This document shows positions 1 through 64,000 of a DNA stretch of 64,000 nucleotides, piece by piece (within the stretch, counting starts at the first letter, position 1; each line of letters opens with the position of its first letter). The notes beneath the pieces are model-generated. The model saw only the letters and a list, made by a program, of their open reading frames with translations, was not told the DNA's origin and ran no database searches. The DNA comes from Thioalkalivibrio sp. K90mix (GTDB lineage Bacteria; Pseudomonadota; Gammaproteobacteria; Ectothiorhodospirales; Ectothiorhodospiraceae). Where the stretch lies: assembly GCF_000025545.1 (NCBI RefSeq), contig NC_013889.1:2225501-2289500 (forward strand), written 5' to 3'. The position numbers were made by a program, and so were the translations under genes.

Positions 1-328
1 CGGCGCGTGCGCCCGACGGGTGGACATAGGTGACGACCGGCACATCCGACTGCAGGATGTTGCGGATAATGCTGCGCATGCTGGAATCGAGCCCGCCGGG
101 CGTATCCAGCATCAGCACCATCACCTCCGCATCGTCGGCCTCCGCACGCTCGATACCGCGGCGAATGTAATCTCCAGTAGCCGGCCCAATGGCATCCTCT
201 ACGGTCAGCACCAGGGCGTGCCGTTGTCCGGTTTCCGCCAGTGTGGACACCGCCAGCCAGCCGGCCCCCAGCAGCAGGAACGCCAGCCAGATTGCGGTTC
301 GCCAGACGCGCATGCCGCCTCGCTTCAT
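1..328 (-). CDS. NfeD-family membrane-bound ClpP-class serine protease, 5' part only
   Basis: The first 109 codons of a gene that runs off the window start. The frame is open from ATG at 328 to base 1. It begins with a basic stretch and a hydrophobic signal/anchor (residues about 8-30, ending near STLAETG), then HALVLTVEDAIGPATGDYI, VMVLMLDTPGGLDSSM and PVVTYVHPSGARA. These match the crotonase-like ClpP-class domain of NfeD proteins, which act at the membrane and usually pair with a slipin/stomatin gene. The catalytic serine should lie just past the window edge. The start is supported by GAGAGGA about six bases upstream of ATG; an in-frame ATG at 313 is the alternative. It diverges from mobA, with a 110 bp gap. 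Confidence 0.85.
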   Translation of the reverse strand, partial: MKRGGMRVWRTAIWLAFLLLGAGWLAVSTLAETGQRHALVLTVEDAIGPATGDYIRRGIERAEADDAEVMVLMLDTPGGLDSSMRSIIRNILQSDVPVVTYVHPSGARA

Positions 329-438
329 GGGCTTCCTCTCCCGTCGGTCCTGTTTCGTCGTACACTCGGCAACGCTTCACCCGGTACGTGCCCCCACCCT
401 AAACCATAGGCTATTGCGCCGCTGATTCCCCAATCCCG

Positions 439-1032
439 ATGTCCGCATCCCCCACGAACAAGGCAATGCATCCGCCGCTTGGCCTGGTTCTGGCCGGCGG
501 ACAGGGTCGGCGCATGGGCGGGCGCAACAAGGGCTGGGTGGAGTATCGGGGCCGCCCGCTGGTGGAACAGGTGATCGAACGTCTCGCGCCGCAAGTGGAC
601 TCCATCGTGATCAGCGCCAACACCGATATCGACCGTTATCGCGCGCTAGGGTTTCCCTGTCTGCCGGATACCCGTCCGGACTACCCGGGACCGCTGGCCG
701 GGATCGCCGCGGCATGGGCGCACTACCCCGGACACACCCTGCTCAGTGTCCCGGTGGATGCCCCGCACCTGCCGCTCGACCTGTCCGAACGACTGGGTCA
801 GGCGCTGGACACCGGTGACGCCCCGGCCGCGATCGCCCACGACGGCGAACGGCTGCAACCGCTATTCGCCCTGCTCAGACCCGACCTGGCCGCGCGCCTG
901 GAGACGGATCTCGCACATGGCCCACTCGCAGTTGGCCGCTGGTTTCGCGATATCGGCGCCACGGTGGTCGACTTCTCCGACCAGCCCGGCGCCTTCGCCA
1001 ACCTGAATACGCCCGAGGACCTGGTCGGCTGA
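439..1032 (+). CDS. mobA: Molybdenum cofactor guanylyltransferase MobA
   Basis: Transfers GMP from GTP to molybdopterin to make the MGD form of the molybdenum cofactor used by DMSO-reductase-family enzymes; cytoplasmic. The protein is 197 aa, usual for the family. The nucleotide-binding signature LAGGQGRRMGGRNKG is at residues 18-32, YPGPLAGI at 82-89, and the metal/nucleotide acidic site VPVDAPHLP has D107. The start is uncertain: ATG at 439 has no clear ribosome site, while an in-frame ATG at 466 has AAGG just upstream and would begin right before the conserved core. It is followed by mobB and moeA on the same strand, a compact Mo-cofactor cluster. Confidence 0.95.
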   Translation: MSASPTNKAMHPPLGLVLAGGQGRRMGGRNKGWVEYRGRPLVEQVIERLAPQVDSIVISANTDIDRYRALGFPCLPDTRPDYPGPLAGIAAAWAHYPGHTLLSVPVDAPHLPLDLSERLGQALDTGDAPAAIAHDGERLQPLFALLRPDLAARLETDLAHGPLAVGRWFRDIGATVVDFSDQPGAFANLNTPEDLVG

Positions 1033-1096
1033 ACACCCCCTCCCGCTGCCGCCGGTTATCGCTATACTCGGGCGTGCATAACGCAAGCCAACGACC

Positions 1097-1633
1097 ATGA
1101 CGCCACACCCGTTCAATCTGCCGCGCATCGGCTTTGCCGCCTGGAGCGGCAGCGGCAAGACGACCCTGCTCAAGGCGGTAATCCCCGCCCTGCGCGCCCG
1201 TGGCCAGCGCCCGGCCGTGATCAAGCATGCCCATCACGCCTTCGACGTAGACACCCCCGGCAAGGACAGTTACGAGCTGCGCCATGCCGGCGCGGACCAG
1301 ATGCTGGTCGCCTCCTGCCGGCGCTACGCCCTGATGGTGGAGACCCCGGAGACCGACGATGGCCGCGTACCGGACCTGGACATGCTCTGCTCGCGCCTGG
1401 ACCCGGAGCGCGCGGACCTGATCCTGGTCGAGGGCTTCAAGCAGGCCGACCTGCCGAAGATCGAGGTCCACCGCCCAGCCGTCGGCAAGCCCCCGCTGTA
1501 CCCGGAGATCCCCGGCGTGATCGCGGTCGCGACCGATGCCGCCGAGCTGGACTTTGACGGCCCCCTGCTGCCGGTCAACGACCCCGATGCGGTCGCGCGC
1601 TTCATCATCGACTATTGCAACCTGAACCCCTGA
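1097..1633 (+). CDS. mobB: Molybdopterin-guanine dinucleotide biosynthesis adaptor MobB
   Basis: GTP-binding P-loop protein that assists MobA/MoeA in cofactor maturation. The 178 aa protein has a Walker A loop WSGSGKTTL (residues 16-24), the family stretch KHAHHAFDVDTPGKDSYELR, and the switch-like LILVEGFK. The length is normal for a stand-alone MobB. It sits 64 bp after mobA and 19 bp before moeA. A weak -10-like TATACT (1063-1068) lies in the mobA-mobB gap, so a second promoter is possible but unproven. Confidence 0.95.
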   Translation: MTPHPFNLPRIGFAAWSGSGKTTLLKAVIPALRARGQRPAVIKHAHHAFDVDTPGKDSYELRHAGADQMLVASCRRYALMVETPETDDGRVPDLDMLCSRLDPERADLILVEGFKQADLPKIEVHRPAVGKPPLYPEIPGVIAVATDAAELDFDGPLLPVNDPDAVARFIIDYCNLNP

Positions 1634-1652
1634 CCCGGAGACGCCGAGCGCC

Positions 1653-2897
1653 ATGTCCGTGCCCAGCTGCGATGAGTTCGACCCCAACGCCCTGACCCTG
1701 GAACAGGCACGCGCGGCCATCCTGCAGGCCTGCGATGCACTGACCGAATCCGAGACCGTACCGCTGGAATCCGCGCTGGGGCGTACCCTGGCCGAGCCGG
1801 TCGCCGCCCGCATCGACGTCCCGCCGGCCGCCGTCTCCGCGATGGATGGCTATGCCCTGCGCGCCGACGATGCCGTCGCGGGCCGCGAGCTAATGCTGGC
1901 CGGGACCTCGGCCGCCGGGCATCCCTGGGATGGCCGCGTGGAACCGGGCCAGTGTGTGCGCATCCTGACCGGTGCCGTGGTCCCGGACGGCGCCGATGTC
2001 GTAATCATGCAAGAACAGGTCGAGCGCGTCGGCGCGGCCGGGATCCGCCTGAACAACGGCGGCCTGGCGCCCGGGCACAACATCCGCGGCCCGGGCAGCG
2101 ACACCGCCAGCGGTACCGCTCTGTTCGACAAGGGGCAGGTCATTGGCGCCGCCGAGATCGGCGTACTGGCCAGCCAGGGGATCGCCGAACTGCGAGTGCT
2201 GCGCAAGCCGCGGGTCGCATTCTTCTCCACCGGCGACGAGCTGGTACCGCTGGGCGAGCCGCTGGGCCCGGGCCAGATCCACGACTCCAACCGCCACACG
2301 CTGCGCGCGCTGCTCGCCGCCTATCCGGTCGAGGCACTCGACTACGGCGTGATCCGCGATACCGAGGCCGCGGTGCGCGAGGCGCTGGAGCGCGCCGGAC
2401 AGGAGGCGGACCTGATCATCACCACCGGCGGGGTCTCGGTGGGCGATGCCGACCACGTGACCCGCGTGCTGCAGGCCTCGGGCCAGGTCGGCTTCTGGAA
2501 GATCGCGATCAAGCCCGGCCGTCCGCTGGCCTTTGGCCGTTTCGGCAATGCCCACTTCCTGGGTCTGCCGGGCAACCCGGTCGCGGTGATGACCACCTTC
2601 GCCCTGCTGGTACGCCCCGCCCTGCAGGCCCTGTCCGGACGCGACACCACACCGCCGCAGACCATCAGCGCGCGTCTGGTGGAGGACCTGCACAAGACCC
2701 CCGGGCGCAAGGACTTCCAGCGGGCAGTGCTCGCCACCGACGATCGTGGATGGACCGTGCGCTCGGCCGGTGGCCAGAGTTCGCATCAGCTGCGCGCAAT
2801 GAGCGAGGCCAATGCCTACATCGTGCTGCCACGCGAATCCGACGGGGCGCGCGTGGGTGAATGGGTGGAGGTGCTCCCGTTCCGGGAGATTTTCTGA
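1653..2897 (+). CDS. moeA: Molybdopterin molybdenumtransferase MoeA
   Basis: Inserts molybdate into adenylylated molybdopterin, the step before MobA. The 414 aa protein shows the standard domain order: N-terminal dimer region with VSAMDGYAL, the MoaB/Mog-like domain with FFSTGDEL, GQIHDSNRHTL and TTGGVSVGDADH, then GLPGNPVAV and the C-terminal beta domain. All family motifs are intact. It closes the mobA-mobB-moeA cluster. The PilZ gene converges on it; the 49 bp between them hold only a weak GC stem and no clear U-tract terminator. Confidence 0.96.
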   Translation: MSVPSCDEFDPNALTLEQARAAILQACDALTESETVPLESALGRTLAEPVAARIDVPPAAVSAMDGYALRADDAVAGRELMLAGTSAAGHPWDGRVEPGQCVRILTGAVVPDGADVVIMQEQVERVGAAGIRLNNGGLAPGHNIRGPGSDTASGTALFDKGQVIGAAEIGVLASQGIAELRVLRKPRVAFFSTGDELVPLGEPLGPGQIHDSNRHTLRALLAAYPVEALDYGVIRDTEAAVREALERAGQEADLIITTGGVSVGDADHVTRVLQASGQVGFWKIAIKPGRPLAFGRFGNAHFLGLPGNPVAVMTTFALLVRPALQALSGRDTTPPQTISARLVEDLHKTPGRKDFQRAVLATDDRGWTVRSAGGQSSHQLRAMSEANAYIVLPRESDGARVGEWVEVLPFREIF

Positions 2898-2946
2898 TCA
2901 CCCCCTCCATCGGGGATGCCAACAGGGTCCCCCTTTGAAAGCAGGC

Positions 2947-3312
2947 TTATTCGCGAGGCGGGGCGGACTCGGCCATCGCGGCAAACTCCCGCTCCAGCAA
3001 GGCCTCATCGCCCAGATTGAGCTCGACCAGGCGGCGCAGGTGCGTCGCCGATTCCAGCGGCATCGCCTCGATCTCGAGCCCCAGCCACAGACCCTCCTGC
3101 CAGCGCACGCGCCCCTCGAAGGTGATGCGCGCCTCCTCGGACAACGGGATATCCAGCGTCACCAAGGCGTCCAGCTCGACCGCCGGAATCCGGGATCCCT
3201 CGACCAGCACACCGCGCAGCGAGATATCCTCGACACGCACGGGACACTCCCCGTTCGCATGGATCAGGGTGGCCGGAAACTCCAGAGGGATACGTTGAAA
3301 CCGTCGCTGCAT
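2947..3312 (-). CDS. Single-domain PilZ protein (predicted c-di-GMP receptor)
   Basis: A 121 aa protein that is essentially one PilZ domain. Both c-di-GMP binding motifs are present: RRFQR at residues 3-7 (RxxxR type) and DISLRG at 29-34 (D/NxSxxG). A beta-barrel follows, then a C-terminal helix rich in acidic residues and Leu. No output domain is fused, so it probably works by binding a partner, which cannot be named from the context. The RDD gene is divergent with a 62 bp gap. The ATG at 3312 leaves only two residues before the first motif, which is usual for small PilZ proteins. Confidence 0.85.
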   Translation of the reverse strand: MQRRFQRIPLEFPATLIHANGECPVRVEDISLRGVLVEGSRIPAVELDALVTLDIPLSEEARITFEGRVRWQEGLWLGLEIEAMPLESATHLRRLVELNLGDEALLEREFAAMAESAPPRE

Positions 3313-3374
3313 ACAGGAAGACTACGCGCTCCTTGCCCGTTCCACCAACCCGTGCCCCGAGCCCGACCCTGCCC

Positions 3375-3911
3375 ATGAGCCAAGACCCGAATAACATTGA
3401 AGGCCTTCCCGCCGGCCTGCTGCGCCGCTTCGGCGCGATCCTCTACGACGCCCTGCTGCTGATCGCGATCTGGATGGTGCTGGGCATGATCGTGGTGGCG
3501 CTGGGCAACCTGACCGGCTGGTATTCCACCCGCGCGCATTTCATCGCCAATCTGTTCGTCGGCTGGGCCTTCTTTTTCTGGTTCTGGACGCGCACCGGGC
3601 AGACCCTGGGCCTGCAAACCTGGAACATCCAGCTGCGCACCGAGCATGGCCAGCCGGTCAACGCCTGGCAGGCCACGCTGCGCTATCTGGTCGCCGCCGC
3701 GCAGTGGCTGGTGGTGCTGATGGCGATCTGGGCGGTGCGCGAACACGGCGCCGTGGCGACCGTAGCGGTTACCGCCGCGGCAATCTTCGCGCTGGGGCTG
3801 TCGCAATTCCATCCGCGGCGCTGGATGCTGCACGACTGGCTGTCCGGTACCGAGCTGGTACGCATTCCGGGCCTGGCCAAGCCGCGCTGGAAAAAGGACA
3901 AGGCGGCCTGA
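3375..3911 (+). CDS. RDD-family integral membrane protein
   Basis: A 178 aa RDD-domain protein with about four hydrophobic segments: residues about 18-42, 56-75, 97-118 and 124-140. The conserved Arg-Arg-x-x-A-x-x-x-D pattern is seen in LRRFGAILYDALLL, and the GQTLGLQTWNIQL stretch between segments is typical of the family. Its molecular function is not established; members are usually described as possible transport or ion-related proteins. The ATG at 3375 was chosen because it directly precedes the family N-terminus; no Shine-Dalgarno is visible. It converges with the SGNH hydrolase gene. The 42 bp gap contains a 14 bp GC palindrome (3924-3937) with few T residues after it. Confidence 0.85.
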   Translation: MSQDPNNIEGLPAGLLRRFGAILYDALLLIAIWMVLGMIVVALGNLTGWYSTRAHFIANLFVGWAFFFWFWTRTGQTLGLQTWNIQLRTEHGQPVNAWQATLRYLVAAAQWLVVLMAIWAVREHGAVATVAVTAAAIFALGLSQFHPRRWMLHDWLSGTELVRIPGLAKPRWKKDKAA

Positions 3912-3953
3912 ACCGACGCCGCCTCCGGCGCCGGAGCCCGCAGGGTTCTTGCA

Positions 3954-4610
3954 TCAGGGGGCAAGCCACAGGCCGAGCTCCTCCAGCCCGTCGGCGATTT
4001 GTTCCGCCATTTGCTGATAGCCGGCCGCATTCGGATGGATGCGGTCGGCGCGCAGATCGCGGCTCGACAGGACATCCGAGAGCACTGCGCCGATCAGCGG
4101 GACACCCTCTTCGCGCGCCAGCTCGCCATAGAGGCCGTCGTCGCGCAGGCGCCCCGTCGCGGCCGCAAAGGCCGAGGCCGACGGCACGCCAAGCAACAGG
4201 GGCTGGGCGCCATGCTCGCGCACCTCGTGGATCAGGGCCCGCAGGTCTTCCTTGACCGCCGAGGCGGCGCGCTGACGCAGAAAGTCATTACCGCCCAGAC
4301 CGATGATCACGAGATCCGGATCATGCTCGCGCAGGCTGCGACCCAGCCGAGTACGCGCCGTATCGGCGCGATCGCCCGGCACGCCCTCGTTCACCACCTG
4401 CCAGCCCGTGATCTCGGACAGCCGCGCCGGAAAATCCTCCCCGCGCGAGGCGCCGGTGCCGTGGGTCACGCTGTCCCCGAACGCCAGCACGGTCGCCGAG
4501 CGAGGCAGCGGCTCCAGGTCACCGGGGCCGCTGCCGCCACAACCGGCGAGCAGGGCCAGCAGCCCCGCCAGACCGCCCGCGAGAAATATCCGCCGCGAAG
4601 AAACGATCAT
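3954..4610 (-). CDS. SGNH-hydrolase lipoprotein, arylesterase/TesA-like
   Basis: A 218 aa esterase of the TesA/arylesterase group, predicted to be lipid-anchored. The signal sequence ends in the lipobox LAGC (C24). The four SGNH blocks are present: GDSVTHG (nucleophile S47), VNEGVPGD (block II Gly), GLGGNDF (N108) and DRIHPNAAGY (D189/H192). Such enzymes hydrolyse acyl esters or thioesters; the true substrate is unknown. The start overlaps the lptG stop as ATGA, so it is the last, translationally coupled gene of lptF-lptG. That placement suggests a link to outer-membrane lipid handling, which is inference only. Confidence 0.9.
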   Translation of the reverse strand: MIVSSRRIFLAGGLAGLLALLAGCGGSGPGDLEPLPRSATVLAFGDSVTHGTGASRGEDFPARLSEITGWQVVNEGVPGDRADTARTRLGRSLREHDPDLVIIGLGGNDFLRQRAASAVKEDLRALIHEVREHGAQPLLLGVPSASAFAAATGRLRDDGLYGELAREEGVPLIGAVLSDVLSSRDLRADRIHPNAAGYQQMAEQIADGLEELGLWLAP

Positions 4611-5680
4611 GTCCGCACCGCCATGCGTCGCAGCGCGAACAGCGCGATGGCCAGGAACAGCAGCACCGGCAGGCAGGCCGCCAGCAACGGTGGCAGGTTG
4701 TACACCAGCCCCAGGTGGGTGATGGCCCGCATCACGATCACGAACGAAACCCCGATCGCGATCCCGATGAACAGGCGCTGGCCGGCGCCGCCCTCGCGCT
4801 GCGACCCGAACAGAAACGGGATCGCCAGCAGCAGCATCACGAAGGTGCTCGCCGGCAGGGTGAAGCGCTGCCAGAAGGCGACCTCGTACGGGGCCGCATC
4901 CAGCTGGTTCTCGCGCAGGTAGTCGATGTAGCGAGACAGGTCGAGCGCAGCCATCTGGCTCGGCTCGACCACCAGCACGTCGAAATACTCGGGCGCGATC
5001 AGGCGGTCGATCGTCTCCTCCGCGCGATGCTCGGCGACCACGCGGTCATGCGACAGGAGCGAACGCTCCACGTCTTCCAGGCGCCAGTCACCATCGACAA
5101 ACCGGGCCCGTGCCGCACGGGTAATCCAGCTCGGCTCGCGGTCACCGGTGAACTCGATGATGCGCACACCCACGAGCTGATTCCCGGCCAGCACCGACTC
5201 GGCGTGGATCATCCGCTGCCCATCGCGCGCCCAAAGCCCCATGGAGCCCACACTGATTTCCTCGTCGAAGGCCGAGGCCTTCAGCGCCTGGGCGCGCGTC
5301 TCCGAGGCCGGGGCAAAGAATTCGCCGATAATCAGCATCACCATCACCACCACCAGCCCCGCCTGCAGCACCCAGACGATAAACCGACCCAGCGTCATGC
5401 CGGCCGCCCGCATCGCCGTCAACTCGCTGTTGGCCGCGAGGTTGCCCAGCCACAACAACCCGCCGACCAGAGCGGCCGGAGGCAGCATCTCGTACATCCG
5501 CCGCGGCAGGGTCAGCGCCACGTAGAGCATGGCCTCGGTGACCCCGTAGTTGCCGGCCCCGGTGTCGCGCAGCTCGTCGATCATCGCGAACACCGCATCC
5601 AGCGCGACCAGCAGCACAACGGCCAGTGTGGTGCCGATCAGCACCTGGCGGATGACATAGCGCCCCAGCACGGTAGTCAT
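4607..5680 (-). CDS. lptG: LPS export ABC transporter permease LptG
   Basis: Inner-membrane permease that with LptF and the LptB ATPase extracts lipopolysaccharide and feeds the Lpt bridge. The 357 aa length matches the family. There are three N-terminal membrane segments, a periplasmic beta-jellyroll (about residues 130-265) and three C-terminal segments. The family stretch ELTAMRAAGMTLGRF marks the coupling region to LptB. The start at 5680 follows GAGGGG and overlaps the lptF stop as ATGA. A much longer in-frame ORF extends upstream but only reads through lptF in another frame. Confidence 0.96.
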   Translation of the reverse strand: MTTVLGRYVIRQVLIGTTLAVVLLVALDAVFAMIDELRDTGAGNYGVTEAMLYVALTLPRRMYEMLPPAALVGGLLWLGNLAANSELTAMRAAGMTLGRFIVWVLQAGLVVVMVMLIIGEFFAPASETRAQALKASAFDEEISVGSMGLWARDGQRMIHAESVLAGNQLVGVRIIEFTGDREPSWITRAARARFVDGDWRLEDVERSLLSHDRVVAEHRAEETIDRLIAPEYFDVLVVEPSQMAALDLSRYIDYLRENQLDAAPYEVAFWQRFTLPASTFVMLLLAIPFLFGSQREGGAGQRLFIGIAIGVSFVIVMRAITHLGLVYNLPPLLAACLPVLLFLAIALFALRRMAVRT

Positions 5681-6792
5681 GAGGCCCCTCCACCGTCCTG
5701 CAACCGGGGCGTAGCCGGGCGCAGTCGCAACAGGCCCTTGTGCCAGGCCAGCACGACCCACAGCACCAGCATCAGGCCATGGGCCCACCACAGCCCGAGG
5801 GCCAGCGGCGTGCGTCCGTCGGCCAGCTGTCCCTGCCCGAGGATCAGAAAGTTCGCATACAGCACGTACACACCGATCGCGGCCGGGATGCGTGCATAGC
5901 GTCCAGTGCGTGGCGGCACCTGCGCCAGCGGCAGCGCGAGCAACGCCAGCACCAGGATTGAAAGCGGCATGGCCAGACGCCATTCCAGCTCGGCGCGCGC
6001 CTCGGGATCGTCGCGCTGCGCCCACAGCGCGGGGGTCGGCTGCGCATTCAGACTGGCGCGGCGCGTACCGGGGTCGGGCTCGGTGATCTGGGTACGCAGG
6101 CGTTCAAACTCCAGCATGCGAAAACTCGCGGTACCGGGCTCGCCGACGTAGCGGTAGCCGTTCTCCAGCAGCAGGAACCCGCTGCCCTCGGCGCCGGGAT
6201 CGGGCACCGCACGCTCGGCCACGGTGATCTGCGCCTCGCCGTCCACCTCGCGGTAGATAAAGACCTCCAGCAGGGCCTCGCGATCCGCGCTCATGCGCTC
6301 GGCGAAAAAGACCTGATCGCCCACGCGAGAACGCAGGAACCGCCCCGGGGCGATCCCCACCAGGTCGGAGCGCTGTTCGGCCAGGTCGCGCAGCTGGTCA
6401 ATCTGCGCCTCGGTACGGGGCACGACCATGGTCATCAGCACCAGCAGCAGGATCGCGGCCGGGGCGGCGACCCAGAACAGTGCACGGTACAGCGCGGCGA
6501 ACGACATCCCGCTGGCCTGCAACGCGGTCATCTCGCTGTCACGCTGCATGCGCCCGAACACCAGCATGAACGCCAGAAACAGCGCCACCGGCCAGAGAAA
6601 GACGATGCCCTTGAACGCCCCGAACGCGACCATGCCGGGGAGGAAGTCGACCGGCAGTCTGCCCTCGGCGACGTCGCGCAGCACCCGCGCCAGCACACCG
6701 CCGATAATGACCAGCAGCAACACCACGCTCACCGCGGCCTGGGTCAGCCACAGCTCGCGGGCGATGAAGCGCTCGGCGCGCCGCAGGATCAC
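5677..6792 (-). CDS. lptF: LPS export ABC transporter permease LptF
   Basis: Partner permease of LptG in the LptB2FG extractor. It shares the architecture: three transmembrane segments, periplasmic jellyroll, three transmembrane segments. The coupling motif DSEMTALQASGMSF is intact. A GTG at 6792 is preferred (371 aa), because translation then begins ILRRAERFIAREL like other LptF proteins. A GTG at 6837 would add 15 residues without a ribosome site. It diverges from pepA, an arrangement also found in enterobacteria and pseudomonads, so both promoters lie in the 88 bp gap. Confidence 0.94.
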   Translation of the reverse strand: MILRRAERFIARELWLTQAAVSVVLLLVIIGGVLARVLRDVAEGRLPVDFLPGMVAFGAFKGIVFLWPVALFLAFMLVFGRMQRDSEMTALQASGMSFAALYRALFWVAAPAAILLLVLMTMVVPRTEAQIDQLRDLAEQRSDLVGIAPGRFLRSRVGDQVFFAERMSADREALLEVFIYREVDGEAQITVAERAVPDPGAEGSGFLLLENGYRYVGEPGTASFRMLEFERLRTQITEPDPGTRRASLNAQPTPALWAQRDDPEARAELEWRLAMPLSILVLALLALPLAQVPPRTGRYARIPAAIGVYVLYANFLILGQGQLADGRTPLALGLWWAHGLMLVLWVVLAWHKGLLRLRPATPRLQDGGGAS

Positions 6793-6880
6793 GCGCGCAT
6801 CACCCCGCGTCGGACGCGACGCGTGGTCGGGCGCCACTCGGCGCTGGTAACATGCTCGGACTCATTTTCGGGAGGCATTC

Positions 6881-8359
6881 ATGCAATTCTCCGTCACCAC
6901 CTCGACCCTCGACAAACCCCGCGCCGGCATCCGCGCCGCCGGGATTAATCACAAGCGCAAGCCGGCCGCGGGTGCCACGGCGCTGGATGCCGCGCGCGAC
7001 GGCGAGATCACCGCCCTGCTGAAGGCCGGCGAGATGGATGGCGAGGCCGGCAGCCGGCTGCTGCTCCCCGGCAGTGGAAGCAAGGGTAGCGCACTCCTGA
7101 TCGGCCTGGGCGCGAAAAAGGACTTCGACGCCCGCGCCGCGCGCAAGGCGGCGCAAACCCTGGCGAGCGCGCTGGTCGAACGCCCGGCCACCAGCGCGGC
7201 GATCGCGGTCGCGGACTTCCAGCCGCGCGGCAAGGACATCGCCTGGGTGGTGCACACCCTGGTCGCGGCGATCTCGGACGCCGCCTACCGCTTCACCCCG
7301 TTCAAGGGCAAGGAGAAGACGACCCCGGTGAAGCTGGACAAGATCCAGCTATGCGTGGAACGCAAGGATGCCGAGTCCGCCAAGAACGCCTGCACCGAGG
7401 CCGCGGCCATCGCCACCGGCGTAAACCGCGCGAAGGACCTGGGCAACACCCCGCCGAATGTCTGCTACCCGGAGAGTCTGGCCGAGACCGCACGCGAGAT
7501 GGCCAAGCAGCACAAGACACTGAAGGCCACAGTGCTGGACGAGAAGGACCTGGAGAAGCTCGGGGCCGGGGCCATCCTGGCGGTAGGCAAGGGTTCCGAG
7601 CGCCCGCCGCGCTTGATCGCGATGGAGTACTCCGGCGGCAAGAAGGGCGACGCCCCGGTGGTGCTGGTCGGCAAGGGCATCACCTTCGACACCGGCGGCA
7701 TCTCGCTGAAGCCCGGTGCCGAGATGGACGAGATGAAGTACGACATGTGCGGCGCGGCCAGCGTGTTCGGGGTGATCGAGGCCTGCTGCGAGCTGGGGTT
7801 GCCGATCAACGTGGTCGGCGTGGTCACCAGTGCCGAGAACATGCCCGACGGCCGCGCGACGCGCCCCGGCGACATCGTCACCACCCTGTCCGGGCAGACG
7901 GTGGAGATCCTGAACACCGACGCCGAGGGCCGCCTGGTGCTGGCCGATGCACTGACCTGGGTGGAGCGCTACAAGCCGAAGGCGGTGATCGACATCGCCA
8001 CCCTGACTGGCGCCTGCATCGTCGCGCTGGGCCACCAGGGCGCGGCCGTGCTCGGCAACAACGAGCGCCTGGCGAAGGCGCTGCTGGCCGCCGGTGAAGA
8101 GACCGGGGATCGCGGCTGGCAGCTCCCGCTGTGGCCGGAATACCAGGAGCAGTTGAAGAGCAATTTCGCCGACATGGCCAATATCGGCGGGCGCCCGGCC
8201 GGCACCATCACCGCCGCCTGCTTCCTGTCGCGCTATACCGAGGACTACACCTGGGCGCATGTCGACATCGCCGGCGTGGCCTGGAAAAGCGGCAAGGAGA
8301 AGGGCGCGACCGGCCGCCCAGTCCCGATGCTGATGCGCTACCTGCTCGACCAGGCCTGA
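6881..8359 (+). CDS. pepA: Leucyl aminopeptidase PepA (cytosol aminopeptidase, M17)
   Basis: Hexameric two-metal aminopeptidase; in Escherichia coli it also binds DNA in Xer recombination at cer. The 492 aa protein has the metal and catalytic residues K265, D270, K277, D288, D347, E349 and R351, with the M17 signature NTDAEGRL at 346-352. The start is strongly supported by GGGAGG before ATG. A TAACAT -10-like box (6847-6852) lies upstream. The order pepA then holC is conserved in gammaproteobacteria. Confidence 0.97.
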   Translation: MQFSVTTSTLDKPRAGIRAAGINHKRKPAAGATALDAARDGEITALLKAGEMDGEAGSRLLLPGSGSKGSALLIGLGAKKDFDARAARKAAQTLASALVERPATSAAIAVADFQPRGKDIAWVVHTLVAAISDAAYRFTPFKGKEKTTPVKLDKIQLCVERKDAESAKNACTEAAAIATGVNRAKDLGNTPPNVCYPESLAETAREMAKQHKTLKATVLDEKDLEKLGAGAILAVGKGSERPPRLIAMEYSGGKKGDAPVVLVGKGITFDTGGISLKPGAEMDEMKYDMCGAASVFGVIEACCELGLPINVVGVVTSAENMPDGRATRPGDIVTTLSGQTVEILNTDAEGRLVLADALTWVERYKPKAVIDIATLTGACIVALGHQGAAVLGNNERLAKALLAAGEETGDRGWQLPLWPEYQEQLKSNFADMANIGGRPAGTITAACFLSRYTEDYTWAHVDIAGVAWKSGKEKGATGRPVPMLMRYLLDQA

Positions 8360-8375
8360 TCCGGGTCGGGCGCGG

Positions 8376-8795
8376 ATGACCCACGTCAGCTTCTACCTGC
8401 TGCAGGACCCGGCCCCGGAGGCGCGGCTGCGCTTCACCTGCCGCCTGGCGAAAAAGGCCAGCGGCCAGGGGCATCGCGTGCACATCCACACCGGCTCGCC
8501 GGAGCTGACCCGCACCCTGGACGAGTGGCTGTGGACCTTCGAGGACACTACCTTCCTGCCGCACAGCACCGACGTGCGCAACACCGACGTGCCGGTCTCC
8601 CTGCACGAGGCCCATGCCCCTTCGGATCGCTGCGACGTGCTGATCAATCTGGCGGCCGACGTGCCGGAATACTGCGGCCGCTTCGAGCGCGTCGCCGACA
8701 TCGTCGGCGGCGAGGAGTCGGAGCGCGAGGCCGGCCGCGCCCGCTACCGCTACTTCAAGGAACGCGGCTACCCACTGAAGCACCACAACATCTGA
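8376..8795 (+). CDS. holC: DNA polymerase III chi subunit HolC
   Basis: The chi subunit links the clamp loader to SSB at the fork. The 139 aa protein begins MTHVSFYLLQ and has the conserved Trp-containing stretch LDEWLWTFEDTTFLPH, followed by DVLINLA and the C-terminal RYRYFKERGYPLKHHN; all are chi family marks. It starts 16 bp after pepA and is probably co-transcribed. In many relatives valS follows directly. Here the next gene is a convergent methyltransferase, so the holC-valS link has been lost at this locus. Confidence 0.93.
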   Translation: MTHVSFYLLQDPAPEARLRFTCRLAKKASGQGHRVHIHTGSPELTRTLDEWLWTFEDTTFLPHSTDVRNTDVPVSLHEAHAPSDRCDVLINLAADVPEYCGRFERVADIVGGEESEREAGRARYRYFKERGYPLKHHNI

Positions 8796-8825
8796 CACGC
8801 ACCACGCCAGGGAAACACGGACTCT

Positions 8826-9425
8826 TCAGGCCTTGTGCCAGATCAGCACCTGGTTGTTGACCGGCATCTCCACGACCTCGGCCCGGCCGAGACTATGCTG
8901 CCCGGCCAGCGCGTCCAGATCGGCGCGGTCGCGCACGCCCATGCCCGGGTCCTGCTGACGCAGCATCGCGTCGAAACGGGCATTGGACGACGCCGTGTGC
9001 GTGCCGTCATGCGCGAACGGGCCGTACAGCGCAAAAATGCCGCCCGGCGCCAGCACCCGCCCCACGCCAGCAAAAAAGACCTCGACCGCCGGCCAGTGCA
9101 TGATGTGCACGGTATTCGCGCTGTAAACGTAGTCGAAAGGCCCCTCGGGCCAGGGGTCGGCCACCACGTCCAGCGCCACGGGCGCCCGCAGATTCGGCAG
9201 CGCCGCGTCCGCGCGCCAGGCCTCCACCCCCGGGAGATTCTCCGCGACATCGCTCGGGAGCCAGTCAAGGTGTGGCAGGGCGCCGGCGAAGTACGCCGCG
9301 TGCTGCCCTGTTCCCGCCCCGACCTCCAGCACACGCCCCGGTGCGGCAAAACGCTCGCGCAACACGGACAGGATGGGGTCGCGGTTCTCCTCCGCGGCTG
9401 GGGCGTACGGCTTGTGTCGGGACAT
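8826..9425 (-). CDS. DUF938 family SAM-dependent methyltransferase
   Basis: A 199 aa class I methyltransferase-fold protein. The SAM-binding loop VLEVGAGTGQHA is at residues 32-43, with an acidic strand end near WLPSDV. The family-specific stretch YSANTVHIMHWPAVE follows. DUF938 proteins have no assigned substrate. Two ATG codons stand side by side; the one at 9425 has GGAG at the better spacing, while 9428 would add one Met. It converges with holC and diverges from the BFN-PDZ gene. Confidence 0.88.
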   Translation of the reverse strand: MSRHKPYAPAAEENRDPILSVLRERFAAPGRVLEVGAGTGQHAAYFAGALPHLDWLPSDVAENLPGVEAWRADAALPNLRAPVALDVVADPWPEGPFDYVYSANTVHIMHWPAVEVFFAGVGRVLAPGGIFALYGPFAHDGTHTASSNARFDAMLRQQDPGMGVRDRADLDALAGQHSLGRAEVVEMPVNNQVLIWHKA

Positions 9426-9515
9426 CATCTCTCCTGCATACGATTTCGGGTCATTCTGGACGCACCCGGGGCGGACTGCCATGATCGAGGGACATCCCGA
9501 CCACAGGCCCGCCCC

Positions 9516-10382
9516 ATGTCGCACCCCCGCTGGTTTGCCTGGCCCCGAGTCCTGATCGTTTCCCTGGCGCTCACCCTCGCGCTCGCCGCCAGTGACGCGC
9601 TCGCCCGCGAAGTCGATCCGGAGGCACTGGAACGCGTGCTGCCGGTGGAACTGGCGACGGTCGGCATGGACGCCCAGACCGGCGCTCCGATCGCCCTGCT
9701 GCGCGACCCCGACTCCGGCGAGGTGGTACCGATCGTGATCGGCCCCGACCAGGCGCAGGCCATCCTGCTGGCGATGCATGAGGTCCAGCTGTCGCGCCCG
9801 CAGACGCACGACCTGATGATCAATCTGCTGGAGGAACTGGATGCCACCCTGGAGCGCGTGATCGTCGACGGCCTGGTCGACGGCACCTACCTTGGCTGGC
9901 TGGAGCTGCGCGTGGAAGGCGAGGACGAACCGCGCTACATCGACACCCGCCCCAGTGACGGCCTGGCCCTGGCCGTGCGCACCGGTGCCACGATTGCGGT
10001 CTCGCCCGACGTCCTCGAGGCCGACGTGCCGTTCGAATACAGCCCGCCCGGCGACGACGAGGTGGTGACCGCGCTCGGCATCACCGTGATCGCGGTGCGC
10101 GACGACCTGCGCGAGGCACTGGAACTGCCGGATGAACCCGGCGTGCTGGTCAGCCGCGCCCAGGGCGCTGCCGCAGCCGCCGGCCTGGCGCAGGGCGCGC
10201 TGATCCTGGAGGTAAACGGGCAAACTCCCGAGACCCCGATCGAATTCCTGGATGCGGTCTCCGAGACCCCGGATGGCGAAGAGGCGGAGATCCGCTTCTG
10301 GCTGGACGGCGAGGAACAGACCATCACTCTGCCCACCGACGTCCCGCAGATCGAAGAGTCGGACGACGCGCTGGCCGTGTAG
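9516..10382 (+). CDS. Exported bifunctional-nuclease (BFN/DUF151) domain protein with C-terminal PDZ
   Basis: A 288 aa protein. Residues 1-30 look like a Sec signal peptide with a cleavage zone ASDALA-RE. Residues about 38-165 match the BFN/DUF151 fold (VELATVGMDAQTGAPIALL, PIVIGPDQAQAI, DTRPSDGLALAVRTGA). Residues about 195-275 read as a PDZ domain with EPGVLVSRAQGAAAAAGL and GALILEVNGQ. BFN domains elsewhere are cytoplasmic or plant nuclear proteins with reported nuclease activity, so a periplasmic copy with a PDZ domain may have another role. The start at 9516 gives the complete signal peptide. No ribosome site is obvious. Confidence 0.85.
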   Translation: MSHPRWFAWPRVLIVSLALTLALAASDALAREVDPEALERVLPVELATVGMDAQTGAPIALLRDPDSGEVVPIVIGPDQAQAILLAMHEVQLSRPQTHDLMINLLEELDATLERVIVDGLVDGTYLGWLELRVEGEDEPRYIDTRPSDGLALAVRTGATIAVSPDVLEADVPFEYSPPGDDEVVTALGITVIAVRDDLREALELPDEPGVLVSRAQGAAAAAGLAQGALILEVNGQTPETPIEFLDAVSETPDGEEAEIRFWLDGEEQTITLPTDVPQIEESDDALAV

Positions 10383-10403
10383 CGGAACTGGCCAGGAAAG
10401 AAG

Positions 10404-12062
10404 TCAGTCGGCAGTCGGCAGCCGCGGGCGCAGCCAGTCCAGCGTCGCGGCCGTGGCCGCGTCCGGCTGCCCGCCCTCGCCGCGCAGGGCCTGGAGGGCC
10501 TCACCCGCCAGCTGCTTGCCAAGCTCCACGCCCCACTGGTCGAAGGCATTGATACCCCAGAGCGTCGCGAGCACATAGATCTTGTGCTCGTACAGCGCGA
10601 TCAGCGCCCCGAGCGTGGCCGGATCGAGTTGCTCGAGCAGGATCACGGTGCTGGGCCGGTTGCCCGGGAAAGTCCGGTGCGGGGCCAGGGCATCGATCTG
10701 CTTGGGGGCGGTCCCGGCCGCGGCCATCTCCGCGCGCACCGTGCCCTCGTCCTTGCCGAGCGCCAGGGCCTGCGCCTGCGCTACCAGGTTCGCCAGCAGC
10801 AGCGGGTGCTGGGCCGGCAGGTCGTGTTCCGGCCGGGCCACGCCGATAAATTCCGCCGGGATCACCCGCGTACCCTGATGGAGCAGCTGAAAGAACGCGT
10901 GCTGGCCATCGGTGCCGACCGCCCCCCAGACGATGCTGCCGGTATCCTCCTCCACCGGGCGGCCATCCAGACGCACCCGCTTGCCGAGACTCTCCATCTC
11001 TGCCTGCTGCAGATAGGCGGGCAGCAGGGCCAGGCGCTCGTCATAGGGCAGGACCGCGCGGGCGCAGGCCCCCAGCAGGTTCTGGTTCCAGTAGTCGACC
11101 AGGGCCATGCGTACGGCGGCGTTGTCGGCGAGGGGCGTGGCGCGCACGTGCTCGTCCATCATGTGCGCCCCGCCGAGGAAGGCGCGGAAGCCATCCATGC
11201 CCAGCAGCAGCGCCACCGGCAGACCGATCACCGACCACACCGAATAGCGCCCGCCCACCCAGTCCCAGAAGCCGAACATGTTGGCCGGGTCGATCCCGAA
11301 CGCCACCACCCGCTCGCGCGCGGTGGACACCGCGACGAAGTGGCGCGCGACCGCCTCCTCGGGAAAGTGGCCAAGCAGCCAGTCACGCGCGGCGCGGGCG
11401 TTGGTCAGGGTCTCCTGCGTGCCGAAGGTCTTGGAGGCGACGATGAACAGAGTCGTCTCGGGGTCGGCCTCGCGCAGCTCGGCGGACAGTGCGGCGCCAT
11501 CCACGTTGGAGACAAAGCGCACGGTTAGCGGATCGCCCTCGGCGGTCGGCCGCGCGTGTGCGGCCAGTGCACGACAGACCATGCGCGGGCCCAGGTCGGA
11601 GCCGCCAATACCGATATTGACCACGCGCCGGATCGGGCGCCCGGTATGGCCCATATGCTCACCCGTGTGGACCCGCCGCACGAAGGCCTCCATGCGCTCG
11701 AGTTCCGCATGCACCACACGCGCCAGGTCCTCGCCTTCGACCTCGCAGCACGCCCCGGGCGGCAGGCGCAGCGCTGAATGCAGAGCCGCCCGCCCCTCGG
11801 TGATGTTCACGCGCTCGCCCGAGAACAGGCGCTCCAGGGCCCCGGACACACCGCAGCGGTTCGCGTGCGCCGCCAGGGCCTGCCACGCCGGACCGTCCAG
11901 CCGCTGGCGCGTCCAGTCCAGGCGCAGCCCCGCGATCTCCTGCACATCCCGCTGCACCCGGCCCGAGTCCTCTTCCAGCAGGTTTCGCAGGGGGCACTCG
12001 TTCAGCCGCTCTGCATGTGCAGCCAGATCATCACTCCGTGCCCCTTCGTTCCCTGAGATCAT
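10404..12062 (-). CDS. pgi: Glucose-6-phosphate isomerase
   Basis: Interconverts glucose-6-phosphate and fructose-6-phosphate in glycolysis and gluconeogenesis. The 552 aa length is typical of the long proteobacterial form. Signatures are VNIGIGGSDLGPRMV, SKTFGTQETLTNA, GRYSVWSVIGLP, HQGTRVIPAEFIG and the C-terminal INAFDQWGVELGK. ATG at 12062 has AAGGGG eight bases upstream; longer upstream ORF sequence lacks family similarity. It diverges from glgA, which consumes glucose units, so the pair forms a sugar-storage locus. Confidence 0.96.
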   Translation of the reverse strand: MISGNEGARSDDLAAHAERLNECPLRNLLEEDSGRVQRDVQEIAGLRLDWTRQRLDGPAWQALAAHANRCGVSGALERLFSGERVNITEGRAALHSALRLPPGACCEVEGEDLARVVHAELERMEAFVRRVHTGEHMGHTGRPIRRVVNIGIGGSDLGPRMVCRALAAHARPTAEGDPLTVRFVSNVDGAALSAELREADPETTLFIVASKTFGTQETLTNARAARDWLLGHFPEEAVARHFVAVSTARERVVAFGIDPANMFGFWDWVGGRYSVWSVIGLPVALLLGMDGFRAFLGGAHMMDEHVRATPLADNAAVRMALVDYWNQNLLGACARAVLPYDERLALLPAYLQQAEMESLGKRVRLDGRPVEEDTGSIVWGAVGTDGQHAFFQLLHQGTRVIPAEFIGVARPEHDLPAQHPLLLANLVAQAQALALGKDEGTVRAEMAAAGTAPKQIDALAPHRTFPGNRPSTVILLEQLDPATLGALIALYEHKIYVLATLWGINAFDQWGVELGKQLAGEALQALRGEGGQPDAATAATLDWLRPRLPTAD

Positions 12063-12215
12063 CCGTGTGCCCCTTGCGATGGTGACTCCAGATTGCCGCG
12101 CGCCGCCCAGCCGTTCAATGCCCCGGCGCCCCATATCGCTCCGGGCGCCTGCGTTACACTCTTGGAAACGCAACCGGGGCTCCCGGTTCCACCCGTGTTT
12201 CCCCAGGAAATTGTT

Positions 12216-13691
12216 ATGCGCATCCTTTTCGCCAGCAGCGAGGCGTACGGCCTCACCAAGACCGGGGGCCTCGCCGACGTCAGCGCCAGTCTGCCCGTTG
12301 CCCTGCGCCGGCGGCGGCAGGACGTACGGCTGGTCGTACCCGGCTATCCGGAGGCCTGCAGCCAGCTGGCCCACGCGCAACCCTTGCCCGGCCCCCCGGA
12401 TGCGCCCTGGCAGCTGATTGAAGGCCATCTGCCCGGTACCAAACTGCCGGTCTACCTGGTCGACTGGCCGGAGTATTTCCAGCGGGCCGGCAACCCCTAC
12501 AGCGCCAGCAATGGCACGGACTGGCCGGACAACGCCCAGCGTTTCGCCGGATTCGCCCGGGCGATCACCGCCATCGCCCGCGACGCGGCCGGGCTCGACT
12601 GGGCACCGGAACTGGTGCACCTGAACGACTGGCAGACCGGCCTGGTGCCCGTGTTCCTGGACCCCGAGCGCAGTGGCGCCCCGCGCCCGCGCACGATCTT
12701 CACGATCCACAACCTCGCCTATCAGGGCCTGTTCCCGGCGCAGGCGATGGACGATCTTGGGCTGCCGTCCGATCTGTGGACCCCGGACGCCCTGGAGTTC
12801 CACGACCAGTTGTCGTTCATGAAGGCCGGACTGGTCTTCGCCGACGCCATCACCACCGTCTCGCCCACCTACGCCCGCGAGATCCAGGAGCCGGAATCAG
12901 GCATGGGCCTGGACGGCGTGCTGCGTGCCCGCGCCGCCGACCTCTACGGCATCCTGAACGGGGTCGACTACCGCGCCTGGGATCCGTCCCGCGATCGCCA
13001 CATCGCTCAGCCTTACTCGGCGGAGGACCTGGCCGGCAAGGCCCATAGCAAGGCCGCCCTGCAAAAACGCATGGGACTGGACGTGGACCCCGACGTACCG
13101 CTGCTCGGGCATGTCGGGCGCATGGTCGAGCAAAAGGGCGTGGACCTGATCCATGCGGCCTGCACCCCGTTGCTGGAGGCCGGACGTGTGCAGCTCGCCC
13201 TGGTCGGCTCCGGACAGAAGGACCTGGAACATGCGACCGGCGCCCTGGCCCGGACCTACACCGGCCGCGTCGGGGTGCATATCGGCTACGACGAGCCGCT
13301 GGCGCACCAGATCGAGGCCGGGTCCGACCTGTTCCTGATGCCCTCGCGCTTCGAGCCCTGCGGCCTGAACCAGATGTACAGCCTGCGCTACGGCACCCCG
13401 CCGGTGGTGCATGCCACGGGCGGGCTGGCGGACACCGTGGTGCACGCAAGCCCCGAAAACCTGGCCGACGGCACAGCCACTGGCTTCAGCTTCACGCCCG
13501 ACACGGTCAGCGCCCTGACGCAGGCCCTGGAACGCGCCCTCGAGCTCTACCAGCAGCGCGCCGACGGGCGCTGGGAACAGCTCCTGCGCACCGGCATGAC
13601 CCAGGAATTCGACTGGACCGCGAGTGCCGAGCACTACCTCTCGCTTTATCGCCAACTGGTTCCCCGCAGGCGACAGGCTACGACCGGCTGA
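12216..13691 (+). CDS. glgA: Glycogen synthase GlgA (ADP-glucose starch synthase, GT5)
   Basis: Transfers glucose from ADP-glucose to the growing alpha-1,4-glucan. The 491 aa protein starts MRILFASSEAYGLTKTGGLA; the KTGGLAD motif (15-21) binds ADP-glucose, and the C-terminal PSRFEPCGLNQMYSLRYG is the acceptor/nucleotide half of the GT-B fold. ATG at 12216 has AGGA eight bases upstream. The 153 bp pgi-glgA gap has a weak -10-like TACACT near 12155. No glgB, glgC or glgP is nearby, so the rest of the pathway must lie elsewhere. Confidence 0.96.
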   Translation: MRILFASSEAYGLTKTGGLADVSASLPVALRRRRQDVRLVVPGYPEACSQLAHAQPLPGPPDAPWQLIEGHLPGTKLPVYLVDWPEYFQRAGNPYSASNGTDWPDNAQRFAGFARAITAIARDAAGLDWAPELVHLNDWQTGLVPVFLDPERSGAPRPRTIFTIHNLAYQGLFPAQAMDDLGLPSDLWTPDALEFHDQLSFMKAGLVFADAITTVSPTYAREIQEPESGMGLDGVLRARAADLYGILNGVDYRAWDPSRDRHIAQPYSAEDLAGKAHSKAALQKRMGLDVDPDVPLLGHVGRMVEQKGVDLIHAACTPLLEAGRVQLALVGSGQKDLEHATGALARTYTGRVGVHIGYDEPLAHQIEAGSDLFLMPSRFEPCGLNQMYSLRYGTPPVVHATGGLADTVVHASPENLADGTATGFSFTPDTVSALTQALERALELYQQRADGRWEQLLRTGMTQEFDWTASAEHYLSLYRQLVPRRRQATTG

Positions 13692-13698
13692 TCTGCGC

Positions 13699-13704
13699 TA
13701 TAAT
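13699..13704 (+). promoter_or_regulatory. Candidate -10 box upstream of ppc
   Basis: TATAAT, a perfect sigma-70 -10 hexamer, lies a few bases after the glgA stop and 75 bp before the ppc ATG. No good -35 is found at 16-18 bp spacing, so activity is uncertain. Confidence 0.45.
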
Positions 13705-13734
13705 CATCCTCTTTTCGCGCTAGCAACGTTCCCC

Positions 13735-13762
13735 ACAAGGCCGGCCCATGGGCCGGCCTTGT
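13735..13762. other. Perfect 28 bp palindrome in the ppc leader
   Basis: Two 14-base arms (ACAAGGCCGGCCCA and its exact complement) meet with no spacer, 16 bp before the ppc start and just before its AGAAGGG ribosome site. There is no T-run, so it is not a classical terminator for glgA. It could be a protein-binding palindrome or an mRNA stem beside the ribosome site. Confidence 0.7.
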
Positions 13763-13778
13763 GCGTGCAGAAGGGCTT

Positions 13779-16619
13779 ATGACTCAAACCGACCTAGACG
13801 ACCGATTCCTGCCCAAGGACAAGGAACTGCGCGCCCGCGTGCGCCTGTTCGGCGAACTGCTGGGTAACGTCATTCGCAAGCTGGAAGGCCAGACCGTATT
13901 CGACGCGGTGGAAAAGCTCCGCCGCGGTTTCGTGAGCCTGCGCAAGGACGAAGATCCCCAGCTGCGCCAGCGTCTGATGGCGGACATCACCCATTTTGAC
14001 GCAGCCCTGACCGAACGCGTAATCCGCGCGTTCAGCATCTACTTCAGCCTGGTCAACATCGCCGAGGAAGACCTGTTCTACCGCTGGCGGCGCGCGCAGG
14101 TCTCCAGCGGAGAACCGCTGTGGACCGGTTCGTTCGACCAGACGCTGCGCGAATTGCACAACGAGGGCGTGACCGCCGCCGAACTGGAACGCCTGCTCGC
14201 GGAACTGCACTACCAGCCGGTGTTCACCGCGCACCCCACCGAGGCCCGTCGCCGGACCACGATGGAGAACCAGCGCCGTGTGTTCGAGACGGCCGACCGG
14301 CTCAACCAGCCCGAGCTGGGCGAGGAAGAGCGCCGCCTGATCATCGAGGAGCTGGAGACCCAGATCCAGCTACTGTGGCGCACCAACGAGGTGCGGGTGA
14401 AAAAGCCGCAGGTCCAGGACGAGATCAAGTACGGGCTGTTCTATTTCGAGGAGAGCCTGTTCGAGGCGATACCGCAGTCCTACCGCTTCCTGGAGAAGGC
14501 CATCCGGCGCATCTACGGGGTACACCCCGACGGCAGCCTGCCCGTGCGCATCCCGGCCTTTCTGCACTTCGGCTCCTGGATCGGCGGGGACCGCGACGGC
14601 AACCCGAACGTCACCCCGGAAGTCACCGAACTGGCCTGTCGCCTGGCGATGGAACAGGTCCTGCGCGAATACATCAAGCGGGTCAACCACCTGCGCAATG
14701 TCCTCACCCACTCGGCCTACATGTGCCAACCGTCGCAGGAATTCCTCGACAGCCTGGACGCCGACAGCAACATCGCCAACGCCGTGTTCCACGGCGCCTC
14801 CGACCGTTTCGAGAGCGAGCCGTACCGGCGCAAGCTGTACATCATGCGCTACCGCCTGCGCGAGACGCTGGAGACGGTCTGCCGGCGCATCCAGGGCGAA
14901 GCGGCCGTGCTGCCGACCAACAGCGCCTACGCCGACGCCGATGCCTTTCTGCAGGACCTGAACCTGATCCGCGACTCGCTGATCAGCCATGGCGACCGCA
15001 ACATCGCCTCCGGCGCGCTGACCGACCTGATCCGCCTGGTCGAGACCTGCGGCTTCCACCTGCATCACCTGGATGTGCGCCAGGAGTCCACGGTCCATGG
15101 CGAGGCCGTCGCCCAGCTGCTGCAGCAACTGGCCCCGGAGGTCGACTACAACACGCTGGACGAGTCCGACCGTCAGAAGGTCCTGAGCGATCTGATCGCG
15201 GCACCGGCGCTGGCCGATCTGAATCGCGAGGCCCTCGACGAGGGCGCGCTGGAGACCCTGCGCGTATTCGAGGTCATCCAGGCGATGCGCCGCGAGATCG
15301 GTCCGGACGGCATCGGCACCTATGTGATCTCGATGACCCATGCCGCCTCGCATGTGCTGGAGGTCCTGCTGCTGGGCCGTCTGGCGGGGCTGGCCGGCGA
15401 AGACGAGAGCGGCGAGCCGTTCTGCCACCTGCGCATCTCGCCACTGTTCGAGACCATCGAGGACCTGCTGCACGTCGAGGATGTGCTGGAGGGCCTGCTG
15501 TCCAACCCGGTCTATGCCCGCCTGCTGACCGCCTCCGGCAACGTCCAGGACGTGATGCTTGGCTACTCCGACTCCTGCAAGGATGGCGGCATCCTCGCCT
15601 CCAGCTGGAACCTCTACGAGGCGCAGAAGAAGATCGTCGGGATCACCGACCGCTTTGGCGTGCGCTGCCAGCTGTTCCACGGGCGCGGCGGCACCGTGGG
15701 CCGCGGTGGCGGCCCGACCCATGAGTCCATCCTCGCCCAGCCCCCGGCCACCGTGCAGGGGCGGATCAAGTTCACCGAGCAGGGCGAGGTACTGTCGTAC
15801 AAGTACTCCAATGCAGAGACCGCGGTCTACGAACTGGGCATGGGGGCGACCGGTCTGATGCTCGCCTCGCGCAGCCTGATCCGCCCGGCACGCCAGGACC
15901 GTGACGAATACCGCGCCACGATGGACGAGCTGGCCCGTGCCGGCGAGGATGCCTACCGCGACCTGATCGACCGCACACCGGGGATTCTCGACTACTTCTA
16001 CGAGATCACCCCGGTGCAGGAGATCGGTTTCCTGAACATCGGCTCGCGGCCCTCGCACCGGCGCAAGACGGACCGTTCCAAGAGCTCGATACGGGCGATC
16101 CCCTGGGTGTTCGGCTGGGCGCAGTCGCGCCATACCCTGCCCGCCTGGTACGGGATCGGATCGGCGCTGGAGCAGTGGCGGGGCGAGGATCCGGCACGCC
16201 TGGAACAGCTGCAGCGGATGTACCAGGAGTGGCCGTTCTTCCGGTCCCTGCTGTCAAACTGCCAGATGGCGCTGACCAAGGCCGACATGCGCACCGCGGC
16301 CGAGTACGCGCGCCTTTGCAGCGATCCGGCACTGGCCGAGCGCCTGTACTCGCGCGTACGCGAGGAACACACGCGCACGGTCAACGAGGTCCTGCGCGTC
16401 GCCCGGCTGGACAACCTGATGGACGAGACGCCGCTGCTGGCGCGCTCGCTGCAACGGCGCAACCCGTATCTGGACCCGCTCAACAGCATCCAGATCCACC
16501 TGCTGCGCGAGTCGCGTCAGTTCGATGCCCAGGCCGACGATGACGCGGACAACCCCTGGCTGTCGCCACTGCTGCGCTCGATCAACGCGATCGCCGCCGG
16601 GATGCGCAACACGGGCTGA
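13779..16619 (+). CDS. ppc: Phosphoenolpyruvate carboxylase
   Basis: Fixes bicarbonate onto PEP to make oxaloacetate, an anaplerotic step. The 946 aa enzyme contains the catalytic TAHPTEARRRT (H152), GGDRDGNPNVT, GYSDSCKDGG, the HGRGGTVGRGGGPTHESIL loop and FGWAQSRHTLPAWYG. The C-terminus MRNTG is complete and family-like. ATG at 13779 (MTQTDLDD) has AGAAGGG upstream; a GTG at 13761 would put the start inside the leader palindrome. It follows glgA by 87 bp. Confidence 0.97.
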   Translation: MTQTDLDDRFLPKDKELRARVRLFGELLGNVIRKLEGQTVFDAVEKLRRGFVSLRKDEDPQLRQRLMADITHFDAALTERVIRAFSIYFSLVNIAEEDLFYRWRRAQVSSGEPLWTGSFDQTLRELHNEGVTAAELERLLAELHYQPVFTAHPTEARRRTTMENQRRVFETADRLNQPELGEEERRLIIEELETQIQLLWRTNEVRVKKPQVQDEIKYGLFYFEESLFEAIPQSYRFLEKAIRRIYGVHPDGSLPVRIPAFLHFGSWIGGDRDGNPNVTPEVTELACRLAMEQVLREYIKRVNHLRNVLTHSAYMCQPSQEFLDSLDADSNIANAVFHGASDRFESEPYRRKLYIMRYRLRETLETVCRRIQGEAAVLPTNSAYADADAFLQDLNLIRDSLISHGDRNIASGALTDLIRLVETCGFHLHHLDVRQESTVHGEAVAQLLQQLAPEVDYNTLDESDRQKVLSDLIAAPALADLNREALDEGALETLRVFEVIQAMRREIGPDGIGTYVISMTHAASHVLEVLLLGRLAGLAGEDESGEPFCHLRISPLFETIEDLLHVEDVLEGLLSNPVYARLLTASGNVQDVMLGYSDSCKDGGILASSWNLYEAQKKIVGITDRFGVRCQLFHGRGGTVGRGGGPTHESILAQPPATVQGRIKFTEQGEVLSYKYSNAETAVYELGMGATGLMLASRSLIRPARQDRDEYRATMDELARAGEDAYRDLIDRTPGILDYFYEITPVQEIGFLNIGSRPSHRRKTDRSKSSIRAIPWVFGWAQSRHTLPAWYGIGSALEQWRGEDPARLEQLQRMYQEWPFFRSLLSNCQMALTKADMRTAAEYARLCSDPALAERLYSRVREEHTRTVNEVLRVARLDNLMDETPLLARSLQRRNPYLDPLNSIQIHLLRESRQFDAQADDDADNPWLSPLLRSINAIAAGMRNTG

Positions 16620-16673
16620 ACACAGTCATCCGCCCCCGCGCTGGACCGGGGGGCGGTGCGCACCGCCTTGCGT

Positions 16674-16679
16674 TAGAAT
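16674..16679 (+). promoter_or_regulatory. Candidate -10 box for a possibly leaderless mRNA
   Basis: TAGAAT lies only six bases before the ATG at 16686, and no Shine-Dalgarno is seen. Initiation about seven bases after the box would start the transcript on the start codon. A GC stem (about 16631-16657) follows ppc just upstream. No good -35 is present. Confidence 0.35.
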
Positions 16680-16685
16680 CGCGGC

Positions 16686-16967
16686 ATGCGCCTGCTGCTG
16701 CTCATCGTTGCCATCGTCGCTGTCTTTCTGGCGGTCCGCACCCTGGTGCGCTCCACCAGCGCACGCAAGGAGTCCGTCTCGCGTGACACCCGCCCCGAAC
16801 GCCTGAAGGAAGGCGGCGCGGTGATTCGTTGCGCCTACTGTGGCGTACACGTCCCGGAGGCCGAGGCCCACCGCGATGGCGATCGCCTCTACTGCTCCCC
16901 GCAACACGCCGAGATCGACCGCAACCGGCAGAACGCCGGGCCCGGTTCCGACTCGGGCGCCGACTGA
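16686..16967 (+). CDS. PP0621-family small membrane protein with zinc-ribbon-like motif
   Basis: A 93 aa protein. Residues 1-17 (MRLLLLIVAIVAVFLAV) form one membrane anchor. A basic linker follows, then CAYCGVHVPEAEAHRDG and LYCSPQHAE, which together give a Cys-x2-Cys ... Cys pattern suited to binding zinc. Proteins of this type are commonly encoded directly before pilS in gammaproteobacteria, as here (21 bp gap). The function is not established; a role in type IV pilus control is only suggested by position. Confidence 0.8.
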   Translation: MRLLLLIVAIVAVFLAVRTLVRSTSARKESVSRDTRPERLKEGGAVIRCAYCGVHVPEAEAHRDGDRLYCSPQHAEIDRNRQNAGPGSDSGAD

Positions 16968-16988
16968 TCCAGCGGGAGGTCGGCATCC

Positions 16989-18638
16989 ATGGGGGGCCCC
17001 ATCGCGCTTGATGCCGACACGCGCCGCTCGGCCTGGCTGTTCGCGCTCTACCGGGTCTTTGTCGCCAGCGTCCTGCTGATCCTGGGGCTGGTGCCCGAGG
17101 GCCCCGTGGGGCTGCAAGCCGTGGCACCGGAGATGTATCCCGCGCTCGCCGGTGGCTATCTGGTCTTTGCGCTGTTCGTCGCGGCGATGACCTGGCGCCC
17201 GGCCCGCGACCCCAACACGACCAGTCTGGCGGCTCTCGCGCTACTGGGCGGGATTGGCGACACCATCAGCCTGGTCGCGCTGGTCCTGGTCGCAGGCGGC
17301 GTGGGCACCGGCATCGGCCTGTTGCTGATCCCCGCGGTGGTGGCCGCCACCCTGCTCTCCGGAGGACGGCTGAGCCTGTCGCTGGCAGCCGTGGCCACCC
17401 TGGGCCTGCTAACGGCCGAGGCAGCCGCGATTGTTCTGCTGGACCAGGACGGCTCGGGCCTGACCCAGGCCGGGCTGCTCGGCGCCACGCTATTCGCCGC
17501 CGGGCTTCTCGCCCGGCATGTCGCACGCCGGGCCGGGGCGACCCGCGCCCAGGTCGAGCGACAGGAAGAGGACCTGGCCAACCTCGCCGAACTCAACGCC
17601 CAGATCATCGCGCGGATGAGCGCCGGCGTCATCGCGGTCGACCCGGATGGCGAGATCCGTTCGATCAACGAGGCCGCGCGCCGCCTGCTCCCGCCTCGCC
17701 CCGGCCGCCAACTGGCCGCGATCTCGCCCGCGCTGGCCCAGCGGGTCGAGCAATGGCAAAGCACGGGGATGCGCACGGACACGCAACAGCTGCCGGGGGA
17801 TCGTGACCAGCCCGCCCTGCAGGTCCGCCTGACCCCCCTGGGCGACCGCGGGACACTCCTGATCCTTGAGGATCTCGCGGAGATCCAGCGCCAGGCACAG
17901 GCCAGCAAGCTGCAGGCGCTCGGCCGCCTGACCGCGAGTATCGCCCACGAGATCCGCAATCCGCTGGGCGCGATCAGCCACAGTGCCCAGTTGCTCGCCG
18001 AGTCACCCCAGCTGACCCGGCCCGACCAACGCCTGCTGACCATCATCAACAAGCAGAGCAAGCGCGTGAACGAGCTGATCTCCAACGTGCTGAGCCTGTC
18101 GCGACGCGATACCGGGCAACGCGAGCGGCTGAACCTGCAGGAGTTTCTCGACCGCTTCGTCGACGAGTTCTGCGGCGCCCTGCAGATCCCGCGCGTCGCA
18201 CTGCACGCCAGGGTCGAGCCGTATGATTCCGAAGTGCTGTTCGACCCGTCGCAGCTGAATCAGGTCCTGTGGAACCTGTGCACCAATGCCCGCATACACG
18301 GGGGCCACGACCAGCCGGGCGCACCGCCGATCGTGCTGCGTGGCGGCGCCGGCCAGGTCGCCCGGGTAGTCAGTCTCGATATCCTCGACGCAGGACCCGG
18401 CATTGCGCCGGATCAGCGCTCCGACCTGTTCGAACCGTTTGTCTCGAGCAGCGGCGGGGGTTCCGGGCTGGGCCTGTACATCTCGCGCATGTTGTGCGAG
18501 AACAACGGGGCAACCCTGGAGTACGTCAGCACACCCACCGGCGGGTGCTTCCGCATCCTGTTCGCCCCGACCGAAACAGTCGCGGGCAATAGCAGCACGG
18601 AAGCATCGTCGACGGACCCCGCGAGGGAACGCGCATGA
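16989..18638 (+). CDS. pilS: Sensor histidine kinase PilS
   Basis: Sensor of the PilS-PilR pair that controls sigma-54-dependent pilin genes. The 549 aa protein has about six membrane segments (residues about 15-175), a short coiled linker, a PAS domain (about 195-300), a HisKA helix with IAHEIRNPLGAISHSAQ (phospho-acceptor H320), and a HATPase with NQVLWNLCTNARIHGG and GSGLGLYIS. It overlaps pilR by four bases (ATGA), so the two are translationally coupled. Confidence 0.92.
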   Translation: MGGPIALDADTRRSAWLFALYRVFVASVLLILGLVPEGPVGLQAVAPEMYPALAGGYLVFALFVAAMTWRPARDPNTTSLAALALLGGIGDTISLVALVLVAGGVGTGIGLLLIPAVVAATLLSGGRLSLSLAAVATLGLLTAEAAAIVLLDQDGSGLTQAGLLGATLFAAGLLARHVARRAGATRAQVERQEEDLANLAELNAQIIARMSAGVIAVDPDGEIRSINEAARRLLPPRPGRQLAAISPALAQRVEQWQSTGMRTDTQQLPGDRDQPALQVRLTPLGDRGTLLILEDLAEIQRQAQASKLQALGRLTASIAHEIRNPLGAISHSAQLLAESPQLTRPDQRLLTIINKQSKRVNELISNVLSLSRRDTGQRERLNLQEFLDRFVDEFCGALQIPRVALHARVEPYDSEVLFDPSQLNQVLWNLCTNARIHGGHDQPGAPPIVLRGGAGQVARVVSLDILDAGPGIAPDQRSDLFEPFVSSSGGGSGLGLYISRMLCENNGATLEYVSTPTGGCFRILFAPTETVAGNSSTEASSTDPARERA

Positions 18639-20059
18639 GCATTCGCCACGTCCTGGTCGTGGACGACGAACCGGACATCTGCGAACTCCTCGAGATCACC
18701 CTCTCCCGCATGGGGATCGAGGCCACCACGACGGAACACCTGAACGGGGCGCGCGAACTGCTCGCCGCGCGGGACTTTGACCTCTGTCTGACCGACATGC
18801 GCCTGCCCGATGGCGACGGGCTGGACCTCGTGCGCCACATCCAGGGTCAGCGCCCGGACCTTCCGGTGGCCGTGATCACGGCCCACGGGAGTGTGGACAC
18901 CGCTGTCCAGGCCCTCAAGCTGGGCGCATTCGACTTTGTCAGCAAGCCGGTGGACCTGCAGCAGCTGCGCGAGCTGATTGACACCGCACTGCGAATGGAA
19001 CCCGCCCCCGACCTGCCCGGCGCGCTGAATACCGACACGGTCCCGGACGCCGAAACCACCCGCATCGACAGCCCCCTGCTCGGTCAGGCCCCGCCGATGC
19101 AGACCCTGCGAGCGACGATCCAGAAGCTGGCGCGCAGCCAGGCACCGGTGTTCATCCGTGGCGAATCCGGCTCCGGCAAGGAGCTGGTGGCACGCGAGAT
19201 CCATCGCCTGGGGCCGCGCAGTGATCGCCCATTTGTGCCGGTCAATTGCGCGGCAATCCCCGGCGAGTTGATGGAGAGCGAGTTCTTCGGCCACCGCAAG
19301 GGGGCCTTCACCGGGGCCACGCAGGATCACACCGGGCTGTTCCAGGCCGCCAGCGGCGGCACGCTGTTTCTCGACGAGGTCGCCGACCTGCCGCTGCCCA
19401 TGCAGGTCAAGCTGCTGCGCGCGATCCAGGAACGCGCGATCAAGCCGGTCGGGGGCACGCGCGAGATCCCGGTGGACGTGCGCCTTTTGTCGGCCACCCA
19501 CCACGACCTGGAGCGCGCGGTGGCCGAGGGGCGCTTCCGCCAGGACCTCTACTACCGCCTGAACGTGATCGAACTGAAGGTCCCTGCGCTACGTGAACGA
19601 CGCGAGGACATCCCGGTGCTGGCCCAGTGCGTGCTGGCACGGATCAGCGAGCAGTGGGGTACCGAACCGCTGGAACTGGCGCCGGACGCACTCGAGGTTC
19701 TCGCCCGGCATCCCTTCCCGGGGAACGTGCGCGAACTGGAGAACATCCTCGAACGCGCGGCCACCCTCAGCGAGGGCCCCACGATACACGCCGACAGCAT
19801 TGACCTGCCCCGTTCCGCACATGGCGAACCCTTGCCATCGGCCGAGGCCCCGGGCTTTGTACCACCCCCGCCCCGGCGCGAGATACCGACGGCCACGGCG
19901 GACGACGTCGCCCTGGACCAGCGCCTGGCCGAGCAGGAACGCCAGGCCATCGCCACGGCGCTGCAGCAGACCGGCGGCAACCGCACGGCGGCGGCGCGCC
20001 TGCTTGGGCTCAGCTTTCGCCAGCTGCGCTATCGGCTCAAGAAGCTCGGGATCGAGTAA
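18635..20059 (+). CDS. pilR: Sigma-54-dependent response regulator PilR
   Basis: NtrC-class activator of 474 aa. The receiver domain (1-120) has the acidic pocket D10/D11, phospho-acceptor D54 and K104. The AAA+ domain has Walker A GESGSGKE (176-183), the sigma-54-contacting GAFTGA loop (223-228) and Walker B LFLDEVADL. The C-terminal Fis-type helix-turn-helix reads GGNRTAAARLLGLSFRQLRY. All catalytic parts are intact. Coupling to pilS makes PilR the natural call rather than another NtrC homologue; pilA itself is not in the window. Confidence 0.92.
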   Translation: MSIRHVLVVDDEPDICELLEITLSRMGIEATTTEHLNGARELLAARDFDLCLTDMRLPDGDGLDLVRHIQGQRPDLPVAVITAHGSVDTAVQALKLGAFDFVSKPVDLQQLRELIDTALRMEPAPDLPGALNTDTVPDAETTRIDSPLLGQAPPMQTLRATIQKLARSQAPVFIRGESGSGKELVAREIHRLGPRSDRPFVPVNCAAIPGELMESEFFGHRKGAFTGATQDHTGLFQAASGGTLFLDEVADLPLPMQVKLLRAIQERAIKPVGGTREIPVDVRLLSATHHDLERAVAEGRFRQDLYYRLNVIELKVPALRERREDIPVLAQCVLARISEQWGTEPLELAPDALEVLARHPFPGNVRELENILERAATLSEGPTIHADSIDLPRSAHGEPLPSAEAPGFVPPPPRREIPTATADDVALDQRLAEQERQAIATALQQTGGNRTAAARLLGLSFRQLRYRLKKLGIE

Positions 20060-20069
20060 AAGGGACAGA

Positions 20070-20666
20070 TCAGGCGCGGCGCGGCGGCGGGTCGGGGATT
20101 CTCGCCAGCCACTGTTCGAGCTCGAACAGCGGGAGGCCGACCACGTTGGTATAGGAACCCGCGATCCACTCGACAAAGGCGGCACCGCGCCCCTGGATCG
20201 CATAGGCCCCGGCCTTGCCGCGGGGCTCGCCCGTCGCCCAGTAGTGCTCGATGTCGGATGGCGTCAGCGGCCGCATGCGCACACGGGTCGTCACAGTGCG
20301 CGCCCGCATGGATTCACCGGGGCGGCCCAGCGCCATGCCGGACACCACCCGGTGCTCCCCGCCGGAAAGGCGCTGCAGCATGGCCGCGGCGTCGGCAAAA
20401 GCCGCGGGCTTTCCCAGGGCCTCGCCGCCCACCGCGACTACGGTATCCGCGGCCAGCACCCACTGCCCCGGGGCGCTGCGTTCGAGGGCCGCCTCGGCCT
20501 TGGCGATGGCGAGGCGCTCGACCAGCACCTCTGGTGACTCGCCCGGCCGCGGGGTCTCGTCCACATCCATCGGGGCTACTTCGAAGACGAGCTGGATCTG
20601 CTCCAGCAGCTCGCGGCGGCGCGGGGAGGCGGAGGCCAGTAACAGCGGATGAGCCACGGGCGTCAC
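20070..20666 (-). CDS. maf: Maf-family nucleotide pyrophosphatase (YhdE type, dTTP/UTP)
   Basis: House-cleaning nucleotide pyrophosphatase of 198 aa. Motifs are LLLASASPRRRELLEQI at the N-terminus, DETPRPGESPEVLVERLA, LAADTVVAVGGEALGKP and AYAIQGRGAAFVEWI. The last two resemble the YhdE subgroup, which prefers dTTP and UTP, rather than the YceF subgroup. GTG at 20666 overlaps the rlmH stop as GTGA and is preferred over the longer ORF. It ends the leuS-to-maf operon and converges on pilR with a 10 bp gap. Confidence 0.93.
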   Translation of the reverse strand: MTPVAHPLLLASASPRRRELLEQIQLVFEVAPMDVDETPRPGESPEVLVERLAIAKAEAALERSAPGQWVLAADTVVAVGGEALGKPAAFADAAAMLQRLSGGEHRVVSGMALGRPGESMRARTVTTRVRMRPLTPSDIEHYWATGEPRGKAGAYAIQGRGAAFVEWIAGSYTNVVGLPLFELEQWLARIPDPPPRRA

Positions 20667-21133
20667 GCGCGATGGTAGGGGTGGTTGTTCAGCAGCGACC
20701 AGGCACGGTAGATCTGCTCGGCGACCAGTACCCGCACCAGCATGTGCGGGAAGGTCAGCGGCGACAGCGACCAGGCCCATTCCGCGCGGGCGCGCACGGC
20801 CTCATCCAGCCCCGCGGCCCCGCCGATCACCAGTGCGACATCGCGCCCGTCCTGCTGCCAGTCCGCCAGGCGCCGCGCGACGCCCTTCGTGTCCACACCC
20901 TTGCCGCGCTCGTCCAGCAGGATCACGCGGGCGCCCTCGGGGATGGCCTTCAGCAGGATCTCGCCCTCACGCCGCAGCAGCGTGGCCGTATCCATGGACT
21001 TGGCCCCGGAGGGGCCGGCCAGGCCCTGCAGGTTCAGGTTCAGCTCGCGCGGCAGGCGACCGGCGTATTCGTCGAAACCGGCCGCCACCCAGTCGGGCAT
21101 GCGCTTGCCGATCGCGATCAGGTCCAGGCGCAT
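20663..21133 (-). CDS. rlmH: 23S rRNA pseudouridine-1915 N3-methyltransferase RlmH
   Basis: SPOUT methyltransferase that modifies pseudouridine 1915 in helix 69 of the assembled 70S ribosome. The 156 aa protein starts MRLDLIAIGKRMPDWV and ends with the family's LVRVLVAEQIYRAWS and NHPYHRA, where the knot and the catalytic C-terminus lie. The SAM loop reads VIGGAAGL. It follows rsfS by 15 bp, the usual ybeB-ybeA order. Confidence 0.96.
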   Translation of the reverse strand: MRLDLIAIGKRMPDWVAAGFDEYAGRLPRELNLNLQGLAGPSGAKSMDTATLLRREGEILLKAIPEGARVILLDERGKGVDTKGVARRLADWQQDGRDVALVIGGAAGLDEAVRARAEWAWSLSPLTFPHMLVRVLVAEQIYRAWSLLNNHPYHRA

Positions 21134-21148
21134 GGCGGCGCGCCCCGG

Positions 21149-21541
21149 TCAGCCGCGCAGGCGGCGGACGCGCTCCAGGCTGGGGTCTTCCGGGGCGGCC
21201 TTTTCGGTATCCGCGGCCTCCTCGGCCAGCCAGAGCTTTTCCAGGTTGTAGAAGTCGCGGGTTTCCGGGAGCATCACGTGGACGATCACGTCGTTCAGGT
21301 CCACCAGCACCCACTCCTGGCTCTCCTGGCCCTCGACCCCCAACGGCTGGATGCCGGCCTTCTTCGCCTCGAGTGCGACCGATTCGGCCGCCGACTGCAC
21401 ATGCCGCCCGGAGGTCCCGGAGGCGATCACCATGTAGTCGGCCAGTGTGGTCTTGCCGCGCACATCGATGGTGCGAATGTTCTGCGCCTTGATGTCTTCC
21501 AGCGCGGTGGTCACGAGTTCAAGCAGTTGTTCGCTGTTCAT
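21149..21541 (-). CDS. rsfS: Ribosomal silencing factor RsfS
   Basis: Binds ribosomal protein L14 on the free 50S subunit and blocks subunit joining in starvation. The 130 aa protein has the core DIRGKTTLADYMVIASG-like stretch (here VRGKTTLADYMVIASGTSGR), GQESQEWVLVDLNDVIVHV and RDFYNLEKLW. The ATG at 21541 (MNSEQLLEL) lies eight bases after the nadD stop. The upstream ORF extension simply overlaps nadD. Its ligand rplN is also in this window (48488-48856). Confidence 0.95.
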   Translation of the reverse strand: MNSEQLLELVTTALEDIKAQNIRTIDVRGKTTLADYMVIASGTSGRHVQSAAESVALEAKKAGIQPLGVEGQESQEWVLVDLNDVIVHVMLPETRDFYNLEKLWLAEEAADTEKAAPEDPSLERVRRLRG

Positions 21542-21548
21542 GTATCGA

Positions 21549-22199
21549 TCAGGTTCCGTGATGTCGTTGGACCCCGGCCCGGTACAGGCCGTGGTCCTGA
21601 ATGTAGCGGTTGACGGCGCCGGGGAGCAGAAAGCGCGGGCTGCGCCCGGCAAGCAGTTCTTCGCGGATGGCCGTGGCAGCGATATCGAGCTGGGTCACCG
21701 CCTGGAAGTACACCCGGCCGGCGGGAGAGGAGCGCAGCGCGGCCGGGTCATGGGTAGCCGCTTTGCCCCGCCAGCCACCCAGTTCCTGCGAGGCGGGGCT
21801 GCCCGGGCGGTGCGAGACCACGATATGCGCCAGCTCGAGGAGCTGCTCCCAGCGATTCCAGGACGGCAGACCGGCGAAGGCATCCATGCCCATGATCAGC
21901 ACCAGCGGGGTCTCCGGCCCCAGCTCCTCGCGAAAGCTCAGCAGGGTATCGACCGTATAGGAGGGCCCTTCGCGATCCAGCTCCCGGCGGTCGGCCACGA
22001 AGCCCGGCACATCGCGGACCGCCTGTTCCACCATCGCCAGGCGGTCAGCGCTGCCGGTGCCCGGGCTCGTGCGATGCGGCGGGACATGACAGGGGACGAA
22101 ACGCACCTGATCGAGCCCCAGATGCTGCTGGATCTCCAGAGCCGGGCGCAGGTGGCCGAAGTGGATCGGGTCGAAGGTGCCGCCGAGAATCCCGATCAC
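21549..22199 (-). CDS. nadD: Nicotinate-nucleotide adenylyltransferase NadD
   Basis: Adenylates nicotinate mononucleotide in NAD synthesis. The 216 aa protein has the nucleotidyltransferase signature GGTFDPIHFGHLRP near the N-terminus, MGMDAFAGLPSW in the middle and the TAIREELLAG loop (SxTxxR-like) near the C-terminus. It starts at GTG 22199, only 15 bases after a strong inverted repeat that separates it from proA. The order holA-proA-nadD differs from enterobacteria, where holA and nadD are adjacent. Confidence 0.95.
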   Translation of the reverse strand: MIGILGGTFDPIHFGHLRPALEIQQHLGLDQVRFVPCHVPPHRTSPGTGSADRLAMVEQAVRDVPGFVADRRELDREGPSYTVDTLLSFREELGPETPLVLIMGMDAFAGLPSWNRWEQLLELAHIVVSHRPGSPASQELGGWRGKAATHDPAALRSSPAGRVYFQAVTQLDIAATAIREELLAGRSPRFLLPGAVNRYIQDHGLYRAGVQRHHGT

Positions 22200-22214
22200 G
22201 CGGGAATCGCCCCA

Positions 22215-22262
22215 GGGAGACGCTGATTCAATCGCGCGTCCGCGCTCGAATCAGCGTCTCCC
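22215..22262. repeat. Perfect 15 bp inverted repeat between proA and nadD
   Basis: Arms at 22215-22229 (GGGAGACGCTGATTC) and 22248-22262 are exact complements around an 18-base spacer. The right arm touches the proA TAA codon. No T-run follows on the minus strand, so it is not a standard terminator. It may be an mRNA stem that tunes nadD translation or an extragenic palindrome. Confidence 0.75.
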
Positions 22263-23567
22263 TTAGCTACGTACATGACCGTCGCCGAACACCACATACT
22301 TGAGGGTGGTCAGGCCGTGCAGGCCCACCGGACCGCGCGCGTGCAGCTTGTCGGTGGAGATACCGATCTCCGCGCCCAGACCGTACTCGAAACCATCGGC
22401 GAAGCGGGTGGAGGCGTTCACCATCACCGAGCTGGAATCCACCGCGCGCAGGAAGCGCCGGGCCCGGGTGTAGTCCTCGGTCACAATGCTGTCGGTGTGG
22501 TGCGAGCCATAGGTGTTGATATGGTCGATCGCCGCATCCAGGTCGTCGACCACGCGGATCGCGAGGATCGGTCCCAGGTACTCGGCTACCCAGTCGTCCT
22601 CGGTGGCCTCGGCGATATCCGTCCCGGTGTTCGCGAGGATGGCGCGGGTGCGCGCGCAGCCCCGCAGACTCACCTGGTGCTCCGCCAACGCCGCCGCCAG
22701 ACGCGGCAGGAAGGCCTCGGCCTGATCCGCGTGCACCAGCAGCGTCTCCATGGTATTGCAGGTGCCATAGCGCTGGGTCTTGGCGTTCACCGCCACGGCC
22801 AGCGCCTTGTCGAGAGCGGCCCCGCCATCCACGTAGACATGGCAGACACCGTCCAGGTGCTTGATCACCGGGATCCGCGACTCGTTGCTGACACGCTCGA
22901 TCAGGCCCTTGCCGCCGCGCGGGACGATCACGTCCACGTACTGCGGCATGCGCAGCAGCGCGCCCACCGCCGCGCGGTCGGTGGTCGGCACCACCTGCAC
23001 CGCCTCGCGCGGCAGGCCCGCCTGCTCCAGCCCGGCCTGGATGATCGCGGCCAGGGCCTGATTCGAGTGCAGGGCCTCGGAACCGCCGCGCAGGATCGCG
23101 GCGTTGCCGGACTTCAGGCACAGGGCCGCGGCGTCGATGGTCACGTTCGGACGCGACTCGTAGATGATGCCGATCACGCCCAGGGGCACGCGCATCTGAC
23201 CCACCTGGATGCCACTCGGCTGATACGCCATATCGGTGATGGTGCCCACCGGATCGGGCAGCCCGGCCACCTGGCGACAACCCTCGATCATGGTGTCGAT
23301 GCGTGCGTCGGTCAGCGCCAGGCGGTCCAGCATCGCGGCGTCCAGGCCGCGCTCTCGCCCCGCCTCCAGGTCGCGGCTGTTGGCCTCCACCAGCTCCGCA
23401 CGCCGCGCGGCGATACCCTCGGCGATCGCGTGCAGTGCCGCGTTCTTCGCGCCCGGCTCGGCCTCGGCCATGCGCCGCGAGGCCACGCGAGCGGCACGTC
23501 CCAGGGCTTCGACCTGGGCGATCACGTCGGCGGCAGCGGATTCGGTCGGGTGTACGGCAGCGTTCAT
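22263..23567 (-). CDS. proA: Glutamate-5-semialdehyde dehydrogenase (gamma-glutamyl phosphate reductase)
   Basis: NADPH-dependent second step of proline synthesis. The 434 aa enzyme has [32 protein letters not shown] and the catalytic cysteine C270 in [15 protein letters not shown], plus the C-terminal [15 protein letters not shown]. It starts four bases after the holA stop. No proB is present in this window. Confidence 0.97.
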
Positions 23568-23571
23568 GCAA

Positions 23572-24609
23572 TCAGACTCGTTCGGTGTGCAGTGCGGGCA
23601 ATGGCCGGGACAACCGGCGTCCCGCCATACGGGCCACCAAGTCTAGCAACCCCTGCCGCGCGTTGCCGTTTTCCTGACCCTTGATGACCCGATCCACACG
23701 CGCGGCCTCGCCCAGCAGCCCGCGCGCCGCCGGCAGGCTCAACCGCGACATCGCCTGGCGCAGGGCCTTCTGGCCGTCCCCGAAGCTGCCCTGAAAGGCC
23801 TCGCGATCCGGCGCCCCGGCCGCCTTGCGTTCCATCGCCTGCACCAGCAGGCGGCATTCGCGCGCCAGCGCCCAGAGAATCAGGGGCTCCGGCTGCCCCT
23901 CGTCGAGCAGCCCCTCCAGCATGCGCAGGGCATGGCGGGCATCGCCGCGCAGTGCGGTCGGGGCCAGTGCAAACAGCTCGAAGCGCGCGGCGTCGGTGGT
24001 GGCCTCTGCCAGCACGGCCTCGTCGATCTCGGTCACGCCCGCCAGCGCCAGCTTCTCGATCTCCTGGCGCGCGGCCAGCAGATTGCCCTCGATGCGCGAG
24101 ACCAGCAGCGCCAGCGCCGGCTCCGTGATCGTCAGGCCGTGGCGCTGCAGGCGGGCGCGGACCCACGGACCCAGCTGGGATGGAGGGATCGGGCGCGCGT
24201 GGAGCACCACCGCGCGGTTCTCCAGCGCCTTGAACCAGGCCGCCCGACGCATGTCCCGATCCGGCCGCGGGAGCTGCACCAGCAGCACGAGGTCATCCTG
24301 GGGCTCGGCCGCATAGGTCTTAAGATGATCACCGCCCACCTTGCCTGGCTTGCCGGTGGCCAGGCGCAGGTCCAGCACGCTGCGCTCGGCGAACAGGGAT
24401 CGATCGCGGATCGCGGACTCGAACGGCGCCCAGTCGGACTGCGCGGTCATGTCCAGCACGGTCCGTTCCAGATAGCCCTGGTCACGGGCCGCCGCGCGGA
24501 TCGCATCGGCTGCCTCGATCGCCTGCAGCGGCTCCTCGGCCAGTAGCAGGTAGATCGGCGCCACGCCGCGCGCCAGATCCTGTTCCAGGCGGGCGAGATC
24601 CTGGGCCAT
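23572..24609 (-). CDS. holA: DNA polymerase III delta subunit HolA
   Basis: Clamp-loader delta subunit, which opens the beta clamp. The 345 aa protein begins [22 protein letters not shown] and has the family stretches [51 protein letters not shown] and a C-terminal helical domain. ATG at 24609 is the ancestral start: removing the upstream mobile element makes it overlap the old lptE stop as TGATG. A weak GGAGA lies 12 bases upstream. An in-frame ATG at 24648 inside the element could now give a 13-residue extension. Confidence 0.94.
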
Positions 24610-24628
24610 CAGTCGGTAGGTTCTCCAG

Positions 24629-24902
24629 TTAAGGGAACACTGATCCATGTACACGCTCGCGCTCGAGTCGCTTTTGCGTGCGAACAAGGCGCGGTGACTG
24701 CCGTGCAGTCATTCTGCACAAGGGAGCCGCAACGCGGTTCCCACGCCCGTTTTTGATCACAACGGGCGGCCGAGCCCCTTCGGGGTTGGCACCCCAGGTT
24801 CCCCGATCCTGCGTTGCGCCGCTTGCGGGTAGAACCACTACCCGCTGCCCGACGCGCCTTGTCTCGGAAAACCTGGGGTACCAACGCGAGTGTGTACATG
24901 GA

Positions 24903-24917
<15 letters not shown>
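24629..24917. mobile_element. MITE-like non-autonomous element, copy 1 (lptE-holA junction)
   Basis: A 289 bp element, including TTAA-type ends, with ~30 bp terminal inverted repeats beginning GGGAACACTGATCCATGTAC at both ends. The outer tetramers are TTAA (left) and TTGA (right). The interior is rich in short hairpins, for example GACTGCCGTGCAGTC and GAGCCCCTTCGGGGTT. It aligns end to end with the complement of the copy at 35573-35846, except for a small interior insertion near 24750-24767. It carries no transposase. It separates lptE from holA and supplies the last three sense codons and the stop of lptE. The 4 bp target and GG-start ends resemble the IS5 subgroup, which is tentative. Confidence 0.9.
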
Positions 24918-28174
<3,257 letters not shown>

Positions 28175-28255
28175 TCAAAAAATGACCGGAACCACTGCGC
28201 ATCGCGACGGACGGAATCAGTGAGCCCACGAAAAAAGTCCCAAGGAGTTGAGGAC

Positions 28256-29110
28256 ATGAGTGAGGAAAAGGACGAAATCCCCGTTGTAAAACGCGCCTAC
28301 CCCGAAGATCTGGGCGAAGTCGAAAGGGAACACACACCCGAGACCGAGAGTCCCGCGATACGCACGGTGGAACCCGACCATCTCGGGACCTGGCTGGGCA
28401 AGGGCTGGCGAGACCTCTGGAAAACCCCCGTGGCCCTGATACACGGTCTGGTGATCGCGATCGTCGGCCTGGTGCTGCTGGGAATGTCATGGAACCAGCC
28501 CTGGATGGCCTTTTCCTTCCTGGCCGGTTTCCTGTTTCTGGGGCCGGTGCTCGCCGTCGGCGTGAACTACCTGGCGATGGAACGCGAACAGGGGCATTCC
28601 ACGGGTGCTGGGCTGGGCTGGCTTACCCATCTGGGAGGCTCGGTCTGGGTGTTCGCCCTGCTCCTGGCCCTGATCTTCGTCATCTGGGCAAGCTTTGTCT
28701 GGATGTGGATCGCCGTGCTGAATATCGGCGAACTGGGCGTGACCGGGCAGCTGCATCACCTGGTGGGCACCATGCTGACCACGGGCTCCGGGATTATCTC
28801 CCTGATCGGCGTGATTGTAGCCGCCGTGGTGTTCGGGCTCATTGTCTTCGTGCTGAGCCTCGTCACCTTGCCCGCCATGATCGATCATCGTGCCCGCGAG
28901 GAGGCCCCGCAGACCACGCTGATTGACGCGATCGGGATGAGCCTGAAGGCCTTCAGCCACAACCGGGGCACGCTGATCCTCTGGGGGCTGATCATTACCG
29001 CCCTGTTCGCAATCTCGGTGGCCACCGCCCTGCTGGCACTGATCGTGATCTTCCCGTGGCTCGGCTTTGCGATGTGGCACGGCTACCGGGATCTGGTCGA
29101 AACTGCGTAA
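28256..29110 (+). CDS. DUF2189-family multi-pass membrane protein
   Basis: A 284 aa protein. An acidic cytosolic N-terminus (about 55 residues) is followed by about six membrane segments. The DUF2189-like stretches include GLGWLTHLGGSVWVFALLL, SLVTLPAMIDHRAREEAP and a final WLGFAMWHGYRDLVE. The function of the family is not known. ATG at 28256 has AAGGAG and GAGG upstream. It diverges from leuS and is followed by the YbeL-like gene. Confidence 0.8.
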   Translation: MSEEKDEIPVVKRAYPEDLGEVEREHTPETESPAIRTVEPDHLGTWLGKGWRDLWKTPVALIHGLVIAIVGLVLLGMSWNQPWMAFSFLAGFLFLGPVLAVGVNYLAMEREQGHSTGAGLGWLTHLGGSVWVFALLLALIFVIWASFVWMWIAVLNIGELGVTGQLHHLVGTMLTTGSGIISLIGVIVAAVVFGLIVFVLSLVTLPAMIDHRAREEAPQTTLIDAIGMSLKAFSHNRGTLILWGLIITALFAISVATALLALIVIFPWLGFAMWHGYRDLVETA

Positions 29111-29123
29111 AAAGGCTCTAATC

Positions 29124-29151
29124 CTGGGGAGGGGCATCCGCCCCTTCCCAG
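29124..29151. other. GC hairpin between DUF2189 and DUF1451 genes
   Basis: A 12 bp stem with one G-T wobble around an ATCC loop: left arm CTGGGGAGGGGC, right arm GCCCCTTCCCAG. No T-run follows, so intrinsic termination is doubtful. It ends about 18 bases before the next start codon. Confidence 0.5.
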
Positions 29152-29169
29152 CAATCGACGGAGGAATCG

Positions 29170-29715
29170 ATGAGCGAAGAACGCAGGGACGAGGAACGCG
29201 AGAACCGGTTGAGCAGCGCCTACCACCGGATGCTGCACGAGGTCACCGAGGACCTCGAGAAGCTGGAAGACAAGACCAGCAAGGCGATCACCGAGACACT
29301 GGAAAACGCCCGCGACCGCGTACAGAAGGCCAGCGACCTCACGCGCGAAGAGGCGCACGAGGTCATGGACTATCTGCGCCGCGACCTGCAGGACTTGGGG
29401 GCCTATCTGGACAGCCGCAGCGAGGACTGGCGCGGCTGGCTGCGGATCGATCTCGGGCTGATCGAGGCCAGCGTTCTCAATGCGCTGGAGCGCATCGCCG
29501 ACAGGACCCGCATCGAGATCACCGAGCTGACCGCCCGCGCCCAGGTGATGGGCGAATGGCACACCGGCGAGATCACCGGCCCCGGCGAGCTGTTGTGCAA
29601 GAAGTGCGGCCACGCGCTGCACATGACCAAGGTCGCGCGCATCCCGCCCTGCTCCAACTGCCACAATACGACCTTCCGCCGCGGCCCGGGCGGCCCCGAG
29701 GCCGCAGAGGCCTAA
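29170..29715 (+). CDS. YbeL-like zinc-ribbon protein (DUF1451)
   Basis: A 181 aa protein. Residues 1-110 are charged and helical, likely coiled coil. The C-terminal zinc ribbon has CKKCGHALH and CSNCHNTTF (two Cys-x2-Cys pairs). It matches the DUF1451/YbeL family, whose function is unknown. In E. coli ybeL also lies next to leuS, so the neighbourhood is conserved. GGAGGAATCG before ATG 29170 is a strong ribosome site. It converges with lnt after a 6 bp gap. Confidence 0.88.
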   Translation: MSEERRDEERENRLSSAYHRMLHEVTEDLEKLEDKTSKAITETLENARDRVQKASDLTREEAHEVMDYLRRDLQDLGAYLDSRSEDWRGWLRIDLGLIEASVLNALERIADRTRIEITELTARAQVMGEWHTGEITGPGELLCKKCGHALHMTKVARIPPCSNCHNTTFRRGPGGPEAAEA

Positions 29716-29721
29716 GGGCCG

Positions 29722-31224
29722 TCAGACCGACGGTGGCGGAGTGCGGCGGCGACCCACCGCCGCACCCAGCACCACCAGGACCAGCGCGGCCAGCACCGCC
29801 GGGCCCTCACCCAGCGCGGCGGCGGGGGTCAGCCCGGTGCGCGGTTCCAACGTCCCGCGGACCACCTCGCGGGTGAAAAGCCCCGAACGCTCCAGGATAC
29901 CGCCGTCGGCATCGATCAGCGCCGAGATGCCCGTATTGGTTGAGCGCACCATCGGGCGCCCAGTCTCCACCGCCCGCACCCGGGCGATCTGCAGGTGCTG
30001 GGCCGGGGCCAGGCTGTCGCCGAACCAGGCGTCGTTGGAGACATTGACCAGAAATCCGGCCTCCGGCAGGGCCGCGCGGATGTGACGGGCATAGGCGGAC
30101 TCGTAGCAGATACTGACTCCGGCGGTCGTCCCGGCCATCTCCATGCGGCCATCGCCCCTGCCCGGGGAGAGATCCGACATCGGAATCTGCAGCAACCGGT
30201 CCAGCCAGGCCAGGCGGTCGCGCAGCGGGATGTACTCGCCAAAGGGCACCAGCTGACGCTTGTTGTAACCCGCGCCACTGCCGACGTGCACCACCGAGTT
30301 GAAGACATCCCGCCCCTCGGCCTCGTAGTCGAAGATCCCCACCACCAGCTCGCCACCGGCCTCGGCCAGCTCGCTTGCGATGCCTTCCAGGGGCCGGTGC
30401 ACCTCGGTGTAGAAAGCGGGAATCGCGGTCTCCGGCCAGACGACCAAGGCATCCCCGGCGGCCTCGCGGGTCAGCTCCTGATAGATGTCCAGCGAATACT
30501 CGATGCCGTCCGGGGCCCACTTGCGCGCCTGGTCGATGTTGCCCTGCACCATCGCCACCGGGATCTCCTCTCCGGTGGGCTCCACCCAGCGCACGAGCCC
30601 CAGCACCACGGACGCGATGACCACCGCCACCGCCAGCCCCGCGCCCAGCCAGCGCTGCCCGGACAGGAACACGCTGACCACCGCCACGGCCAGCAACGCG
30701 ACCATCAGGCCGGCACCCAGCTCCCCGGCCAGAGGCAGCCAGCCCTGCAGCGGGGTATCCAGCACCGTGTGCCCGAACAGCAGCCACGGGAAGCCCGAAA
30801 ACAGCCAGGACCGGGCCAGCTCCATCAGCACCACGCCGCCGGCCAGGGCCAGCAGACCGGCAGGTCGCGTCAGCGGCAGAAAGCGCGCGGCAACCCCTGC
30901 GAGCAGGGCCGGATAAAGGGCCATCACCAGCACGAAGAGCACCGTGATGAACGAGGCCACGACCAGGGGGGCCTGCCCGAACACCAGCAGGCTGTTGAAA
31001 ATCCAGGTCACGCCGGTCCCGAAGAACCCGAGCCCGAAGGCATAGCCAGTCCAGGCGGCCTGCCGCGTCGGTGCGCCGATCAGCAGGCCAAACCAGACGG
31101 CCAGGCCCAGGGGCGCGGCCAGAAACCAGCCGACCGGGGCAAAGGCGAGGGTCGCCCCCGCCCCGGCGACCAGGGCCAGCACTGCAATGGCCCAGGCGGG
31201 CAGACGCTCGGCCAGTGGCTGCAT
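29722..31224 (-). CDS. lnt: Apolipoprotein N-acyltransferase Lnt
   Basis: Adds the third acyl chain to lipoproteins in the inner membrane. The 500 aa protein has a membrane N-terminal half of about six segments and a periplasmic nitrilase domain. The catalytic triad is E265 (VVWPETAIP), K322 (NKRQLVPFGEYIP) and C373 (SICYESAY), followed by LVNVSNDAWFGDS. One more segment lies at the C-terminus. Its start overlaps the corC stop (TGATG). It is the last gene of the miaB-to-lnt operon and supports lipoproteins such as LptE and the SGNH hydrolase here. Confidence 0.96.
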   Translation of the reverse strand: MQPLAERLPAWAIAVLALVAGAGATLAFAPVGWFLAAPLGLAVWFGLLIGAPTRQAAWTGYAFGLGFFGTGVTWIFNSLLVFGQAPLVVASFITVLFVLVMALYPALLAGVAARFLPLTRPAGLLALAGGVVLMELARSWLFSGFPWLLFGHTVLDTPLQGWLPLAGELGAGLMVALLAVAVVSVFLSGQRWLGAGLAVAVVIASVVLGLVRWVEPTGEEIPVAMVQGNIDQARKWAPDGIEYSLDIYQELTREAAGDALVVWPETAIPAFYTEVHRPLEGIASELAEAGGELVVGIFDYEAEGRDVFNSVVHVGSGAGYNKRQLVPFGEYIPLRDRLAWLDRLLQIPMSDLSPGRGDGRMEMAGTTAGVSICYESAYARHIRAALPEAGFLVNVSNDAWFGDSLAPAQHLQIARVRAVETGRPMVRSTNTGISALIDADGGILERSGLFTREVVRGTLEPRTGLTPAAALGEGPAVLAALVLVVLGAAVGRRRTPPPSV

Positions 31225-32159
31225 CAGGCCCCCTTGTGCTCGCCGCCGCCGTCGGCCGGCTGGCCCTCGAAGGTCTGGCCCGGGTCATCCGAGGCCGGGG
31301 CCACGTCGGGCTCCGGCAGGCGCATCTCCAGCAGATGCAGGCGGCGGTTGTCCGCGCGCAGCACGCGAAAGCGCATCCCGTCGATCACGATCTGCTCGCC
31401 GCGGCGCGGCACATGGCCAAAGTGCGACAGCACCAGCCCGCCAATGGTGTCGAAGTCATCCTCGCTGTAGGCAGTCTGGAAGTAAGCGTTGAACTCTTCC
31501 ATCGGCGTCAGCGCCTTGATGGTGTAGCGCCCGCCGGGGTGCTGCATGATCTGGGTGAGGTAGTCCTCGACGTCGTGTTCGTCCTCGATCTCGCCGACGA
31601 TCTGTTCCAGCACATCCTCGATGGTCACCAGCCCGGCCACGCCACCGTACTCGTCCACCACGATCGCCATATGATTGCGGCTCAGGCGGAACTCCTTCAG
31701 CAAAACGTTCAAGCGCTTGCTCTCGGGCACGAACACCGCCGGGCGCAGGATCTCCTGCATGTCGAAGGCGGCATCGTCGGGCTCGCCGAAGAAACGCAGC
31801 AGGTCCTTGGCCAGCAGGACGCCGACGACCTCGTCGCGGTGGTCCCCGACCACCGGCAGACGCGAGTGGGCGGAGGCGACCACGTCGGGCAGGAACTCGG
31901 ACAGCCTGGCGTCACGACGCACCACCTCCATCTGCGCACGCGGGATCATGATGTCTCGCACCTGCATGTCGGCCACGTTGAGCACGCCCTCGAGCATGGT
32001 CAGGGCCTCGGGATCGACCAGCTCGCGACCGTGCGCGTCGCGCAGCGTCTCGATCAGTTCGCGCCGGGTGGCAGGATCGCGGCGCGGCCACAGGCGCGTC
32101 TTCGCGCGCTCCAGCCAACGCCGCCAGGTAGGTTGCTCGTCGGGTACGGGTTCAGGCAT
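31224..32159 (-). CDS. corC: CorC/YbeX-type CBS and transporter-associated domain protein
   Basis: A 311 aa soluble protein: an N-terminal helical region, two CBS domains (about 60-190, with MIPRAQMEVV, SRLPVV and VVDEYGGVAGLVTIEDVLE), and a C-terminal CorC_HlyC domain with DDFDTIGGLVLSHFGHVPRRGE. Proposed roles are magnesium/cobalt efflux and ribosome-linked metabolism. ATG at 32159 overlaps the ybeY stop; a GTG at 32195 would add 12 residues. It lies in the conserved order ybeZ-ybeY-corC-lnt. Confidence 0.93.
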   Translation of the reverse strand: MPEPVPDEQPTWRRWLERAKTRLWPRRDPATRRELIETLRDAHGRELVDPEALTMLEGVLNVADMQVRDIMIPRAQMEVVRRDARLSEFLPDVVASAHSRLPVVGDHRDEVVGVLLAKDLLRFFGEPDDAAFDMQEILRPAVFVPESKRLNVLLKEFRLSRNHMAIVVDEYGGVAGLVTIEDVLEQIVGEIEDEHDVEDYLTQIMQHPGGRYTIKALTPMEEFNAYFQTAYSEDDFDTIGGLVLSHFGHVPRRGEQIVIDGMRFRVLRADNRRLHLLEMRLPEPDVAPASDDPGQTFEGQPADGGGEHKGA

Positions 32160-32667
32160 TGGGGACAGTTCCGGTGGCGGGCGCGCTTGGGTCACGGGCC
32201 GGAGAGCCGGTCTGATAGGGGTCGGGATAGCCTAACCCGGCCAGGATCGAGCGCTCAACGGCCTCCATCGCCTCGGCCTCGCCGGATTCCTGGTGATCCA
32301 TGCCCTGCAGATGCAGCAGGCCATGCACCACCATGTGACTGTAATGGGCCCGCAGGGACTTGCCCTGTTCGGCCGCCTCACGCGCCAGTACCGGTGCGCA
32401 GAGCACGATATCACCGAGATAGCGCGGCTCGCCCGCCGCCATCGGAGGCAGATCGGGGGCGGGGAAGGACAGTACGTTGGTGGCGTAGTCGCGCCCGCGA
32501 AAGCCCCGGTTCAGTTCCAGGCCCTCGTCGGCATCCACCACGCGCAGGGCTACGTCGGCCCGGCCGGTCCCACGCCATGCGGCGCGCGCGGCCCGGTGCA
32601 GGGTAGCAGCGGACGGGAGCCCCCGGCGCGGCAGGGCATACTGAACCACGACCTCAAGCGTCGCCAT
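32152..32667 (-). CDS. ybeY: Endoribonuclease YbeY (rRNA maturation factor)
   Basis: Zinc RNase needed for 16S rRNA 3' maturation and ribosome quality control. The 171 aa protein has the metal motif HGLLHLQGMDH with H115, H119 and H125, and the upstream NVLSFPAP and GDIVLCAPVLAREA stretches. ATG at 32667 overlaps the ybeZ end by 14 bp; the ORF extends 11 codons further without similarity. The C-terminus carries about 20 extra low-complexity residues. Confidence 0.95.
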   Translation of the reverse strand: MATLEVVVQYALPRRGLPSAATLHRAARAAWRGTGRADVALRVVDADEGLELNRGFRGRDYATNVLSFPAPDLPPMAAGEPRYLGDIVLCAPVLAREAAEQGKSLRAHYSHMVVHGLLHLQGMDHQESGEAEAMEAVERSILAGLGYPDPYQTGSPARDPSAPATGTVPNA

Positions 32668-33649
32668 CGCCTCGGGGTCCGCCCTCCTGCGCCGCGTCAT
32701 CCTCGTGTGCGTCGTAGGCCTCGACGATGCGCTGCACCAGCGGGTGGCGCACCACGTCGCCAGCCTGGAACTGCGTAATGCTCACACCCTCCACACCCTG
32801 CAGGATCTGCATCGCGTGTTTCAGACCCGAGCGCTGGCCGCGCGGCAGATCCACCTGGGTGATATCGCCGTTGACGACCGCCGTGGAACCAAAGCCGATG
32901 CGGGTGAGGAACATCTTCATCTGCTCGACGGTGGTGTTCTGTGCCTCGTCGAGGATGATGAAGGCCTCGTTCAGCGTGCGCCCGCGCATGTAGGCCAGCG
33001 GGGCCACCTCGATCACCTGACGCTCCATCAGGCGTGCGGTCTGGTCGAAGCCCATCAGTTCGTACAGGGCGTCGTACATCGGCCGCAGGTAGGGATCGAT
33101 CTTCTGCGCGAGATCGCCGGGCAGGAAGCCCAGGCGCTCGCCCGCCTCCACCGCCGGACGCACCAGCACCAGGCGCTGCACGCGGTCCTGCTCCAGCGCC
33201 GCGACAGCGGCGGCGACCGCGAGAAAGGTCTTGCCGGTCCCGGCGGGTCCGATCCCGAAGCTCAGGTCATGCTGCTGGATCGAGGCCAGGTAGCCGCTCT
33301 GGCGCGGACCACGGCCCCGGATCACCGCGCGCTTCAGGCGCAGGGCGGGATCGGCTGCGGCCGGCTCGGCCTCCGCCAGCCCTTCCATATGCGCGGTCTG
33401 CAACGCGGCGTGCACCTGTTCCAGGCTGACCGGTTCCTCCTGCGCCATGCGGTGGAGGTCGTGAATCAGCGCGCCGGCAGCCTGCACCGCGGCCTTTGGC
33501 CCGGTCAGGTTGAAGCGCGGTCCACGGTTGTGCACCGCCACACCCAGGCGCGACTCGATCAGGCGCAGATGGGCATCCAGCGGACCGGACAGACGCGCCA
33601 GCGTCTCCTGGTCACCCGGCTCCAGGGTGAAATCCAGACGGTTGCTCAT
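32654..33649 (-). CDS. ybeZ: PhoH-like ATPase YbeZ
   Basis: P-loop ATPase that partners with YbeY in RNA metabolism. The 331 aa protein has an N-terminal KH-like region, Walker A GPAGTGKTF (134-142), Walker B AFIILDEAQN and the family stretch NGDITQVDLPRGQRSGL. A TTG at 33652 precedes the ATG at 33649; the ATG is preferred. It nearly abuts the miaB stop. Confidence 0.95.
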   Translation of the reverse strand: MSNRLDFTLEPGDQETLARLSGPLDAHLRLIESRLGVAVHNRGPRFNLTGPKAAVQAAGALIHDLHRMAQEEPVSLEQVHAALQTAHMEGLAEAEPAAADPALRLKRAVIRGRGPRQSGYLASIQQHDLSFGIGPAGTGKTFLAVAAAVAALEQDRVQRLVLVRPAVEAGERLGFLPGDLAQKIDPYLRPMYDALYELMGFDQTARLMERQVIEVAPLAYMRGRTLNEAFIILDEAQNTTVEQMKMFLTRIGFGSTAVVNGDITQVDLPRGQRSGLKHAMQILQGVEGVSITQFQAGDVVRHPLVQRIVEAYDAHEDDAAQEGGPRGDGDA

Positions 33650-33652
33650 CAA

Positions 33653-35005
33653 TCAGGCGCCGACGGCGGCGGGCATCGCCCGCTCGACCGCACGGCCGCG
33701 CAGGGAATGCGCCAGGGCCTCGGTGATCTCGACCGGGATCATCTGTCCGATCAGGCTGGGGTCGCCCGCAAAGTTCACGATGCGGTTGTTCGCCGTACGT
33801 GCGGCCAGTTCGCCGGGATTGCGTTTGGCCGGGCCCTCGACCAGCACGGGCTCGATGTTGCCGACCATGGCCTGGTTGCGCTCGCGCCCGTGCTGCTCGA
33901 TCAGGGCCTGCAGCTCGGCCAGGCGGGCCTTCTTGGTGGCCAGCGGCACGTCGTCCGGCAGCGAGGCCGCCGGCGTGCCCGGGCGGGCGCTGTAGATGAA
34001 GCTGAAGGAGAAGTCGAAATGCAGCTCCTCGATCAGCTTCATGGTCGCCGCGTGGTCGGCATCCGTCTCGCCGGGGAAGCCGACGATGAAGTCGGAGGAC
34101 AGGTCCAGATCCGGGCGCGCCTCGCGCAGGCGGCGGATCTTGGACTTGTATTCCAGGATCGTGTGGCCGCGCTTCATCTGCGCCAGGATGCGGTCGGAAC
34201 CGCTCTGTACCGGCAGGTGCAGGTGGCCGACCAGCTTGGGCTCGTCGGCATAGGCCTGGATCAGCGAATCGGAGAACTCCACCGGGTGCGAGGTGGTGAA
34301 GCGGATGCGCTCGATCCCGTCCACCGCGGCGACATAGTGGATCAGCAGGGCGAGGTCGGCGGTATCACCGTCCTCCATCGGCCCGCGGTAGGCATTCACA
34401 TTCTGCCCCAGCAGGTTGATCTCCTTGACCCCCTGCCCGGCCAGCGCCACGACCTCGGCGATCACGTCGTCGAACGGCCGGCTGATCTCGTCGCCGCGGG
34501 TATAGGGCACCACGCAGAAGCTGCAGTACTTGGAACAGCCCTCCATCACCGAGACGAACGCGGTCGGGCCATCGGCCTTCGGCTCGGGCAGACGGTCGAA
34601 CTTCTCGATCTCGGGGAAGGAGATATCCACCACCGGCGCCCGCTCGCGGCGCACCGACTGGATCATCGCCGGCAGGCGGTGCAGCGTCTGCGGGCCGAAC
34701 ACCAGATCCACGTACGGGGCCCGTTCGCGCAGGGCATCGCCCTCCTGGCTGGCCACACAGCCGCCAACCCCGATGATCACCTCGGGTCGGCGCTCCTTGA
34801 TCTGCCGCCAGCGCCCCAGCAGCGAGAACACCTTCTCCTGTGCCTTCTCGCGGATGGAGCAGGTATTCATCAGCAAGACATCGGCCTGCTCGGGGTCATC
34901 GGTACGCTCCGCCCCGTGCAGCTCGCGCAGGGCGTCGAGCATGCGGTCGGAGTCGTACTCGTTCATCTGACACCCGTGTGTCTGGATGTATACCTTGCGA
35001 ATCAT
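33653..35005 (-). CDS. miaB: tRNA-2-methylthio-N6-dimethylallyladenosine synthase MiaB
   Basis: Radical-SAM methylthiotransferase acting on i6A37 of tRNAs. The 450 aa protein has an N-terminal UPF0004 domain with auxiliary cluster ligands C12, C49 and C83, a radical-SAM core with C157, C161 and C164 ([16 protein letters not shown]), and a C-terminal TRAM domain (about 380-440). It heads the miaB-ybeZ-ybeY-corC-lnt run. The ssb stop lies 36 bp upstream. Confidence 0.97.
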
Positions 35006-35041
35006 GCGTGCGTACTTGTGTTGGTGGACGTCAGGTACTTC

Positions 35042-35524
35042 TCAGAACGGGACGTCGTCGTCATCGAAGGCGCCGCCGGAGACCGGGGCGCTGCTGCGGT
35101 TGCCGCCCTGTTGGCCACCGCCGCCGTAGGAACTGCCGCCGCCATAGCCCGGATCCTGGTCGAACCCGCCGCCACCGCCGCTGCCCCCGCGGCCGCCGAT
35201 CAGCTGCATGTCGTTGGCCACGATCTCGGTGCTGTAGCGGTCATTGCCGGACTGGTCCTGCCACTTGCGCGTCTGGATCTTGCCTTCGATGTAGACCTGC
35301 GAGCCCTTGGACAGGTACTGCGCGGCGATATCGGCCAGACGCCCGAACATCACCACGCGGTGCCATTCGGTGTTCTCGCGCTTCTCGCCGGAGTTCTTGT
35401 CGGTCCACTGCTCCGAGGTGGCCAGACGCAGATTGGTCACGGTAACCCCGTTGGGGGTCTCGCGCTTTTCCGGGTCGGCCCCGAGGTTGCCGAGCAGGAT
35501 GACTTTGTTGACGCCGCGGGCCAT
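35042..35524 (-). CDS. ssb: Single-stranded DNA-binding protein
   Basis: Tetrameric SSB of 160 aa: an OB fold (1-110) beginning [19 protein letters not shown], a glycine-rich linker and the acidic tip DDDDVPF that recruits partners including HolC. AAGGAG lies just before ATG 35524. The upstream 49 bp are followed by mobile element copy 2, so the native leader has been displaced. No LexA-box-like CTG-N10-CAG was seen close upstream. Confidence 0.97.
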
Positions 35525-35572
35525 GGGAACTCCTTGTGTCTGACGCCTTTGCAGGGCGCGGGAAACGAACCG

Positions 35573-35846
35573 TTAAGGAAACACTGATCAATGTACACGC
35601 TCGCGCTGGTACCCCAGGTTGTCCGAGACAAGGCGCGTCGTGCAGCGGGTAGTGGTTCTACCCGCAAGCGGCGCAATGCAGGATCGGGGAACCTAGGGTG
35701 CCAACCCCGAAGGGGCTCGGCCGCTTTTGCGTGGGAACGGCGTTGCGGCTCCCTTGTGCAGAATGACTGCACGGCAGTCACCGCGCATTAAACGCACGCA
35801 AAAGCGACGAAGCAGCGAGCGCGTACATTGGTCAGTGTTTCTTTAA
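35573..35846. mobile_element. MITE-like non-autonomous element, copy 2 (upstream of ssb)
   Basis: A 274 bp element with TTAA at both outer ends and terminal inverted repeats GGAAACACTGATCAATGTAC (left) and the near-identical complement on the right. Its complement aligns over its whole length with copy 1, so the two lie in opposite orientation. Relative to copy 1 it lacks a short interior segment and has a few substitutions. No transposase gene. It fills most of the 390 bp yajR-like/ssb gap; the remaining 68 bp (35847-35914) are GC-rich and hold the candidate ssb -10 box. Confidence 0.9.
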
Positions 35847-35851
35847 TTGTA
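35846..35851 (-). promoter_or_regulatory. Candidate extended -10 box of ssb
   Basis: On the minus strand the sequence reads TGCTACAAT. TACAAT is one mismatch from consensus and carries an upstream TG. It abuts the mobile element, so initiation would fall inside the element about 320 bases before the ssb ATG. The -35 region is poor. Confidence 0.45.
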
Positions 35852-35914
35852 GCAGGGCGTCCGCCGGCCGGCAGCGCCCGTTTGCGGTATTGCCTCAAAC
35901 ACCGGTGACACCGC

Positions 35915-37303
35915 TCACCCCCCGCGTGCGGCGACCACATCGGGGGGCTGCGCCAGCCAGGCCACCAGGGCCTCCGTATCCGGCCCGCCAGGGTCGACCT
36001 TGAGGTACAGCGAGCGTGCATCGGGTGACAGCGCCACCTCCACGATGCCGGGCCAACCCACCAGCGCATAGCGCAGTTCGGCCTCGCGACCCGCCCAGTG
36101 GGCAGGAACCCCCAGTACACGGTTGGATCGGTAGCGCGGCTGCATGCGCCAGGCGACCACAAACCAGATCAACAACAACGGTACGGCGGCAAGAAACACA
36201 CTGGCGGGCCCCGCCAGTGTCAGGACGCCGCCCCCCAGCAACCCTCCGGCGAAAATACCCAGAAACTGCGCAGTGGCGAAGCCACCCATCGCCGTCCCCT
36301 TGTGCGCGACCGGCGCCTCGCGGGCCACCAGCGACGGCAGCCCTGCCTCCAGCAGGTTGAACGCGGCGAAAAACACCACCATCAGGGCCACAAAGAACCA
36401 CATGCCCATGCCATTGAGAAGCACCAGCGCCAGCAGGAGCTGGACCAGCGCGAGCGAGGCGATCGCTCCCCGCATCACCGTATGCACGCGCCGGCGGCGC
36501 TCGCCCAGGATGATCCCCGGGAGCATCAGGGCAAACCCCGCCAGCAGCACCGGGACATAAAAGCGCCAGTGCTCGGCTCCGGCCAGTCCCAGATACTCGA
36601 CCAGCAACAGCGGGATCACGAGAAAATTGGCCGCCAGCACCAGATGCAGCACGAAGATGCCGACGTTCAGGCGCAGCAGCTCCGGTTCGCGCAGCACCTG
36701 CGGCAGCGCGGACCAGATGGGGACCATGTCCGGGTGCTGCCGCGCGCGCTCCGGGTTGGGCACCCAGAACAGCAGGATCACGATCGCCAGCACCCCGAGC
36801 AATGCGGACAGGCCGAAGACGCCGCTCAACCCGGCCGCGCGATCCACCACCGGCCCCAGCGCCATCGAGGCGGTAAAGGTCAGCCCGATGGTCAGTCCGA
36901 TCACCGCGAGCGCGCGCATGCGCCGCTCCTCGCCCACCAGATCGGCGGTCAGCGCCAGGATCACCGCGGCCACCGCCCCGGCGCCCTGCAGCGCCCGCCC
37001 CAGGATTACCCCGTGCACGGTCTCCGCCAGGGCCGCGACCAGACTCCCGAGCACGAAGAGCACGAGCCCGCCGAGGATCAACGGCTTGCGCCCCAGCCGA
37101 TCGGACAACAGCCCGAACGGGATCTGCAGCAGGGCCTGGGTCAGCCCGTAGATCCCCAGCGCCAGCCCCATCAGGAACGGCGTGGCACCCGCGAGCGTGT
37201 CCAGGTGCAGCATGAACACCGGCAGCACCATGAAGAGACCGGCCATGCGCACGCCATAGATGGCCGCGAGCCCGGAGGTCGCGCGCAGCTCGCGGGGCGT
37301 CAT
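35915..37303 (-). CDS. YajR-like MFS transporter with C-terminal ferredoxin-like (YAM-type) domain
   Basis: A 462 aa major facilitator with 12 predicted membrane segments. Motif A reads GLLSDRLGRKPLILGG between segments 2 and 3. After the last segment there is a soluble tail (about residues 385-462) with alternating strands and helices (AELRYALVGWPGIVEVALSP, LYLKVDP), as in E. coli YajR. The substrate is unknown. The position between uvrA (divergent) and ssb (same strand, downstream) matches pseudomonads. Confidence 0.88.
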   Translation of the reverse strand: MTPRELRATSGLAAIYGVRMAGLFMVLPVFMLHLDTLAGATPFLMGLALGIYGLTQALLQIPFGLLSDRLGRKPLILGGLVLFVLGSLVAALAETVHGVILGRALQGAGAVAAVILALTADLVGEERRMRALAVIGLTIGLTFTASMALGPVVDRAAGLSGVFGLSALLGVLAIVILLFWVPNPERARQHPDMVPIWSALPQVLREPELLRLNVGIFVLHLVLAANFLVIPLLLVEYLGLAGAEHWRFYVPVLLAGFALMLPGIILGERRRRVHTVMRGAIASLALVQLLLALVLLNGMGMWFFVALMVVFFAAFNLLEAGLPSLVAREAPVAHKGTAMGGFATAQFLGIFAGGLLGGGVLTLAGPASVFLAAVPLLLIWFVVAWRMQPRYRSNRVLGVPAHWAGREAELRYALVGWPGIVEVALSPDARSLYLKVDPGGPDTEALVAWLAQPPDVVAARGG

Positions 37304-37472
37304 GCCGGTGGAATCCGCAGGTAAGGACAGGCTGTCATGCGTGCCGAGTTTACCGGCAACAACGCCACGGAAACCATGGCGGCGATCGCCGCAGTGTTAC
37401 TATGAGCGGTTTGCGCCCTGACGCAGTCTGTCGGGCGCCCCTCGCACAACCAGGTGGAGTCGATACCGATCC

Positions 37473-40322
<2,850 letters not shown>

Positions 40323-40358
40323 TCGTTCGGTTCAGGCCGGGGCCTGCCCCCAGACGCA

Positions 40359-40388
40359 AAAAAGCCGGCCCAGAAGGCCGGCTTTTTA
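40359..40388. terminator. Bidirectional intrinsic terminator between uvrA and rplQ
   Basis: An 8 bp GC stem (AGCCGGCC / GGCCGGCT, five-base loop) has six A on one side and five T on the other, so it can end both uvrA (plus) and the ribosomal superoperon after rplQ (minus). Confidence 0.9.
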
Positions 40389-40407
40389 ACGGGCGTGCCG
40401 TACTCGA

Positions 40408-40803
40408 TCAGGCCGCTTCGCCATTCTCCTGATCCGCGCTCGGCTCCGGCCGGTCGACCAGCTCGACATACGCCATCGGCGCGTTGTCGCCTGCGCGATT
40501 GCCGCACTTCAGGATGCGCAGATAGCCGCCCGGACGACCGTCGTAGCGCGGACCCAGTTCGTTGAACAGCTTGCCCACGATCTCCTTGTCACGCAGGCGG
40601 GCGAACGCGGTGCGGCGACCGTGCACGCTGTCTTCCTTCGCGAGGGTGATCAGCGGCTCGGCCACACGCCGCAGCTCCTTGGCCTTCGGCAGCGTGGTCT
40701 TGATCAGTTCATGCCGGAACAGGGCCACGGACAGGGCCTGAAAGGTGGCCTTGCGGTGCGAGCTGTTACGGCCCAGCTGACGGCCGGAATGACGATGACG
40801 CAT
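40408..40803 (-). CDS. rplQ: 50S ribosomal protein L17
   Basis: L17 lines the polypeptide exit side of the 50S subunit. The 131 aa protein starts [19 protein letters not shown], the family N-terminus, and has [23 protein letters not shown] near the end; a short acidic tail follows. It is the last gene of the alpha operon, 42 bp after rpoA, and ends just before the shared terminator. Confidence 0.98.
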
Positions 40804-40845
40804 GAGAGATTTCCTCTGAAATACGGTTGGCGCGAAGCGCCGTGA

Positions 40846-41832
40846 TTACTCGTTGTCGTCGCGCAGACCCGGCGGCGGCCAGTTCTCGAGACGCATCCCG
40901 AGCGACAGACCGTGAGTGGCCAGCGTGTCCTTGATCTCGGTCAGCGACTTCTTCCCCAGGTTGGGCGCACGCAGCAGCTCAACCTCGGTGCGCTGCACCA
41001 GATCCCCGATGTAGTACAGGTTCTCGGCCTTCAGGCAGTTCGCGGACCGCACGGTCAGCTCCAGCTCGTCCACCGGACGCAGCAGGATCGGATCGATCGC
41101 GCCCGCGGTCGTACCCGGCACTTCGCCCGTCTCTTCCTGGAGATCCACGAACGGGGCCAGCTGGCCCTGGAGGATCGTCGCGGCCTGACGGACCGCGTCA
41201 TCCGGCGCGATCGCACCGTTGGTCTCGAGCTCGAGCACCAGACGATCCATATCGGTACGCTGCGCCAGACGGGCGCTCTCGACACGGTAGGCCACGCGGC
41301 GGATCGGGCTGAAGCTGGCATCCAGCAGCAGACGACCAATACCGGTCTCGTCGCCTTCGGCCTGGCGGCGAGTGCTCACCGGCTCGTACCCGCGGCCGGC
41401 ACGGGCGGTCAGGGTCATGTCGATTTCGACGTTCTTGGTGATCGTCGCGATCACATGCTCGGGGTTCACCACTTCGACATCGTGGTCCACGGTGATGTCA
41501 CCGGCGGTCACCACGCACGGGCCCTTCTTCTTCAGGCTCAGCGTCGATTCTTCGCGGCTGTGCATGCGCAGCGCCACACCCTTCAGATTCAGCAGGATGT
41601 CGACCACGTCTTCCTGCACGCCCTCGATCGCGGTGTACTCGTGCAGCACGCCCTCGATACGGGCCTCGACGATCGCGGCACCCGGGATCGACGACAGCAG
41701 CACGCGGCGCAGGGCGTTGCCCAGCGTGTGACCGAAGCCCCGCTCGAGCGGCTCCAGCGCGACCTTGGCCTGGTTCCGGTTCTCGGCCTCGACCTCGATC
41801 TGTTGTTTCTTGACCAGTTCGTTCGACTGCAT
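40846..41832 (-). CDS. rpoA: RNA polymerase alpha subunit
   Basis: The 328 aa subunit has an N-terminal dimer domain with [21 protein letters not shown] and [12 protein letters not shown], a linker, and a C-terminal domain (from about 245) with [22 protein letters not shown] and [13 protein letters not shown] that binds UP elements and activators. It lies between rpsD and rplQ as in E. coli. Confidence 0.98.
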
Positions 41833-41862
41833 GGTGTCTCCTGGCGGAAGGCCGCTATACGG

Positions 41863-42483
41863 TTACTTCGAGTACAGCTCGACGACGAGCGACTCGTTGA
41901 TGTCGGCGGGCAGGTCGGAGCGGTCCGGGATCGCCTTGAAGGTGCCCTCGAACTTGCTCGTGTCCACTTCCACCCAGGACGGAAAACCGCTCTGCTCGGC
42001 CAGCGTCATGGAGTCCTGGATACGCACCTGCTTGCGTGCCTTCTCGCGAATACTGACCACGTCGGACGGCTGCACCTGGTAGGCGGCGATGTTCACCACC
42101 TGGCCATTGACCAGCACCGCGCGGTGCGAGACCAGCTGACGCGCCTCGGAGCGAGTGCTGCCGAAGCCCATGCGATACACGACGTTGTCCAGACGCCCTT
42201 CCAGCAGCTTCAGCAGGTTCTCACCCGTGGAGCCCTTGCGCTGGGCGGCCTTCTTGTAATAGTTGCGGAACTGCTTTTCCAGCACCCCGTAGATGCGGCG
42301 CAGCTTCTGCTTTTCGCGCAGCTGCACGGCGTAGTCGGACAGGCGGGTGCGGCGTTCGCCGTGCTGCCCCGGGGCCTTGTCCAGCTTGCACTTGGTCTCC
42401 AGCGCGCGCGCCCGGCTCTTCAGCCCCAGGTCCACGCCTTCGCGGCGACTCAGCTTGCATTTCGGTCCAATGTAACGAGCCAT
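41863..42483 (-). CDS. rpsD: 30S ribosomal protein S4
   Basis: A 16S rRNA primary binder. In enteric bacteria it also represses the alpha operon. The 206 aa protein has [16 protein letters not shown] at the start and the S4 RNA-binding fold with [20 protein letters not shown] and [12 protein letters not shown]. It is the zinc-free form, with no N-terminal cysteine cluster. Confidence 0.98.
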
Positions 42484-42498
42484 TCTTGAACTCCAGCC

Positions 42499-42888
42499 TT
42501 AAACGCGGCGTTTCTTGGGCGGCCGGCAGCCGTTGTGGGGGATCGGGGTCACATCACTGATGTTGGTGATCTTGAACCCCGCGTTGTTCAGCGCACGTAC
42601 CGCCGACTCGCGACCCGGGCCCGGACCGCGCACCATCACATCGAGGTTCTTCACCCCATGCTCGGCCGCAGCCGAACCGGCGCGTTCCGCGGCCACCTGG
42701 GCTGCGAACGGGGTCGACTTGCGCGAGCCACGGAAGCCGGAGCCACCGGAGGTCGCCCAGCTGATCGTGTTGCCCTGACGATCGGTGATGGTGATGATCG
42801 TATTGTTGAACGTGGCGTACACGTGTGCCACGCCCTCGGCGATATTTTTGCGGACCTTTTTCTTGGTCCGGGTCTGCGCTTGTGCCAT
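42499..42888 (-). CDS. rpsK: 30S ribosomal protein S11
   Basis: Platform protein near the E site, of 129 aa. Conserved are [18 protein letters not shown], the [15 protein letters not shown] loop and the C-terminal [18 protein letters not shown]. It sits 15 bp before rpsD. Confidence 0.98.
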
Positions 42889-42909
42889 GTACCTGTGATC
42901 CCAGTCTGA

Positions 42910-43266
42910 TTACTTACGAATCGGGCGACGCGGGCCCTTGCGGGTCCGGGCGTTCGTCTGCGTCTGCTGGCCGCGCAGCGGCAGGCCGCGACGATGACGC
43001 ACCCCGCGATAGCAGCCCAGATCCATCAACCGCTTGATGTTCATGCTGATCTCGCGACGCAGATCCCCTTCCACCGGAATGCGATCGATCTGCGCACGCA
43101 GAGCGTCGACTTCGGCATCGGTCAGATCCCGCACCTTGATTTCCGGACGCACACCGGCGGCCTCGCAGATCTGGCGGGCCCGAGTCGGGCCAATGCCATA
43201 GATCGCGGTCAGCGCAACCACGGTGTGCTTCTGGTCAGGAATATTGATTCCAGCGACGCGAGCCAT
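42910..43266 (-). CDS. rpsM: 30S ribosomal protein S13
   Basis: Head protein that forms bridges to the 50S subunit, 118 aa. It begins [19 protein letters not shown] and has [20 protein letters not shown] near the C-terminus. It is the first gene of the alpha operon after rpmJ. The 66 bp upstream contain a candidate promoter and a short GC stem. Confidence 0.98.
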
Positions 43267-43300
43267 CCAACATCTCCATCAGAAACCGGCAAAGCCGGCT

Positions 43301-43329
43301 ATAGTAGCAATGAATACCAGTGACGCCAA
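43301..43329 (-). promoter_or_regulatory. Candidate alpha-operon promoter and leader stem
   Basis: On the minus strand TTGGCG (43324-43329) and TACTAT (43301-43306) are 17 bp apart, and TGC precedes the -10. Transcription would start near 43294, where a GCCGGC-TTT-GCCGG stem lies, about 28 bases before rpsM. Hexamers are imperfect, but spacing and position fit. Confidence 0.45.
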
Positions 43330-43332
43330 GCC

Positions 43333-43446
43333 TTAGCCCTGGCGTTGCTTGTGGCGCTTGTCCGAGCAAATCACGCGGACCACGCCATTACGCCGGATCA
43401 CCTTGCAGTTGCGGCAGATCGGCTTTACGGATGCCCGTACCTTCAT
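43333..43446 (-). CDS. rpmJ: 50S ribosomal protein L36 (zinc-binding form)
   Basis: A 37 aa protein read directly from the sequence: [19 protein letters not shown], then [18 protein letters not shown]11, C14, C27 and H32 are the zinc ligands, so this is the C+ form. It lies between secY and rpsM, the standard end of the spc operon. Confidence 0.97.
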
Positions 43447-43482
43447 GGTCTTTCTCCTTCAACGGATTCCCAACGGGATGGT

Positions 43483-44829
43483 CTAGCGGATCCCGGTCCC
43501 GCCGAACCCCTTCAGATTCGCCTTTTTCATCAATCCTTCGTATTGGTGCGACACCAGGTGCGATTGCAACTGGGCCATGAAGTCCATCACCACGATCACG
43601 ATGATCAGCAGCGACGTCCCACCAAAGTAGAAGGGCACGTTCCAGTACAGGATCAGGAACTCCGGAAGCAGACACACGGCGGTAATGTACACCGCACCCA
43701 CCGCGGTCAACCGGGTCATGACCCCGTCGATAAACCGTTCCGTCTGGACGCCCGGCCGGATCCCCGGGATAAAGGCGCCCTGCTTCTTCAGGTTTTCCGC
43801 CGTATCGCGCGAATTGAACACCAGCGCGGTATAGAAGAAACAGAAGAAAATGATGGCCGCCGCGTAGAAGCCCACGTACAGCGGCTGACCAGGCGCGAGC
43901 GTCGTCGACAGCTCGCGCAGCCAGTCCATGCCTTCCGCCTGCCCAAACCATTGCCCCAGGGTCGAGGGGAACAGAATGATACTCGACGCGAAGATCGGCG
44001 GGATCACGCCCGCCATGTTCAGCTTCAGCGGCAGGTGCGAGGACTGGCCACCGACGACCTTTCTTCCGACCTGACGCTTGGCGTAGTTGATCGTGACCCG
44101 CCGCTGCCCGCGTTCGACAAACACCACGAAGGCGGTCACCGCCAGCGCCAGCACGATCAGGATCACCACAAATGCCGCCGCCAGCTCACCGGTACGCGCC
44201 AGTTCCAGGGTCCCGCCAATGGCACCCGGCAGACCCGCCACGATCCCGGCGAAGATAATAATCGAGATCCCGTTGCCAATGCCGCGTTCGGTGATCTGTT
44301 CGCCCAGCCACATCAGGAACAACGTCCCGGTCACCAGCGATACGACCACCGTGAAGATAAAGATCGGGCCCGGGTTCAGCGCCATCGGCATCCCCTGAAT
44401 GGTCTGGCCGTTCAGCGCGATCCCGATCCCAATACTCTGAAACAGCGCCAGCGCCACGGTCCCGTAGCGCGTGTACTGCGTAATCTTGCGGCGGCCTTGC
44501 TCGCCTTCCTTCTTCAGCTGTTGCAGCGCGGGCACGGTCGCGGCCAGCAACTGCATAATGATCGCGGCCGAGATATACGGCATCACCCCGAGGGCGAAGA
44601 TCGACAGCCGCTCCAGCGCACCTCCGGAAAACATGTTGAACATGTCCAGGATCGTGCCGCTTTGCTGTTCGAAGAACTGCGATACGGCGACCGGGTTGAT
44701 CCCCGGCACCGGGATGAACGTCCCGATGCGGTAGACGACCAGAGCGCCCAGCACGAACAGCAGGCGTTGACGCAACTCGGTAAAGCCGGTGAGCCCGCCA
44801 CCGGATCGTGCTGTCGCTCCACGCGCCAT
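43483..44829 (-). CDS. secY: Preprotein translocase channel SecY
   Basis: Central pore of the Sec translocon. The 448 aa protein has ten membrane segments. Conserved parts are the plug/segment-2 region ([17 protein letters not shown]), [22 protein letters not shown] and the cytosolic loop 5 ribosome/SecA contact ([16 protein letters not shown]). The start touches the rplO stop. The full spc order rplO-secY-rpmJ is kept. Confidence 0.98.
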
Positions 44830-45263
44830 TATTCGGCCTCGACGCTCCCGCCGGCCGCCTCAATGGCTGCCTTGGCCCCCTTGGTCACGCCCACGCCCTT
44901 GACGACGCAGGCCTGGGTGACTTCACCGGACGCAAAGATCTTCGCGGTCTGGGTAATCTCGGGGATCACGCCGGCCTTCTTCAGGCTCTCCAGCGTAATC
45001 TCGCCGTCGACCTTGGCCAGTTCACTCAGGCGCACCTCGGCCGAATAGCGCTGCTTGCGCGAACGAAAGCCCACCTTGGGCAGACGGCGCTGCAACGGCA
45101 TCTGGCCGCCCTCGAATCCGGTCTTGGTGAAACCGCCCGAGCGGGACTTCTGGCCCTTGTGGCCACGACCGCCGGTCTTGCCCAGACCGGAGCCGATACC
45201 ACGACCCACACGCTTGCCCGGCTTGCGGGCGCCGGCGGGACTGGAAATATCGTTGAGTCGCAT
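44829..45263 (-). CDS. rplO: 50S ribosomal protein L15
   Basis: Late-assembly 50S protein of 144 aa with the Gly/Arg-rich N-terminal extension [20 protein letters not shown] and a globular C-terminal part ending [13 protein letters not shown]. Its stop shares a base with the secY start. Confidence 0.98.
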
Positions 45264-45266
45264 AGG

Positions 45267-45446
45267 TCAGACTTCCTCTACCTTCAGCAGGTACGACACC
45301 TTGCGGACCATGCCGAGATTCTCGGGGGTGGCCTCGATCACAGAGGTGCTGTGGGTCTTGCGCAGGCCGAGGCCGCGGACACAGGCCTTGTGGTTCTTCA
45401 GCCGTCCGGCGGTGCTGCGCACCAGGGTCAGTTTCAGCTTGCTCAT
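45267..45446 (-). CDS. rpmD: 50S ribosomal protein L30
   Basis: A 59 aa protein beginning [20 protein letters not shown] with the family [20 protein letters not shown]. The ORF is longer upstream, but the ATG at 45446 gives the standard L30 length and falls right after the rpsE stop. Confidence 0.97.
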
Positions 45447-45448
45447 GA

Positions 45449-45955
45449 CTAGCTCGTCACTTCGTCGACAGACTTGCCGCGCTTGGCAGCGACACGTTCC
45501 GGCGAGTTCACCTTCGTGAGCCCGTCGATGGTCGCCTGCACGACGTTGATCGGATTGCGCGAGCCAACACACTTGGCCAGCACGTTGTGCACACCCGCCA
45601 CTTCGAGCACCGCGCGCATCGCACCACCGGCGATGACACCCGTACCCTCGGAGGCCGGCTGCATGTAGACCTTGGCGGCGCCATGACGGCCGTTGACCGC
45701 ATAGTGCAGCGTGCCGTCCTTCAGTGACACATCGCGCATCTCCTGACGCGCCTGCTGCATCGCCTTCTGGATCGCCTGCGGGACCTCGCGGGCCTTGCCA
45801 TAGCCGAAGCCAACACGGCCTTCACCATCGCCCACCACGGTCAACGCGGCAAAGCGGAACTGGCGCCCGCCCTTGACCACCTTGGCCACGCGGTTCACGC
45901 CGATCAGCTTTTCCTGCAGGCCGTCGGTGGCTTCGCTTACATCATTACGTGCCAT
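45449..45955 (-). CDS. rpsE: 30S ribosomal protein S5
   Basis: Helps decoding accuracy and has helicase-like activity at the mRNA entry. The 168 aa protein contains [19 protein letters not shown] and [18 protein letters not shown], the double-stranded RNA-binding-like domain, and [19 protein letters not shown]. Confidence 0.98.
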
Positions 45956-45982
45956 TTATCTTCTCCGGTGGGTCGCGTTGGA

Positions 45983-46333
45983 CTAGAACTGCAGGCCGTT
46001 TTCACGGGCGGCATCGGCCAGGGCCTTGACCCGTCCGTGATAACGAAAGCCCGCACGGTCGAACGCGACCTGTTCGATTCCGGCTTTCTTTGCGCGCTCG
46101 GCGATCGCCTGCCCGACGCGGGCCGCCGCTTCGGCGTTCCCGGTGTTGCCGGCGCTCTTCAGCTCCTTCTCGACGGTGGAGGCCGCAGCCACGACCGCGT
46201 CGCCCGAAGGGGCAATGATCTGCGCATACATGTGGCGGGGCGTCCGGTGAATACAGAGACGATGCACCCCCAGCTCGCGGATCTTGAACCGCGCGCGACG
46301 CGCCCTCTTAAGTCTGGCCTCTTTCTTGTCCAC
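45983..46333 (-). CDS. rplR: 50S ribosomal protein L18
   Basis: A 5S rRNA-binding protein of 116 aa. It starts [18 protein letters not shown] and ends [18 protein letters not shown] followed by AARENGLQF, the typical C-terminus. Confidence 0.98.
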
Positions 46334-46343
46334 TGGTGCCTAC

Positions 46344-46874
46344 CTACTTCTTCTTGGCTTCTTTACGCACAATGCGCTCGTCTTTGTACTTCACGCCCTT
46401 GCCCTTGTAGGGCTCCGGCGGGCGGAAGGCGCGAATGTTCGCAGCCACCTGGCCCACCTTCTGGCGATCCGTCCCCTTCACTACGACCTCGGTCGCGCTG
46501 GGCGTCTCGATCGTGACCCCTTCGGGCACTTCAAACTCGATCGGATGCGAGTAGCCCAGCGTCAGGTTCAGCTTCGCGCCCTGCATCTGCGCGCGGTAGC
46601 CGACGCCCACCAGCTCGAGCTTGCGCTCGAAGCCTTCACTCACGCCATGCACATGGTTGCCCAGGATGGCGCGGATCGTGCCCGCCAGGGCCGTGTTCTT
46701 GGCGTGCTCGTTGGGCTTGACCTGAACGACACCGTCTTCAACGGCGACCGTGACGGCCTCGGGGCAGCTCAGCTGCAACTCGCCCTTCGGGCCCTTGACC
46801 TTGATCTCGCCGTCCGCCTGCTCCACGGCCACGCCGTTGGGCAGCTTGATCGGCAGGTTTGCAATGCGCGACAT
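46344..46874 (-). CDS. rplF: 50S ribosomal protein L6
   Basis: A 176 aa protein near the sarcin-ricin loop, starting [19 protein letters not shown], with [20 protein letters not shown] and the C-terminal [20 protein letters not shown]. The ORF extends 23 codons further, but the family start is ATG 46874. Confidence 0.98.
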
Positions 46875-46884
46875 GGCTGATTCC

Positions 46885-47277
46885 TCAGTAAATCTTGCAG
46901 AGGACCTCGCCGCCCTGGCCGGCGGCCCGGGCTGCGCGATCACTCATGACACCCTGCGGCGTGGAAATCACCGCGACACCGAGCCCCTGGTTAATGCGCG
47001 GGAGCTCATCCTTGCCGCGGTAGATCCGCAAGCCCGGGCGGGAGATCCGTTCAACGCTCTCGATGACCGGACGCCCCTCGAAATATTTCAGCTTCACCAC
47101 CAGCTTCTTCTGCGCGGCCTCGCCGTCCACCTGGACGTCGCCCACATAGCCCTCGTCGGCAAACACCTTGAGGATTCGCTCCTTGGCCTTGCTGAACGGG
47201 ATCGCGACCTGCTCCTTGTTCGCGCGCTGCGCATTGCGCACGCGGGTCAGCATGTCGGAAATCGGATCGGTCATCAT
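46885..47277 (-). CDS. rpsH: 30S ribosomal protein S8
   Basis: Primary 16S binder and, in E. coli, the spc operon repressor (binds near rplE). The 130 aa protein has [20 protein letters not shown] and the C-terminal [20 protein letters not shown]. Two ATG codons (47277, 47274) are adjacent; either may serve. Confidence 0.98.
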
Positions 47278-47290
47278 TGCTTCTGTCTCC

Positions 47291-47596
47291 TTACCAGCTC
47301 GACTTGCGCAGGCCCGGGATTTCGCCCTTCATGGCGTGCTCCCGCAGCTTGTTCCGCCCAAGACCGAACCGACGGTAATAACCTTTCGGGCGACCGGTGA
47401 CGCCACAGCGGTTGGTCTGTCGCACCGCCGCGGAGTCGCGCGGCAGTTTCTGCAATGCATGCATCGCGGCCAGGCGTTCCTCGGAGGACTTGGTTTCGTC
47501 CACCAGGATGGCCTTCAGTTCCGCACGCTTTGCGGCATATTTCTGGACCAGACGGGCGCGCTTTTTCTCGCGCTCGATCATCGATGTCTTCGCCAT
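47291..47596 (-). CDS. rpsN: 30S ribosomal protein S14 (zinc-free long form)
   Basis: A 101 aa S14 beginning [20 protein letters not shown] with [20 protein letters not shown] and ending LRKSSW. It lacks the paired CxxC sites of the short zinc form, so it is the C- type, while L36 in the same operon is zinc-binding. Confidence 0.98.
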
Positions 47597-47609
47597 GTGC
47601 GCCTACCTC

Positions 47610-48149
47610 TTAGTTCCGGAACGGGAAACGGAAGGCTTCTAGCAGGGCCTTGGCTTCCTCGTCCGTCTTCGCGCTGGTTGTGATCGTGATGTCCATGCCG
47701 CGAATCTTGTCGACACGGTCATAATCAATCTCGGGAAAGATGATCTGTTCCTTGATACCCATGGAGTAGTTCCCACGGCCATCGAACGCCTTGGCACTGA
47801 AACCACGGAAGTCTCGCACGCGCGGCAACGCCACGTTGATCAGGCGATCGAGGAACTCGTACATCTGCCGGCTACGAAGGGTCACCTTGCAACCGATCGG
47901 ATAGCCGTCACGGATCTTGAACCCGGCGATCGACTTGCGGGCCTTCGTCACCACGGGCTTCTGCCCGGCGATGGCCGTCATGTCACTGACCGCGTGCTCA
48001 ATGATCTTCTTGTCCGCAACTGCATCACCCAGACCCATATTCAGGGTCACCTTGGTGACACGCGGGATCTCCATCACGTTGGCATAGCTGAACTGCTTCT
48101 GCAGCGCCTGCTTCACGTTGGATTCGTATTCTTCTCTCAAGCGTTCCAT
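47610..48149 (-). CDS. rplE: 50S ribosomal protein L5
   Basis: A 5S rRNA binder of 179 aa. ATG at 48149 starts [16 protein letters not shown]; conserved parts are [36 protein letters not shown] and [19 protein letters not shown]. The longer ORF overlaps rplX and is not real. Confidence 0.98.
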
Positions 48150-48165
48150 AAACCGTCCGTCCGCG

Positions 48166-48480
48166 TTATGCGTCCACGACCTCGCCGTTCGATCGGAAGA
48201 CACGCACCTTGCGGCCGTCTTCCAGGGTCTTGAACGACACGCGATCACCCTTGTCGGTTGCCGGGTTGAAGAGCATCACATTGGAGACATCGATCGGCAT
48301 TTCCTTCTCGATGATCCCGCCACCGATCCCGCGCTGCGGATTCGGCTTCTGATGCTTCTTCACCATGTTGATGTTCTGGACCAGGACCTTGCCTTCCAGC
48401 ACCTTGATGATGGTGCCGCGACGGCCCTTGTCCTTTCCTGCGATCACGACGACGTCGTCGCCTTTGCGAATCTTATTCAT
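48166..48480 (-). CDS. rplX: 50S ribosomal protein L24
   Basis: Assembly initiator of 104 aa with the KOW motif near the N-terminus ([19 protein letters not shown]) and [15 protein letters not shown]-type stretch (here [19 protein letters not shown]). Confidence 0.98.
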
Positions 48481-48487
48481 GACGACC

Positions 48488-48856
48488 TCACAGCACTTCC
48501 GGGGCGAGGGAGATGATCTTCATGTACTTCTCCCCTCGCAGTTCACGCGTCACCGGCCCGAAGATACGAGTGCCGATCGGCTGATGCTGATTGTTCAGCA
48601 GCACCGCCGCATTGCGGTCGAAACGAATGATCGAACCATCGGGGCGCCGAACACCCGCGGCGGTGCGCACGACGACCGCATTGTAGACGTCGCCTTTCTT
48701 GACTTTGCCTCGCGGGATGGCGTCCTTGACGCTCACCTTGATCACATCGCCCACGCGTGCATAGCGACGGTGCGAGCCACCCAGCACCTTAATGCACTGG
48801 ATGCGACGGGCGCCGCTGTTGTCGGCGGCCTCGAGAACGGTCTGCATTTGAATCAT
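48488..48856 (-). CDS. rplN: 50S ribosomal protein L14
   Basis: A 122 aa subunit-interface protein and the docking site of RsfS, which is also encoded in this window. It starts [19 protein letters not shown] and contains [20 protein letters not shown]. In E. coli it heads the spc operon; here the gap to rpsQ is only 21 bp, so no separate leader is evident. Confidence 0.98.
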
Positions 48857-48877
48857 GACTTCTCTCCCAGCGGCCGA

Positions 48878-49144
48878 TTAGAGCGCGTCGTGCCCGACCA
48901 CTTCGATCAGGGCAAAGCGCTTCTGCTTGGACATCGGCCGGCACTCACGGATACGCACCCGGTCCCCCATGCGCGAGACATTTTCCTCGTCATGGACGTG
49001 CAGCTTGGTGCTGCGCCGAATGAACTTGCCATACAGCGGATGACGCACGCGGCGTTCGACCAGGACCGTGCGGGTCTTGTCCATCTTGTCGCTGATCACG
49101 CGCCCAACGACGGATCGCTGGGTTTTGGAGACTTGCTCGGTCAT
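48878..49144 (-). CDS. rpsQ: 30S ribosomal protein S17
   Basis: An 88 aa OB-fold protein: [20 protein letters not shown], the His-rich [20 protein letters not shown], then [18 protein letters not shown]. Primary 16S rRNA binder, last gene of the classical S10 group. Confidence 0.98.
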
Positions 49145-49148
49145 CTTC

Positions 49149-49340
49149 TTAGCCTGCCTTTCGTTCGTTCATCAGCGTCTTGATCTGCGCGATCTCGCGC
49201 CGGACCTTGCCCACCCGATCGGGGCGCGCCAGCTGGCCGACGGCCTTCTGCATGCGCAGCCCGAACTGCTCCCTGTAGAGCGCCTCGAGCTCGGTGTTGA
49301 GCTCGTCGTCGGATTTCTTTCTCAGTTCGCTCGCTTTCAT
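49149..49340 (-). CDS. rpmC: 50S ribosomal protein L29
   Basis: A 63 aa two-helix protein near the exit tunnel: [20 protein letters not shown] and [22 protein letters not shown] at 49340 overlaps the rplP stop; its ribosome site AGGTGATG lies inside the rplP end. Confidence 0.97.
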
Positions 49341-49753
49341 CACATCACCTGCCGACGGGTAAACACCGTCTTCACCGGCAACTTGGCGGCCGCCAGACGC
49401 ATCGCCTCACGCGCCACGTCCTCGTGCACACCTTCCATTTCGTAGAGCATGCGACCAGGCTGCACCTTGCAGACCCAGTACTCGACGCCGCCCTTACCCT
49501 TACCCATACGGACTTCAAGCGGCTTCTTGGTCACCGGCACATCCGGGAACACCCGGATCCAGATCTTCCCGCCACGCTTGATGTGGCGGACCATCGCGCG
49601 ACGCGCGGCCTCGATCTGGCGGGCCGTAATGCGGCCCCGCTCGACGGCCTGCAGGCCGTATTCGCCGAAGCTGACCTTGGCGCCGGTCGAGGCCATGCCT
49701 CGGTTACGGCCCTTGAACTGCTTGCGGAACTTGGTTCTTTTTGGCTGCAGCAT
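49340..49753 (-). CDS. rplP: 50S ribosomal protein L16
   Basis: A 137 aa protein that contacts A-site tRNA. It starts [19 protein letters not shown]; conserved is [20 protein letters not shown], and the central [19 protein letters not shown] carries the loop near the peptidyl-transferase centre. Confidence 0.98.
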
Positions 49754-49765
49754 GATCTTTCAGTC

Positions 49766-50446
49766 CTAGCTCGCGTTGGCGGCGGCACGGGTCCCTTCGG
49801 TCGGCTCCAGGCCAAAGACCTCGCCCTTGAAGATCCACACCTTCACGCCAATGATCCCGTAGGTGGTCCGCGCTTCCGCAAACCCGTAGTCGATATCGGC
49901 ACGCAGGGTATGCAGCGGCACGCGGCCTTCGCGGTACCATTCGGAGCGCGCAATCTCGGCGCCGTTCAGGCGGCCAGACACGTGCACCTTGATGCCCTGG
50001 GCCCCAAGGCGCATCGCGTTCCCGACGGCGCGCTTCATCGCACGCCGGAACATGATGCGGCGTTCCAGCTGCTGGGCGATCCCTTCGGCGACCAACTGGG
50101 CCTCGATCTCGGGCTTGCGCACTTCTTCGATGTTGATCTTGACCGTTCCTTTCTCCAGCCCGGTCTCGCGTGCCACGTCCTGGCGGAGCTTCTCGATGTC
50201 CTCGCCCTTCTTGCCAATCACGATCCCGGGACGCGCGGTCTGGATCGTAATGTGCGCGGCCTTGGCCGGGCGCGAGATACTGATGCGGCTTACCGACGCG
50301 TGGGCCAGTTTCTTCTGCAGAAACTCGCGCAGCTTGATGTCGTTGTTCAACGTTTCGCCAAATTCGCGACCGTCGGCGTACCAGGTGGCCGACCACGGGC
50401 GAGAGATGCCCAGGCGGATGCCGGTCGGATGTACTTTCTGACCCAT
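49766..50446 (-). CDS. rpsC: 30S ribosomal protein S3
   Basis: Lines the mRNA entry. The 226 aa protein starts [18 protein letters not shown], has the KH domain [19 protein letters not shown] and the C-terminal [17 protein letters not shown]. It sits 2 bp after rplV. Confidence 0.98.
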
Positions 50447-50448
50447 GC

Positions 50449-50787
50449 TTAGGCTCCCTTCTCGCTGACGCCGATGACGATATGGCTGGTACGCTTGAGG
50501 ATGCGGTTACCGCGGCCCTTGGCACGCGCATGCATCCGCTTGAGCACCGGCCCTTCATCGACCTGGATGCGCGAGATGCGCAGCTCGTCGATATCAGCGC
50601 CGTCGTTGTTCTCCGCGTTCGCGATCGCCGACTCCAGCACCTTCTTCACAATGGCAGCCGGCTTTTTCGCGCTGAACGTGAGCTCGTTGAGCGCTTCCTC
50701 GACCCGCAGGCCCCGCACCTGGTCAGCGACCAGGCGGGCCTTTTGCGGGGAGATCCGCGCGAAACGCAGTTTTGCAATCGTTTCCAT
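50449..50787 (-). CDS. rplV: 50S ribosomal protein L22
   Basis: A 112 aa protein whose beta-hairpin lines the exit tunnel. It has [38 protein letters not shown] and [19 protein letters not shown], which forms the hairpin tip; no deletion of the type linked to macrolide resistance is seen. Confidence 0.98.
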
Positions 50788-50796
50788 CGTTCGTCC

Positions 50797-51069
50797 TCAG
50801 CGCGACTTCTTGTTCGCGATATGACCCTTGAAGGTCCGCGTCAAGGCAAATTCGCCCAGCTTGTGGCCCACCATGTTCTCGTTGACGAGGACAGGCACGT
50901 GCTGCCGGCCGTTGTGGACGGCGATGGTCAGCCCGACCATTTGCGGGATGATCATCGAACGCCGAGACCAGGTCTTGATCGGTCGACGATCGTTCTTCTC
51001 GACCGCGTCTTCCACCTTCTTGCGCAGGTGATGGTCGACGAACGGGCCTTTCTTCAGTGAACGCGGCAT
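50797..51069 (-). CDS. rpsS: 30S ribosomal protein S19
   Basis: A 90 aa head protein: [40 protein letters not shown] and [20 protein letters not shown]. All family motifs are intact. Confidence 0.98.
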
Positions 51070-51081
51070 GCTGGGACTCCG

Positions 51082-51903
51082 TTACTTCTTACGCCGACGC
51101 ACGATCATGCCGTCGGTACGCTTGTTATTGCGGGTCTTGTAACCCTTGGTCGGACGACCCCACGGGGTCACCGGATGACGGCCGAAGTTGCGGCCTTCGC
51201 CACCACCATGCGGGTGGTCGACCGGGTTCATGGCGGTACCACGCACAGTCGGACGAACACCCTTCCAGCGCTTCGCGCCGGCCTTGCCGTACTTCTTCAG
51301 GCTGTGCTCGGAATGACCGACTTCGCCCACCACGGCGCGGCACTCGGACAGGACGCGGCGCATCTCGCCCGAACCCAGGCGCAGGGTCGCGTGCTGCCCT
51401 TCACGGGCCACGACCTGTGCGGACGTCCCGGCGGACCGGACCATCTGGGCGCCCTTGCCGGGCTTGAGCTCGACACAATGGACCGTGGTACCGACCGGAA
51501 TCGAGCGCAGCGGCATCGCGTTGCCCGGGCGAATCGGGGCCTGGTTTCCACTCGCGACCTGGTCGCCCTGGTTCAGACCCTTCGGCGCGATGATGTAGCG
51601 ACGCTCGCCGTCGGCGTACAGCAACAGGGCCAGGTGGGCGCTGCGGTTCGGATCATACTCCAGACGCTCGACCCGCGCCGGCACGTTGTCCTTGTTGCGC
51701 TTGAAGTCGACCACGCGGTAACGCTGCTTGTGCCCGCCCCCCACGTGCCGCGTCGTAATACGGCCCGTATTGTTACGGCCGCCGGTGCGGGTCTTTTTCT
51801 CGACCAGCGCGGCATGCGGCGCACCCTTGTACAGGTTGTCGCCACGGATCTGTACCGCGTGACGACGACCGGCCGAAGTCGGATTCGTCTTGATAATCGC
51901 CAT
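51082..51903 (-). CDS. rplB: 50S ribosomal protein L2
   Basis: A 273 aa primary 23S rRNA binder needed for peptidyl-transferase assembly. It has [20 protein letters not shown] and, near the C-terminus, [20 protein letters not shown] with the conserved histidine of the [10 protein letters not shown] loop. Confidence 0.98.
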
Positions 51904-51905
51904 GA

Positions 51906-52202
51906 CTAGACCTGGTCTCCTTCACCCATGTCGATGCTCTCGCCTTCGGCCAGCGCGACATAGGCCTTCTTCCAGTGATTGCGGCGCCCGAAGAGGCGGC
52001 CAAAGCGCTTCTTCTTGCCCTGCTGGTTCAGGGTGCGGACATTCTCGACCCGCACCTGGAACAGATGCTCGACCGCCGCCTTGATCTCTTCTTTGCTCGC
52101 ATCAGGCAGCACGCGGAAGACGTACTGACCGACTTCGCCGGCCATGGTGGATTTCTCGGAAACCACCGGGCCCTGAATTACCTGCATCAGACGCGCATTC
52201 AT
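51906..52202 (-). CDS. rplW: 50S ribosomal protein L23
   Basis: A 98 aa exit-tunnel protein and docking site for trigger factor and SRP. Conserved are [20 protein letters not shown] and [23 protein letters not shown] 52202 overlaps the rplD stop (ATGA). Confidence 0.97.
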
Positions 52203-52804
52203 GCCAGCCACTCCTCAACCTTGCGGATCGCCGCCTCGGTCATCACGACCGTCTCCGCGCCGACCAGGTTGGCCGGGTTGATGCCGGCCACGTCGACGAC
52301 GTCGATGTGCGGGACGTTACCCAGCGCACGAGCGGTCATGTCATCGGCCTCGGCGAGAACGACCAGCCCCTTCGCGAGACCCAGCTCCTTGAGCTTGGCC
52401 ACGCCGTCGCGGGTCTTGCCCGATGCCACCGCGAAGTCAGCCACCACCTTCAGCCGCTCCTGACGGACCAGCTCGGAGAGGATCGAGGCCATCGCGGCGC
52501 GATACATTTTCTTGTTCAGCTTCTGCGAAAAGTCCCGGGTGCGCGCGGCGAAAACCTTCCCGCCACCGGTCCACAGCGGACTGCGGATCGTACCGGCCCG
52601 GGCGCGGCCCGTACCTTTCTGGCGAAACGGCTTCGCACCACCGCCGCTCACGTCGGAGCGCGTCTTCTGCGCACGGGTTCCCTGGCGCTGCCCCGCGAGG
52701 AACGCGACCACGCTCTGGTGGACCAGCGACTCGTTGAAGTCGCGCTCGAAGCACACGGGCGACAACTCCACGCTGGCACCGGTATCGGCTGTCGTTACTT
52801 GCAT
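52199..52804 (-). CDS. rplD: 50S ribosomal protein L4
   Basis: A 201 aa protein with an extended tunnel loop ([20 protein letters not shown]). In E. coli it also represses the S10 operon through the leader upstream of rpsJ. Here tuf and rpsJ are only 5 bp apart, so that leader is missing. ATG 52804 follows the rplC stop. Confidence 0.97.
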
Positions 52805-52809
52805 TGTCT

Positions 52810-53454
52810 TCAACCCTTCGCCTTGACGGCCGGACGAATCATCACGTCAGTGCTGGGCGCACCCGGCACCGCGCCCTGGATCAGCACGAGGCTGCGATCC
52901 GCATCCACCCGAACAACCTTCAGGTTCTGGATCGTCTTGCGCTCGGCGCCCATGTGGCCCGCCATCTTCTTGCCCTTGAACACACGACCCGGGCTCTGGT
53001 TCTGCCCGATCGAACCCGGGGCGCGGTGCGCCAGCGAGTTACCGTGGGTCGCGTCTTGCGTGCGGAAGTTATGACGCTTGACCGCACCCTGGAAACCCTT
53101 GCCCTTGCTCTGAGAGGTCACGTCAACGACCTGACCTTCCTCAAAGCGATCGACCGTGATGGCGTCACCCGGGGCCAGGCCCTCGAGCTCATCCGCTTCA
53201 ACACGGAATTCCCAGAGACCGCGCCCAGGCTCGACCGAGGCCGCCGCATAGTGCCCCGCTTCGGGCTTGCTGACCCGGGACGCCTTGCGTGCGCCGGCCG
53301 TCACCTGGACCGCGTTGTAGCCGTCGCCTTCGCTGCGCTTGATCTGGACCACGCGATTGTTGTCCACCTGCAGCACAGTCACCGGCACGGAGACGCCGTC
53401 GTCAGTGAAGACGCGGCTCATGCCTAGTTTGCGACCGATGAGTCCAATGGCCAT
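52810..53454 (-). CDS. rplC: 50S ribosomal protein L3
   Basis: A 214 aa early-assembly protein starting [20 protein letters not shown]. The long loop reaching the peptidyl-transferase centre contains [20 protein letters not shown] and [19 protein letters not shown]. The Gln methylated by PrmB in relatives lies in this loop. ATG at 53454 is the family start; the ORF upstream lies in the spacer. Confidence 0.98.
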
Positions 53455-53478
53455 TGCAAAACCCCTTCCGTATCGAAC

Positions 53479-53534
53479 GGCGCTGGCAAGCGCCCTAAAG
53501 CCGTGGCCCGGCGAACAATCCCGCCGGGCCACGG
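53479..53534 (-). promoter_or_regulatory. Structured rpsJ-rplC spacer (possible attenuator or processing site)
   Basis: The 111 bp gap between rpsJ and rplC contains a perfect 12 bp stem (53501-53512 with 53523-53534, ten-base loop) followed downstream by a second stem (GGCGCT/AGCGCC, 53479-53494). A TACTAT -10-like hexamer sits upstream (53543-53548). No long U-run follows the main stem. Confidence 0.55.
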
Positions 53535-53565
53535 AAAGCCCAATAGTATGGCAGAAAGTTACGAG

Positions 53566-53877
53566 TTAGTTAAGTCGAATCTGAACATTCACGCCGGCGG
53601 CGAGATCCAGCTTCATCAGGGCATCCACGGTCTTGTCGGTCGGATCGAGGATGTCCATCAAGCGCTTGTGCGTACGCAGCTCGTACTGGTCTCGCGCGTC
53701 CTTGTTGACGTGCGGCGAGATCAGGACCGTGTACGACTCACGCTTGGTCGGGAGCGGGATTGGCCCCTTCACGCGGGCGCCCGTGCGCTTCGCGGTCTCG
53801 ACGATCTCGGCCGCGGAACGGTCGATCAGTCGATGATCAAAGGCCTTCAGGCGAATTCGGATACGCTGGTTTGCCAT
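53566..53877 (-). CDS. rpsJ: 30S ribosomal protein S10 (NusE)
   Basis: The 103 aa protein is a 30S head component and, as NusE, an antitermination partner of NusB. It starts [19 protein letters not shown] and has [17 protein letters not shown] and [20 protein letters not shown]. It begins only 5 bp after the tuf stop, so it is co-transcribed with the str operon. Confidence 0.98.
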
Positions 53878-53882
53878 CTCAC

Positions 53883-55073
53883 TCACTCAATAATCTTGGA
53901 TACGACGCCGGCGCCGACGGTACGGCCGCCTTCGCGAATCGCAAAGCGCAGACCATCTTCCATCGCGATCGGGCTGATCAGCGACACGGTCATCTTCACG
54001 TTGTCACCCGGCATCACCATCTCGGTGCCTTCCGGCAGCTCCACCGAACCCGTCACATCGGTCGTGCGGAAGTAGAACTGCGGGCGATAACCATTGAAAA
54101 ACGGGGTATGACGACCACCCTCGTCCTTGCCCAGAATGTACACCTCAGCCTCGAAATGCGTGTGCGGCGTAATCGAACCCGGCTTGCACAGCACCTGACC
54201 ACGCTGCACTTCGTCGCGCTTGGTACCACGCAGCAGAATGCCCACGTTGTCGCCCGCTTCGCCCTGGTCCAGCAGCTTGCGGAACATCTCGACACCCGTG
54301 ACGGTGGTCTTCTGGGTGTCGCGGATACCGACAATCTCGATCTCCTCGCCCACCTTGACCACACCGCGCTCGATACGACCCGTCACCACAGTGCCGCGCC
54401 CGGAGATCGAGAACACGTCTTCCACCGGCATCAGGAAGTCGCCGTCCACCGCGCGCTCCGGCTCCGGAATCCAGCTGTCCATCGCCTCGACCAGCTTGTA
54501 GATCGCCTGCGCGCCCACTTCGCTCTCGTCACCTTCCAGCGCCTTCAGCGCGGAACCGGTGATCACCGGGGTGTCGTCGCCCGGGAAATCATAGGAAGAC
54601 AGCAGATCGCGCACTTCCATCTCGACCAGCTCGAGCAGCTCGGGGTCGTCGACCATGTCGGCCTTGTTCAGGAACACCACGATGTACGGCACACCCACCT
54701 GACGCGCCAGCAGAATGTGCTCGCGGGTCTGCGGCATCGGACCATCGGCCGCGGACACCACCAGAATCGCGCCGTCCATCTGCGCCGCACCCGTGATCAT
54801 GTTCTTCACGTAGTCCGCGTGCCCAGGGCAATCCACATGCGCGTAGTGACGAATGTCGGATTCGTATTCCACGTGCGCCGTGGCAATCGTAATCCCGCGC
54901 GCCTTCTCTTCCGGCGCATTGTCGATCTGGTCAAACGCACGGGCTTCGCTACCGTACTTCTTGCCCAGCACCGTCGTCATCGCCGCCGTCAGCGTGGTCT
55001 TGCCATGGTCCACATGACCAATCGTCCCCACATTCACATGCGGCTTCTTACGCTCGAACTTTTCCTTGGACAC
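53883..55073 (-). CDS. tuf: Elongation factor Tu
   Basis: GTPase that delivers aminoacyl-tRNA. The 396 aa protein has G1 GHVDHGKT (19-26), the [13 protein letters not shown]3 box and the NKADMVDD G4 box, with domains 2 and 3 complete. Many gammaproteobacteria have a second copy near secE-nusG, not seen here. Codon choice is strongly biased, as expected for high expression. Confidence 0.98.
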
Positions 55074-55118
55074 AGCTCAAACCTCTTTCTACAGTTCTTT
55101 CGGATTACGCGATTCGGT

Positions 55119-57215
<2,097 letters not shown>

Positions 57216-57237
57216 GTTGAGCCTCTCTAAATCGGTT

Positions 57238-57708
<471 letters not shown>

Positions 57709-57731
57709 TCAGTTCCCGCTCTTGTACACGG

Positions 57732-58109
57732 TTAGGATTTCTTCGGGCGCTTGGTGCCGTACTTGGAACGACCCTGGGTGCGGTTCTGCACCCCCTGGGT
57801 ATCCAGGGAGCCACGCACCGTGTGGTAACGCACACCGGGAAGATCCTTTACACGACCGCCACGAATCAGGACCACCGAGTGCTCCTGCAGGTTGTGGCCT
57901 TCGCCGCCGATGTAGCTACTGACTTCGTAGCCATTGGTCAGACGCACGCGCGCAACCTTGCGCAGCGCGGAATTCGGCTTCTTCGGCGTGGTCGTGTAGA
58001 CACGGGTGCATACCCCGCGCTTCTGCGGCGAGCCCTGCAGCGCCGGCACGTCGCTCTTCTCGACGGGGCGCTTGCGGGGCTTGCGTACCAACTGATTGAT
58101 CGTGGCCAT
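57732..58109 (-). CDS. rpsL: 30S ribosomal protein S12
   Basis: Decoding-centre protein of 125 aa. It has [20 protein letters not shown] with wild-type K43, and [17 protein letters not shown] with wild-type K88, so no known streptomycin-resistance substitution is present. GGAGAAAGG lies before the ATG. It is the first gene after the str promoter/hairpin. Confidence 0.98.
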
Positions 58110-58127
58110 GAAACCCTTTCTCCTAGC

Positions 58128-58166
58128 CTAAAAATAACGACAGGCCGGCGCCGTGACCGGCCTGTC
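58128..58166 (-). terminator. Intrinsic terminator after rpoC, also the 5' hairpin of the str mRNA
   Basis: A 10 bp perfect stem (58139-58148 with 58157-58166, eight-base loop) is followed on the minus strand by GTTATTTTTA. It ends rpoBC transcription, but it also lies just downstream of the str promoter and only about 20 bases before rpsL. Confidence 0.8.
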
Positions 58167-58177
58167 GAGGGAGCGGA

Positions 58178-58206
58178 ATTCTAATCGCCGCCCCCTGAAG
58201 TGTCAA
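58178..58206 (-). promoter_or_regulatory. str operon promoter
   Basis: On the minus strand a consensus -35 TTGACA (58201-58206) is 17 bp from TAGAAT (58178-58183), one mismatch from consensus. Initiation near 58171 would place the GC hairpin at about +5 to +32 of the rpsL mRNA. It lies in the 109 bp rpoC-rpsL gap. Confidence 0.8.
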
Positions 58207-58218
58207 CAGAAGGGAAGG

Positions 58219-62439
<4,221 letters not shown>

Positions 62440-62467
62440 TCGCTATGCCTCACAAAGCTTTGGGTCG

Positions 62468-62486
62468 AGGGGTGCCCTGCACCCCT
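62468..62486. other. Small hairpin between rpoB and rpoC
   Basis: AGGGGTGC and GCACCCCT form an 8 bp stem with a three-base loop in the 73 bp rpoB-rpoC gap. There is no U-run, so it is more likely an mRNA stem or processing site than a terminator. Confidence 0.5.
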
Positions 62487-62512
62487 TCGGATCACATTCG
62501 GATCGGAGGAGA

Positions 62513-64000
<1,488 letters not shown>

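Follow-up and report, generated by a model that had tools for sequence, protein, structure and literature searches.

A MITE lying between lptE and holA in Thioalkalivibrio sp. K90mix may connect the translation of the two genes through an open frame of its own. We put the probability that such a relay runs from lptE over the MITE frame to holA, and that the frame beginning at the ATG of the terminal repeat is used throughout the element family, at roughly 60 %, judging from sequence comparisons. The anatomy of the insert, the empty site in relatives, the preserved TGATG, a bias in orientation and a match between length phase and flank were computed for the 64,000-nucleotide stretch analysed (the window) and related genomes. 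In the proposed mechanism, a ribosome ending the upstream gene would stop in the duplicated TAG or TAA or in the TGA or TAA of the repeat, restart at the repeat ATG and then translate the element (about 90 codons in the orientation termed W). The relay stop would be located at or beside the downstream start codon, allowing a hand-over to the downstream gene, and continuous translation through the element should prevent Rho-dependent polarity. From the patterns described below we infer translation of the frame, an efficient restart and Rho as the factor that is avoided.

The features of the locus are collected in Table 1. The terminal inverted repeats (24628-24661 and 24885-24918) comprise 34 nt with a complementarity of 94 %, and a 22-bp pattern derived from them is matched three times in the window compared to 0 times in 100 shuffles. 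Relative to lptE and holA the MITE is oriented as W, the orientation in which GTTGGTACCCCAGG comes first. The C-terminus of LptE now reads ...DDQPSREH: in the terminal repeat TGA TCC ATG, the TGA closes lptE and the ATG follows one codon on in the same frame. From there the relay frame traverses the element entirely and continues with ACT GGA GAA CCT ACC GAC TGA, the original end of lptE. With a net insert of 285 bp, corresponding to 95 codons and a multiple of 3, the relay frame re-enters the lptE frame and thus ends at the original TGATG. A scan for the nearest upstream frame at the K90mix holA returned the same geometry as found in close relatives (upORF 97, gap -1). Stop and start overlap or lie a few nt apart at both the lptE and the holA hand-over, and coupling may be possible at each of them (TGA-TCC-ATG and TGATG, respectively). 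About 290 nt now separate the lptE stop from the holA start, of which holA retains its native 23 nt upstream. A scan of positions 24560-25000 on both strands revealed neither an intrinsic terminator nor a sigma-70 promoter pattern at this copy. The new LptE tail is probably of little importance, since Pfam matches the protein only up to residue 160 of 185 and the tails differ among species.

Table 1. Features of the lptE-holA locus of K90mix, given in positions of the window.
Feature	Position	Strand	Basis
holA (DNA polymerase III delta subunit)	23572..24609	-	TIGR01128 match
TGATG: original lptE stop (24609-24611) overlapping the holA ATG (24607-24609), as in relatives	24607..24611	-	
Relay ORF, 96 codons, crossing the element and ending at the original lptE stop	24609..24899	-	ORF reading
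GGAG, native weak ribosome site 13 nt ahead of the holA ATG, present in ALJ21 too	24623..24626	-	
Target-site copy adjoining holA, TTAA	24629..24632	.	sequence, empty-site comparison
MITE proper, 281 bp	24633..24913	-	repeat self-comparison and family matches in K90mix
Rival start: ATG of the second terminal repeat, in frame with holA, +13 residues	24646..24648	-	
Proposed restart ATG in the terminal repeat, same frame, one codon past the lptE stop	24897..24899	-	
lptE (LPS assembly lipoprotein), present end SREH at the TGA within the terminal repeat	24903..25460	-	profile match
Present lptE stop, TGA of the terminal repeat	24903..24905	-	
AAGGGA, possible Shine-Dalgarno-like motif ahead of the restart ATG	24910..24915	-	
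Target-site copy adjoining lptE, TTGA (sense strand TCAA), probably a mutated copy of the YTAR duplication	24914..24917	.	

Comparison with relatives bore out the central claims of the preliminary description, namely that a mobile element split an lptE-holA pair with a -1 overlap and that the LptE C-terminus was replaced. The empty-site check it had proposed was run on ALJ21 (L031), the closest named relative, which is without the element. Its junction reads CAGCCG-ATGA-CTGGAGAACCTACCGACTGATGG, with a tail of MTGEPTD and TGATG, compared to the SREH ending at the repeat TGA in K90mix. TGATG is also present in ARh2, which shares the tail MTGEPTD, and in ALJ3, where the tail is ITGEATD. From the tail LTGEPTD predicted for the empty site, TGEPTD is thus found in ALJ21 and ARh2, but the relatives begin the tail with M or I instead of L. 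The element occurs at none of 13 named Thioalkalivibrio loci; 11 of them exhibit a 1-nt overlap (TGATG or TAATG) and two a 1-nt gap, and the native holA ATG is conserved in the 13 loci. A search of the genus matched 27 of 30 genomes and gave a readable lptE-holA junction in 25 of the 27 loci, with K90mix alone being occupied. The sets of 13 and 27 loci probably share assemblies and their counts are kept separate.

Other parts of that description needed adjustment. The insertion is real, but the 289 bp assigned to an element that leaves one TTAA include both flanks. The copy next to holA is TTAA and that next to lptE is TTGA, and the duplication is therefore imperfect. The overlap said to be shared with the neighbouring gene pairs is found for leuS-lptE and for what we take to be rlmH-maf (4 nt each), whereas distances of 4 to 63 nt separate the remaining neighbours; neighbour names besides leuS, lptE and holA are our assumption. 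The ribosome site of holA is weak, as had been remarked, but it is the same in ALJ21. The ATG of the second terminal repeat was verified to share the holA frame; a start there would lengthen the protein by 13 residues. The conclusion that holA translation was uncoupled from lptE is not supported, since the frame starting at the repeat ATG reaches an intact TGATG. It took no account of a net insert length divisible by 3 or of the TGA-TCC-ATG in the repeat; moreover, the arrangement with a relay frame recurs across the element family above chance. Overall, the earlier interpretation is partly supported.

The sequence gives good support to classing the insert as an IS5-type MITE: the insert contains no transposase gene, occurs in many copies and has empty orthologous sites. 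It is very probably mobilised by a resident 1.2-kb element of the IS5 family, as indicated by the shared ends GGGAAACRCTGAT and by the 4-bp NTAG target duplicated by the IS. Three copies of this IS are present in K90mix, with CTAG or GTAG as 4-bp duplication, and its transposase matches NF033581 (IS5 family) with E=2.2e-95. As in MITEs mobilised by IS5-family elements, the ends and the YTAR-type 4-bp target are common to both partners, and YTAR is reported as the IS5 target motif in PMC10359306. The window MITE differs from the IS in its interior, for which no convincing match to the resident IS was obtained, the likeness being confined to the outer 12-13 bp. A perfect CTAG, TTAA or CTAA on both sides was found for L004, L008, L011, L016, L027, L028 and L175 among 43 K90mix copies, and in the remaining copies the target is changed on one or both sides. 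The YTAR target seems to steer the elements to TAG and TAA stop codons at gene ends in this genome of 65 % GC. Many insertions would thereby come to lie at the borders of genes, leaving the upstream protein unharmed. The GTAG REP repeats that PMC3733652 reports for K90mix were rejected as an identity, the ends, size and target duplication here being of IS5 type.

With the lptE element as query, 55 match rows were obtained in K90mix (40 with long alignments), and 87 repeat sites were counted there compared to 0 for the reversed pattern. Among the matches listed, the family is present in at least 16 of 30 genomes of the genus. In most copies each terminal repeat contains stop codons directly followed by ATG, the commonest forms being YTAR-GGAAACAC-TGA-TCA/TTA/TCC-ATG. 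Length variation results mostly from 15-bp modules at three places and from 1-bp differences that set two main exit phases. A second copy is located in the window at 35575-35846 (L016), with TTAA target copies on both sides. We also observed that the repeat arms co-vary, with 198 identical changes in both arms compared to 78 for shuffled partners (135 independent copies), which hints at conversion between the arms, at subfamily structure or at selection for pairing.

For the family-wide comparison, genes were called by a home-made caller based on codon usage and called again from the flanks only with the element masked. Elements below 150 or above 420 bp were left out, and 23 of 199 loci were dropped due to the lack of a full repeat pair or of anything new. 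One insertion was kept per orthologous cluster, reducing 178 elements to 135 clusters and, with the holdout, 238 to 171. The holdout comprised 40 fetched stretches and 30 loci from a second query and contributed 60 new elements in 36 new clusters. Copies outside K90mix are the matches listed, sorted by their similarity to the window copy or to L027, and form a non-random sample for this reason; the K90mix sample is possibly incomplete. A co-directional junction was considered tight with the downstream start within 60 nt and the upstream stop at most 60 nt before the element.

At such tight co-directional junctions, the orientation W strongly prevailed over the opposite orientation S with 50 to 5 in all samples (171 independent insertions; P=2e-10). 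The ratio was 37 to 2 in the first sample and 39 to 2 with element-masked gene calls (K90mix 15:1, others 24:1). Looser co-directional sites gave 30 W and 16 S. The holdout taken alone is weak but points in the same direction (11:3, P=0.057). The frame from the repeat ATG has a median length of 89 codons in W (n=129) compared to 16 in S (n=130). Intactness of this frame was also compared between contexts, with 17 'edge' copies left out in each case: a loose definition gave 59/70 vs 34/48 and no significant difference (P=0.11), a strict one 50/70 vs 18/48 (P=3e-4).

The position of the relay stop relative to the downstream start was evaluated against a null in which element length classes were permuted among the same sites. 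Stops between -6 and +4 nt of the start were found for 16 of 32 open relays, compared to 7.88 after permutation (P=1e-4). The excess persisted with element-masked gene calls (15/33 vs 7.76, P=2e-4), with the holdout added (19/40 open vs 10.27, P=3e-4) and with non-open frames included (21/59 vs 12.16, P=6e-4). In 36 of 40 cases the stop lies within 30 nt of the start (23.57 permuted, P=5e-5), and stops at +1 to +4 number 12 of 40 compared to 5.95 (P=4e-4). Only two of 32 open relays enter the downstream gene by more than 30 nt, where a uniform phase would give 15. In the holdout itself only the 30-nt window reached significance (11/12 vs 7.81, P=0.012); the window of -6 to +4 gave 5/12 vs 3.48 (P=0.17) and, for open frames only, 4/7 vs 2.72 (P=0.24). 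S-sense or divergent sites showed no significant phase signal, these sites being few; the divergent ones (two open, six in total) did not suffice as a negative control for phase.

On the entry side, the upstream frame is associated with the length class as well (11/13 vs 9/24, Fisher 0.014, one class-0 site left out). At the 70 co-directional W sites the upstream gene stops at the element border in 20 cases, at the repeat TGA in 14 and at the repeat TAA position in five, most others stopping earlier. Exits were counted for 129 copies with a repeat ATG in all contexts. In class 1 (63 copies) the stop lies at -11 in the far repeat for 34 copies, at +4 in the target copy for 15 and earlier for four, whereas the frame exits into the flank in ten; in class 2 the flank is reached by 43 of 54 copies, and class 0 comprises 12 copies. 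A stop-bearing right target copy was not significantly better preserved in the self-terminating class, whose relay depends on it (P=0.36).

Three further junctions with occupied and empty sites illustrate the geometry. They were chosen for relays ending at an overlap and hence add nothing to the statistics; each comprises 16 loci from 26 to 28 matched genomes, and the gene names used for them (soeAB-like, ubiB, ftsY-ftsE), like uvrC-pgsA below, are our reading of the translations. The soeAB-like pair is occupied in four of 16 loci, and the empty sites show ATGA in 11 of 12 and TAATG in one. In all four occupied loci the relay stops at the ATGA of the empty sites; three of these copies measure 281 bp and one 296 bp, and both lengths share the exit phase. 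Upstream of ubiB two of 16 loci are occupied, both relays stopping at the TGATG that is present in 12 of 14 empty loci. For ftsY-ftsE (L267/L401) the element is found in one of 16 loci, with an ATGA at the ftsE start as the end of its relay. In the four closest relatives ftsY ends in a TAG located 5 nt upstream of the ATG. This TAG is missing from its position in the occupied strain, and the overlap is therefore not simply inherited.

A functional peptide is not claimed for the relay ORF, which is without match in Pfam and NCBIfam searches and without clear selection at the codon level. Synonymous and nonsynonymous changes gave no clear sign of peptide selection, and stops are depleted in other frames too. 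In the first block of co-directional W copies 256 nonsynonymous changes compare to 317.5 expected and 138 synonymous ones to 144.8; in the second block the values are 83 to 81.6 and 49 to 32.2, with other frames varying similarly. The openness of the single window copy was likewise rejected as evidence, since its frame stayed open in 512 of 2000 dinucleotide-preserving shuffles of the core.

Several other explanations of the locus and the family have to be weighed. The repeat ATG may be used while the hand-over itself is unimportant, if out-of-phase copies or S copies that block transcription are simply removed. Such purging would yield much of the phase signal, and the scarcity of open relays running more than 30 nt into the downstream gene (two of 32 compared to 15 expected) fits it. 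The enrichment of stops at +1 to +4, a range that comprises the standard coupling overlaps, argues against it, as does the lack of an intrinsic terminator or sigma-70 promoter pattern on either strand at the window copy. We regard this explanation as unlikely. A real uncoupling, with holA translated alone from its weak native GGAG and an altered output of delta subunit being tolerated, is in accordance with the distance of about 290 nt and with the 13 nt between GGAG and ATG. However, both the TGATG and the open frame leading to it are intact, and uncoupling predicts neither the family-wide orientation bias nor the phase match, so that it appears improbable.

If the repeats pair in the mRNA, the element might form a loop that places the lptE stop close to holA, so that coupling would act through space and the element would be left untranslated. 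A very stable fold with paired terminal repeats is predicted (RNA z=-8.9; DNA z=-10.2), and the co-variation of the arms described above would suit it. Since the terminal stem is much alike in either orientation, the 50:5 ratio and the phase match are both left unexplained, and we hold this possibility to be quite improbable. It is very doubtful that holA starts farther upstream, either at the ATG of the second repeat or at a TTG beyond it. The corresponding frame is open (23572-24687), but the native ATG is conserved in the 13 named loci mentioned above, and in-frame fusions of relay and downstream gene, tested for the ATG of the first repeat, are rare (2/47). The translation relay is the reading that we prefer. 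Whether the family as a whole is built to be harmless inside operons, serving as a portable translation bridge at dozens of junctions per genome, is a more tentative proposal to which we give slightly less than even odds. The parts of such a bridge would be repeats for stop and restart, a core open in one direction, 15-bp modules that keep the frame and two length classes with different exit phases.

Insertions within operons are expected to be polar. If true, the translation relay would explain the spread of an element without transposase through housekeeping operons such as lptE-holA, and those presumed to be ftsY-ftsE and uvrC-pgsA. Many unannotated relay peptides would be expected in genomes bearing the element. 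Dozens of insertions per genome with matching empty sites would further provide a natural experiment for termination-restart coupling and escape from Rho.

The closest published case seen is the BOX element of Streptococcus pneumoniae, a family of small modular MITE-like repeats that, according to the accessible part of PMC3049150, supply the stop codon of a CDS in 36 cases. Large BOX elements also have open frames, some of them transcribed with operons; the supplied stop codons and the open frames are shared with the element described here. In contrast, both strands of BOX have open frames, the elements are enriched between convergent genes, and the authors hold it more likely that the frames are untranslated; that part of the text does not describe a match in orientation or phase to downstream starts. 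Contiguous open frames are likewise known from the MITEs ERIC, Correia/NEMIS, RPE and the Yersinia repeats, where they are fused in frame into host proteins as stated in PMC2229807. The Thioalkalivibrio frame is instead kept apart from the gene upstream and in most cases from the one downstream as well, and could be a relay cistron of its own. Spacings of -4 and -1 are given as the most common coupling overlaps in PMC12548453, in accordance with the relay stops enriched at the same NTGA and TGATG spacings, and Rho is described there as causing polarity on untranslated RNA. A transposable element as a bridge is unmentioned in the accessible text of this review ('transpos' 0 times). In the open-access literature, covered mostly by title and abstract, neither a translation relay by a MITE nor this Thioalkalivibrio element was found.

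Two observations concern relatives and possible remnants of the element. A second MITE type (L142:448-760 and L030:1501-1752) matches the core at about positions 30-260 of the query but has other ends, GGGARACGCTGATTGARTCGCRCGTC in L142, and the L142 copy directly adjoins an IS5 copy. In K90mix the gene upstream of ubiB (L441) contains the short palindrome CTGGGGAGACACTCCCCAGAGGCC where relatives such as L438 show CTGGAGGCC; the palindrome resembles an in-frame trace left behind by an element since lost.
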